Origin: an uncultured Elusimicrobia bacterium
GTDB lineage: Bacteria; Elusimicrobiota; Elusimicrobia; Elusimicrobiales; UBA9959
Direction of reading: 5' to 3'
Length of the DNA stretch: 40,113 nucleotides
Assembly (NCBI GenBank): GCA_937898825.1
Contig: CALEIX010000049.1
Span: 1-40,113, forward strand
The number at the start of each line of letters is the position of its first letter. Positions within the stretch are counted from its first letter, which is position 1. Positions 1 through 40,113 of the stretch are shown piece after piece. The position numbers and the translations under genes were made by a program. The notes under the pieces were generated by a model. It had not been told where the DNA came from, did no database searches, and saw nothing but the letters and a program-made list of their open reading frames with translations.

Positions 1-2
1 TG

Positions 3-386
3 CTCGGGCCCAGGGAAGAAGACGCTCCCGTCATGGGGCAAATTACGTTTTACTCGGAGAAAAATCCCTACTTTAAAGATTACAAGGATTTTATAGAAAG
101 AAACTCCAGGGATATTTTCGGTGAAAAAGGCGACGGCGAAAGCAAATACGGCCCGGTCAAAAAAATAAGACTGAATAAAAGATTCGCCTTTAAGTTTGAG
201 AATCAAATCAAAGAATACATCGAGCCAGAAAGCAAGAGCGACGAATATGTTCTGTTAAAGGAAAAATATTATGTCATACCTTCAAAAAAGGGGTTTCATG
301 TGCTGCATTTTACCGTTTCAAAAGACAAGTATTACAAATACTACAGAACCTTCAATAAAATAACGCTTTCGTTCAGGGGAATATAA
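3..386 (+). CDS. C-terminal part of an unrecognised protein (5' truncated by window edge)
   Basis: The reading frame is open from the first complete codon at position 3 through a TAA ending at 386. The first ATG is at 33, but nothing resembling a ribosome binding site precedes it and the frame continues upstream, so the gene most likely starts outside the window. The visible 128 residues are soluble, rich in Lys, Tyr and Phe, with no membrane segment or recognisable catalytic motif. The end has alternating aromatic and charged residues (YYKYYRTF) that look like beta strands. I do not recognise the family. It converges on the response regulator gene with only five bases between the two stop codons, and no hairpin terminator is visible there. 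Confidence 0.6.
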   Translation, partial: LGPREEDAPVMGQITFYSEKNPYFKDYKDFIERNSRDIFGEKGDGESKYGPVKKIRLNKRFAFKFENQIKEYIEPESKSDEYVLLKEKYYVIPSKKGFHVLHFTVSKDKYYKYYRTFNKITLSFRGI

Positions 387-391
387 ATCCG

Positions 392-778
392 TCAAAATCC
401 CTTTACCGCCGACAAAAGTTTAAGCATATTTTCTATTTTGTAAACGGCGGGAGGTTTTATCACATAATTGTAAGCACCTTCCTTCAGGCACTTTTCTGCA
501 AGGTCAACATTGTCCACTCCCGTTATGATAATCACGGCAGCCGACGGGTTTTTCCCCCTGACTTTGTGGAGAACCTCCAGACCGGAAATAGAGTAAACAT
601 AAATGTCGGTTATAACGACATCGTAAACATTTGAGTCGAGCAATTGACGGATGCCTGAGGCAAGATTGCCGCAGTCCACTTCAAACTGAGGGAAATTTTC
701 GAGAATTTTTTTTAATTCTTCAAGAACATACCCCTCGTCTTCCACAATGAGCATCCTGGCCTTGCCTTTTTCACCCAT
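392..778 (-). CDS. Single-domain response regulator (CheY-like receiver)
   Basis: A stand-alone receiver domain of 128 residues with no output domain. The acidic pair E13-D14, the phospho-acceptor D58 in VVITDIY, T86 in IIITG and K108 in VIKPP are all in the expected places, so the domain should be phosphorylatable. It starts four bases after the HD-GYP stop codon and is the last gene of the long minus-strand run. An alternative ATG at 754 (residue 9) also precedes the conserved core and has a purine-rich leader, so the first eight residues are uncertain. By position it may control or be controlled by the upstream phosphodiesterase-like gene. No histidine kinase is visible in the window, so the phospho-donor is unknown. 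Confidence 0.88.
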   Translation of the reverse strand: MGEKGKARMLIVEDEGYVLEELKKILENFPQFEVDCGNLASGIRQLLDSNVYDVVITDIYVYSISGLEVLHKVRGKNPSAAVIIITGVDNVDLAEKCLKEGAYNYVIKPPAVYKIENMLKLLSAVKGF

Positions 779-782
779 CTGC

Positions 783-1793
783 CTAATCCCAATTTACCCA
801 GATTCTTGAAAGCTCCAAAACTCCCTTAAAGCGCGGAGCTTTCGCCTCAATTTCCCGGTAATCAAGAACTCTGTCTATGCCGAGAAGCTTATTGCTCGCC
901 AAATCCACCAAATAAGGCCTGACTTTTCTGAAATTTTCATCCATGACAATTTTCACAATTGGTTTAAGGAAGGATTCCGGATTTGTTTTGAAAACCTCGG
1001 CCACAGCTCCGTTTGTGAGTTTTACCAGGGTTCCCGGGGGATATACAGTCAAAAGCGCTGTAAGTTTTTTTAATGCCACAGGATTGAAAAGGGAGCTTTC
1101 CACCTCTATAAGCTGCCTTATGGCGGCATGATGGTCCAGGGCTCTTCTCCACGGTCTAAAATGTGTCATGGCCTCATAAGCGTCGGCAAGTGATATAATT
1201 TGCGCCATTAAGTTTATCTCGCTCCCCTTTAAGCCGAACGGGTAACCGATTCCGCTATGGCGCTCATGGGAATGCAGAATGGTTTTGGCCACTTCTTCCC
1301 TGAAATTGTAATCAAAATCGGCTATTCTGTCCAAATTTTCGCAACTTAAAATAACGTGATTTTTTATTTTCTCCATTTCATAGTCTTTAAGCTCTCTTTC
1401 CTGGTTCGCCAAATACAAATATCTCGTCATTCCCGTATCATGCATTATTGCCGCTATGCCAAGTTGAATAAGTTCTTCTTCTTTCATGCCATACGCTTTT
1501 CCGAGGTAAAGGGAAAGAATCGTGACATTCGCACTGTGGGAATAGAGATAGCTATCGTAGGTTCCATAGAGACTCATATTCAAAAGAAACGGATTTTTCT
1601 GAACGGAATTGAGACAGGTGCGAATTACGCGCCTGGCCTTTTTGTAAACAACCGGATAGGTTCTGTCTATTTCACTTATCACGGTTCTGCAAAAGTTTAT
1701 CAGTTCCGCGTAATCGCTTTCGGCTTTGCCATAAAGCTGGCGCAACAATACGGTTTCTCCTTTTAAATCCAAATTATCCGGATGAACGTTCAT
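783..1793 (-). CDS. HD-GYP domain protein, probable cyclic-di-GMP phosphodiesterase
   Basis: 336 residues. An N-terminal helical region (about 1-75) is followed by an HD-GYP domain (about 76-235): H86 in YSHSANV, the HD pair at 118-119 (IMHDTG), H174/H176 in LHSHERH, GYP at 183-185, and D204 in LADAYEAMT. These match metal-binding and signature residues of c-di-GMP-degrading HD-GYP enzymes. The C-terminal 100 residues contain a small beta-rich segment (PPGTLVKLTNGAVAEV) common in this family. No receiver domain is fused, but a separate receiver gene follows four bases downstream, so the pair probably acts as a split version of the usual RR-HD-GYP protein. It starts 27 bases after the GNAT gene. 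A TATAAA-like box lies about 10 bases upstream of the ATG. Confidence 0.88.
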   Translation of the reverse strand: MNVHPDNLDLKGETVLLRQLYGKAESDYAELINFCRTVISEIDRTYPVVYKKARRVIRTCLNSVQKNPFLLNMSLYGTYDSYLYSHSANVTILSLYLGKAYGMKEEELIQLGIAAIMHDTGMTRYLYLANQERELKDYEMEKIKNHVILSCENLDRIADFDYNFREEVAKTILHSHERHSGIGYPFGLKGSEINLMAQIISLADAYEAMTHFRPWRRALDHHAAIRQLIEVESSLFNPVALKKLTALLTVYPPGTLVKLTNGAVAEVFKTNPESFLKPIVKIVMDENFRKVRPYLVDLASNKLLGIDRVLDYREIEAKAPRFKGVLELSRIWVNWD

Positions 1794-1820
1794 ACTATCT
1801 ATTTTTATACCTTTCTTATA

Positions 1821-2927
1821 TTACAGATATTTTTCATAAATACGGTATTTTTTGTAAACCTTTCCCCCCACCATCTCTATAATTCTGTTTATTCTATCAT
1901 TATCTTCCAGTGTCCAGGAAAGTTCCGCCCATTCCCAGTTGGACTTCTCTCCCCACTTAATGGCGTGCCTGATGAGGGCAAGCTCTATTCCTCTGTTTCT
2001 GAATTCCTTTTTAACCCCGAGGGCAAGCAGCCTGCCTCTTCTTATCCTGGACATTTTCAGCAAGAACGGAATGAAATTAAGAATATTCAGCTTGCCATTG
2101 ACCTCTTTAAGAGGCAGATAAAAATCCGGGAGCAAAAGCGTAAAGCCGGCCGCCTTTCCGTCCATTTCGGCGAAGTACAAATATTCCGGCTTCAATATGG
2201 GCCCTAAAGACTTTGCCAAGTCAGTCATCTCTTCTGAATCCATCGGAACAAAGCCCCAGTTCCTGCTCCAGGCCTGATTGTATATGTTTTTGAAAATGTC
2301 CAGTTCCCTCAAAATATTGCGGGTGTCGGCATTTTTAATTTTCATTTTATGCCTTTTATAGAGGCGACTGACTATTTTTTCAAAATTCTCTGGAAAAGGA
2401 ATATGGGTCTCCCGCTTGAAAGCGTAAAGGTCCTTGGCTTTTGCAAAACCCGCGGCAAGGACAAGTTCGTTATAATAATCCGGGTTATACGACATCATTA
2501 TCATGGGCGGCAAATCAAAACCCTCTATGAGCATGCCGCAGGTTTCATTCATGGATGGGTTTGTGGGTCCCGCGATTCTGCGCATGCCTTTTTCCTTAAG
2601 AAAATCGCAGGCGCTTTCAAAAAGCATGTTTGAAACCTTCTTATCGTTGATTGAATCGAAAAATCCAAAAAAACCCATTTTGGTTTTATGATAATCATTG
2701 TGTTTATGATTCACTATGGCGGCTATTCTGCCAGCGGGTTTTCCTTCTTTTTCAGCGATGAAGAGTTTTTTTTCGGCATGATTCCAGAATGGATGGGAAG
2801 TTAAAAGATGCCTGACATTCTTTCTAAAATCCGACACCCAGAACGGATGGTTTTTAAAAAGTTCGTACGGAAAATCTATGAATAACCCGATATTCGAGTC
2901 GTTGATTCCGAAAACCTTGATGGACAT
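1821..2927 (-). CDS. YghO-like GNAT acyltransferase, candidate bacterial ceramide synthase
   Basis: 368 residues, soluble. The N-terminal half carries the conserved core GRIAAIVNHKHN, GFFGFF, GPTNPSMNETCG and the string LPPMIMMSYNPDYY. I associate this pattern with the YghO-type GNAT family that includes the ceramide synthase (bCerS) described in Caulobacter. The C-terminal part (about 230-368) is a second GNAT-like fold, with LLALGVKKEFRNRGIE resembling the acyl-CoA-binding loop. It lies 19 bases after a serine palmitoyltransferase-like gene, the pairing expected for sphingolipid synthesis: Spt makes 3-ketosphinganine from serine and acyl-CoA, and this enzyme would N-acylate the base. GNAT membership is well supported. 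The ceramide synthase role is inference from family resemblance plus neighbour. No ceramide reductase gene is in the window. Confidence 0.6.
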   Translation of the reverse strand: MSIKVFGINDSNIGLFIDFPYELFKNHPFWVSDFRKNVRHLLTSHPFWNHAEKKLFIAEKEGKPAGRIAAIVNHKHNDYHKTKMGFFGFFDSINDKKVSNMLFESACDFLKEKGMRRIAGPTNPSMNETCGMLIEGFDLPPMIMMSYNPDYYNELVLAAGFAKAKDLYAFKRETHIPFPENFEKIVSRLYKRHKMKIKNADTRNILRELDIFKNIYNQAWSRNWGFVPMDSEEMTDLAKSLGPILKPEYLYFAEMDGKAAGFTLLLPDFYLPLKEVNGKLNILNFIPFLLKMSRIRRGRLLALGVKKEFRNRGIELALIRHAIKWGEKSNWEWAELSWTLEDNDRINRIIEMVGGKVYKKYRIYEKYL

Positions 2928-2946
2928 ATTTTGCGATGTTTCAGTT

Positions 2947-4143
2947 TCAAGAGGAAAGCGAAATTCCTATCTTAGATATACAGGAGTCTATTATGGAAAT
3001 TGCCTTTTCCAAATGCTTCGGCTCGTGAGCTGCCGTAACCGCCACCCTTATGAGAGAACGCGAAGGAGGCACCGCCGGACTTATGACTGGATTGGTAAAG
3101 AGACCCCCTTCAAACAGCATTTTCCATAATATGAAAGTTTTTTTGTCGTCGCCGATTATTATCGGAATAATCGGGGTTTGAGTGTTTCCGGTGTTAAGTC
3201 CTCTCTTTTGGAATTCCCGAAGAAGATATTTGGAATTGTCCCAGAGTTTCTTTATCCTTTCCGGTTCCGATTCTATGATATCAATGGCCCTGGATATAAC
3301 CGCCACAGGGGCAGGGGGCAAGGCCGCCGAAAATATCATGGACCTTGAAACATGCTGAATATAATGTATTATGTCTTTACTTGCTGCCGCAAAACCGCCC
3401 ACCGAGGCAAATGACTTGGAACATGTTCCGACTATAATATCAACCTCGTCATGCTCCATTCCATAGTATTCGCAGGTGCCCCTTCCCGTTTTGCCTATAA
3501 CGCCGGTAGCGTGGGCATCATCCACCATTATTCTCGCCCCGTATCTTCTGCCTATCTCCACAATTTCCGGCAAAGGGCAAATGTCCCCCTCCATACTGAA
3601 AACCCCGTCCACTATAACGAGTTTTCCCGATTCGGGCGGCAGTTCTTCCAGCGTTTTTCTCAGGTCATTCATGTCATTGTGCTTAAACCTCACTATTTCT
3701 CCGCTTGAAAGCCGGCATCCGTCCAGTATGCTGGCATGGTCCAATTTATCGGTTACCGCAAAGTCCCCCTTCCCCACCAGGGAAGAGATTACTCCTAAAT
3801 TCATCTGGTAACCGGTGGCATAGAGAAGGGCGGATTCTTTTTGCTTAAATCGGGCTATTTTCTTCTCAACCTCCGTATGAAGAGTTGTGTTTCCATTCAA
3901 AAATCTGGAGCCCGCGCAGCCGGTACCGAATTTTTCAAGGGCTTTTCTGGCGGCTTCCTTCATCCTTGGGTCATTAGCAAGCCCCAAATAATTATTAGAA
4001 CCCATCATTATGTATTTTTTGCCGTTTATCGTCACTTCGGGAGCCTGTTCGCTTTCAAATTCCTTAAAATACGGATAAATGCCGTTGTCGATAAGGTCCC
4101 TGGCTGCCCTGAAATTTCTGCATTTATCAAAGATATCTTTCAT
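2947..4143 (-). CDS. spt: Serine palmitoyltransferase-like alpha-oxoamine synthase
   Basis: 398 residues, full length for the PLP-dependent alpha-oxoamine synthase family. Visible landmarks: GSNNYLGL (48-55), TGCAGSRFLNG (74-84), H136 in LDHASI (stacks on PLP), VDGVFSMEGD (178-187), D208 in VDDAH, and the Schiff-base lysine K243 in GTCSKSFASVGGF. The SKS-FAS-VGG lysine motif, the YFKEFES N-terminus and the SNNYLGL-ND segment resemble Bacteroides and sphingomonad serine palmitoyltransferases. They are less like KBL (2-amino-3-ketobutyrate ligase) or BioF, whose lysine region differs. Expected reaction: L-serine plus palmitoyl-CoA to 3-ketosphinganine and CO2. It starts 29 bases after the rfaE2-like gene and is followed by the acyltransferase. 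KBL or another AOS enzyme remains possible. Confidence 0.72.
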   Translation of the reverse strand: MKDIFDKCRNFRAARDLIDNGIYPYFKEFESEQAPEVTINGKKYIMMGSNNYLGLANDPRMKEAARKALEKFGTGCAGSRFLNGNTTLHTEVEKKIARFKQKESALLYATGYQMNLGVISSLVGKGDFAVTDKLDHASILDGCRLSSGEIVRFKHNDMNDLRKTLEELPPESGKLVIVDGVFSMEGDICPLPEIVEIGRRYGARIMVDDAHATGVIGKTGRGTCEYYGMEHDEVDIIVGTCSKSFASVGGFAAASKDIIHYIQHVSRSMIFSAALPPAPVAVISRAIDIIESEPERIKKLWDNSKYLLREFQKRGLNTGNTQTPIIPIIIGDDKKTFILWKMLFEGGLFTNPVISPAVPPSRSLIRVAVTAAHEPKHLEKAISIIDSCISKIGISLSS

Positions 4144-4172
4144 AGTTATTATTGTAATAAATTAGACTACAT

Positions 4173-4634
4173 TTAACAATTGTTTTTTATCTTCCTTATC
4201 AAATCCGTGGTTGAAAAACCGCGTTTGAGGTTAATTCTAACGACTTTGGAGGCAAACTCGGCTCCCACAATTTCATCAAAGGAATAATCCGCGCCTTTCA
4301 CAAGGATATCAGGTCTCAAAGACTTTAAAACATTAAAAGGAGTCGTCTCATGAAAAACCAGTATTTTATCCACACATCCTATGGCAGACAAAACCCGCAC
4401 CCTGCTGGATTCCTTGTTTATAGGTCTGAATCTACCCTTTATCCTGCGCACAGAAGTATCGGAGTTAACCCCCACCACAAGCACATCGCCCAGTGATTTT
4501 GCCTTTTGAAGAATATGAATATGACCCTCATGAATTATGTCAAAACAGCCATTGGTAAAAACCAGCGTGCGTTTCTGTCTCTTGAGTCGCTTTCTGAAAG
4601 AAGCTATTTGGCGGCGGTTAAGCAGTTTACTCAT
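4173..4634 (-). CDS. rfaE2: RfaE2-type sugar-phosphate nucleotidyltransferase (heptose 1-phosphate adenylyltransferase-like)
   Basis: 153 residues, the size of the stand-alone nucleotidyltransferase half of HldE. FTNGCFDIIHEGH carries the HxGH nucleotide-binding motif. GVNSDTSVRRIKG, RPINKESSRVRVL, PDILVKGADY and the C-terminal STTDLI loop match the RfaE2/HldE C-terminal domain. This domain converts D-glycero-beta-D-manno-heptose 1-phosphate plus ATP to ADP-heptose for the LPS inner core. Its ATG overlaps the accC stop as ATGA, indicating translational coupling. The sugar kinase half (RfaE1) is not in the window. Because it lies between accC and sphingolipid-like genes, a related role making an activated head group cannot be excluded. 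The close RfaE2 motif match favours heptose. Confidence 0.8.
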   Translation of the reverse strand: MSKLLNRRQIASFRKRLKRQKRTLVFTNGCFDIIHEGHIHILQKAKSLGDVLVVGVNSDTSVRRIKGRFRPINKESSRVRVLSAIGCVDKILVFHETTPFNVLKSLRPDILVKGADYSFDEIVGAEFASKVVRINLKRGFSTTDLIRKIKNNC

Positions 4635-5992
4635 AATTTGTTCTGATTTTTTTTGAGAAATTCTTCCATATACCCCGTGTGGACGTTCCCCTGAACGAAG
4701 TTCTCATCATCTATCAAAAGCTTGTGCAGATGAATGGTCGTTGGGATTCCTTTCACAAAAAACTCATTCAGCGCTCTCTTGCTTCTGGCTATGGCCTCTT
4801 TTCTGTCCACCCCCCAGATTATAAGCTTTGCAAGCATGCTGTCGTAGTAAAAAGGCAAATCGTAGCCCTGATATATATGCGTATCTAACCTCACCCACTG
4901 CCCGCCGGGCGGGACAAATTCCTTTATCTTGCCAGGAGAAGGCAGAAAATCTCTGGAAACATCCTCGGCATTTATCCTGTGTTCTATGGCATGCCCCCTG
5001 AAATTTGAAATCTGGGACTGTTTTACGCTTATGCTTCCTCCAGCGGCTATAAGTATCTGCTCTTTTACAAGATCTGTGGCTGTTATAAACTCGCTTACTG
5101 GATGCTCCACCTGAAGACGGGTATTGACCTCCATAAAATAAAAATTTCCCGCTTTATCGAGAAGAAATTCAACAGTTCCCACTCCAACGTAATTTGACGT
5201 TTCGGCAAGTCTTATGGCGGCATCCATCAGTTTTTTCCTTGTTTCCCGGTTCACCGCCGGAGAGGGAGACTCTTCAAGCAGTTTTTGATGCCTTCTTTGA
5301 AGCGTGCAGTCCCTTTCGGGAAATGCCACTGCATTTCCCCTTGAGTCCCTGGCAAACTGCACCTCCACATGCCGGGGCCGTTCTATGTATTTCTCAAAAT
5401 ATATATCGCCGTTTTTAAAGGCAGCCTTTGCCTCGGCCTGAGCCATTTTCGCCTCATGCTCCAGGCGGGCGGATTCCCTCACCACTCTTATTCCTTTCCC
5501 GCCTCCGCCGGCCGCTGCCTTTATCATAATGGGATAACCAATCTTATCGGCTTCTTTCTTAAAATGCTTGCTTATACATCCCCTCGTTCCCGGGGAAACG
5601 GGAATTTTGCTCCTGACAGCGAGATTTCGGGCGGTGGATTTATATCCAAGCATTTTCATCGACGCAGGATTCGGACCAATAAAGACTATGCCGTTTTTCC
5701 GGCACGCATCGGAAAAGGCGGGATTTTCGGACAAAAAGCCGTATCCCGGATGTACGGCCTGGGCCCCGGTTATTTTGGCAGCCTGAATTACAGCTTCCAT
5801 ATTCAGATAACTTTCAGTTGCGGGGGCAGGACCTATGCACACCGATTCGTTCGCTTCCCTCACATGCAGGGAGCTCCTGTCCGCCTCAGAAAAAACGGCA
5901 ACCGAGGATATACCCATTTCTTTGAGCGTTCTTATCACTCTTATGGCTATCTCTCCCCTGTTGGCTATAAGGATTTTTTGGAATTTTCTCAT
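4631..5992 (-). CDS. accC: Acetyl-CoA carboxylase, biotin carboxylase subunit
   Basis: 453 residues, against about 449 in E. coli AccC. The N-terminal fold (KILIANRGEIAIRVIRT), ATP-grasp glycine loop (AAAGGGGKGIRVV), HVEVQ strand, RDCTLQRRHQKLLEESPSP segment, EMNTRLQVEHPVSE catalytic stretch and the IEHRINAED region are all present, so the enzyme should be active. It carboxylates biotin on the carrier protein using ATP and bicarbonate, the first half-reaction of malonyl-CoA synthesis. It starts inside the stop of the zinc-ribbon/TPR gene (ATGA overlap) and overlaps rfaE2 the same way. The carrier-protein gene in the same run has an atypical biotinylation site. The carboxyltransferase genes accA/accD are not in this window. 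Confidence 0.95.
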   Translation of the reverse strand: MRKFQKILIANRGEIAIRVIRTLKEMGISSVAVFSEADRSSLHVREANESVCIGPAPATESYLNMEAVIQAAKITGAQAVHPGYGFLSENPAFSDACRKNGIVFIGPNPASMKMLGYKSTARNLAVRSKIPVSPGTRGCISKHFKKEADKIGYPIMIKAAAGGGGKGIRVVRESARLEHEAKMAQAEAKAAFKNGDIYFEKYIERPRHVEVQFARDSRGNAVAFPERDCTLQRRHQKLLEESPSPAVNRETRKKLMDAAIRLAETSNYVGVGTVEFLLDKAGNFYFMEVNTRLQVEHPVSEFITATDLVKEQILIAAGGSISVKQSQISNFRGHAIEHRINAEDVSRDFLPSPGKIKEFVPPGGQWVRLDTHIYQGYDLPFYYDSMLAKLIIWGVDRKEAIARSKRALNEFFVKGIPTTIHLHKLLIDDENFVQGNVHTGYMEEFLKKNQNKL

Positions 5993-7644
5993 TGATTCAA
6001 CTCCCCTTTTTCAAGAATTATATTTTGGGTCCATAGATTTACCCGGAATACATACAAATATCTTTTCTCAATCTTCCCGCTGGAAGGGTTGAGCCGCTTT
6101 TCCTTGAGAAAAACCCTGTATTCCGGTCCTCCGATATGCTGCGCCGACCATACATCCCTGGGCACATACCTTTTACTTGTTTTCCTGGACGTTTCTTTCA
6201 GCTTTTTTCTTCTCATTTCATAAATAGACGGCGCCTCCGAAGAAAATTTCGATTTCTGCGCGAAAGATATCGCCTCCTGTATGGCGTCGCCTTTTAAAAA
6301 CCGGAAGAACATTTCTATGTCATTTTGAAAGGTTTGTGGGCAGAGACCTTTGGCTACGATTATATCCTTAAGCGCGTCGATATAATTCTTAATCTGAGCG
6401 TAGGCATCGGCACGGTTTATCAACACCTGGCATTTTTCGTAAAAACCCGAATTTTTATCGGCAAGAAGCATGTTGTATATGTTAAAAGCCTGTTTGTAGT
6501 GCCCGGTAAATTTTAAGCTGTTGGCAAGTTGAAAATAATACCATTGACTGGTCTCGTTATCAAAGCCCACAGGATAGAATTTTTCGGCCTCAAGAGTCTT
6601 CCTGCAGGAAACCACCGCTTTGTCATACAGTTGCATACTGTATTCAGCCGAACATAAGTAGCCCCAGCTCCTCGGGTCGAGAGGGTCGGTAAGGGTAATC
6701 TTTTGCGCCAGGAACAATGCCTGGCTGTAATCTCTTTTCTCAAGGGCCTCGTCTATGGGCGCAAAGAGATTCCATATATATGGCCTGCGCCAGGAATCGT
6801 GTTCATTGACAAACGAAATAACGTCATCCTGCCACGGCCCGTCGCCTTCCTTTAACTTGTATTTCACAAGAGCCGCATTGCCCATAATTTTGTAGACTTT
6901 TACATCCTTGAATTCCCATTCAGGTCGCCTGGAATAATAGTCGCGGCTGTTTGACACATAAACATCCAGAGGGCAAGTGGCTTTTGAATTGGTGGATAAA
7001 AATTTGTATGCCTCTTCATATTCTTTTGAGGCAAGATGGGAAAGATATTTTTTTGCCGTCATCACGAGTTTGACTTTCGGAATATAGGGCGCCGCTATGA
7101 GGTAAAGCATAAAAAACAGAACAAGAGACAGGGTTGAAACTGCAATTGTGTTGATTATCTTGTTTTTTTTCCTGGCGGATTTTGCAAGCGTCGAAGTTTC
7201 AAAGCGGTGTGAGGATTTTTTATCCTGTTCAGAAGCGGGGGACGAAGACTGCAAAATTTTTATTTGTTCCCTGCTTAACACTTTTCTCCCGGATCTCAAC
7301 TTTCTGGCGGATTTTTCGGGAGTGCTTTCCGCGTCTATAGTCGCTTCTATCGGTTGTATTTCTATGTTTATTTTTCCAATTTTCTCTTCCTTCTCCGGCT
7401 TTGCCTCTTCTTTTGCACTTACCGCCGGACCTTCTTCCTTTTTCTTTTGTTTATCCGCTTTATTTTCGGGATGGATACACACTTCCGCCGAGCATTTCCC
7501 GCATTTTTGAACACCAAAATTGTTTTCGGCGCCGCATCTTGCGCAATACACCTTCATCTCTGAACCGCATTTTATGCATGCGTCAGTAACAATATTGGGC
7601 ACGTATCCGCAGGACGGACATTTGATGAGAGAATATTTGGGCAT
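5989..7644 (-). CDS. Membrane protein with double zinc ribbon and TPR-like periplasmic domain
   Basis: 551 residues with a clear three-part layout. The N-terminus has two zinc ribbons with Cys pairs at 9/12, 23/26 and 34/37, 48/51, plus C56. A charged, low-complexity linker (about 60-160) leads to one hydrophobic helix (about 165-188), preceded by a basic stretch KSARKKNK. The rest (about 190-551) includes TPR-like helical repeats (about 300-440; LCSAEYSMQLYDKAV, QLANSLKFTGHYKQAF). The topology should put the ribbons in the cytoplasm and the helical domain in the periplasm. Its ATG overlaps the accB-like stop (TAATG) and its stop overlaps the accC start (ATGA), so it is translated in step with both ACC subunits. 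I know no characterised homologue. A scaffold or sensor role is a guess. Confidence 0.75.
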   Translation of the reverse strand: MPKYSLIKCPSCGYVPNIVTDACIKCGSEMKVYCARCGAENNFGVQKCGKCSAEVCIHPENKADKQKKKEEGPAVSAKEEAKPEKEEKIGKINIEIQPIEATIDAESTPEKSARKLRSGRKVLSREQIKILQSSSPASEQDKKSSHRFETSTLAKSARKKNKIINTIAVSTLSLVLFFMLYLIAAPYIPKVKLVMTAKKYLSHLASKEYEEAYKFLSTNSKATCPLDVYVSNSRDYYSRRPEWEFKDVKVYKIMGNAALVKYKLKEGDGPWQDDVISFVNEHDSWRRPYIWNLFAPIDEALEKRDYSQALFLAQKITLTDPLDPRSWGYLCSAEYSMQLYDKAVVSCRKTLEAEKFYPVGFDNETSQWYYFQLANSLKFTGHYKQAFNIYNMLLADKNSGFYEKCQVLINRADAYAQIKNYIDALKDIIVAKGLCPQTFQNDIEMFFRFLKGDAIQEAISFAQKSKFSSEAPSIYEMRRKKLKETSRKTSKRYVPRDVWSAQHIGGPEYRVFLKEKRLNPSSGKIEKRYLYVFRVNLWTQNIILEKGELNQ

Positions 7645-8027
7645 TATTTCGGTTCAAGAAAAAACAGTGTCTGGCCGTATTCCACCGCTTTTGCGTCTTC
7701 CACGCAGATTATCTTCACAAATCCGCTGTCCTCGCTGTTCACGGGTTTGAGCACTTTGCCTATTTCAATAATTCCAAGAGTCTGCCCTTTTTTGACTTCC
7801 ATCCCCTCCTTGACGGAGAAGGTTTGACCGCGCGCTGAAAATCTGAAAATACCGACCCCCGGAGAGTTTACAGGAATAAGTTTCGCGGAAGCGGTGAGAT
7901 TGTAAGAAGGAGTCTCTCCTTCCCCGAACTTTATGCTTATCTTGTTCTTCCCCTTCTTCCAGGTAACCTCCTGCAAATCGGTGCCGTTCATCCACCTGCT
8001 TATTTTTCCCAAAGTTTTGATATTCAT
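7644..8027 (-). CDS. accB: AccB-like biotin carboxyl carrier protein with altered biotinylation motif
   Basis: 127 residues with AccB architecture. A helical N-terminus (NIKTLGKISRWMNGTDLQEVTW) and short linker precede a biotinyl/lipoyl-like barrel (about 50-127; VNSPGVGIFRFS, VKEGMEVKKGQTLGIIE, AKAVEYGQTLFFLEP). The hairpin that normally reads E-A-M-K-M reads E88-I-G-K91-V here. The target lysine is present, but both flanking methionines and the alanine are gone and the following residues (LKPVNSEDSG) are unusual. It may still be biotinylated or may be a diverged paralogue. The start at 8027 is chosen because a GGGAGG Shine-Dalgarno lies five bases upstream; a longer frame from 8048 lacks this. 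It ends on the start codon of the zinc-ribbon gene. Confidence 0.75.
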   Translation of the reverse strand: MNIKTLGKISRWMNGTDLQEVTWKKGKNKISIKFGEGETPSYNLTASAKLIPVNSPGVGIFRFSARGQTFSVKEGMEVKKGQTLGIIEIGKVLKPVNSEDSGFVKIICVEDAKAVEYGQTLFFLEPK

Positions 8028-8060
8028 TTTTTCCTCCCGAAAATACAAAGCAATCTCCTT

Positions 8061-8462
8061 TTACAGTCCCGCCTGCGAGGGATTAAAAGGTTTGGGTAAA
8101 AGTTTTCCAACCGTAGTGCAATAGACCTTTTCCTTTTTTTCGAGTGGTTGCCAGTCCACAAAAATTATCTCGGCTTCCCTCGGGGCGAATTCTATAATGA
8201 CCTGCCTGCATGCTCCGCAGGGCCTGGCCGACTTTGCCACCACCGCCAGGGCGCGCACTTTTTTCTCTCCGTGGCTTATCGCGTTGAAAATAGCGATTCT
8301 TTCAGCGCAGCAGGAAAGACCAAAGGAGGCATTTTCCACATTGCAACCCGTGTAGATTTTACCGGATTCCATCAAAACAGCGGCTCCCACAGGATACCTT
8401 GAATAAGGGCAATATGCCTTTTTCTGGGCAATTTTGGCCGCCTGCACAAGTTTCTTTCTCAT
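8061..8462 (-). CDS. cdd: Cytidine deaminase
   Basis: 133 residues from the ATG at 8462, the usual size of tetrameric bacterial cytidine deaminase. AYCPYSRYPVGAAV is the N-terminal family motif. GCNVENASFGLSCCAER carries the zinc ligand Cys and the catalytic Glu (C-A-E), and PCGACR supplies the other two zinc cysteines. It hydrolyses cytidine and deoxycytidine to uridine and deoxyuridine in pyrimidine salvage. The frame stays open upstream: ATGs at 8522 and 8582 would add 20 or 40 residues. The first extension is strongly basic (MRKNRRKAKK) and would start 11 bases after the mtnP stop; the second would overlap mtnP. Family alignment favours 8462. It sits with mtnP and glyA in a nucleoside/one-carbon group. 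Confidence 0.9.
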   Translation of the reverse strand: MRKKLVQAAKIAQKKAYCPYSRYPVGAAVLMESGKIYTGCNVENASFGLSCCAERIAIFNAISHGEKKVRALAVVAKSARPCGACRQVIIEFAPREAEIIFVDWQPLEKKEKVYCTTVGKLLPKPFNPSQAGL

Positions 8463-8532
8463 TGACCTGTGCCAGCTTTTCCGGTTGTTGAATTTCTTTG
8501 CTTTTCTTCTGTTTTTCCTCATAAATAGAGAC

Positions 8533-9387
8533 TCATTCAAGAAAGATTTTGAGTTTGTTGTACATATTTTTCTTGATCGCACTTTTTGCCGTGAGCACCG
8601 AGGACTTTATAAAATCCGCGCAGTTCGAGGAGCATCCGGCGCCGGCTATCAACGGCACAGTTTTAAGCAGCAGTTTTTTTATATTCTCCACATTTTTCCT
8701 CAGGGTTTGAGTAACCTTTTCCTGGTCAACCTCTTCTCCTTCAAGCCAGCAGTCATAGTCGGTTACCAGTGAAACGGGAGAGTAGCAGAAACCCGCCTCC
8801 CGAGCGAGTTTCGCTTCTGTCGCCATAGTCATTCCTATTACCGAATATCCCATTTGCCTGTGGTATTTTGATTCCGCCTTTGTTGAAAACTGGGGACCCT
8901 CCATGCATACATATATCCCACCGAAATGCGATTTTATTCCGATTTTACGCGCGACCCCGAACATGATTTTTGAAATTTCTTCGCAAAAGGGCTTCGCCAT
9001 TGGAACATGCCCGACTATACCCCCGCCAAAAAAAGTTGAGGTTCTTCCTTTCGTTTCGTCCACAAACTGGTCCGGAAACACAAAATGGGTGGGCGCAAGC
9101 GATTTTTTAAGGGAGCCGACCGCACTTACTGAAATTATCTTTTTTGCTCCCAATGATTTCAATGCCCACATGTTCGCCTTCTGCGGTATTTCCGACGGCA
9201 ATAATGTGTGCCTTTTCCCGTGGCGGGGGAGAAAGGCGCATTTCACCCCCTTTATCTCGCCGAGCATTATAGCATCAGAAGGAGAACCAAAGGGAGTTTT
9301 GACTTTTACCTCCCGCTTTTTAGAAAGCTGTTCCATATCATACAATCCGCTTCCTCCGATGATTCCAATTTCAGCGATATTTTTCAT
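8533..9387 (-). CDS. mtnP: S-methyl-5'-thioadenosine phosphorylase (or related purine nucleoside phosphorylase)
   Basis: 284 residues, standard for the MTAP/PNP class II family. The phosphate-binding N-terminus IGIIGGSGLYDM, the PRHGKRHTLLPSEI segment, VCMEGPQFSTKAESK, the substrate-pocket region GMTMATEAKLAREAGF and SLVTDYDCW are all seen. These match MTA phosphorylases, which split 5'-methylthioadenosine (from polyamine synthesis) into adenine and methylthioribose 1-phosphate. It starts 15 bases after the glyA stop and runs toward cdd. Discrimination between MTA, inosine and guanosine phosphorylase cannot be made with certainty from sequence alone. Confidence 0.88.
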   Translation of the reverse strand: MKNIAEIGIIGGSGLYDMEQLSKKREVKVKTPFGSPSDAIMLGEIKGVKCAFLPRHGKRHTLLPSEIPQKANMWALKSLGAKKIISVSAVGSLKKSLAPTHFVFPDQFVDETKGRTSTFFGGGIVGHVPMAKPFCEEISKIMFGVARKIGIKSHFGGIYVCMEGPQFSTKAESKYHRQMGYSVIGMTMATEAKLAREAGFCYSPVSLVTDYDCWLEGEEVDQEKVTQTLRKNVENIKKLLLKTVPLIAGAGCSSNCADFIKSSVLTAKSAIKKNMYNKLKIFLE

Positions 9388-9402
9388 ACCGTTCTCCGTA
9401 AA

Positions 9403-10653
9403 TTAATTTTCAAAACCAGCGTACATCGGAAACCGGGCGCAAAGTTTTTTTACCTTCTCCGATATGGCCGCAAGCATAGTCTCGTTTTCTCTGGCACCTA
9501 TAGATTCGTCCATATATTCAGCAATTGTTCCCATTTCGCCCTCTTTCATTCCCCGTGTGGTAACCGCCGGAGTACCGATTCTTATGCCACTGGTTATGAG
9601 GGGCTTTTGGGGGTCGTAAGGAATTGTGTTTTTGTTCACTGTTATTCCGGCTTTATCCAGCGCTATTTCCGCCTCCTTTCCGGTTATGTTTTTGGAGCGC
9701 AGGTCTACGGAAAACATATGGCAGTCCGTGCCGCCGGAAACTATTCTGTAGCCCCTTTCCGACATAGATTTTGCAAGCGCCCGAGCGTTTTTCAAAACCT
9801 GATTCTGATACTCTTTAAATTCGGGTTTCAGCGCCTCACCGAAACAAACGGCCTTAGCAGCTATCGCGTGCATAAGCGGTCCCCCTTGATTCCCGGGAAA
9901 ATTATTGCGGTTTATGGCTTTTCTGTGTTTTTCCTTCGAAAGGATGAGCCCGCCTCTCGGACCTCTTAAAGTTTTGTGTGTGGTGGAGGTTACTGCGTCC
10001 GCAAAGGGCACGGGAGAAGGATAAATCCCCGCGGCTATGAGTCCCGCGTAATGGGCTATGTCGCACACGAGATATGCCTTGACCTGGTCGGCTATCTTCC
10101 TGAATCTTTCCCAATCAAACTTGCGCGAATAATTGGAGGCGCCGGCCATTATCAATTTGGGTTTGTTCTCAAAAGCAAGTTTTTCAACTTCGTCATAGTT
10201 TATCTGTTCGCTCTCCCTGTCCACATTCATAAAAATTATTTTGAAATACTTGCCCGAAAAGTTCAGCGGATGTCCGTGGGACAAGTGTCCGCCGTGGGAA
10301 AGGTTGAGTCCCATGACCGTGTCCCCCGGCTCGATAAAAGAAAGATAGGCGGTTATATTGGCCTGGGTGCCGGAATGAGGCTGAACATTGGCGTGTTCAG
10401 CCGCAAAAAGCTTTTTGGCTCTTTCTATCGCCAGATTTTCAGCAATGTCCACGAACTCGCAACCCCCATAATATCTCCTTCCGGGATAGCCCTCGGCGTA
10501 TTTATTGGTAAGCACCGAACCAAGCGCCTCAAGAACAGCTCTGGAAGCATAGTTTTCCGAAGCAATCAATTCCAATTTATTTTGCTGGCGGAGGACTTCC
10601 TGTCTTATTGCCTCGTAAACTTCAGGATCATATTTTTTCACTTCTTCATACAT
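9403..10653 (-). CDS. glyA: Serine hydroxymethyltransferase
   Basis: 416 residues, the normal SHMT length. It shows LIASENYAS (29-37), [15 protein letters not shown] (50-64), QPHSGTQAN (91-99), D198 in VCDIAHYAG and the PLP lysine K227 in [12 protein letters not shown]. It interconverts serine and glycine while charging tetrahydrofolate with a one-carbon unit. It is the first gene of the long minus-strand run: an extended -10 promoter lies about 70 bases upstream and a GGAGG Shine-Dalgarno seven bases before the ATG. Because serine is the substrate of the Spt-like enzyme further down the same run, co-expression could balance serine supply. That link is inference. Confidence 0.97.
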
Positions 10654-10724
10654 AGCGTCCTCCTACAAACTCGGGCCTGCCGCTTTCAAAGTACCGGTTT
10701 TGCGCCTGAGATTTACTAATATGT

Positions 10725-10752
10725 ATTATACCAATTATATATATTACGCCAA
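10725..10752 (-). promoter_or_regulatory. Promoter of the glyA run (extended -10)
   Basis: On the minus strand an extended -10 box TGGTATAAT (10733 to 10725) is preceded, 16 bases upstream, by TTGGCG as a moderate -35. The predicted start near 10718 gives a leader of about 65 bases that ends with a GGAGG ribosome binding site before glyA. No riboswitch fold is visible in so short a leader. It is the only convincing promoter found upstream of the 10-kb run. Confidence 0.6.
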
Positions 10753-10847
10753 TCACACACAATAATCCAGGGTTCATTGAAAAAGTTTATTTGCAAGACA
10801 CAGGTCACAAGGTGCAAGAGCGCAAGAGCGCAAGAACACAAGTAGTA

Positions 10848-10917
10848 AGTCGGAAGTCAGGAGTCGGAAGTCACAAGGCATAGGGCATAAGGCGTAAGTT
10901 GCAGGTTGCGGGTTGCA
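10848..10917. repeat. Heptanucleotide array (10 degenerate units)
   Basis: The stretch divides exactly into ten 7-mers in one register: AGTCGGA, AGTCAGG, AGTCGGA, AGTCACA; then AGGCATA, GGGCATA, AGGCGTA; then AGTTGCA, GGTTGCG, GGTTGCA. Each unit resembles its neighbour, and the consensus drifts from AGTCRGR through RGGCRTA to RGTTGCR. This looks like the short tandemly repeated repetitive (STRR) sequences known from filamentous cyanobacteria. The first words recur on the opposite strand at 39948-39982. Confidence 0.8.
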
Positions 10918-11006
10918 AGAGCTAAATAAACGCAATAAACTCAACTTCGGCAGTGTATCCCTGAACCTTGAACCTTGAACGCCCTATCCGCGTGAACGCA
11001 GGGCGG

Positions 11007-12224
11007 TCAGGACGGGGCATTTGCGGCTGGTTTTTCTTCAATCTTTGCCTCCTCCACGTATCTGGCAAAGTACAGAACGCTCACAACTCCGAAAATGAAG
11101 GCTATAATAAAATTCATGCGCGGGGCGATTCCCCATATAATCCCCCCGCCAAAGGCCGCGCAGGCGACAATCACATCCCGAAGGAAATAATAGGTCCCGT
11201 ATGTCATGGCTCTTTGCTCTTCGGAGGAAAGGTCTAAAATCATCGCCTTCCTCGTTGGTTCCCCGAATTCCTTCAAGCCGCGTATTACAAAAGATAGAAC
11301 CAATCCCCAAAAACTTTCAAAAAACAGAAGAGAAAGGGGAAAAAGAGAAAAGAAAATAAAAGTTGTTGTGACGAATTTCTTCTTCGTTTTGCTCTTTTCA
11401 ACCAGATATGCAACCGGCACATACACAAGCATGGCGGTTACCATTTCTATCGCACTCAAAAAACCAAACTGGACGGCGGATATTTTCAGATGCTTCATGC
11501 ACCATATAACCACGAAAGCATAAGGTATTTGTTCGCAAAACCTGACCAGAATATCCGCTATCAGGAGCCTTTTGAGCCGCGGATTTATCAATGTGAAAAT
11601 TCGGGAAAAAGCGAAGGTTTGCCTGCTCTTTTTTGCGGAGGGCTCGTCTATCAAGTATTTCTGGGCAAACATTGAAATTATAGACAGAATAAAAGCGATT
11701 GAAAAGGCTATCCGCACCCCACTTATTTCCCCCCACGCCCCTATGCAAAAACCACCAATGACGGGTCCCAGCGCTTTTGGCACCCTTCTTGAAATAGAAT
11801 GCATAGAGACCCCCATAGTCCTTTTGTGAAACGGCAAAATTTTACTTATAGCGCTCATTATGGCCGGCATGGAGGTTGAAGACCATGAAATAAAAAGCAC
11901 CGCTCCCGCCAACGCCGTCTGCCAGTAAGGAAACAATATTATCAGGAGGTACCCGACTGAGGCGAAAACATTGAAGAGAATCAGGGATTTTTTATAGCCT
12001 ATTCTGTCGCTTAAATATCCGCCCGGCACGGAGTACAGGGCGCCTAAAAGGTTGTCCATCGCGTTCAGAAGACCAATGACAATAGCGCTTCCCCCCAAAG
12101 CCATTATATATATGGGAAGAAATCTTTCCCCTATTCTTTCCCCCATTTCAAGCAAAATGGCGGCAGTTAAGATGGCCGCTATGTTTTTCTTGAGAGTCAA
12201 AAAGTCTGCAATTTTTTTAAGCAT
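11007..12224 (-). CDS. Major facilitator superfamily transporter, substrate unknown
   Basis: 405 residues with about 11-12 hydrophobic segments spanning the protein. The loop after the second helix, GGYLSDRIGYKKSL (about 68-81), matches the MFS signature G-x-L-x-D-R-x-G-x-K/R. Residues RRVPKALGPVIGGFCIG (about 145-161) form the motif typical of helix 5 in drug/proton antiporter-like members, and an RGLKEFGEPTRKA segment is conserved in one MFS branch. A cytoplasmic loop with YLIDEPSAKKSRQ lies near the middle, as expected. It lies 19 bases downstream... in coordinates just below ccdA, in the same direction, so it may share that transcript. No Shine-Dalgarno is evident. The substrate cannot be inferred; an efflux role is possible. 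Confidence 0.85.
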   Translation of the reverse strand: MLKKIADFLTLKKNIAAILTAAILLEMGERIGERFLPIYIMALGGSAIVIGLLNAMDNLLGALYSVPGGYLSDRIGYKKSLILFNVFASVGYLLIILFPYWQTALAGAVLFISWSSTSMPAIMSAISKILPFHKRTMGVSMHSISRRVPKALGPVIGGFCIGAWGEISGVRIAFSIAFILSIISMFAQKYLIDEPSAKKSRQTFAFSRIFTLINPRLKRLLIADILVRFCEQIPYAFVVIWCMKHLKISAVQFGFLSAIEMVTAMLVYVPVAYLVEKSKTKKKFVTTTFIFFSLFPLSLLFFESFWGLVLSFVIRGLKEFGEPTRKAMILDLSSEEQRAMTYGTYYFLRDVIVACAAFGGGIIWGIAPRMNFIIAFIFGVVSVLYFARYVEEAKIEEKPAANAPS

Positions 12225-12243
12225 ATGACCAACCGCAAAGCTT

Positions 12244-12921
12244 TTAAATAATAATCATCAGTTTGTCAAAAAACAAGACTATGCCGAGGAGGCAAAGAAT
12301 TATGCCAGCTCCTCTTTCTATGTAAACAAGAATTTTCCGGTTTCTGGACGCCCAGGCAATAAATTCTCCCGTCACAAGAGACGCCAGTAAAAGCGGCAAG
12401 GCTATGCCCATGGAATAGACAAAGAGAATGGAAATCCCTTCCCACACCCGGGAAGAATTTGCCGCAAGCACAAGGGCTCCTGCCAGGAACGGCCCTATGC
12501 ATGGCGACCAACCCAGGCCAAAACCCAAACCTATTAAAAAAGAACCGGCATATCCTCCCCGGCGCTTTACTTTCAGGCGTTTTTCATAATACATAAACCT
12601 GAATTTCAAAATTTGGGCTGTGTGAAGTCCCATCAGGAAAATCAAAACACCCATTACCCTCAGCAAAATGGTTTTATACTCCACCAGGATGTTTCCGAGG
12701 CTGGAAGCTGCGGCTCCCATCAGCGAAAAGACAAGGGAAAATCCAAGTATAAAAAAGGAAGAGCTTATTAACAACCCCCTGTTTATCCCCTTCCGGGAGG
12801 TCTCAGTTAGTTCTCCCGCCGTTTGCCCGCCAATCCATGAAAGATAGGCTGGAAGAATGGGTAAAATGCATGGACTGAAAAAAGAAACTAATCCGGCCGT
12901 GAAAGCGGAAAGATAAATCAT
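12244..12921 (-). CDS. ccdA: CcdA-type thiol-disulfide transmembrane protein
   Basis: 225 residues with six predicted helices, the size of CcdA or the DsbD transmembrane domain. The two redox cysteines sit in the expected proline-flanked contexts: C18 in FFSPCILPILPAYLSWIGG and C141 in GWSPCIGPFLAGAL. The family passes electrons from cytoplasmic thioredoxin across the inner membrane to periplasmic thiol carriers used in cytochrome c maturation or disulfide repair. No thioredoxin-like partner (ResA/CcmG) is adjacent. Its ATG overlaps the kdsC-like stop by four bases, so the two are co-translated. Only the functional pairing with kdsC is unexplained. Confidence 0.9.
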   Translation of the reverse strand: MIYLSAFTAGLVSFFSPCILPILPAYLSWIGGQTAGELTETSRKGINRGLLISSSFFILGFSLVFSLMGAAASSLGNILVEYKTILLRVMGVLIFLMGLHTAQILKFRFMYYEKRLKVKRRGGYAGSFLIGLGFGLGWSPCIGPFLAGALVLAANSSRVWEGISILFVYSMGIALPLLLASLVTGEFIAWASRNRKILVYIERGAGIILCLLGIVLFFDKLMIII

Positions 12922-13529
12922 CTCCTACCTGAACGGTTTTTTGAGTAGGACACAACTTTCAAAACATTTTTTTCCGCTTTCGGCCAGCAGGCTGCGCCGG
13001 CGTATTCCATAACGCGCCGCCAGTATCCCTGGCTTTTCAGCAATAAATCGCAAACCTCTCTCACCGCGCCGTTGCCCCCCTCTTTTTCGGTGACAAAATG
13101 TGATATCCTCTTAACCTCTTTCAAAGCATTCCGCGGCGCGCAGGCAAGTCCCACGCGTTTCAGTATAGGCACGTCGGTCAGGTCGTCCCCGATGTAAGCC
13201 GCCTCTTCCGGCCTAATTTTCAGGTCCTTAAGAATTTCATCAAAGGGTCCCGTTTTTGACAGAAAACCCTGGTAAACATAGCTCATAAGCATTGTTCTTG
13301 CCCTGTCCTCGGTGCTCAAAGACTCCCTGCCGGTGATTATGCCCGTCCTTATTCCGAAAATGGGCAACAACCGAAGACCTATCCCGTCCAGCGCGCTGAA
13401 TGCCTTGCACTCGTATACCCTGCCGTCCCTGTTCGGAAAGAAATACATTTTGCCGTCGGTCAAAACCCCGTCCACATCCATCAAAAGAGCCTTGATTTTC
13501 GCCGCTCTTTCAAAAATCCTTTTTTTCAT
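12918..13529 (-). CDS. kdsC: KdsC-like HAD phosphatase (KDO 8-phosphate phosphatase family)
   Basis: 203 residues. The HAD nucleophile motif is D18-V-D20 in LMDVDGVLTDGKMYF, the second motif is in GIITGRES, and the final acidic motif is YIGDDLTDVPILKRVG followed by ACAPRNA. This order and the short capless form match KdsC, which releases phosphate from 3-deoxy-D-manno-octulosonate 8-phosphate in LPS inner-core synthesis. The last 35 residues (GYWRRVMEYAG onwards) extend past the usual end and are basic. A TATAAT box lies seven bases before the ATG with no room for a ribosome binding site, so the message may be leaderless. A related YrbI-family or sialic-acid 9-phosphate phosphatase is an alternative. 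Confidence 0.85.
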   Translation of the reverse strand: MKKRIFERAAKIKALLMDVDGVLTDGKMYFFPNRDGRVYECKAFSALDGIGLRLLPIFGIRTGIITGRESLSTEDRARTMLMSYVYQGFLSKTGPFDEILKDLKIRPEEAAYIGDDLTDVPILKRVGLACAPRNALKEVKRISHFVTEKEGGNGAVREVCDLLLKSQGYWRRVMEYAGAACWPKAEKNVLKVVSYSKNRSGRR

Positions 13530-13587
13530 AAACTAAATTATACAAAATAAACTTTCCTCCCTTTTAATTAACTTTTCCGAACCGGTA

Positions 13588-15402
13588 CTATTTATAAAAC
13601 CTGCCTGCTTCCTTCTGAAATTCAAGAAGAAACTTTATGTTGTCTTTGACAATCTGCCTGCTGGTTATTTCCGAATAGTCATCGGTCCTGTAAGCTTTTA
13701 TCCGCACCAGACGGTGGGAAGACAGAGGAATCCTGAGGGTTATATCCCGCTTTACGATGCCGGCCGTGTCCCACGAGAAAACAGGCTCAAAACTTTTTTC
13801 ATAATTTTTAAAAAGGTCGTAGCCGTTCGAGTAATCGGAGGGCTCATTTTTCACGTTCAGCACACCCAACAAAGTAGGAACAATATCCATATGATTTGTG
13901 AACTTCCTGTAAACCCGGTGGCGTTTCCACGGAACATAGACAATCAGAGGAACCCTGACCTCTTCCTCGCAATACCCGTGATTATGGCCGCGATAGCCTT
14001 TTTCAAAAAAGGCTTCGCCATGGTCGCCGCTTATAAAGACCAGAGTGTTGTTTGCTTCATTTTTAAGGGCGTCAAGGATTTTTCCCACAAGATAATCATT
14101 GTAGTAAACCGCATTTTTATACTTATTGAAAACCGGCACAATCTCTTCTTTTGTCTGGGCGAGATAACTTATGAAATGCGCTGGCTTGAATTTTTCAAAC
14201 TCCGGGGGATAATCATAACTTCCATGGGGTCCGTCAAAGAATATAAATCCGAAAAAAGGTTTTTCTCCTTTCCGTCCTTTCAAATATTCTATTAACTTCA
14301 AAGCTGTTTTCTCGTCCTTTTCATGCTTTATGTCTGTCGGCGGTTCGTCGTAAATATCCTTACGCGGCACATTCACAAAACAGGTCCGGTCAAATTCGGG
14401 ATAAGTGAGCCGGGCGGCGGCAAAGATTTTAAACTCATAACCCAGAGAGGCAAGCACGTCCATTATAACCGGAGAACGCCCTTCCTTCAATACAGGAAAC
14501 CAGTAATTGCCGTATATCCCGTAAAACAGCGAAAACACGCCGAAACGCGAGCAATTACCTCCGCTGTAATGGTTTAAAAAAACCTGGCTCTTTTTGGAAA
14601 ATTCATATATATTAACTGCGACTTCCGGGTTCATCATATCATAGCGGAAAGAGTCAATCAATATGATGAGAATATTGGGCAGATTGCCGTTCGGAGAAAC
14701 CGATATCTTCTTCAAAGGATAATTCAGGAGCGAACGTTTTTTGTCTATTTTCACTTTCATCTCCGTTCTCGGTTTGATTTTAAGATATTTCTCGGCAAAA
14801 TGGCGCATTGTAAAGGGTTGATAGAGAAAAAGGTGGACTGAGTTTCTGGAGATGAAAGGAATTTGCTTCAAATCACTCCACGCGTAAGCGGCTTTGTCCA
14901 CTACGACGAAAAAAAGCGCCGCCGCGGTCAGGAATTTGTAGTTTACCCGAAACTTTCTCTCGGTTTTCGAAGACAGCGAAAATTTAATCAAAAGCCATTC
15001 AGTCAGAAAAACAGTCAGAAAAATGCCGACGGCGGTCAGTTTCATCCCCCACCCCTCATCTATTGCCTGCAGTCCCCCTTTGGTAAAGACCAGATTCAGC
15101 ACCATTGAATTCATATGAAATTTGAAAAGGTGATAAAGAATGGCATCAAGGACAAGCAAAAACTGAAAAAAAGAGTATAGCACAAAAACAAAATACCTGC
15201 CCGCCCGCGCAAAGAAGAACGGCAAAGAAAGCACAAGCCAAATCGCGCTCAGCATTATTGTGTTTGAAATGAGGGATATGCTGGTAAAAAAAATTTCACC
15301 GGGGCCAAAGTTCGCATACTTAAAGCAAAACGCGCTTATGAGAAGAGACACCGCGAAATTGCCCAGAATAAAGAATTTATAATCAACATGCTTTGCCTTC
15401 AT
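13588..15402 (-). CDS. YejM/PbgA-like membrane-anchored sulfatase-fold protein
   Basis: 604 residues. Five hydrophobic helices in the first 170 residues are followed by a linker and an alkaline-phosphatase/sulfatase-fold domain from about 240. The N-terminal layout and the stretch NHYSGGNCSRFGVFSLFYGIYGNYWF resemble the DUF3413/YejM family. E. coli YejM (PbgA, LapC) senses lipid A and controls LPS synthesis. Unlike E. coli YejM, the metal-site motifs look intact here: D250 in LIIDSFR-type context, FISGDHGEAFF and a following HNHG. The nucleophile position reads N283-C284-S285-R286. It is divergent from a GT2/GT39 pair with a 41-bp shared gap. Other possibilities are a phosphoethanolamine or phosphoglycerol transferase. 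Confidence 0.75.
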   Translation of the reverse strand: MKAKHVDYKFFILGNFAVSLLISAFCFKYANFGPGEIFFTSISLISNTIMLSAIWLVLSLPFFFARAGRYFVFVLYSFFQFLLVLDAILYHLFKFHMNSMVLNLVFTKGGLQAIDEGWGMKLTAVGIFLTVFLTEWLLIKFSLSSKTERKFRVNYKFLTAAALFFVVVDKAAYAWSDLKQIPFISRNSVHLFLYQPFTMRHFAEKYLKIKPRTEMKVKIDKKRSLLNYPLKKISVSPNGNLPNILIILIDSFRYDMMNPEVAVNIYEFSKKSQVFLNHYSGGNCSRFGVFSLFYGIYGNYWFPVLKEGRSPVIMDVLASLGYEFKIFAAARLTYPEFDRTCFVNVPRKDIYDEPPTDIKHEKDEKTALKLIEYLKGRKGEKPFFGFIFFDGPHGSYDYPPEFEKFKPAHFISYLAQTKEEIVPVFNKYKNAVYYNDYLVGKILDALKNEANNTLVFISGDHGEAFFEKGYRGHNHGYCEEEVRVPLIVYVPWKRHRVYRKFTNHMDIVPTLLGVLNVKNEPSDYSNGYDLFKNYEKSFEPVFSWDTAGIVKRDITLRIPLSSHRLVRIKAYRTDDYSEITSRQIVKDNIKFLLEFQKEAGRFYK

Positions 15403-15428
15403 TAGTAAAATATTATCTTATCAAAAAT

Positions 15429-15436
15429 GGTAAAAT
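15429..15436 (+). promoter_or_regulatory. Extended -10 promoter of the GT2 gene, apparently leaderless
   Basis: TGG-TAAAAT is an extended -10 ending seven bases before the ATG at 15444, so transcription would begin at or next to the start codon. No Shine-Dalgarno fits in that space. The 41-bp gap is shared with the divergent YejM-like gene. Confidence 0.5.
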
Positions 15437-15443
15437 TACACAC

Positions 15444-16175
15444 ATGAAAACAATAATTGTCCTGCCCGCTTATAACGCGGGAAAGACTCTCGAAAAAACC
15501 ATAAACGATATTCCGGAAAATTTAAGAAAAAGCGCCCTGCTTGTGGACGACGCTTCCAGCGACAATACCGCTGAAACATCCGAAAAACTTGGCATCACAA
15601 CAATAAGGCACAAAAAAAACATGGGCTACGGGGCGAATCAAAAAACCTGTTATAAACATGCCCTTGAAAGCGGGGCCGATATTGTAGTCATGCTTCATCC
15701 GGATTACCAGTACAACCCAAAAATCATTCCTTACCTGATCGGCTTTATTGAAAGCGGAATCTGCGATGTCATGCTGGCCAACAGAATCAGAACCAGAAAA
15801 GAAGCGCTGGCGGGAGGCATGCCCGTCTACAAATACATTTCAAACAGATTTTTGACTTTCGTAGAGAACCTTGTCACGGGCGAGAATCTGGGAGAGTGGC
15901 ACAGCGGAATGAGAGCATATTCCAGACAGGTCCTGGAGACTATTCCGTGGCGGAAAAATTCGGACGATTTTGTTTTCGACACTCAATTCCTGGTTCAATG
16001 CGTAAATGCCGGTTTCAGGATAGGAGACGTTCCCGTGAATACGAAATACTTTGCGGAAGCTTCCTCAATAAATTTCAGCCGGAGTCTGAAATACGGTTTT
16101 GCCTCTTTATACATTCTCTTAAGATATATTCTCCATAAAAACCATATTTTAAATTGCCCACTATTTTCGAGATGA
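15444..16175 (+). CDS. Family 2 glycosyltransferase (DPM1-like, polyprenyl-phosphate sugar synthase)
   Basis: 243 residues from the ATG at 15444. The frame is open to 15393, but the conserved N-terminus KTIIVLPAYNAGKTLEKTI begins here. The GT-A nucleotide-binding core is complete: VDDASSDNT, NMGYGANQKT, and a DxD-like HPDYQ. Later come GEWHSGMRAYSR and the C-terminal helices. There are no C-terminal membrane helices of the ArnC/GtrB type, so it resembles soluble dolichol-phosphate mannose synthase. It would load a sugar from a nucleotide donor onto a polyprenyl phosphate. The next gene, which overlaps it as ATGA, is a GT39 enzyme that uses such lipid-linked sugars. Confidence 0.88.
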   Translation: MKTIIVLPAYNAGKTLEKTINDIPENLRKSALLVDDASSDNTAETSEKLGITTIRHKKNMGYGANQKTCYKHALESGADIVVMLHPDYQYNPKIIPYLIGFIESGICDVMLANRIRTRKEALAGGMPVYKYISNRFLTFVENLVTGENLGEWHSGMRAYSRQVLETIPWRKNSDDFVFDTQFLVQCVNAGFRIGDVPVNTKYFAEASSINFSRSLKYGFASLYILLRYILHKNHILNCPLFSR

Positions 16176-17650
16176 ATCTTATAAAATCCCTCTCTGAAAA
16201 ACTGACTCGCGCGGTAAACAATGACTGGGTTGTTCCAAAATCCGGCAGGGAGAAATTCCTAGACAGATTTTATCTTTTTCTGCTCTTTGTCCTCTGCTTC
16301 ATAAAACTCGAACCGTATATTATTCCCCAACTGGACGACATGACTCACGCTGCAATGGGCATCTCCATACTTCAGACCGGAGACTGGTTTACCATGCATG
16401 AGGGGAAAATGATAAGCTGGCTGAAGCCTCCCTTGTATTTCTGGATTGAAGCCGTATTGTTCAAAATATTCGAACCCGGCGAATACTGGGCAAAATTCCC
16501 CGCGGCTTTGACGGGTTTTCTGACATTTCTTTTTTCCTATAAAACCGCCTGCAAATTATTCAACAGAAAGGTGGGGTTTCTCACTCTGTTTGTGCTTTCG
16601 ACGAGCCTTTTCTTTCTAAGATACACTCAAAGAGTAATGCTCGATATGCCGGTGGCTTTCGCCGTAACACTGGGGGTTTTCGCCGTCGTGGAAGCCCAAA
16701 TTTCAAAAAACAAAAATTATTATTTTCTCTTTGGCCTTGCGGCGGCTCTGGGATATTATTTCAAAGGCATGCAGGGACTTTATTTATTCGGCATAATTCC
16801 TCTTTATTTTGTTTTTACCGGGCAGATAAAGGAAATTTTCTCATCCCGATTCTTATTGTCCGTTTTGACGGCTTTTACTTTAATCGGGCTCTGGTTCATA
16901 CCTCAGTATTTGACGCATGGCAGAGAATTCCTCCTTTCCCAGTCCGGCATAGGGCCCTTAATTTACGGAGGGCTCCCGGGTTATGAAAATCCTTTTTACA
17001 ATCCGTTCAAGAATCTCCTGCGCATGTTTTACTGGATACTGGTTTCCGTTTACGGAATGTGGATAGGAATCAAGGAACTTAAAAATCCCGTCAGAAAAAA
17101 CTCTTTCATAATGCTGTTTTCATGGTTCTGGACAATAATGGCGGCTTTGTCCATAAGCAGTGTGTTCGGGGTAAGGTATTTCATACCGGCTCTTGTTCCG
17201 GCCGGCATGTTCGCGGCAATAGGGCTTGAAAAAGTAATAAAAGGAAAAAATTTCGATTATTTTCATCATGCAGCCGTTTTCTTCGCGGCCGCAATTTTAA
17301 CCATAATAGCCGTTTTCCCGATGCCTCCAGCCAAAAAAGGCAGCAAGTATATCTCCCTTTACCGCTGCGTAAATCATATAGTGGATAAGAAAGATAAAAT
17401 CATTCTATATAAGGATAGGCAGTACATATTCAATCAGGGGCTTGTTTTTTACAGCCGCCGCCCGCTGGATAAACAGGTGCGTGATTTGAAAGAGTTAAAA
17501 GAAGAAATTAAAAATACGGATAAAAAGATATTTATAATATCGACTCCTCAAGATTACGGGGAAATAGAACAATATTTCTCCAAAGAAAAAATTCTTAAAG
17601 TCGCTTCATCCGGCAATTGGATTCTGTTCCAAATTAAAGATGGATATTAA
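16172..17650 (+). CDS. Family 39 (PMT/ArnT-like) membrane glycosyltransferase
   Basis: 492 residues from the ATG at 16172, which overlaps the GT2 stop as ATGA. An ATG-like start at 16154 is less likely. About 11 hydrophobic segments precede a soluble C-terminal domain (about 385-492). The first periplasmic loop reads QLDDMTHAAMGISILQTGDW, then WLKPPLYFW. This is the GT39 signature, with a D-D pair where D-E is usual and the K-P-P-L motif intact. The family transfers a sugar from polyprenyl phosphate to lipid A, protein or another acceptor in the periplasm. Together with the adjacent GT2 and the YejM-like protein, lipid A or core decoration is the most economical reading, but the sugar and acceptor are unknown. 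Confidence 0.85.
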   Translation: MNLIKSLSEKLTRAVNNDWVVPKSGREKFLDRFYLFLLFVLCFIKLEPYIIPQLDDMTHAAMGISILQTGDWFTMHEGKMISWLKPPLYFWIEAVLFKIFEPGEYWAKFPAALTGFLTFLFSYKTACKLFNRKVGFLTLFVLSTSLFFLRYTQRVMLDMPVAFAVTLGVFAVVEAQISKNKNYYFLFGLAAALGYYFKGMQGLYLFGIIPLYFVFTGQIKEIFSSRFLLSVLTAFTLIGLWFIPQYLTHGREFLLSQSGIGPLIYGGLPGYENPFYNPFKNLLRMFYWILVSVYGMWIGIKELKNPVRKNSFIMLFSWFWTIMAALSISSVFGVRYFIPALVPAGMFAAIGLEKVIKGKNFDYFHHAAVFFAAAILTIIAVFPMPPAKKGSKYISLYRCVNHIVDKKDKIILYKDRQYIFNQGLVFYSRRPLDKQVRDLKELKEEIKNTDKKIFIISTPQDYGEIEQYFSKEKILKVASSGNWILFQIKDGY

Positions 17651-18671
17651 AAAAATTGAGAAATTCATCAAATCCCGCAAATACCCTTTGTACCACATAA
17701 ATCAAATTCAGAGAGCGGTTTACAAAAACTATGTCGATGAATGGAGTAAAGCCACTTCCCTGCCGCTGCAATTGAGGGAGGAACTCTCGTTAAAAATCCC
17801 GATACTCTCCTTTTCGCCGTCAAAGATTCTGATATCCGGCAAATCGGACGCGGTAAAGGCTGCCCTGAAACTAAGAGACGATTTAAGCGTGGAAACCGTC
17901 CTGCTTAAATTAAAGCCGGGCCATTTTTCCACATGCGTTTCAGTTCAGGTCGGCTGCGCTGTGGGATGTCCCTTTTGCGCCACGGGCAAAACGGGATTAA
18001 AAAGAAATCTTACCGCCGAGGAAATAAGCGATCAGATCCTGTTCTGGAAGCAGCATATAAACCGGGAAGGTCTTGAGGGAGATCTGAAGAATATTATCTT
18101 CATGGGGATGGGCGAACCCTTTTTCAATTACGAAGCGGTAAAGAAAACAATCAAAATTCTCAATAACCGGGATTTGTTTAACATCGGGCAGAGGCATATA
18201 TCGGTTTCGACTTTCGGCTATGTTCCGAAAATAACTCAATTTGCCAAAGATTTTCCGCAGGCAAATCTCGCCATAAGCCTTCATTCGGTTTCAGATGAAA
18301 TAAGGCAAAAGCTTGTCCCTTTGAGCGGCAAATTCAAACTTGAAAAGCTTTCAACGGCAATCAAAAACTACTTGCAAATTACAAACCGCAAAATTTTCAT
18401 AGAGTACGTTCTTTTAAGCGGCATCAACGATTCGGCGAAAAAAGCGAAAAAATTGGCTCTCTGGCTTAGAAATGCGGCTCCCGCCAAATATTTCGCGGTA
18501 AACTTAATCCCCTGCAACAGCGTCTCAAAATCTTTTTCAGCGCCATCTCCCGAAAAAGTCAAACTCTTTCAGAACACTCTTCTCGACTATAATATAAATG
18601 CCACCATAAGAAAAAGTCTGGGGCGGGACATAAAAGGCGCCTGCGGACAACTCGCTTATAAACCATTCTAA
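17640..18671 (+). CDS. rlmN: 23S rRNA (adenine-2503-C2)-methyltransferase, radical SAM
   Basis: 343 residues. The radical-SAM cluster cysteines are C106, C110 and C113 in GCAVGCPFC. The two extra cysteines of the RlmN mechanism are at C99 (CVSVQVGC context) and C335 (GACGQLAYK, near the C-terminus). NIIFMGMGEPFFNY, the AISLHSV segment and IEYVLLSGINDS complete the family pattern. It methylates A2503 in 23S rRNA (and A37 of some tRNAs), tuning ribosome accuracy. The ATG lies inside the end of the GT39 gene (11-base overlap, different frame), so it is probably translated by coupling. A perfect 12-bp hairpin sits at its stop codon. Confidence 0.93.
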   Translation: MDIKKIEKFIKSRKYPLYHINQIQRAVYKNYVDEWSKATSLPLQLREELSLKIPILSFSPSKILISGKSDAVKAALKLRDDLSVETVLLKLKPGHFSTCVSVQVGCAVGCPFCATGKTGLKRNLTAEEISDQILFWKQHINREGLEGDLKNIIFMGMGEPFFNYEAVKKTIKILNNRDLFNIGQRHISVSTFGYVPKITQFAKDFPQANLAISLHSVSDEIRQKLVPLSGKFKLEKLSTAIKNYLQITNRKIFIEYVLLSGINDSAKKAKKLALWLRNAAPAKYFAVNLIPCNSVSKSFSAPSPEKVKLFQNTLLDYNINATIRKSLGRDIKGACGQLAYKPF

Positions 18672-18689
18672 CCGCGTCGGTTAGAATGG
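18663..18689 (+). terminator. Perfect 12-bp hairpin at the rlmN stop (possible transcript end)
   Basis: CCATTCTAACCG and CGGTTAGAATGG form a perfect stem with a CGT loop, and the rlmN stop codon lies in the left arm. There is no U-tract after the stem (GCAGGCGACG follows), so it is not a standard intrinsic terminator. It may be an mRNA 3'-end stabiliser or the end of a repeat. Confidence 0.35.
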
Positions 18690-19320
18690 GCAGGCGACGA
18701 AGTGACCGTACTTTTTTCCCCGACTTCCGCAGAAGCCCTAAAATTTAGGCCGCTCTCGACGAGAAAGACTTGAAATTTGGGTGTCCCAATGCAAAAGACG
18801 GGTTTCCATATCTTTGATTTGCTTAATATAGTCAATTATTTCAGTTTTTGCTCTACTACTATTCGCAGATTACGCTAAAACATCGCAAAAACCGCAAAAC
18901 CAAACTATTCGTAGATTACGCAAAACTGAACGCAAAAGCGCGGAAGAATAGAAGTTACAAAAGAAACCTCTGTCTTTTCTTAAATTTTTAATATTCATAA
19001 ATAATCTCCGCAATTGCCTTTTATCTAAAGTTGAGCATTATACATAGTATTCAAAAAATCAATCTCCAGGAACGTTCGCAAGAGCTAAAGCGCAAAACCA
19101 ATAATACTATAGAAAACACTAAATTTTGCGTCCTTTGCGTTTCAATGTTTTACCCTGTGTTCTCCGCGTGAATTTCACCCCGCAGGTTTCTCCGCCAAAA
19201 CCACATTGAACCCAACCTACGGGGTAAAATTCTCTTGCGCCCTCCGCGTTTCACTGTCTTTTGCGTCCTCTGCGCGAGGCTCCGGGCCTCGCACTACGAC
19301 CTCGTTCAATGAACATTATA

Positions 19321-19459
19321 AACGCTATAAACTCAATAAACGCTTAACGCTATAAACTCAATGAACGCTCAACGCTATAAACTCAATGAATGCTCAACGC
19401 TATAAACTCAATGAACGCTCAACGCTATAAACTCAATGAACGCTCAACGCTATAAACTC
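19321..19459. repeat. 25-bp tandem repeat, 5.6 copies
   Basis: Five full units plus a 14-base partial unit (from 19446) follow each other without spacers. The unit begins AACGCTATAAACTCAATGAA and ends CGCTC. Unit 1 differs at two positions and unit 3 at one (GAATGCTC). A related phrase without tandem copies is seen near 10925. Lack of unique spacers rules out a CRISPR array. Confidence 0.9.
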
Positions 19460-19511
19460 TTCACTCCTCACTCTTTATCCTTCATCCCTTATCCCTTATC
19501 CCTTATCCTTA
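19460..19511. repeat. Heptanucleotide array (CACTCCT/TATCCCT type)
   Basis: Directly after the 25-bp repeat the sequence falls into 7-mers: CACTCCT, CACTCTT, TATCCTT, CATCCCT, TATCCCT, TATCCCT, TATCCTT. The shared pattern is a pyrimidine-rich unit with A at the second base. The array ends about five bases before the 3' end of rnpB. Its TATCCYT words are the same family as the arrays at 36179 and 36611. Confidence 0.75.
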
Positions 19512-19515
19512 CCAC

Positions 19516-19902
19516 TGTTTGCCTTTGCGACGGATAGTACCCCGGATTCTGTTTTATGGAATCATTTATCTGTCGCGGCCCACTTCGCGCCTTCGCTCAA
19601 AGCGAAAGGAAGGCACCTTTGACGCGCATTTGGCCTTGCTCCGGGCGGGGTTTGCCATGCCTTAAAAGATTACTCTTTTAAGCGGTGCGCTCTTACCGCA
19701 CCTTTTCACCCTTATCCGCCTGAGGCGGACGGTATATTTTCTGTTGCACTTTCCGTCTAAGCGGATATTGCCGCTTATCCCGGACTTATGCCCTTTCGCA
19801 AAAGCTCAAGGGTTTAATCCGGCGCCCTTGCCTTTGGAGTCCGGAAGTTCCTCCCCTGCCGAAAGGCGGAGGCGATTCCTCATCCGACGCAAAAAACAAA
19901 CA
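19516..19902 (-). ncRNA. rnpB: RNase P RNA (bacterial type A)
   Basis: About 387 nt on the minus strand. Universal elements appear in the right order. The 5' conserved region GAGGAACTTCCGGACTCC lies at 19853-19836, and AAAGTGCAACAGAAA with the GGGTGAAAAGGTGCGGTAAG stretch follows. The stem GGTGCG/CGCACC spans 19702-19684, CCGGAGCAAGGCCAAAT is near 19645-19629, and the 3' region ACAGAATCCGG is at 19552-19542. The ends pair as P1 (TTTGCG-CGGAT with ATCCG-CGCAAA). The RNA is the ribozyme that matures tRNA 5' ends. Predicted reading frames across it on both strands are spurious. Its promoter appears to include the end of the adjacent mobile element. Ends are estimates from P1. Confidence 0.93.
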
Positions 19903-19908
19903 GCATTC

Positions 19909-19937
19909 ATTAAAAGCGGGATTAGATGCTCTGTCCA
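19909..19937 (-). promoter_or_regulatory. Probable rnpB promoter, -35 supplied by the MITE end
   Basis: On the minus strand TGGACA (19937 to 19932) is a five-of-six match to the -35 consensus, followed by exactly 17 bases and TTTAAT (19914 to 19909), five of six for -10. The predicted start at 19901-19903 coincides with the 5' end of rnpB inferred from helix P1. The -35 lies inside the terminal inverted repeat; the -10 lies outside it in flanking DNA. Confidence 0.55.
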
Positions 19938-20194
19938 ATAAATAGTTAATGGTTTGGAAAGCCAGATTTGAGGCAAGTTCAAGGCTCGGGCGCGCGCATA
20001 CCTGAAGGGGGCTGCATGCAAGGAGCAACGAAGAAATTGACCAAATATGGCTTTCCCTATAAGGGCAGGTTACTTTTGGGCTGCAACTTCGTCATTCATC
20101 GCTCACATACCACAACAGGTATGCTTACTCTTCATTCCTTGTTTCGCTCCAAAATTAACTCTGCCAAACTATCAAATATCTATTGGACAGAGCA
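19927..20194. mobile_element. MITE-like element, 268 bp, full copy
   Basis: The ends are 31-bp terminal inverted repeats (19927-19957 and 20164-20194) that match at 27 of 31 positions and begin TGCTCTGTCCAATA. The element is flanked by direct repeats TTAGA (19922-19926 and 20195-20199), a target-site duplication of five bases, or TTAG if the outer A belongs to the element. The 206-bp interior has no transposase frame. It contains a nested inverted repeat (GGAAAGCCA-K-ATTTG, about 19955 and 20045) and GCAAC-GAAG phrases. A non-autonomous element moved by a transposase elsewhere is the natural reading. The YTAR-like duplication is reminiscent of IS5-group insertion, but the family is not established. 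Confidence 0.8.
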
Positions 20195-20674
20195 TTAGAA
20201 CAAATCGGGTTGGTGAAACTTCTTTTCGTTTTCTTTTTGTATGCTTTTGCCCAGGCGTTTATTAATCTTTATTTTGTTGAGAATCTGATTTACAAGTTTG
20301 TCGGCGACCTTGTTTTTGGCGCGGGGAATATAAGAAAGAGTTACTTTGTATTTTGCAGCTTCCCTCATTATCTCTGCCATAAGATTAAACAGCACCGTGT
20401 TCTTTATCTTATATTCTCCGCTGAACTGTCGCACCAAAAGATCGGAATCGGAAAATATTTCAAGATGCGTGGCTTTTAGATATTTTGCCGCTGACAATGC
20501 CTGCATAAGAGCGTTATATTCCGCGAAATTGTTGGTGCATATACCCAAATATTTCGCCTCTTCATGAACAAGTTTTTCGTTCTGGTCGAAAATAACCACA
20601 GAGCACGCTCCGTGACCTGGATTTCCTCTCGAACCTCCGTCTATGTATATCTTAAACTTTTTGGTTTTAGTCAT
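20195..20674 (-). CDS. rnhA: Ribonuclease HI family protein
   Basis: 159 residues. The four catalytic acids of RNase H are seen: D12 in YIDGGSRGNPG, E52 in NNFAEYNAL, D76 in FSDSDLLVRQ and D125 in NKVADKLVN. The compact form without the basic protrusion resembles the archaeal/double-hybrid type of bacterial RNase HI. It degrades RNA in RNA-DNA hybrids. A 30-residue lysine-rich tail follows the fold. The stop codon TAA lies inside the right target-site duplication of the MITE, so the element inserted immediately behind the gene without changing the protein. Before insertion, only about 20 bp separated this gene from rnpB. Confidence 0.9.
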   Translation of the reverse strand: MTKTKKFKIYIDGGSRGNPGHGACSVVIFDQNEKLVHEEAKYLGICTNNFAEYNALMQALSAAKYLKATHLEIFSDSDLLVRQFSGEYKIKNTVLFNLMAEIMREAAKYKVTLSYIPRAKNKVADKLVNQILNKIKINKRLGKSIQKENEKKFHQPDLF

Positions 20675-20711
20675 CTCTTGAATTAATTTCGAGTGTTTTT
20701 CAAATCAAGTT

Positions 20712-21470
20712 TTATTTTTCGTTCTCCTCTTTGAAAGAGCCCGGCGCGACCTTCAAACAAAGCATTCTCTGGCAATTGTCACAGATAGCTATGACGTTGG
20801 GTTTGCGCAGTTCACCGCTTTTCTTTGAGGTTAAAGCCATATTGCAGCCGCTGCAGAAATACTTACCGTCCCTTTCCTCAGCCTCAACCAGAGCCTCTCC
20901 CTTTTTGGAGCGAAGATACTCATATTTTTCAAGCAATTGTGCGCTTATTTTTAGAGCCATCTCCCGCCTTGACTCCATTTCTCCTTTCAGCACATTTTCT
21001 ATTTCACAAGAACGTTTTCTCAAAGCGTCTATCTCCTGCCTTTTGCCTTTTTCCATTTCCATAAATTCGCCTTTGCGTTTCCTTTCCGCTTTCTGCGCCT
21101 CTTCCAGTTCATCCAGCAAAGATATCTCATCATTTTCAAGGCTGTCTATTCCATTCTTAATCCTTTCTATTTCCGTCAGAATCGCTTTATACGCTTCGTT
21201 ATTCTTAACAGCGTTTAACTCCTTCTGATGCTTCAAGACATTTTCTTCCTTTTCTTTTATCAAAAGTTCCATCTCTCTGCTTTTCACCTGCAAATTTAAC
21301 ACTCTTTTCCTGGCTTCTTCAAGAAGATCCTTCTTCGCTTCCATATCCTTCTCGATTTCAGCAATTTTTAAAGGAATCAAATCCATTTCCTCGCGCATGG
21401 AATTAATTCGCCTGTCCTTTTTCTGAAGAGCCATCAATTTATCTAATTCCTGCGTATATATAATGTCCAT
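20712..21470 (-). CDS. Coiled-coil protein with C4 zinc ribbon (zf-RING_7 type)
   Basis: 252 residues. A long, highly charged coiled coil (about 5-200, Glu/Lys/Leu heptads) is followed by a C4 zinc ribbon: C-SG-C in KYFCSGCNMAL and C-DN-C in AICDNCQRMLC. This is the architecture of the widespread bacterial zinc-ribbon/coiled-coil family often found near rnpB or Nif3-like genes. Its molecular role is not well defined and nucleic-acid binding is only a suggestion. It precedes the RNase H gene by 37 bases on the same strand, giving a small group with rnpB. A TATAAT box ends eight bases before the ATG, leaving no clear ribosome binding site. Confidence 0.85.
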   Translation of the reverse strand: MDIIYTQELDKLMALQKKDRRINSMREEMDLIPLKIAEIEKDMEAKKDLLEEARKRVLNLQVKSREMELLIKEKEENVLKHQKELNAVKNNEAYKAILTEIERIKNGIDSLENDEISLLDELEEAQKAERKRKGEFMEMEKGKRQEIDALRKRSCEIENVLKGEMESRREMALKISAQLLEKYEYLRSKKGEALVEAEERDGKYFCSGCNMALTSKKSGELRKPNVIAICDNCQRMLCLKVAPGSFKEENEK

Positions 21471-21546
21471 CGCTAATTATTATACAAAACCTTTTCACCA
21501 GGAGGAAAAATTCCGAATGTCATAACGTTACGGAGTTAAGAAACGT

Positions 21547-21562
21547 CCGGAAGAATTTCCGG
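21547..21562 (-). terminator. Possible metF terminator hairpin
   Basis: Just past the metF stop, CCGGAAATTCTTCCGG forms a short stem (CCGGAA/TTCCGG). Only a weak T-rich stretch (ACGTTTCTT) follows on the minus strand, so termination may be partial. Confidence 0.45.
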
Positions 21563-21565
21563 CAT

Positions 21566-22417
21566 TTATTTCAGTCCTTTTAAGATTTCCATTGTCGCAT
21601 TCGAGCGATTTAATGTGTAAAAATGGATTCCTTTAGCCCCTTGTTTCAGCAAACTTTCGCACTGACGCCTTGCATAATCAATACTGAACTTCAACATATC
21701 TTTTTCATTTCCTGAATACTTTTCTATTCCCTCAAGCAGTTTGCGTGGCATGGCAACTTTTAGTCCTTTTGTGAATTTGATTATCTGCTTGTAGTTCGTC
21801 ACCGGCATTATCCCCGGAATTATTTGAAGAGTAATGGAATGGGATAAACACTTATCAAGAAAGGCAAAGTAATGTTCATTCTTAAAAAAGAGCTGGGTAA
21901 TGGCAAAATCCGCTCCGGCGTCCTCCTTGCGCTTCAAATTGTCCAAATCCAGTTTCCAGTTCTTCGCCTCAGGATGTTTTTCAGGATACGCCGCCACCCC
22001 TATCAAGAAATTGCCGCCCTTTCTAATGTCCCTTACCAATTCATATGCCCTTTTGTAGTCGCTTTTAAAAACTCCTCCTATATTCTTTTCGTCTCCGCGC
22101 AAAGCCAGAATATTTTTGATTCCGGAATCTTCGAGCGTGGAAAGCATTCTTGAGATTTCTCTCTTAGTATGGGCTATGCAGGTCATGTGGGACACGACTT
22201 CAATGTCAAATTTTTCTTTTATCAATATTGAAAGAGCGGCCGTATTGTAGGACGGGCCAACGGTAGAGTTGGTTATGGAAACGAAATCCGGTTTAAGGCT
22301 TTTTAACCGTTTTACGGATTCATACAGCATTTCAACTGCTTTGTCGTTTTTGGGCGGATAGAATTCAAAAGAAAATAACTTTTTGTTTTTGTCCTTAATC
22401 TTCTCTTTAAGATTCAT
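21566..22417 (-). CDS. metF: 5,10-methylenetetrahydrofolate reductase
   Basis: 283 residues, about the length of bacterial MetF. FSFEFYPPKND at the N-terminus carries the catalytic Glu (E18). VSITNSTVGPS, the ILALRGDEKN segment (FAD/folate loop), IGVAAYPEKHPEA and ADFAITQLFFKNEHYFAFLDKC are the usual TIM-barrel signatures. It reduces methylene-THF to methyl-THF for methionine synthesis or, in acetogenic lineages, the methyl branch of the Wood-Ljungdahl pathway. No partner (MetV, methyltransferase) lies alongside. It follows lepB by 55 bases on the same strand. That gap has a G8 run and a GTAGTTCAACTAC palindrome but no clear promoter. Confidence 0.93.
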   Translation of the reverse strand: MNLKEKIKDKNKKLFSFEFYPPKNDKAVEMLYESVKRLKSLKPDFVSITNSTVGPSYNTAALSILIKEKFDIEVVSHMTCIAHTKREISRMLSTLEDSGIKNILALRGDEKNIGGVFKSDYKRAYELVRDIRKGGNFLIGVAAYPEKHPEAKNWKLDLDNLKRKEDAGADFAITQLFFKNEHYFAFLDKCLSHSITLQIIPGIMPVTNYKQIIKFTKGLKVAMPRKLLEGIEKYSGNEKDMLKFSIDYARRQCESLLKQGAKGIHFYTLNRSNATMEILKGLK

Positions 22418-22472
22418 AAAACCGCCTGTAGTTGAACTACCCCCCCCGTATTCTTCTCCCTATGTTTATGTT

Positions 22473-23465
22473 TTATTTCGACACCTGCATTCTTTTCGGC
22501 GGCCAGTAGATAAACCATGCTTTTCCCTTTATCAAATACTCCGGCACAGGCCCCCAATATCTTGAATCGCATGACCTGTCTCTGTTATCGCCCATAACAA
22601 AATAACTGTTTTTCGGCACCTTGACCGGCCCGAAGTTATCCCGCACATATTCCCCCAGCATTTTTCCTATTTCTCTCTTTTGCCAATACCACTGGTATTT
22701 TGTCCATGGAATTTTTATGTTTGCAGGAGGTATTCTGTTGAAGCCGTCCACATACTGAGCGTAGTCCTCTAAAACCAATTTTCCATTTACATAAAGCCGC
22801 CCCTCTTTCACCTCAATCTCATCTCCCTCAATTCCTATAACCCGTTTAATAAAATCTTTTCCGTATTGATGTCCTCCGCACTGAAATTCATTCGGGCTAT
22901 TAGAGGGAAATCTGAATATAACTATGTCACCCCTTTTTATTTTTTTGAACTTCAATATTTTCTTTTTGGTATAAGGAATTCTTATTCCGTAAATAATTTT
23001 GTTCACAAACAGGTGGTCTCCCTCTAAAAACGTCATTCTCATGGAGCCGGAAGGAATTTTAAAAGCCTGAAGAAAAACATACATAACAATCGAAGCCAAT
23101 ATAACCGCCGAAAAAATCGTCTCCGACCATTCTATATCATGCTTTAAAATTTTATTTCTTTCTTTTTCACTTTTAAGATTCTTTCTGCCAGAAGAGAAAT
23201 AAGTGTAAATTCCAGCCACCAGCCCGGACAAAAATCCATACACGAGCTGCTTCCTGGAAAATAAAACTGCCGTCACGACAATGCCGCTGTTATTGTCGAG
23301 ACTCACTGCAACCATGAGACCCGCCACAAAGAAAAAAAGAAAGGCAAAAAAAGAATGCCACCACCTTAAAAATTTCGCGTTAAATTTCCTTTTATCCTTG
23401 AAATGATGGGTCAGGAATAGATGTAAGCCCATTATTATGCCAACCCAAAAGAGTTTTTCTTCCAT
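22473..23465 (-). CDS. lepB: Signal peptidase I with extended membrane N-terminus
   Basis: 330 residues, longer than usual because about 110 residues with two to three extra hydrophobic segments precede the standard anchor helix (about 116-134). The S26 catalytic pair is S141 in IPSGSMRMT and K207 in DFIKRVIG. GDIVIFRFP and YFVMGDNRDRSCDSRYWG are the remaining conserved boxes. A roughly 35-residue insertion between PNEFQCGGHQ and the lysine region and another around the EDYAQYVDGF segment are common in long SPases. It cleaves signal peptides of exported proteins on the outer face of the inner membrane. It lies 16 bases after lepA, a pairing seen in many bacteria. Confidence 0.92.
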   Translation of the reverse strand: MEEKLFWVGIIMGLHLFLTHHFKDKRKFNAKFLRWWHSFFAFLFFFVAGLMVAVSLDNNSGIVVTAVLFSRKQLVYGFLSGLVAGIYTYFSSGRKNLKSEKERNKILKHDIEWSETIFSAVILASIVMYVFLQAFKIPSGSMRMTFLEGDHLFVNKIIYGIRIPYTKKKILKFKKIKRGDIVIFRFPSNSPNEFQCGGHQYGKDFIKRVIGIEGDEIEVKEGRLYVNGKLVLEDYAQYVDGFNRIPPANIKIPWTKYQWYWQKREIGKMLGEYVRDNFGPVKVPKNSYFVMGDNRDRSCDSRYWGPVPEYLIKGKAWFIYWPPKRMQVSK

Positions 23466-23481
23466 TGTATCTCCTTATTCG

Positions 23482-25278
23482 CTATTTCTCATTTACCCTG
23501 AGAATAGACATAAACGCTTCGTTGGGCAATTCCACACTGCCAAGCATTTTCATTTTCTTTTTACCTTCTTTCTGCTTTTGCAAAAGTTTCCTTTTCCTTG
23601 TCACATCTCCGCCGTAACATTTCGCTATTACATCCTTTCTTGCGGCAGGCACTGTCTCTCTCGCTATTATCCTTCCTTTTACGCGAGCCTGCACAGCAAC
23701 CTCAAATAAATGTCTCGGTATCACCTTCTTGAGTCTCTCACATATAAATTTCGCCATTGAGTGTTTCCTGGAGTCATGAACTATGAACGACAGCGCATCC
23801 ACAACTTCGCCGTGAAGCAGCACATCTATTTTTACCATATCCGAAGAGCAATACTCCTCAAATTCATAATCAAAAGAGGCATATCCCCTGGAAACAGACT
23901 TTAACCTGTCATAGAAATCCATAATTACCTCGTTCAGAGGCAAACGATATTCAATAATCACTCTGCTTGATGATATATAATCTATCTTAACATGTTTCCC
24001 CCGCTTCTCCTTGAGAAGATTCAAGACCCCCTCCATAAACTTGAGCGGAGTCAGTATGGAGGCTTTAACGACAGGTTCTTCCACGTTCAATATATCCCCA
24101 TAATGCGGAAACTGCGATGGATTTGTAACTAAAATCTTTTTCGTCGAATTTTTCACAAGCACCCTGTAAACGACATTGGGACTGGTCACTATAAGGGAAA
24201 TGCCAAACTCCCGCTGAAGTCTTTCCCTGATTATGTCCATATGAAGAATCCCCATAAAACCAAGGCGGAATCCGAAACCCAGCGCTTTTGAAGTTTCTCC
24301 CTGCCAGGTAAAGGAAGAATCAGTCAGACTCAACTTTTCAATGGCGGTTTTAAGCAAGGGATAATCGGAGCCGCTGACCGGAAAAAAGCCCGCGAAAACC
24401 ACGGGTTTTACCTCTTCATATCCTTCTAGCGGCTTCACATTCACAAATTTCCTGAAAATCGTGTCTCCCATTTTTATTTCATGCGTGTTTTTTATTCCGG
24501 CTATAATATAGCCGACTTCGCCGGCGGAAATTTTTTCCGTTCTGGTAAGGTCGGGCGAAAAAATTCCCGTCTCCTCGACCTTGTAGGAAGCCCTGGTGGA
24601 ATAAAAACTTATGTCCATTCCAGGAAATATCACTCCGTCCACCACACGCGCAAAAATCACAACTCCCCTATACGAATCGTAAAACGAGTCGAATATAAGC
24701 GCCCTGAGAGGCTTGTTTTCATCGCCCTTTGGCCCGGGAATTTCCCTGATTATCCTTTCAAGCAGTTCTTGGGCCCCCTCCCCGTTTTTAGCGCTTATCC
24801 TGAAAGCCGGAACTGGTTCTCTTAAAATTTCCCATATCTGTTCCTCCGTGGAATCTGAATCGGCATGTTCCAGATCTATCTTATTTATTACGGGTAATAT
24901 TTTAAGCCCGAGTTTTTGTGCCATATGCGCATGTGCCAGAGTCTGCGCTTCAACGCCCTGGGAAGCATCCACAAGGAGCAGAGCGCCCTCGCAGGCCGCC
25001 AACGCCCTTGAAACCTCATATGAAAAATCCACATGACCCGGAGTGTCTATCAAATTTAACACGTATTTCTTGCCGTCCTGAAGCGACACATAATTCATTC
25101 TCACAGCCTTGGCTTTTATGGTTATCCCTCTCTCCCTTTCAAGTTCCATCTTATCCATAAACTGCTCTTTCATCTGCCTATTCGGAACAAGCTTGGTTAT
25201 CTCTATAAACCTGTCGGCAAGAGTGGACTTTCCATGGTCTATGTGGGCTATAATTGAAAAATTCCTTATGTTCTTCAT
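23482..25278 (-). CDS. lepA: Elongation factor 4 (LepA) GTPase
   Basis: 598 residues, the standard EF4 length. The G domain begins NFSIIAHIDHGKSTLADRF (G1), with RGITIKAK (G2), LIDTPGHVDFSYEV (G3) and NKIDLEHAD (G4). It lacks EF-G domain IV and ends with the LepA-specific C-terminal domain (KCYGGDVTRKRKLLQKQKEGKKKMK), which reaches the ribosomal A-site. EF4 back-translocates or rescues stalled ribosomes and aids initiation. Its ATG shares one base with the EI stop (TGATG), so the PTS and translation genes are coupled. Confidence 0.97.
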   Translation of the reverse strand: MKNIRNFSIIAHIDHGKSTLADRFIEITKLVPNRQMKEQFMDKMELERERGITIKAKAVRMNYVSLQDGKKYVLNLIDTPGHVDFSYEVSRALAACEGALLLVDASQGVEAQTLAHAHMAQKLGLKILPVINKIDLEHADSDSTEEQIWEILREPVPAFRISAKNGEGAQELLERIIREIPGPKGDENKPLRALIFDSFYDSYRGVVIFARVVDGVIFPGMDISFYSTRASYKVEETGIFSPDLTRTEKISAGEVGYIIAGIKNTHEIKMGDTIFRKFVNVKPLEGYEEVKPVVFAGFFPVSGSDYPLLKTAIEKLSLTDSSFTWQGETSKALGFGFRLGFMGILHMDIIRERLQREFGISLIVTSPNVVYRVLVKNSTKKILVTNPSQFPHYGDILNVEEPVVKASILTPLKFMEGVLNLLKEKRGKHVKIDYISSSRVIIEYRLPLNEVIMDFYDRLKSVSRGYASFDYEFEEYCSSDMVKIDVLLHGEVVDALSFIVHDSRKHSMAKFICERLKKVIPRHLFEVAVQARVKGRIIARETVPAARKDVIAKCYGGDVTRKRKLLQKQKEGKKKMKMLGSVELPNEAFMSILRVNEK

Positions 25279-27008
25279 CAGTAAATCACATGATCCTTAA
25301 GCAATGCTTTTATATCGTCGGACCTGACAAGCCCCAGCGCGTTCTGCGCAACCTGCACCATTTCTTCAAAGCCTATGGACCTGAGTACATACTTTAACCT
25401 CAAATACATTTTGACAGGGACCGAAAGAATGTCCACCCCGAGTCCCACAAGAAGAGCGGCGGCAAGCGGTTCAGTAGCCATCTCCCCACATACAGAAACC
25501 TTCTTTCCTTTTTTGTGAGCGGTTTGAACTATCAGATTTATGATTCTCAGGACCGCGGGATGATAGTGGTCGTATAGCTCCGAAACGCCATGGTTGACTC
25601 TATCCACCGCCAGCATATATTGCACAAGGTCATTGGTTCCTATGGAAACAAAATCTATTTCGCCCAATATAGAATCCAATACCAGGGCAGCTGAAGGTAT
25701 TTCCACCATAATTCCGAATTCAACATCAAGATTTGATTTTATTTTTGTCGCGGCAATTTCATTCCTGCATTCAAGGGCTATCTCTTTAAAAGCATTTATT
25801 TCCTCCATATTGGAAACCATCGGTATCATGATTTTTGCGTTGCCGTGAACATTTGCCCGGTATATGGCGCTAATCTGATTTTTAAGGAGTTCAGGATGTT
25901 TGAGGAAAAATCTTATTCCCCTCAGTCCCATAAACGGGTTCCTCTCGTCCTCAAATTCCCGCATCACGAACTGCGGAGCCCTGTCCCCCCCTATATCAGC
26001 CGTGCGTATTATCACCGGGGAGTTCGGCAGATTCTTCAAGAATTTATAGTAAATCGCAGTCTGTTCTTCAACTGACGGGAACTCGTCTCTGTTCATATAC
26101 AGCATTTCGGTCCTGAAGAGCCCTATGCCGTCAGGACTTATATCCTTGATAACCTTCACTGAATCTGTAACATCCACATTGACCATAAGAGAAATTCTTT
26201 TGCCGTCGCGGGTGGCAGTCGGCAATTTTTTAAGTCCCCGAAAAAATCTCTCCTCCTGGAGAAGAGACTTTCTCTTCTCGGCATACTCCCTGAGGGTATC
26301 CTCGTCCGGGGAAAGTATAACTATCCCCTTTTCGCCGTCAACTATTATGTTTTCTCCATCGTTAATCTGCGCGGTAATGTCAGAAAGTCCTACCACCGCC
26401 GGGATGCCAACGCTCTGGGCGAATATCGCCGTATGGCTTGATTTATTGCCCATATCAGTGCAAAAAGCCAGAACCTTTCCGGACTCTTTTATCTGTATGG
26501 TGTCGGATGGATACAGATTATGAGCGACAAGTATCACCGGTTCGCTCAGATTTTTGAGACTCACGATTTTTTTCCTGATTAAATGAGAGATGATTTTTTT
26601 GCAAACATCAAATATATCATTCTTTCTCTCGTGAAAGAAATCGTCCTTTATCTTATTGAAATCCCTGCCTGTTTTCTCCATCACTTCTGAAAGGGCGGAT
26701 TCGGCAGTAATTCCCTTTTCCACTATAAGCAGGGGCACATCCTTGGTTATCAGCGGATCCTTCAAAATCAGATGATGCACTTCTATAAGCTTTGCGTGTT
26801 GATGCCCAAGGACATTCAGAACTTTTTCTTTCAGTTTATCTAAATCTTTTTCAACCTTTGTGATTGCCTCTTTGAAACGCTTTATCTCGCTTTTGGTTTT
26901 TTCTTTGGGTATATCCTTTTTTTCTATGTATATTCTTTCTTCCTTTAGAAGATGCACCCTGCCTATAGCGATACCTATGCTCGCCGGCACCCCTGTTTTG
27001 ACTATCAT
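25278..27008 (-). CDS. ptsI: PTS enzyme I (phosphoenolpyruvate-protein phosphotransferase)
   Basis: 576 residues from the ATG at 27008, chosen over an upstream TTG at 27029 because AAGGAG lies eight bases before it. The phospho-acceptor is H192 in GNKSSHTAIFAQ. The PEP-binding domain shows GIGLFRTEMLYM, GGDRAPQF, GIMVEIPSAAL, SIGTNDLVQYMLAVDR and the C-terminal VCGEMA segment with its catalytic Cys. It takes phosphate from PEP and passes it to HPr. It starts 93 bases after the HPr gene and runs directly into lepA (TGATG). Confidence 0.97.
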   Translation of the reverse strand: MIVKTGVPASIGIAIGRVHLLKEERIYIEKKDIPKEKTKSEIKRFKEAITKVEKDLDKLKEKVLNVLGHQHAKLIEVHHLILKDPLITKDVPLLIVEKGITAESALSEVMEKTGRDFNKIKDDFFHERKNDIFDVCKKIISHLIRKKIVSLKNLSEPVILVAHNLYPSDTIQIKESGKVLAFCTDMGNKSSHTAIFAQSVGIPAVVGLSDITAQINDGENIIVDGEKGIVILSPDEDTLREYAEKRKSLLQEERFFRGLKKLPTATRDGKRISLMVNVDVTDSVKVIKDISPDGIGLFRTEMLYMNRDEFPSVEEQTAIYYKFLKNLPNSPVIIRTADIGGDRAPQFVMREFEDERNPFMGLRGIRFFLKHPELLKNQISAIYRANVHGNAKIMIPMVSNMEEINAFKEIALECRNEIAATKIKSNLDVEFGIMVEIPSAALVLDSILGEIDFVSIGTNDLVQYMLAVDRVNHGVSELYDHYHPAVLRIINLIVQTAHKKGKKVSVCGEMATEPLAAALLVGLGVDILSVPVKMYLRLKYVLRSIGFEEMVQVAQNALGLVRSDDIKALLKDHVIY

Positions 27009-27101
27009 AACCCTTTCTCCTTGCGGCAAATCGCCAACTTATCATTTCTTAAGACTTTCAGTCTCATCTTTAACATATCAATGAAGTTGTTTGACAAAAT
27101 T

Positions 27102-27368
27102 TCATTCTTCATCAAAATTTTTTTTAAATAATTTTTCTATTTCCTCAGCGGCTTTTTCGGCGTCCTTTCCTTCGCAAACAAGAATTATTTCGCTGCCTTT
27201 CGCCGCCCCCAATGTCAATATACCCATAATACTTTTTGCGTTTATTTCAGCGGAATCCTTGATTATTTTTATACTGCAGTCAAATTTGCCCGCAACATCC
27301 GCTATTAAACCGGCGGGACGAGCGTGCAGCCCCATTTCATTCAAAACCTTTATGACTTTTTTCACCAT
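27102..27368 (-). CDS. ptsH: HPr phosphocarrier protein
   Basis: 88 residues, exactly HPr size, from the ATG at 27368 that overlaps the EIID stop by seven bases. The frame is open further upstream, but that part is out-of-frame EIID sequence. H15 in NEMGLHARPAG is the enzyme I phosphorylation site. S46 in NAKSIMGIL is the regulatory site phosphorylated by HPr kinase, and hprK lies in the same run. HPr relays phosphate from EI to EIIA and, as Ser46-P, signals carbon status. Confidence 0.97.
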   Translation of the reverse strand: MVKKVIKVLNEMGLHARPAGLIADVAGKFDCSIKIIKDSAEINAKSIMGILTLGAAKGSEIILVCEGKDAEKAAEEIEKLFKKNFDEE

Positions 27369-28216
27369 AATACCCGCACACCAACTACCCTCAAAATTAA
27401 AACCGCAACAAAAGAAAATCCGAAAACCGCTCCCGTCACAGAAAGAAAAGTTCTTTTTCTTTTCAGGATGACGGGAGCCAAAGCAAAAGATGAAACAACC
27501 AGAAGCATTTTGAAAATCGCCCATGACGGCGGGAGGCTGGCAAAAGCGGCTTCAAAAACTTCCCAGCAGGAAAAAAGACTAATCAAAAAGCAAAGGACAA
27601 ACCCGGCAAAATTTAACCGCGATAACGTTTTATTCCAGTTCATCAAGTCAAGACCGCAGGAAACATTGCCAGCGCATTTATACCCGTAGCCGATTCCCTT
27701 CCATCTGAAATACAGGGAAACCGCAGCGAAAATAAACACAGAAAAAACAGGTCCACCCGCGACGAACAATTTAGAATTCGAAGAACCTGCGCCTAACCAG
27801 AAATAAAAACCAGACCCCAACCACATTAAAAGACAGACTATTGTCGTCAGCGGATATATCCTGCCCCATATAAGGCGGTCCCCGATGGAAGCGAAACTTG
27901 AAGCCAGCGCTTTTTTTATGGTTTTCAATCCCGCCTCCATTTTCTCCTTTCTGGCCGCGTCCTCCTCCGCAGAGAGCATTTCTTCCACACTGCACACATT
28001 TCCTATTATAAACCCCGACATGTGAGGTTGGGTGTTAAAAACCTCCAAATGCCTTAAAAAAGATTTTTTTAATTTGTCTTCATCGCCCCACACTCTTTCC
28101 AGCCAGTGAGAGACAACATAACAAAAACCTATATTTTGAAGCCCTTCAAAATTCCAGCCGCACTGGATAAAGAACGACCTGAAAAAAAGACAAATCCTAT
28201 TTTTTGTATCTATCAT
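27362..28216 (-). CDS. PTS mannose-family EIID membrane component
   Basis: 284 residues, usual for EIID. The conserved N-terminal half reads CLFFRSFFIQCGWNFEGLQNIGF, then FLRHLEVFNTQPHMSGFIIGNV, ASSFASIGDRLIWGRIYP. Hydrophobic segments occupy the C-terminal half, ending in a single strong helix. The KGIGYGYKCAGN region is typical of the domain after the conserved half. It forms the sugar channel with EIIC. Its start overlaps the EIIC end by 20 bases and its end overlaps HPr by seven. The sugar specificity cannot be read from sequence. Confidence 0.9.
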   Translation of the reverse strand: MIDTKNRICLFFRSFFIQCGWNFEGLQNIGFCYVVSHWLERVWGDEDKLKKSFLRHLEVFNTQPHMSGFIIGNVCSVEEMLSAEEDAARKEKMEAGLKTIKKALASSFASIGDRLIWGRIYPLTTIVCLLMWLGSGFYFWLGAGSSNSKLFVAGGPVFSVFIFAAVSLYFRWKGIGYGYKCAGNVSCGLDLMNWNKTLSRLNFAGFVLCFLISLFSCWEVFEAAFASLPPSWAIFKMLLVVSSFALAPVILKRKRTFLSVTGAVFGFSFVAVLILRVVGVRVLW

Positions 28217-28817
28217 TTTTCACATACCCGGCAAATTTATGGAGAATGGCGCTGAGAGCTGCCCATAAAACCATAAAATGCGCCATTCTCAATATATCCC
28301 TGAAAAAAGCGAAACGCAGGAAAACGGCAAGCGCAAAGAAAAAGACGGAAAAAAACAGGACAAAACCGACAGCACTTATGTTCTCTTGCATCAAAGATTT
28401 CGCCATCCAGAAGTTTAACCTTATTTTTCCGTCGGAAACCTCGTTTTCAACAATCTTGCTCCACTCTCCCCGTATCTGCCTCAACTTCACGTCCAAACCG
28501 GCATATAAAAACCCGGAGAAAAAACCCGCAAAAAAAGCGAAAGGATAATACCTTCCGGCAAAAGCAAACACAAGAGCGGAAATCGTTCCGGCGACAGCCC
28601 CGTTCGGCGGCACATTCCCACCCAGAGGCAAAAAAGTGCTATAGCAAAGTTCTATTCCCAGGCCGAGGGACGCGCCCTCAATCGGAGAACCAACGAGCCA
28701 GCCGATTAAAAGCCCGACAAGGGAAGGACGCGAAAGCGAAACCTGCGCGAATTGTAAATTATCCAGAACCAGCAAACCGCATAAAAAACTTGAAACCAAA
28801 AGCAAATATAAATCCAT
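28197..28817 (-). CDS. PTS mannose-family EIIC membrane component, short form
   Basis: 206 residues with about six hydrophobic segments, against roughly 250-265 for typical mannose-family EIIC. The family core is seen: RPSLVGLLIGWLVGSPIEGASLGLGIELCYSTFLPLGGNVPPNGAVAGTISA-type arrangement (about 31-82), where GASLG and the PP-N-G segment contact substrate. The C-terminal third is shorter and diverged. It starts two bases after the EIIB stop. The short form may mean an unusual substrate or mainly regulatory use of this PTS. Confidence 0.85.
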   Translation of the reverse strand: MDLYLLLVSSFLCGLLVLDNLQFAQVSLSRPSLVGLLIGWLVGSPIEGASLGLGIELCYSTFLPLGGNVPPNGAVAGTISALVFAFAGRYYPFAFFAGFFSGFLYAGLDVKLRQIRGEWSKIVENEVSDGKIRLNFWMAKSLMQENISAVGFVLFFSVFFFALAVFLRFAFFRDILRMAHFMVLWAALSAILHKFAGYVKNDRYKK

Positions 28818-28819
28818 TT

Positions 28820-29299
28820 TTAGCCTATTATTTTCATCAAGTCCACAGGCTCGTCGGTTGGAAGACCCTTGCCTTCTATTTTCACACCGTAACCGGAAAT
28901 TATTTTAAGGCAGGCTGCATCGTCTTCGCTCAGAAAAATAGCCTTGCCTATGGATTGTGTCTTTCCGGCGCTGTAATGCATACCTCCAATATTCAAAACA
29001 TTTATTTTAACTCCGTTTTCCAAAAGCTCCACCACCTCTTCCAGGCCCGGAACAAGAGCCATCACATTTTTCCCCTCGAATGTCCCTTCATTTATCCGCT
29101 CAGCAACTCTTTTGACAGTCATTATTTCCAGAGACACATTTGAAGGGGTGGCAAACCGCATTATGCTTTTTCTTGTTTCATCCTGCGATATCTCGTCAGA
29201 AGCAATCCATATTTCGTTTACCTTCAAATAAGGCAGCCAGGATTCAACCACCTGTCCATGCACCAGTCTATCATCCACACGCAGAAGTTTTAAGGGCAT
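28820..29299 (-). CDS. PTS mannose-family EIIB component
   Basis: 159 residues from the ATG at 29299, chosen for the GGAGGAG ribosome binding site six to eight bases upstream; a TTG further up is less likely. H14 in LLRVDDRLVHGQV is the phosphorylated histidine of this family. NEIWIASDEISQDE, the GGMHYSAGKTQSIGKAIFLS stretch and a final KIEGKGLPTDEPVDL are typical. It receives phosphate from EIIA and transfers it to the incoming sugar. The 57-bp gap to EIIA holds the miniature inverted-repeat element. Confidence 0.95.
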   Translation of the reverse strand: MPLKLLRVDDRLVHGQVVESWLPYLKVNEIWIASDEISQDETRKSIMRFATPSNVSLEIMTVKRVAERINEGTFEGKNVMALVPGLEEVVELLENGVKINVLNIGGMHYSAGKTQSIGKAIFLSEDDAACLKIISGYGVKIEGKGLPTDEPVDLMKIIG

Positions 29300-29322
29300 A
29301 AACCACTCCTCCAACAATCTAA

Positions 29323-29356
29323 TGCTCTGTCCAATAACTATTTATTTGACAGAGCA
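29323..29356. mobile_element. 34-bp miniature copy of the MITE between EIIA and EIIB
   Basis: TGCTCTGTC and GACAGAGCA form perfect 9-bp inverted ends around 16 bases. The left 15 bases match the left end of the full element at 19927; the right end matches its right end with one change (TATT-T-GACAGAGCA). It is flanked by direct repeats CTAA (29319-29322 and 29357-29360). The right duplication contains the EIIA stop codon. It looks like an internal-deletion derivative, and as RNA it would fold into a small hairpin between the two cistrons. Confidence 0.7.
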
Positions 29357-29761
29357 CTAATCTTCCAGAAGACTTTTTACTTCGCATATTGCCTTTTTCC
29401 CGTCGCTAATTACTTTTTCAATCAAATCTTCAAATCCATATTTTGAACGATTGAAAAAGGCTGAAATAACCATATTCAGGTTTACTCCGCAGACAGCCGC
29501 AGTCTTATCCAGATTCTGAAGTATGGGAACGGCTACGTTCATTGGCGTTCCTCCGGGCATATCAATAAAACATATGAGCCCTTCAGGACCGCGCATTTCC
29601 TCCACCGCTTCCTGCACTTTTTCATGAATCATTGGCAGGGACATACGGGGGGACACCGAAACACTTTTTATCCCCTCCTTTTGCTCTCCCACTATATTCT
29701 CTGCCGCCTCAATTAAATAGGCACCGAATTCCCCGTGAGTAATCACAATGATATTAATCAT
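29357..29761 (-). CDS. PTS mannose-family EIIA component
   Basis: 134 residues from the ATG at 29761. AGAGGAG lies about eight bases upstream, and the conserved N-terminus MINIIVITHGEFGAYL starts there; the longer frame from 29827 is read-through of rapZ sequence. H9 is the phosphorylation site, and FIDMPGGTPMNVA is the signature loop of the mannose-family EIIA (a D-x-x-G-G-T-P-x-N motif). It takes phosphate from HPr and passes it to EIIB. It lies 22 bases after rapZ. Its TAG stop lies in the target duplication of the 34-bp element. Confidence 0.95.
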   Translation of the reverse strand: MINIIVITHGEFGAYLIEAAENIVGEQKEGIKSVSVSPRMSLPMIHEKVQEAVEEMRGPEGLICFIDMPGGTPMNVAVPILQNLDKTAAVCGVNLNMVISAFFNRSKYGFEDLIEKVISDGKKAICEVKSLLED

Positions 29762-29783
29762 AACCCGGCTCCTCTGAAAACCT

Positions 29784-30635
29784 TTATTTCCGCATATCTC
29801 TGTGGTATTCTGAAACCGAAAAACCACCCTTTTTAAGAGACTGTGCTATTTTATGTGCCGTGTAAACACTTCTGTGCCTGCCGCCGGTGCAGCCAATGGC
29901 TATGGTCAAATAGGATTTTCCTTCCCTGACATAAAAGGGAAGCAGGGATTTAACCTGACGAATGTAATCTGAAAGAAAACTTTTAAGAATGCTCTTTTTC
30001 TCAAGATAATTCTGAACCGACTTGTCCATACCGGTCTTTTTTTTCAGTTTGGGGACATAATTGGGATTGGGAAGAAATCTCACGTCCATAACTATATCGG
30101 CGTCAAGCGGCAGCCCGTACTTATAACCAAAGGATATAATGTTAAGCCGCATTTCCTTTGACTGCTTCAATTCGAGCGCGGACGAAACCATTTCCTTAAG
30201 TTCACCGAGGGTGAGTTTGGAGGTATCGATAACTCTGTCGGCTCTGGATTTAAGATCTGTTAAATTCTTTCTTTCTTCCCTTATGGCCGCCGAAATATTT
30301 TTGCCAAGAGGATGCCTGTGCCGAGTTTCGGAAAATCTTTGAAGAAGAACCTGGTCGGCGGCGTCGAGAAAAATTATTTTAAGGTCTATCCCCTTTTTTT
30401 CAAGAAACCTTATTGAATCTGCAAAATTCTTAAAGAAGCGTCCCTCTCTTATGTCCATCCCCAACGCTACACGGGAAAGATATCTTTTGGAATGAAGAAT
30501 ACCCGCAAAATGAGGGAAAAGATCCGCGGGAAGATTATCTATGCAATAATATCCAAAATCTTCAAAACATTTGAGCGCCTGGCTCTTGCCCGCCCCTGAC
30601 ATGCCTGTTATCACAAAAAATTTTACTTTCCTCAT
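29784..30635 (-). CDS. rapZ: RapZ/YvcJ family nucleotide-binding protein
   Basis: 283 residues, standard length. The Walker A motif is at 11-18 (GMSGAGKS), followed by CFEDFGYYCIDNLPADLFP. The C-terminal domain has FGYKYGLPLDADIVMDVRFLPNPNY and IGCTGGRHRSVY, the conserved RNA- or ligand-binding region. In E. coli RapZ guides RNase E to the GlmZ sRNA and senses glucosamine 6-phosphate; in Firmicutes the homologue is a GTPase of less clear role. The ATG overlaps the hprK stop (ATGA). The neighbourhood of hprK and PTS genes is the classic one. Confidence 0.95.
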   Translation of the reverse strand: MRKVKFFVITGMSGAGKSQALKCFEDFGYYCIDNLPADLFPHFAGILHSKRYLSRVALGMDIREGRFFKNFADSIRFLEKKGIDLKIIFLDAADQVLLQRFSETRHRHPLGKNISAAIREERKNLTDLKSRADRVIDTSKLTLGELKEMVSSALELKQSKEMRLNIISFGYKYGLPLDADIVMDVRFLPNPNYVPKLKKKTGMDKSVQNYLEKKSILKSFLSDYIRQVKSLLPFYVREGKSYLTIAIGCTGGRHRSVYTAHKIAQSLKKGGFSVSEYHRDMRK

Positions 30636-31591
30636 TTCCTGAATCTCATTTTCCGGATTAAATTCATATTAAGCCGCTGCCCGGCATTGTAGCCCTGATT
30701 TTTCAGGCGTTGATTGAGGGCTGCAACCTCAATAAGAATAGCAAGGTTTCTCCCCGGGGTAACGGGGATATTGAGAGACGGCACTGAAACATTGAGAATT
30801 TCCACAACTCTTGAATCCAGGCCCGTTCGGTCATATTGGGAAAAGCCCTTCTCGCTGTCATACTTATCCAGATAGACCTGCATTTCAACAATAGTCTGGT
30901 CGATAATCGCTCCGACTCCGAACAAAAGCTCTATGTCTATTATGCCAAGTCCCCTGACCTCCATATAATGCTGTATATTCTTTGGAGACCTTCCAAGCAG
31001 AACATAGCCCATCCTGCGTCTTATTTCCACTATATCGTCGGCAACAAAAATATGTCCCCTTTTCAAAAGTTCAAGCGCGCATTCGGATTTCCCTATGCCG
31101 GGCCTACCCTGAATAAGGACGCCCATTCCGTAAACATTGACGAGAACGCCGTGAAGACGGGTTATGGCTGCCAGATTATCGTCCAAAAACATGGTCAATT
31201 CCCTGATGAAAAAAGAGGTGTCCATGTTCGTAACCAGAAGAGGGATTTTTGTCTTCTTGGACGCCTCCTTGAATGCTTTCAGGGGTTTAAGCCCTCCCGT
31301 TATTATAACGCATGGCGTTTCCTCATTTGAGAGCATCTGAGAAAGATTGCTCAGAATTCTCTGATAGTTCTCCTTCTGGCAAAAGGCATACTCGCCTTGT
31401 CCTATAATCTGGATTCTTTCCGGTTTAAACTGTTCAAGATGACCGGTTATGGCAAGTCCGGGCCTGTTGATCTCGCTCACTGTTATGGGACGCGAAAGAT
31501 AGTGAGAACCGACAACAAGCTTAAGGCCCAGCATTTTACCCCTGGCTTTAAGTAAATCTTTAACAGTTACCGCTTTTTCCGTATGATTCAT
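30632..31591 (-). CDS. hprK: HPr kinase/phosphorylase
   Basis: 319 residues, typical for HprK. The N-terminal domain (1-130) is followed by the catalytic domain: H147 in LHGVLVNVYGMGVLI, Walker A at 162-169 (GRPGIGKS), DDIVEI, and the HprK signature EVRGLGIIDIELLFGVGAI (211-229). The C-terminus includes PVTPGRNLAILIEVAALNQRLK, needed for phosphorylase activity. It phosphorylates HPr at Ser46 and removes that phosphate; the target Ser46 is present in the HPr gene downstream. It overlaps both hpf and rapZ as ATGA. Confidence 0.97.
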   Translation of the reverse strand: MNHTEKAVTVKDLLKARGKMLGLKLVVGSHYLSRPITVSEINRPGLAITGHLEQFKPERIQIIGQGEYAFCQKENYQRILSNLSQMLSNEETPCVIITGGLKPLKAFKEASKKTKIPLLVTNMDTSFFIRELTMFLDDNLAAITRLHGVLVNVYGMGVLIQGRPGIGKSECALELLKRGHIFVADDIVEIRRRMGYVLLGRSPKNIQHYMEVRGLGIIDIELLFGVGAIIDQTIVEMQVYLDKYDSEKGFSQYDRTGLDSRVVEILNVSVPSLNIPVTPGRNLAILIEVAALNQRLKNQGYNAGQRLNMNLIRKMRFRK

Positions 31592-32112
31592 TTTGACTTT
31601 ACCGGCTGAAGCAGGCCATATGTATTGTCCAGCCTTTTAAACACCACTTGCAGTTGTTTTGAAGTCTTATCCATAAAAAGCCAGAAATTATACCCCAACC
31701 TTTCCATCTCCATCACCGCCTCCTCCTTATGCATTGGCCTGATGGAAACATCTTTAACCACTGAAAAACGGGGGGGCGGAGCGATATAAGAGGTGTGTTG
31801 CGGCAGCTCGTAATCGGTCGCAACTCTGTGTTTCTTCATTTTCTCTTTGTATTTCTTAACCTGAATCTCGATTTTATCCATTACCCTGTCAATCGCGGAA
31901 TATAAATCTTCAGAAACAGCACCCGCTTTCATTGTTTGGCGACCGGCGTGAATCACAATCTCCGCCAGATGGGATCTTTTTTCCACCGTTACTATAACCT
32001 GCGCCCAGACAATATTGTCGGAATATCCTTTTAGTTTTTGAATCTTCGACTTTATAAACTCCTTAATCGCCTTGGTGAGTTTTATTTTACGGGCTACTAT
32101 GTGTATCCTCAT
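31588..32112 (-). CDS. hpf: Ribosome hibernation promoting factor, long form
   Basis: 174 residues from the ATG at 32112. GGAGG lies five bases upstream, and the conserved start MRIHIVARKIKLTKAIKEFI begins there rather than at 32124. The N-terminal HPF/YfiA domain (about 1-100) binds between ribosomal subunits. A linker with Lys, Pro and His leads to the C-terminal dimerisation domain (about 118-174; VKDVSIRPMHKEEAVMEMERLGYNFWLF). This long form joins 70S ribosomes into 100S dimers without RMF. It is the first gene of the PTS run; a TATAAA box lies about 100 bases upstream (near 32210), but no good -35 is seen. Confidence 0.95.
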   Translation of the reverse strand: MRIHIVARKIKLTKAIKEFIKSKIQKLKGYSDNIVWAQVIVTVEKRSHLAEIVIHAGRQTMKAGAVSEDLYSAIDRVMDKIEIQVKKYKEKMKKHRVATDYELPQHTSYIAPPPRFSVVKDVSIRPMHKEEAVMEMERLGYNFWLFMDKTSKQLQVVFKRLDNTYGLLQPVKSK

Positions 32113-32319
32113 GTTTCCCTCCATAACCCCGTCAAAGATTACCGTTCAAAACTTTCTACAAGATTTTTTTATCCTTAAGCATTAGAGAACCAACTGCCTG
32201 CGGGGTTTTTATACTTCACAAATGCGTATTTATAGTATTTAATCAATTTATATAACTTTATTTCAATGCCGCCCTGTTCAAGAGCAATGCAAAACACACA
32301 TTTTTGTTAAAATTGTTTT
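32113..32319. other. 207-bp divergent intergenic region between hpf and the ABC genes
   Basis: AT-rich, no ORF. On the plus strand TGTTAAAAT ends six bases before the ABC ATPase ATG, an extended -10-like box that would give a leaderless message. On the minus strand a TATAAA box near 32210 could serve hpf. No operator-like long palindrome or riboswitch fold is recognised. Confidence 0.5.
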
Positions 32320-33048
32320 ATGCACGATTTGGTATTTAAAAACGTGTCAAAAACCTTTTCTCCGCCCTCCTGGCCCATAGGATTTACTAAAAAAAATTTG
32401 CTTAAAAAGAAGGTGATTAACAATTTGTCGCTGTCGGCGGCAAAAAACGTGATTATAGGCGTCGCCGGAAAAAACGGAAGCGGAAAAACTACTTTTCTCA
32501 AACTCATATGCGGCATCCTGATTCCGGATGAGGGAGAAATAAAGATATACGGAAAAAGCCCCCTGTCTCCGGAGGCAAAACTCAAAACAGGTTATCTTCT
32601 GTCCGAGCGCGGGATGTATTGGCGCCTTACCGCAAGAGAAAATCTTAACTTCTTTTCTAAAATTTACGGCACCGGCATACACGAAGAGAAACATCATATC
32701 CACAAGCTTCTTAAACTTTTAAACGTGGAACCTGCAACCTACGACAAAAGAATGGACCTGCTTTCAAGCGGCGAAAAGAAGAAATTCGCCATTATTAAGA
32801 TGCTCATGACCAATCCCTCAATAATCCTTCTGGACGAACCGGACAAAAATCTGGACGCTGAAACCCTGAAAAATTTCAACGCTCTACTAAAAAAAGAAAA
32901 ATCCGCAGGGAAAACAATATTTTATGTAAGCCATAATTTGCGCATGCTCAAAGAAATATCGGATGAAATAATTTTGCTCGAGTCCGGACGCGCCGCCGCC
33001 CACTTCAAAAACAAACGGGAATTTCCTTTTCTTGAGATTGAACGATGA
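32320..33048 (+). CDS. ABC transporter ATP-binding protein (ABC-2 type exporter)
   Basis: 242 residues. Walker A is GVAGKNGSGKTTF (about 48-60), the Q-loop region YLLSERGMYWRL, the ABC signature LSSGEKKKFAI, Walker B IILLDEPDKNLD and the H-loop FYVSHNLRML. An acidic Glu follows Walker B, so it should hydrolyse ATP. The N-terminus (FKNVSKTFSPPSWPIGFTKKNL) has an insertion of the kind seen in polysaccharide- or sodium-export ABC proteins. It overlaps the permease gene as ATGA. Its substrate is unknown. A TAAAAT box sits six bases upstream of the ATG. Confidence 0.9.
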   Translation: MHDLVFKNVSKTFSPPSWPIGFTKKNLLKKKVINNLSLSAAKNVIIGVAGKNGSGKTTFLKLICGILIPDEGEIKIYGKSPLSPEAKLKTGYLLSERGMYWRLTARENLNFFSKIYGTGIHEEKHHIHKLLKLLNVEPATYDKRMDLLSSGEKKKFAIIKMLMTNPSIILLDEPDKNLDAETLKNFNALLKKEKSAGKTIFYVSHNLRMLKEISDEIILLESGRAAAHFKNKREFPFLEIER

Positions 33049-33860
33049 CGAAAAAACTAAAAATACTTATGGCATTCATGAGAAGAGACTTGCTCACGGA
33101 AGCGAGCTATAAATTCTCCTTTATGCTCGGCATTTTTTACCTCCTGATAAATTTGCTTATTTTCTATTTCATCGACAAGATGTTCGGTCACTCTCTTACA
33201 GCGCACACCAGTACATTCGGGGCATCCTATTTTTCGTATGTATTTTTGGGCATTATTCTCTTCAATTTTGTAGGTCCCGGCTTTTCCTCCCTCGCCTCCA
33301 AGATAAGAACCGAACAGTATCAGGGGACATTCGAATCGCTTATCGCTTCTCCTCTCTCTCCTTTTGAGTTGATAATCGGTCTAAGCGCCTGGAATCTGGC
33401 ATATTCTCTGGCGGAATTTGGAGCGTATGTCTTTATAGGCGCCCTCGTCTTCCGCATAGACTTTTCAAATATCAATGTGGTTTCATTCCTGGCAACTCTC
33501 ACCCTCTCAATACTTAACTTTATTGCGATAGGAATAATATCTTCGTGCTTTGTGGTAATATTCAAAAAAGGCAACCCTATAAATCTTTTGCTCACTCCCC
33601 TTGAGGGCATTCTGGGCGGCGTATACTTCCCGATAAGCGTGCTCCCCGCAGGATTCCAGAAAATCTCCATGATTCTGCCGATAACCTATTCAATAAAAGC
33701 CGCGCAATTAGCCGTGCATAAAAACGCAAGTTTGAGCCAGATAAAAACCGAACTTTTCATTTTAGCGGCGTTTGCCATTTTCCTACTACCGATCAGTCTA
33801 AAGATGTTTGAAAAGTCTGTAAAAGCGGCATCCAGAACCGGTCAGATCTCAAATTACTGA
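33045..33860 (+). CDS. ABC-2 type transporter permease
   Basis: 271 residues with six hydrophobic segments after a short amphipathic N-terminus (KILMAFMRRDLLTEASYKFSF). SSLASKIRTEQYQGTFESLIASPLSPFELIIG is the conserved cytoplasmic loop between helices 2 and 3, and a GGVYFPISVLPAGFQKISMILPITYSI segment is the ABC-2 signature near the end. It forms the membrane pore for the preceding ATPase, to which it is coupled by an ATGA overlap. It probably works as a homodimer since no second permease is present. Export substrate unknown: lipid, polysaccharide or peptide are all possible. Confidence 0.88.
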   Translation: MTKKLKILMAFMRRDLLTEASYKFSFMLGIFYLLINLLIFYFIDKMFGHSLTAHTSTFGASYFSYVFLGIILFNFVGPGFSSLASKIRTEQYQGTFESLIASPLSPFELIIGLSAWNLAYSLAEFGAYVFIGALVFRIDFSNINVVSFLATLTLSILNFIAIGIISSCFVVIFKKGNPINLLLTPLEGILGGVYFPISVLPAGFQKISMILPITYSIKAAQLAVHKNASLSQIKTELFILAAFAIFLLPISLKMFEKSVKAASRTGQISNY

Positions 33861-33861
33861 C

Positions 33862-34734
33862 ATGAACAAAGTTTCAATAAAAGCCCGCAATGTGCTCCTG
33901 TTAAGCGAAGTTGACAGGGTTTGCGGGAAGATTTACGGGAAAAACATTCAAATTGTCCTTCTGAAAGGAACAGCGCTCCTCAAGGAAGAAATTTTCGAAA
34001 TCGGCGAAAGAGAAATGAGCGACGTCGACATTCTTGTCAAACCTGAAGACTTAAAAGGGTTTGAAAAAATCCTTTCCGAACTTGGATTTAAACCCATGGA
34101 AAACAGTTCAAGTTCTTTTATCAGGAAAATGCCTGCGGGCGTTCCACCGCTCATAATTGATATTCACATTACCTTAAGGCATCTAACCGATATAAAGGAT
34201 TTTTGGCGAGAAGGAATCAAGCCCTGCACAAAAAATAAAAATATTTTTGTCCCGAAAGATGATGAAATGCTTCTCCATTTAATAGCGCATCCATTTCTGC
34301 ATCATGGCGTTTTCTCCGAAAAAAACAGGAAAGATGTGAAACAAGTGCTTATTAAGAAAAAACTTTTCAAGGAAAATTTCTGGAGGAGTCTCTCCGAAAA
34401 AGCAAGAGAGAGAAAGTTATGCTTCATGACTGTTGCGGTCTTAACTGCCTTAGAAAAAGAAATGCCGCAATTAAGCAGTTGCCTTTCCTTTTTTAAGCCG
34501 AAATTCAGCGAAACAATTCTTCTCCCATTTATAAAAACCGCCTTGAGAAAACACTTCAATCTAACAGAATACGCCATTCCTCTTTTTTACAATCCGAAAA
34601 AAACCTTGAAATATTTATGGCTGCCTGATGAACCTATGGAGAGACGTTACGGGAAAAAAGACATTAAAACAAGGTTAAACCGGCTACTTCAAATTCTTAA
34701 AAATATTTTTTCACGAAGGCGGGGTAACTTTTAG
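33862..34734 (+). CDS. Nucleotidyltransferase-like protein (PF14907-type)
   Basis: 290 residues, soluble. The N-terminal half has VLLKGTALLKEEIF, EREMSDVDILVKPEDLKGFEKILSELGF and IDIHITLRHL. The D-x-D in DVDIL and a later D-I-H strand match the nucleotidyltransferase-fold family recorded as PF14907, which is often encoded beside ABC exporters, glycosyltransferases or peptide-modification genes. The biochemical activity of that family is poorly known. It begins one base after the permease stop, so the three genes form one unit. The C-terminal half is helical and basic. It converges on the PorV-like gene with only three bases between the stops. Confidence 0.75.
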   Translation: MNKVSIKARNVLLLSEVDRVCGKIYGKNIQIVLLKGTALLKEEIFEIGEREMSDVDILVKPEDLKGFEKILSELGFKPMENSSSSFIRKMPAGVPPLIIDIHITLRHLTDIKDFWREGIKPCTKNKNIFVPKDDEMLLHLIAHPFLHHGVFSEKNRKDVKQVLIKKKLFKENFWRSLSEKARERKLCFMTVAVLTALEKEMPQLSSCLSFFKPKFSETILLPFIKTALRKHFNLTEYAIPLFYNPKKTLKYLWLPDEPMERRYGKKDIKTRLNRLLQILKNIFSRRRGNF

Positions 34735-34737
34735 TTT

Positions 34738-36612
34738 TTATTTTTCTTTACCAATGACAAAATGGGTGCTTAAAGGCACGTTCGCTTTAAAATATTTGTA
34801 ACCCGCCTCAAGAACCCCTGCCTCCTTTGCCTCAACCTGTTTCCAGCCGGAAGCAGTAAGATAAAAAAGGAAAATTTTCCCTTCATTTGCTTGCCGCGCT
34901 TTAAACTCAAAACTCAATGCTCCGGAGGTCCGGACATTGCAGACAAACTGGAAAGCTTTCAATACATCATAACTGACGGGAAAATTTTTCAGGAGTTTTT
35001 CCGGAAGTTGTCCCTCTTTCATTAAAAGACTTACGGCGGCGGGTCCCCTCATTTCAGTCTTAAAAGATATCCCCCTTATATCCGACATACTTGAACGAGC
35101 TTCTATATTATAAAGAATTCCCCGCGCCGAAATTCTGACGGGTTTTGAATTAATTTCATACAGGAATGTCTTTGCATTTTCTATCTGCTCGCCGGCCATA
35201 ACCAGCCGCCCGGCGGGAACAATCCTCTTCCTGAACGGACGTCCGAATCTGAGCGAGAGCGAAATAATATGCGAATTCCCCAAGTCGCCATAAGGACTGA
35301 AGGCATAGTCAAAACTGAAATTTTTAAGCCTGAAACCCACGCCGCTCGCAATTCCGCTGACTGCTCCGAGTTCATTTCCATGCATCCTGTATTTATAGCC
35401 GGCTCTCAGCACAAGCTTGTCACCCAGAACCTGTTCGGTTCCGATTTTGAAAAACGGATAATTGTCTATTCTTTTTTCAATGTCGAAGGAAACGAGGGAA
35501 TTTTCCGAGAGTTTATGGCTCAGGCCCGCATTGAAAATAAGCGGCAAGTCATATCTTCTTGAAACGAACTTCACCCCCGGCCCAATGTTCAAAACCGAAA
35601 ACCCTCCTCTAAACTCCCTTCCAAACAAAATTAAATCTCTCATCACGCCAACGTCCAAAGCAAAAGTCGAGCCGCTTTCATTCTCTATGGACTGCCTTAT
35701 GAATTTTACCGCCGCTCCGCCATTCCACTCACCAGCGAACTTAAAGGCATAAGCGACCTTAAAAGCCAGGTCGTCGGCGCTGAACTTCCCTTCAGCCGAA
35801 GTCAGGGGATTCAAGGGGTCATCCTCGTTCAGACCGCTTCTTTTCTCCAGGTCTTTTGGAATAGACAAATAATTCAAACTAAAACCCGCTACCCCGTCTC
35901 TTAGAAAGGTGTTTTTAATATAGATCACTTTTTTGGCGTCAAGGCTGAAGGTAAGAAACTCCTGTTTCAAGCCCTGAAAATAATCGTTGTGAGAAAAACT
36001 TAAATCCCGGGTTCCTTTCAAAGAAAAAAGACCGGCAGGATTCCAGTAAATGGAATATGGGTCGCCGGCAACCGCAGTAAAAGCGCCCGCCATGGAAACG
36101 CTCCTTGCACCAACACCTATTTTCAAAAAAGAGGCAGAAGTACTGCCCGCAGAGGGATAAATCTTCGCCGCGTAAACGAAGGATAAAGGATAAAGGATAA
36201 AGGATAAAGGTAAAATAACGGCAGACAAAAAAGAAAAAAACAATTTCTTTGTATATTTAATATTCTTTGAACGAAGTTTTTTTACAATAGATGTTAATAT
36301 GGCGGTTAATTCATCCGATTCGGAGTATAAGGATTTTAATTTTTCACAATTCCCGATTTTGAGAGCGAGAAAAACTTTCAGCCAATACCTCGTTTCCCGC
36401 GCTTCCTTTTTAGATATATTCGCGCTATGAATAAAATCGGCATCCGTCAATCCTCCCGAAGCTTCTTCCCAATTCGCTCCCATGGACATGGAAGAATTCA
36501 ACAACTGCCTATACATTTCAATATAAATTCTATTGTATGGCAAGGAGTTTATAAACTTCGCCACGCTTACCGCAAATTCAAATATTCTCTCTCCCAGTTT
36601 TTTCTCTTTCAT
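34738..36612 (-). CDS. Chimeric ORF: S23 four-helix bundle fused to PorV-like outer membrane barrel
   Basis: 624 residues in one frame, two unrelated parts. Residues 1-117 are a complete S23/IVP four-helix-bundle protein (FEFAVSVAKFINSLP, MSMGANWEEASGG, ADFIHSANISKKEARETRYWL). Residues 119-148 form a textbook signal peptide (KYTKK, hydrophobic core, VYA-A). The remainder is a PorV/PorQ-type barrel (AGSTSASFLKIGVGARSVSMAGAFTAVAGDPYSIYWNPAGL; later SLRFGRPF), followed by a soluble tail from about 470. PorV proteins help export or anchor proteins at the outer membrane. A signal peptide 118 residues inside a protein is abnormal. Codon 118 is ATT (36261-36259); as ATG it would give an ideal start, MKYTKKLFF. 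The barrel may be made from an internal weak start, or the fusion may be recent. Confidence 0.7.
   Translation of the reverse strand: MKEKKLGERIFEFAVSVAKFINSLPYNRIYIEMYRQLLNSSMSMGANWEEASGGLTDADFIHSANISKKEARETRYWLKVFLALKIGNCEKLKSLYSESDELTAILTSIVKKLRSKNIKYTKKLFFSFLSAVILPLSFILYPLSFVYAAKIYPSAGSTSASFLKIGVGARSVSMAGAFTAVAGDPYSIYWNPAGLFSLKGTRDLSFSHNDYFQGLKQEFLTFSLDAKKVIYIKNTFLRDGVAGFSLNYLSIPKDLEKRSGLNEDDPLNPLTSAEGKFSADDLAFKVAYAFKFAGEWNGGAAVKFIRQSIENESGSTFALDVGVMRDLILFGREFRGGFSVLNIGPGVKFVSRRYDLPLIFNAGLSHKLSENSLVSFDIEKRIDNYPFFKIGTEQVLGDKLVLRAGYKYRMHGNELGAVSGIASGVGFRLKNFSFDYAFSPYGDLGNSHIISLSLRFGRPFRKRIVPAGRLVMAGEQIENAKTFLYEINSKPVRISARGILYNIEARSSMSDIRGISFKTEMRGPAAVSLLMKEGQLPEKLLKNFPVSYDVLKAFQFVCNVRTSGALSFEFKARQANEGKIFLFYLTASGWKQVEAKEAGVLEAGYKYFKANVPLSTHFVIGKEK
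36179..36211. repeat. AAGGATA heptamer array inside the PorV signal peptide
   Basis: Four perfect AAGGATA units (36179-36206) and a partial fifth. Read on the coding (minus) strand as TATCCTT, they encode the hydrophobic core LSFILYPLSF, so the signal peptide repeats with a seven-residue period. The same word family forms the array just upstream of the ORF at 36611. Confidence 0.85.
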
Positions 36613-36687
36613 CCCTTCTCCCTTATCTTCATTCCTTATCCTTTCTCCTTTCTCCCTTATCCTTTATCCTTCATCCCTTATCCTTAT
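36611..36687. repeat. Heptamer array between the PQQ-propeller gene and the chimeric ORF
   Basis: The whole gap is pyrimidine-rich 7-mers on the plus strand: ATCCCTT, CTCCCTT, ATCTTCA, TTCCTTA, TCCTTTC, TCCTTTC, TCCCTTA, TCCTTTA, TCCTTCA, TCCCTTA. On the minus strand it reads as purine-rich GGGAG/AAGGG, so it also provides the only ribosome-binding-like sequence before the ATG at 36612. Confidence 0.8.
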
Positions 36688-39600
36688 TTAATGTATTATC
36701 GCCAGTTTTTTCACTATTTTCTTGCTCCCGGAAGGCGAACGAGCCTCCACCTTGTAAATATAAACCCCCGAAGCATAGTTCGTTATTTTCCACTTTATTT
36801 CAGAAACTATTCCGGCTGGGCAATTGGGTTTTTCAAGGCGCGCTACCTTTTCGCCGGCGACATTGTAAACATCTATCGTGACATATGATTTATCCGCCAC
36901 GTAAAACTTGAAAGTCAGTTCGTCCCCCCGGGCCGGGTTGGGATAAGTGTAAACCTTGTCGTAAACCAGCAGTTCCCCCGAAGGTATATATTCCATAATC
37001 CTGAAGTATGAAAAATGCGTGGTAATCGCCTTAACCTTTTTCTCGGAGAACAAGACCTCGCTGTTATTGAACATCATCCATCTTCCTTCAAAATACGTGT
37101 ACATTCTTAAATTTTCTTCATCCATTCCACTAATCTCTTCTTTTGTGTAGGGCAGTTTTACTGTCGCTTTTCCTATCAGTTTTGTAGCGGGATTTTCAAA
37201 TTTTATCTCGTAGATTATGCCAGTAGGATTGGCCCCTGCGGATTTAACCTTAAGCATGGACGGGCTGAAGGCGCTTGTATCAATCTTTGTAATAAGTATA
37301 TTATCGTTCTGGCTGACTCCATTCGGGGGTACGTTCACCTCGGCCCCATCTTTAAGTCTTATGGCGCCTCCATTGGCAGCGTCGAGAAAACGCCAATTAT
37401 CCGCTGAAATCCCGAATGCCTCATTTGACATAGGGGAATCATTGCTGCTGTCGAAAGCCGCCACCCTGTAATAGTACTTCACATTCACATTGGCGGAAGG
37501 ATCTATGTATTTTGAAACGCCGGCCGAAACCGAATCATAGGGAGCACTGGAAACATAAGCAGTCATCTTCAATCTTCTGTATATTTTGTATCCATAAACG
37601 TCATTTTCACCCGTTCCGTCATCCGGCGACAAACTCCAGGTTAACGTCAGACTCCCGCCGTGGTCGCCCTGAGTATCTTCCACCTGAAGATTGGAAGGGG
37701 GAGCCGGAGCGGTGGAATCAAACGTCGCCCACTGCGAGGGAATATTTGAAACTGCGCTTTCATTCCCGTTAGAATCCCTCGTTTTGATAGCAAAATAATA
37801 TGTGACACCTCCAAAAAGTCCGTCTATCTTTTCACTTTCTTCAAACCCTGCCTCCCCACCACAGACTCTTGAAGATTTAAACACATCCATTAAATCGAAA
37901 TCCGTCGAAAAAGAGGAATATTTTATCGCGTAATAAGCCGCCGTGCCCACATCCCCATCGTCTCCGGGAGCAGTCCACGACAACTCCACTTCTCCACCTT
38001 TTTTGCCCCTGATAACCGCCAAATCGCTTATCGCCGAGGGCATGGTATTATCGCTTGAAGGGTCATTATCTATGGAATAAGCAGTAGATTCATTCGAATT
38101 TACGCTTTCCACATAATTATCAAACGTCCTGAGAATATAAGTGAAAGTTGTACCTGTAATTGCAGTTGAATCGATATATGAAAGTGTTGAAGAGCTAACA
38201 GAAGTCAAATAAGAAAAATCGCCGCTTTCTTTTTTTCTATATATACGATAAGAAGTATAGTAGGGGGATGTGGAAGCCTCCCAGGAAAGACTTATTTTAT
38301 TCCCGCTGTCTGAGGGCACATCAGACGCGGTTAGATTCGAAGGCGGGGCCGGCGGATGATTTACTCTCACTGTCAAACGCGCTGTATTGTCGGAAGTATG
38401 AGCAACACTTTCATTCACCGTCAACCTAATTGTGTAAACCCCATTTGAAACCCCGCTTGTGTCCCATATTCCCAAAATCCCATTCTTAATTTCAGAAGAG
38501 GTATTACTTGAAATTATGGTAGACCACGAACCTGGATTCTCACCCTCTCCGTATTCAAGAAGATATCCCGAAAGATTCGGATTTCTCACATAGCCTTTTA
38601 TCTCAACGTTCTCATCGACAACCTCATAAGAATACGGGCTGGAAATGGAAACCACCTTCTTTGCCTCATATGCTATCAGTCGTCCGCCATTTCTTCCTAT
38701 AAAGACCATGCCATTGGATATAGCCGGAGATGAGTAGCACGATGTGGAAAGATTTATATCTCCCATTACAGAAGCTCCGCTTGAACTAACCGCCACCAGT
38801 CTGCCGTCAGGAGTGCCAACATATATCACTTCGTTCGCCATTGAAGGGGAAGACAAAAATCCCACCATGGCGGTATTTCCCAAAGTCGGGGAGCTTGCCC
38901 AAACAGACGACAACGAATCTCTCTTATAGGCATATAAAGTCAGAGGCGAAGACCCCATACCAAAATATATGTTTTTGTCAGTTATAACGGGAGATGTCAC
39001 CTCAGCCTCTCCGCTTATATTTATAGCATCCGAAACAATTATCTGATTACCGTCCTCCGCTTTGAAAATAAAAAGACTCTTTTCATCGTGTCCCGGCAGA
39101 GCATAAACACTGCCAGAACTGACGGAAACAGCGTTTATGCCAAAACTTCCTTTCGTTTGCTGAGTCCCTGAAGGAATCCAATCAAAAACGCCTGTATTCC
39201 TGTCCAGGGCATAAATCCTTCCATCGTTCGCCCCAAAGTAAATTTTATTGCCGTCGCTTGAGGGAGCGCCGTCAAGCGGCTGATCTATCTTATACTCCCA
39301 TAACACCTGCCCGCTGGACGCGTTCAAAGCGATGATTTTATTAGCCGGCATCCCCATTCCGACATAAACCGCTCCTTCAAAATAAAGTGGCGAGGAAACG
39401 GAAGGAGCGCCCAAATTTTTCTGCCACAAAATATTGCCGGTGTTCCTGTCCAGGGCGTAGAGATTTCCGTCCCTTGAAGGCACAAAAACGGCCGCGCTTG
39501 AAACCGCCGGAGTTGCATCCACCCAGTCATCCGTGGAATAATCCCAGATAAGCTCTCCCGTTTCAGCATTAATGGCATACACGCTTCCCGAACGAGCACC

Positions 39601-39879
39601 GATATAAACCACTCCCTCATAAACGACGGGACTTGAAATGACATCTCCTTGAATTTGAAAGTCCCATACTTTGCTCAAGGGGGGATATGCTTGTTCGCGC
39701 GCAAAACCCGTTCTTTGATTATTGCCCCTGAAAGTCGGCCAATCGGCGCAGTAGGTTATCTGGTAATTAGGCAATAAGGCAACAAGTATAAATATTATTA
39801 AGGCTATCACAAAATAATACCCATTGAACGAATAGTCGTAATGTTTTAACCGTGCGTTTTTTCTTAATCGCGTTTTCAT
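36688..39879 (-). CDS. Large secreted protein: PQQ-type beta-propeller, FN3 repeats and C-terminal sorting-like domain
   Basis: 1063 residues. A membrane/signal segment (about 24-46, after a basic N-terminus) is followed by a PQQ/BamB-like propeller (about 48-400; repeats such as GSVYAINAETGELIWDY, GNLYALDRNTGNILW, GRIYALDRNTG). Next are an Ig-like domain (about 405-505), three fibronectin type III domains (about 510-605, 612-725, 727-835) and a ZU5-like segment (about 850-975; INGGAIRLKDGAEV-type start, LPYTKEEI). The final 80 residues (YPNPARGDELTFKF, VTIDVYNVAGEKV, ASGVYIYKVEA, KKIVKKLAIIH) resemble the FlgD-like/type IX secretion sorting domain. An AAGGA ribosome site precedes the ATG by six bases. 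Its neighbour encodes a PorV-type barrel, consistent with surface display through a related route. Confidence 0.8.
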   Translation of the reverse strand: MKTRLRKNARLKHYDYSFNGYYFVIALIIFILVALLPNYQITYCADWPTFRGNNQRTGFAREQAYPPLSKVWDFQIQGDVISSPVVYEGVVYIGARSGSVYAINAETGELIWDYSTDDWVDATPAVSSAAVFVPSRDGNLYALDRNTGNILWQKNLGAPSVSSPLYFEGAVYVGMGMPANKIIALNASSGQVLWEYKIDQPLDGAPSSDGNKIYFGANDGRIYALDRNTGVFDWIPSGTQQTKGSFGINAVSVSSGSVYALPGHDEKSLFIFKAEDGNQIIVSDAINISGEAEVTSPVITDKNIYFGMGSSPLTLYAYKRDSLSSVWASSPTLGNTAMVGFLSSPSMANEVIYVGTPDGRLVAVSSSGASVMGDINLSTSCYSSPAISNGMVFIGRNGGRLIAYEAKKVVSISSPYSYEVVDENVEIKGYVRNPNLSGYLLEYGEGENPGSWSTIISSNTSSEIKNGILGIWDTSGVSNGVYTIRLTVNESVAHTSDNTARLTVRVNHPPAPPSNLTASDVPSDSGNKISLSWEASTSPYYTSYRIYRKKESGDFSYLTSVSSSTLSYIDSTAITGTTFTYILRTFDNYVESVNSNESTAYSIDNDPSSDNTMPSAISDLAVIRGKKGGEVELSWTAPGDDGDVGTAAYYAIKYSSFSTDFDLMDVFKSSRVCGGEAGFEESEKIDGLFGGVTYYFAIKTRDSNGNESAVSNIPSQWATFDSTAPAPPSNLQVEDTQGDHGGSLTLTWSLSPDDGTGENDVYGYKIYRRLKMTAYVSSAPYDSVSAGVSKYIDPSANVNVKYYYRVAAFDSSNDSPMSNEAFGISADNWRFLDAANGGAIRLKDGAEVNVPPNGVSQNDNILITKIDTSAFSPSMLKVKSAGANPTGIIYEIKFENPATKLIGKATVKLPYTKEEISGMDEENLRMYTYFEGRWMMFNNSEVLFSEKKVKAITTHFSYFRIMEYIPSGELLVYDKVYTYPNPARGDELTFKFYVADKSYVTIDVYNVAGEKVARLEKPNCPAGIVSEIKWKITNYASGVYIYKVEARSPSGSKKIVKKLAIIH

Positions 39880-39897
39880 TTCATCCTTCCCATTTCC

Positions 39898-40008
39898 GCA
39901 GAGCCCTGTCCGCCGTTCGTTTGGCGGATGCGCTCTGCATCTACAACTGACTCCTGACTCTCGACTCCTGACTTCCGACTTTGATTTATAGGCAGAGCTG
40001 CGCTCTGC
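39898..40008. repeat. Two related GCAGAGC/GCTCTGC hairpins upstream of the propeller gene
   Basis: First hairpin: GCAGAGC (39898-39904) pairs with GCTCTGC (39932-39938), with an inner TCCGCC/GGCGGA stem. Second: GCAGAGC (39992-39998), loop TGC, GCTCTGC (40002-40008). Both are followed by a similar phrase (CATCTACAA and CAGCTACAT), so they are diverged copies of one repeat. Heptamers lie between them. Confidence 0.7.
39948..39982. repeat. Heptamer array TGACTCC type (5 units)
   Basis: TGACTCC, TGACTCT, CGACTCC, TGACTTC, CGACTTT. The reverse complement gives the same words (AGTCGGA, AGTCAGG) as the array at 10848, 29 kb away in opposite orientation. Confidence 0.8.
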
Positions 40009-40035
40009 AGCTACATTTCTGTTTTTTTCTCCTCA

Positions 40036-40113
40036 CTCCTCACTTTTCACTCTTTACTTTTCACTCCTCGCTTATTAGCGAGGAGTGAAAAGTAAAGAGT
40101 GAAAAGTGAGGAG
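40036..40113. repeat. Perfect 37-bp inverted repeat ending at the window edge
   Basis: Left arm 40036-40072 and right arm 40077-40113 are exact reverse complements around the loop TATT. The left arm is itself made of heptamers (TTTTCAC, TCTTTAC, TTTTCAC, TCCTCGC). The window ends exactly with the visible right arm, so the true length is unknown, and an assembly fold-back at a contig end is possible. Confidence 0.85.

Follow-up and report, generated by a model that had tools for sequence, protein, structure and literature searches.

Introduction

The formation of hybrid promoters at transposon ends is known in general, as an earlier note on the DNA analysed here had pointed out, and is exemplified by the Correia repeat enclosed elements (CREE) of Neisseria with their "Black promoter", for which promoters have been shown upstream of uvrB and others (PMC2649163). 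Promoters are formed by Correia ends with the -10 element completed by the flank (PMC2649163, PMC10969869), and RNase III cleaves mRNA-borne Correia elements, as described for mtrCDE (PMC2649163, PMC10969869). Given these Correia promoters and this RNase III cutting, both routes considered below, hybrid promoter formation and processing, belong to already known kinds. Sigma70-like promoters have also been reported for the prokaryotic MITEs MITEAba12, BrickBuilt, QMITE1 and SonMITE_1 (PMC10969869). In the literature searched we found no MITE of the promoter-bearing kind linked to rnpB, and titles and abstracts held nothing relevant on rnhA-rnpB adjacency or on insertion-altered rnpB promoters.

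Here, we address the junction between rnhA and rnpB in a stretch of 40,113 nt (hereafter the window) from an uncultured Elusimicrobia bacterium, for which it had been proposed that the end of a mobile element supplies the promoter of rnpB. Read along the minus strand, the locus comprises metF (22417-21566), followed by a zinc-ribbon/coiled-coil gene (21470-20712), then rnhA (20674-20195), a 270-bp repeat (20195-19926) and finally rnpB (19891-19522). The features relevant to the analysis are as follows.

19522-19891, minus strand: rnpB, RNase P RNA, bacterial class A (Rfam RF00010, 216 bits, E 6.7e-69, full-length model match)
19909-19914, minus strand: -10-like hexamer TTTAAT, outside the MITE, 5/6, mismatch at -11 A (from sequence)
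19931-19915, minus strand: spacer between the hexamers, 17 bp (from sequence)
19923-19925, no strand: target duplication TAG, rnpB side (from sequence; TA flanks in other copies)
19926-20195, no strand: MITE, 270 bp, inverted ends, without transposase, multicopy (copies in the genome; hairpin fold)
19926-19957, no strand: terminal inverted repeat toward rnpB, the R end (pairs with 20164-20195, 88% over 32 bp)
19932-19937, minus strand: -35-like hexamer TGGACA within the R end, 5/6 (from sequence; TTGACA in all other R ends)
20164-20195, no strand: terminal inverted repeat toward rnhA, the L end (pairs with the R end)
20196-20198, no strand: target duplication TAG, rnhA side; together with the first base of the MITE it gives the rnhA stop TAA (from sequence)
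20195-20674, minus strand: rnhA-like gene, RNase H fold, C-terminus QPDLF (Pfam RVT_3 and RNase_H)
20712-21470, minus strand: zinc-ribbon/coiled-coil gene, upstream member of the presumed operon (Pfam Zn_ribbon_9 above cut-off, CT398_CC just below cut-off)
21479-21484, minus strand: TATAAT, candidate -10 of the presumed operon promoter, without a good -35 (from sequence; absent from the consensus-scan list)

Like the CREE with its Black promoter, the repeat at this junction is a short multicopy inverted-repeat element, the end of which carries a -35-like hexamer while the flank supplies a -10-like one. Unlike CREE, the MITE has an unrelated sequence and its target is an RNA gene, and its promoter is a putative one; besides, part of the -10 of the Black promoter lies inside CREE, whereas at rnpB the whole -10 lies outside the MITE and lacks the -11 A. 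The resemblance to the RNase III-cut Correia elements consists in the position in a leader or junction and in the long RNA hairpin that the MITE would form, but the downstream product in our case is a structured RNA, and transcription of the MITE and its cutting are predicted only. With MITEAba12, BrickBuilt, QMITE1 and SonMITE_1 it shares the non-autonomous, multicopy character and a promoter-like sequence in or near the end, these four being set beside it by description, not by sequence. Should the MITE end be what drives rnpB, the cell would have come to depend on a selfish repeat at an RNA gene that ranks among the most conserved. If it does not, which is the outcome we favour, the locus would show a conserved rnhA-rnpB transcription unit tolerating repeated insertions and would point to a gene pair for RNase HI and RNase P RNA kept across many phyla. 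With a probability of about 0.55 we suggest that the MITE sits in a conserved rnhA-rnpB operon and that rnpB is expressed mainly by read-through and processing, the hybrid motif being weak or incidental.

The inserted element and its target

The repeat had been taken for a mobile element, and so it proved: it is a MITE by its anatomy, that is, by inverted ends, dispersed copies and target-site duplication. Five full or nearly full copies and many partial ones, with 27 distinct ends in total, occur in the 2.27-Mb draft genome; the TAG duplication flanks the rnpB-side copy on both edges, and TA flanks are seen at most other copies. A DDE_3 (PF13358) transposase, the only transposase family searched for, was not found in the draft genome. 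The element can be described as a non-autonomous transposon relic with a TA-containing target duplication, inserted at the stop codon of rnhA, which stays intact because the duplicated TA is followed by A as the first base of the MITE. As RNA, the MITE is predicted to fold over its length of about 270 nt into a single hairpin (-108.5 kcal/mol, z -8.7). Repeats in 10 of the family's genera covered by the search share the core of the MITE but have other ends (L014, L016, L085-L093), as if different ends might carry one core.

A false join of two contigs by the repeat appears conceivable for a draft genome of 368 contigs in which several MITE copies lie at contig ends. We consider this highly improbable, since conserved synteny predicts these genes on either side, the target duplication is the same at both edges, and the rnpB-side copy is unlike all others, with at most 94% identity to any of them.

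Two further observations concern the flanking genes. Just 3' of rnpB, at positions 19321-19459, a 25-bp unit is repeated in tandem 5.6 times. The C-terminus QPDLF of RNase H (20195-20212, minus strand) and the QxxLF or QLELF-like C-termini of relatives resemble a sliding-clamp-binding motif.

The rnhA-rnpB junction in relatives

Of the 37 rnpB loci examined at the level of the order (own locus included), 27 are preceded by rnhA in the same orientation. In the window's family the distance from the rnhA stop to the RNase P RNA is often 0-40 nt, and in several genomes (L136, L140, L027, L051 and L056) the stop overlaps or touches helix P1. Within the 30 nt that precede rnpB, a -10 box containing the -11 A is present in 4 of 30 cases in the window's family versus 14 of 16 in the sister family, where it often reads TGnTACAAT, absence of the box in the window's family being judged, like its presence, by an E. 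coli-type consensus. It is likely, to the extent that gene order and promoter motifs reveal it, that ancestrally rnpB of the window's family was transcribed at the end of the rnhA operon. Such a state agrees with the earlier proposal that before the insertion rnpB relied on read-through or an rnhA-internal promoter, given that in relatives rnhA stands directly before rnpB, often without an intervening -10. The distance of about 20 bp, which had been given for the rnhA stop and rnpB after removal of the MITE, holds if counted to the proposed transcription start; counted to the Rfam 5' end it is about 33 nt.

The same gap has received other insertions. Dispersed repeats unrelated to the MITE lie between rnhA and rnpB in G004, G010 and G013 (13, 48 and 13 genome matches, respectively), and by the E. 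coli-type consensus none of the three has a recognisable -10 beside rnpB; were a new promoter needed after each insertion, one would be expected more often. In CSMAG_1877, the closest named relative (L124; 63% RNase H identity), a 415-aa gene is located between rnhA and rnpB, and TAGAAT precedes rnpB; because of this gene, the junction shows neither the empty site nor the MITE insertion.

Promoter-like motif at the MITE end

The coordinates of the motif on which the promoter proposal was built are correct: on the minus strand TGGACA (19937-19932, 5/6, in the terminal inverted repeat) is separated by 17 bp from TTTAAT (19914-19909, 5/6, outside it). The reading in which this hybrid of MITE end (-35) and flank (-10) produces most rnpB RNA from about 19901/19902, in the manner of Correia elements, for which the principle is established (PMC2649163), at the gene of an essential ribozyme, is a tentative one and in our opinion rather doubtful. 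With a sigma70-type matrix, the frequencies of which are those generally known for E. coli promoters, the junction with the MITE scores 10.3, a value reached by 2% of shuffles, and falls to 4.4, i.e., to the chance level, when the MITE is removed; by the same E. coli-type matrix the family-consensus end TTGACA, possibly present at the time of insertion, would have raised the score to 13.8. With the MITE end held fixed, the flank yields a -10 of at least 5/6 at 16-18 bp in 3.8% of shuffles, so that such a box arises by chance in roughly one case of 25. Among the family's ends, 3 of 27 have a -10 of this quality at this spacing, 1.25 being expected, and the whole window contains, on both strands, 15 double sites of at least 5/6 with 16-18 bp spacing compared with 11.2 +/- 3.6 in shuffles. 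Thus the motif beats chance at the rnpB junction, not strongly, and the coincidence is a mild one.

The single mismatch of TTTAAT falls on position 2, the -11 A, which is the most important and near-invariant position of the -10 element; owing to it, the site is absent from the standard promoter-scan list. Usage of -10 boxes in the host genome was assessed by hexamer counts in 26 tRNA leaders; a -10 motif learned by EM from the same leaders was overfitted and was dropped in favour of these simple counts. Exact TATAAT occurs in 4 of the 26 leaders (0.84 expected), boxes mismatched at position 4 or at position 5 in 5 leaders each (about 1.4 expected), and boxes mismatched at position 2 in none (2.1 expected). 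Judging by these counts, the -10 boxes of the host seem to be of the ordinary sigma70 type, with a preference for the -11 A, which speaks against the hybrid motif as the main promoter. Its tRNA promoters also show a -35 signal, with a mean of 3.5 matches against 2.5 expected.

The -35 hexamer is likewise inferior to that of its siblings: it reads TGGACA at rnpB and TTGACA in every other R end of the genome. The change weakens the -35 of the rnpB-facing end; it restores pairing with the L end, and the outer hairpin stem is perfect in the rnpB-side copy. Neither the decay of the -35 nor the restored pairing points to selection on promoter function. The implied start, which had been equated with the 5' end of RNase P RNA, coincides with it only approximately: 19902/19901 compares with 19891 for the Rfam 5' end and with about 19895 for helix P1 when extended by eye, which leaves some 6-11 extra nucleotides on the 5' side. 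In most sister-family genomes, by comparison, the distance from the beginning of the -10 to the Rfam 5' end is 9-13 nt, a spacing at which the RNA would start at or beside P1.

Taken together, what stood of the claim that the MITE supplies the rnpB promoter is the mobile element itself, the -35-like hexamer in its end and the -10-like hexamer outside it; the absent -11 A, a -35 worse than in sibling copies, the behaviour of other repeats at the same junction and the probable read-through of other MITE copies weigh against the rest. A stricter version, according to which the insertion severed rnpB from the ancestral operon, made the MITE end the -35 of its sole promoter and left the element no longer losable, seems to us unlikely.

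Other copies of the MITE

Four other full copies lie between co-directional genes, as does a 36-bp mini-copy (29322-29357) consisting of both ends and a 6-bp middle. At nine MITE ends the next start codon is 5-41 bp away, mostly less than 25 bp, which in most cases is too close for a promoter built from the MITE end, and the genes beside these ends are probably read through or transcribed from inside the MITE. Other copies thus lie within apparent operons, where read-through of the element is probably common. The best point in support of the hybrid promoter comes from orientation: R ends elsewhere mostly face gene 3' ends, and rnpB is the only nearby gene start clearly faced by one. A better hybrid motif, TTGACA-17-TACAAT, is found at the R end of L013 (G000:C37), aimed into the 3' end of a gene.

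Probable read-through of the junction

The MITE has been inserted at the rnhA stop codon, inside the conserved rnhA-rnpB pair, and within the favoured reading rnpB would still be produced mainly by read-through of the zinc-ribbon/rnhA transcript. In this RNA the MITE portion is predicted to fold into one long hairpin; its cleavage by an RNase III-like enzyme could assist the release of RNase P RNA. The motif TGGACA-17-TTTAAT would then act as an auxiliary promoter at most, and may be incidental; such weakness in vivo, like read-through and processing, is what we infer from the observed anatomy, insertion, synteny, copy number and motif scores. On the minus strand between rnhA and rnpB no terminator-like site was found. 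The exact TATAAT at 21484-21479, just upstream of the zinc-ribbon gene and after a terminator-like hairpin, lacks a good -35 and is for this reason taken as a candidate operon promoter, a circumstance that counts against read-through. The same is true of the above-chance score of the filled junction under the E. coli-type matrix and of rnpB being the only gene start faced by an R end, which selection could explain.

Alternatively, rnpB might be served by a promoter situated inside the MITE, rnhA or the zinc-ribbon gene and unrelated to the hexamer of the terminal repeat. Inside the zinc-ribbon gene the minus strand has weak promoter-like sites (21148-21119 and 21023-20994), and promoters may exist inside rnhA in some relatives; nevertheless, this appears distinctly improbable, as the consensus scan gave no minus-strand site from 20674 to rnpB and the number of sites in the region equals the shuffled expectation.

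The gene pair beyond the order

In a survey of 80 RNase HI-like loci drawn from L124-L203, 49 have a class A RNase P RNA motif no more than 700 nt, usually less than 150 nt, from the rnhA stop (examples are L148, L154, L159, L167, L173, L184, L192 and L198), and Rfam confirmed the RNase P RNA in 18 of the 20 rnhA-rnpB loci tested. The records concerned are titled Elusimicrobia, Omnitrophota, Deltaproteobacteria, Nitrospirae, Nitrospinota, Spirochaetes, Ignavibacteria, Planctomycetota and Thermosediminibacteraceae, so the adjacency of rnhA and rnpB is widespread over many phyla. The RNase P RNA of L150 (Omnitrophica), which has no Rfam match at cut-off, seems to be enlarged in its 5' part by an A+T-rich stretch of inverted-repeat sequence, about 100 nt long, that directly follows the rnhA stop. 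In L153, L154, L156, L171, L173, L178, L179, L180, L184, L192 and L195 the pair is preceded on the same strand, at a distance of about 1 to 2 kb, by at least one tRNA gene, an arrangement that suggests a longer conserved cluster around rnhA-rnpB.
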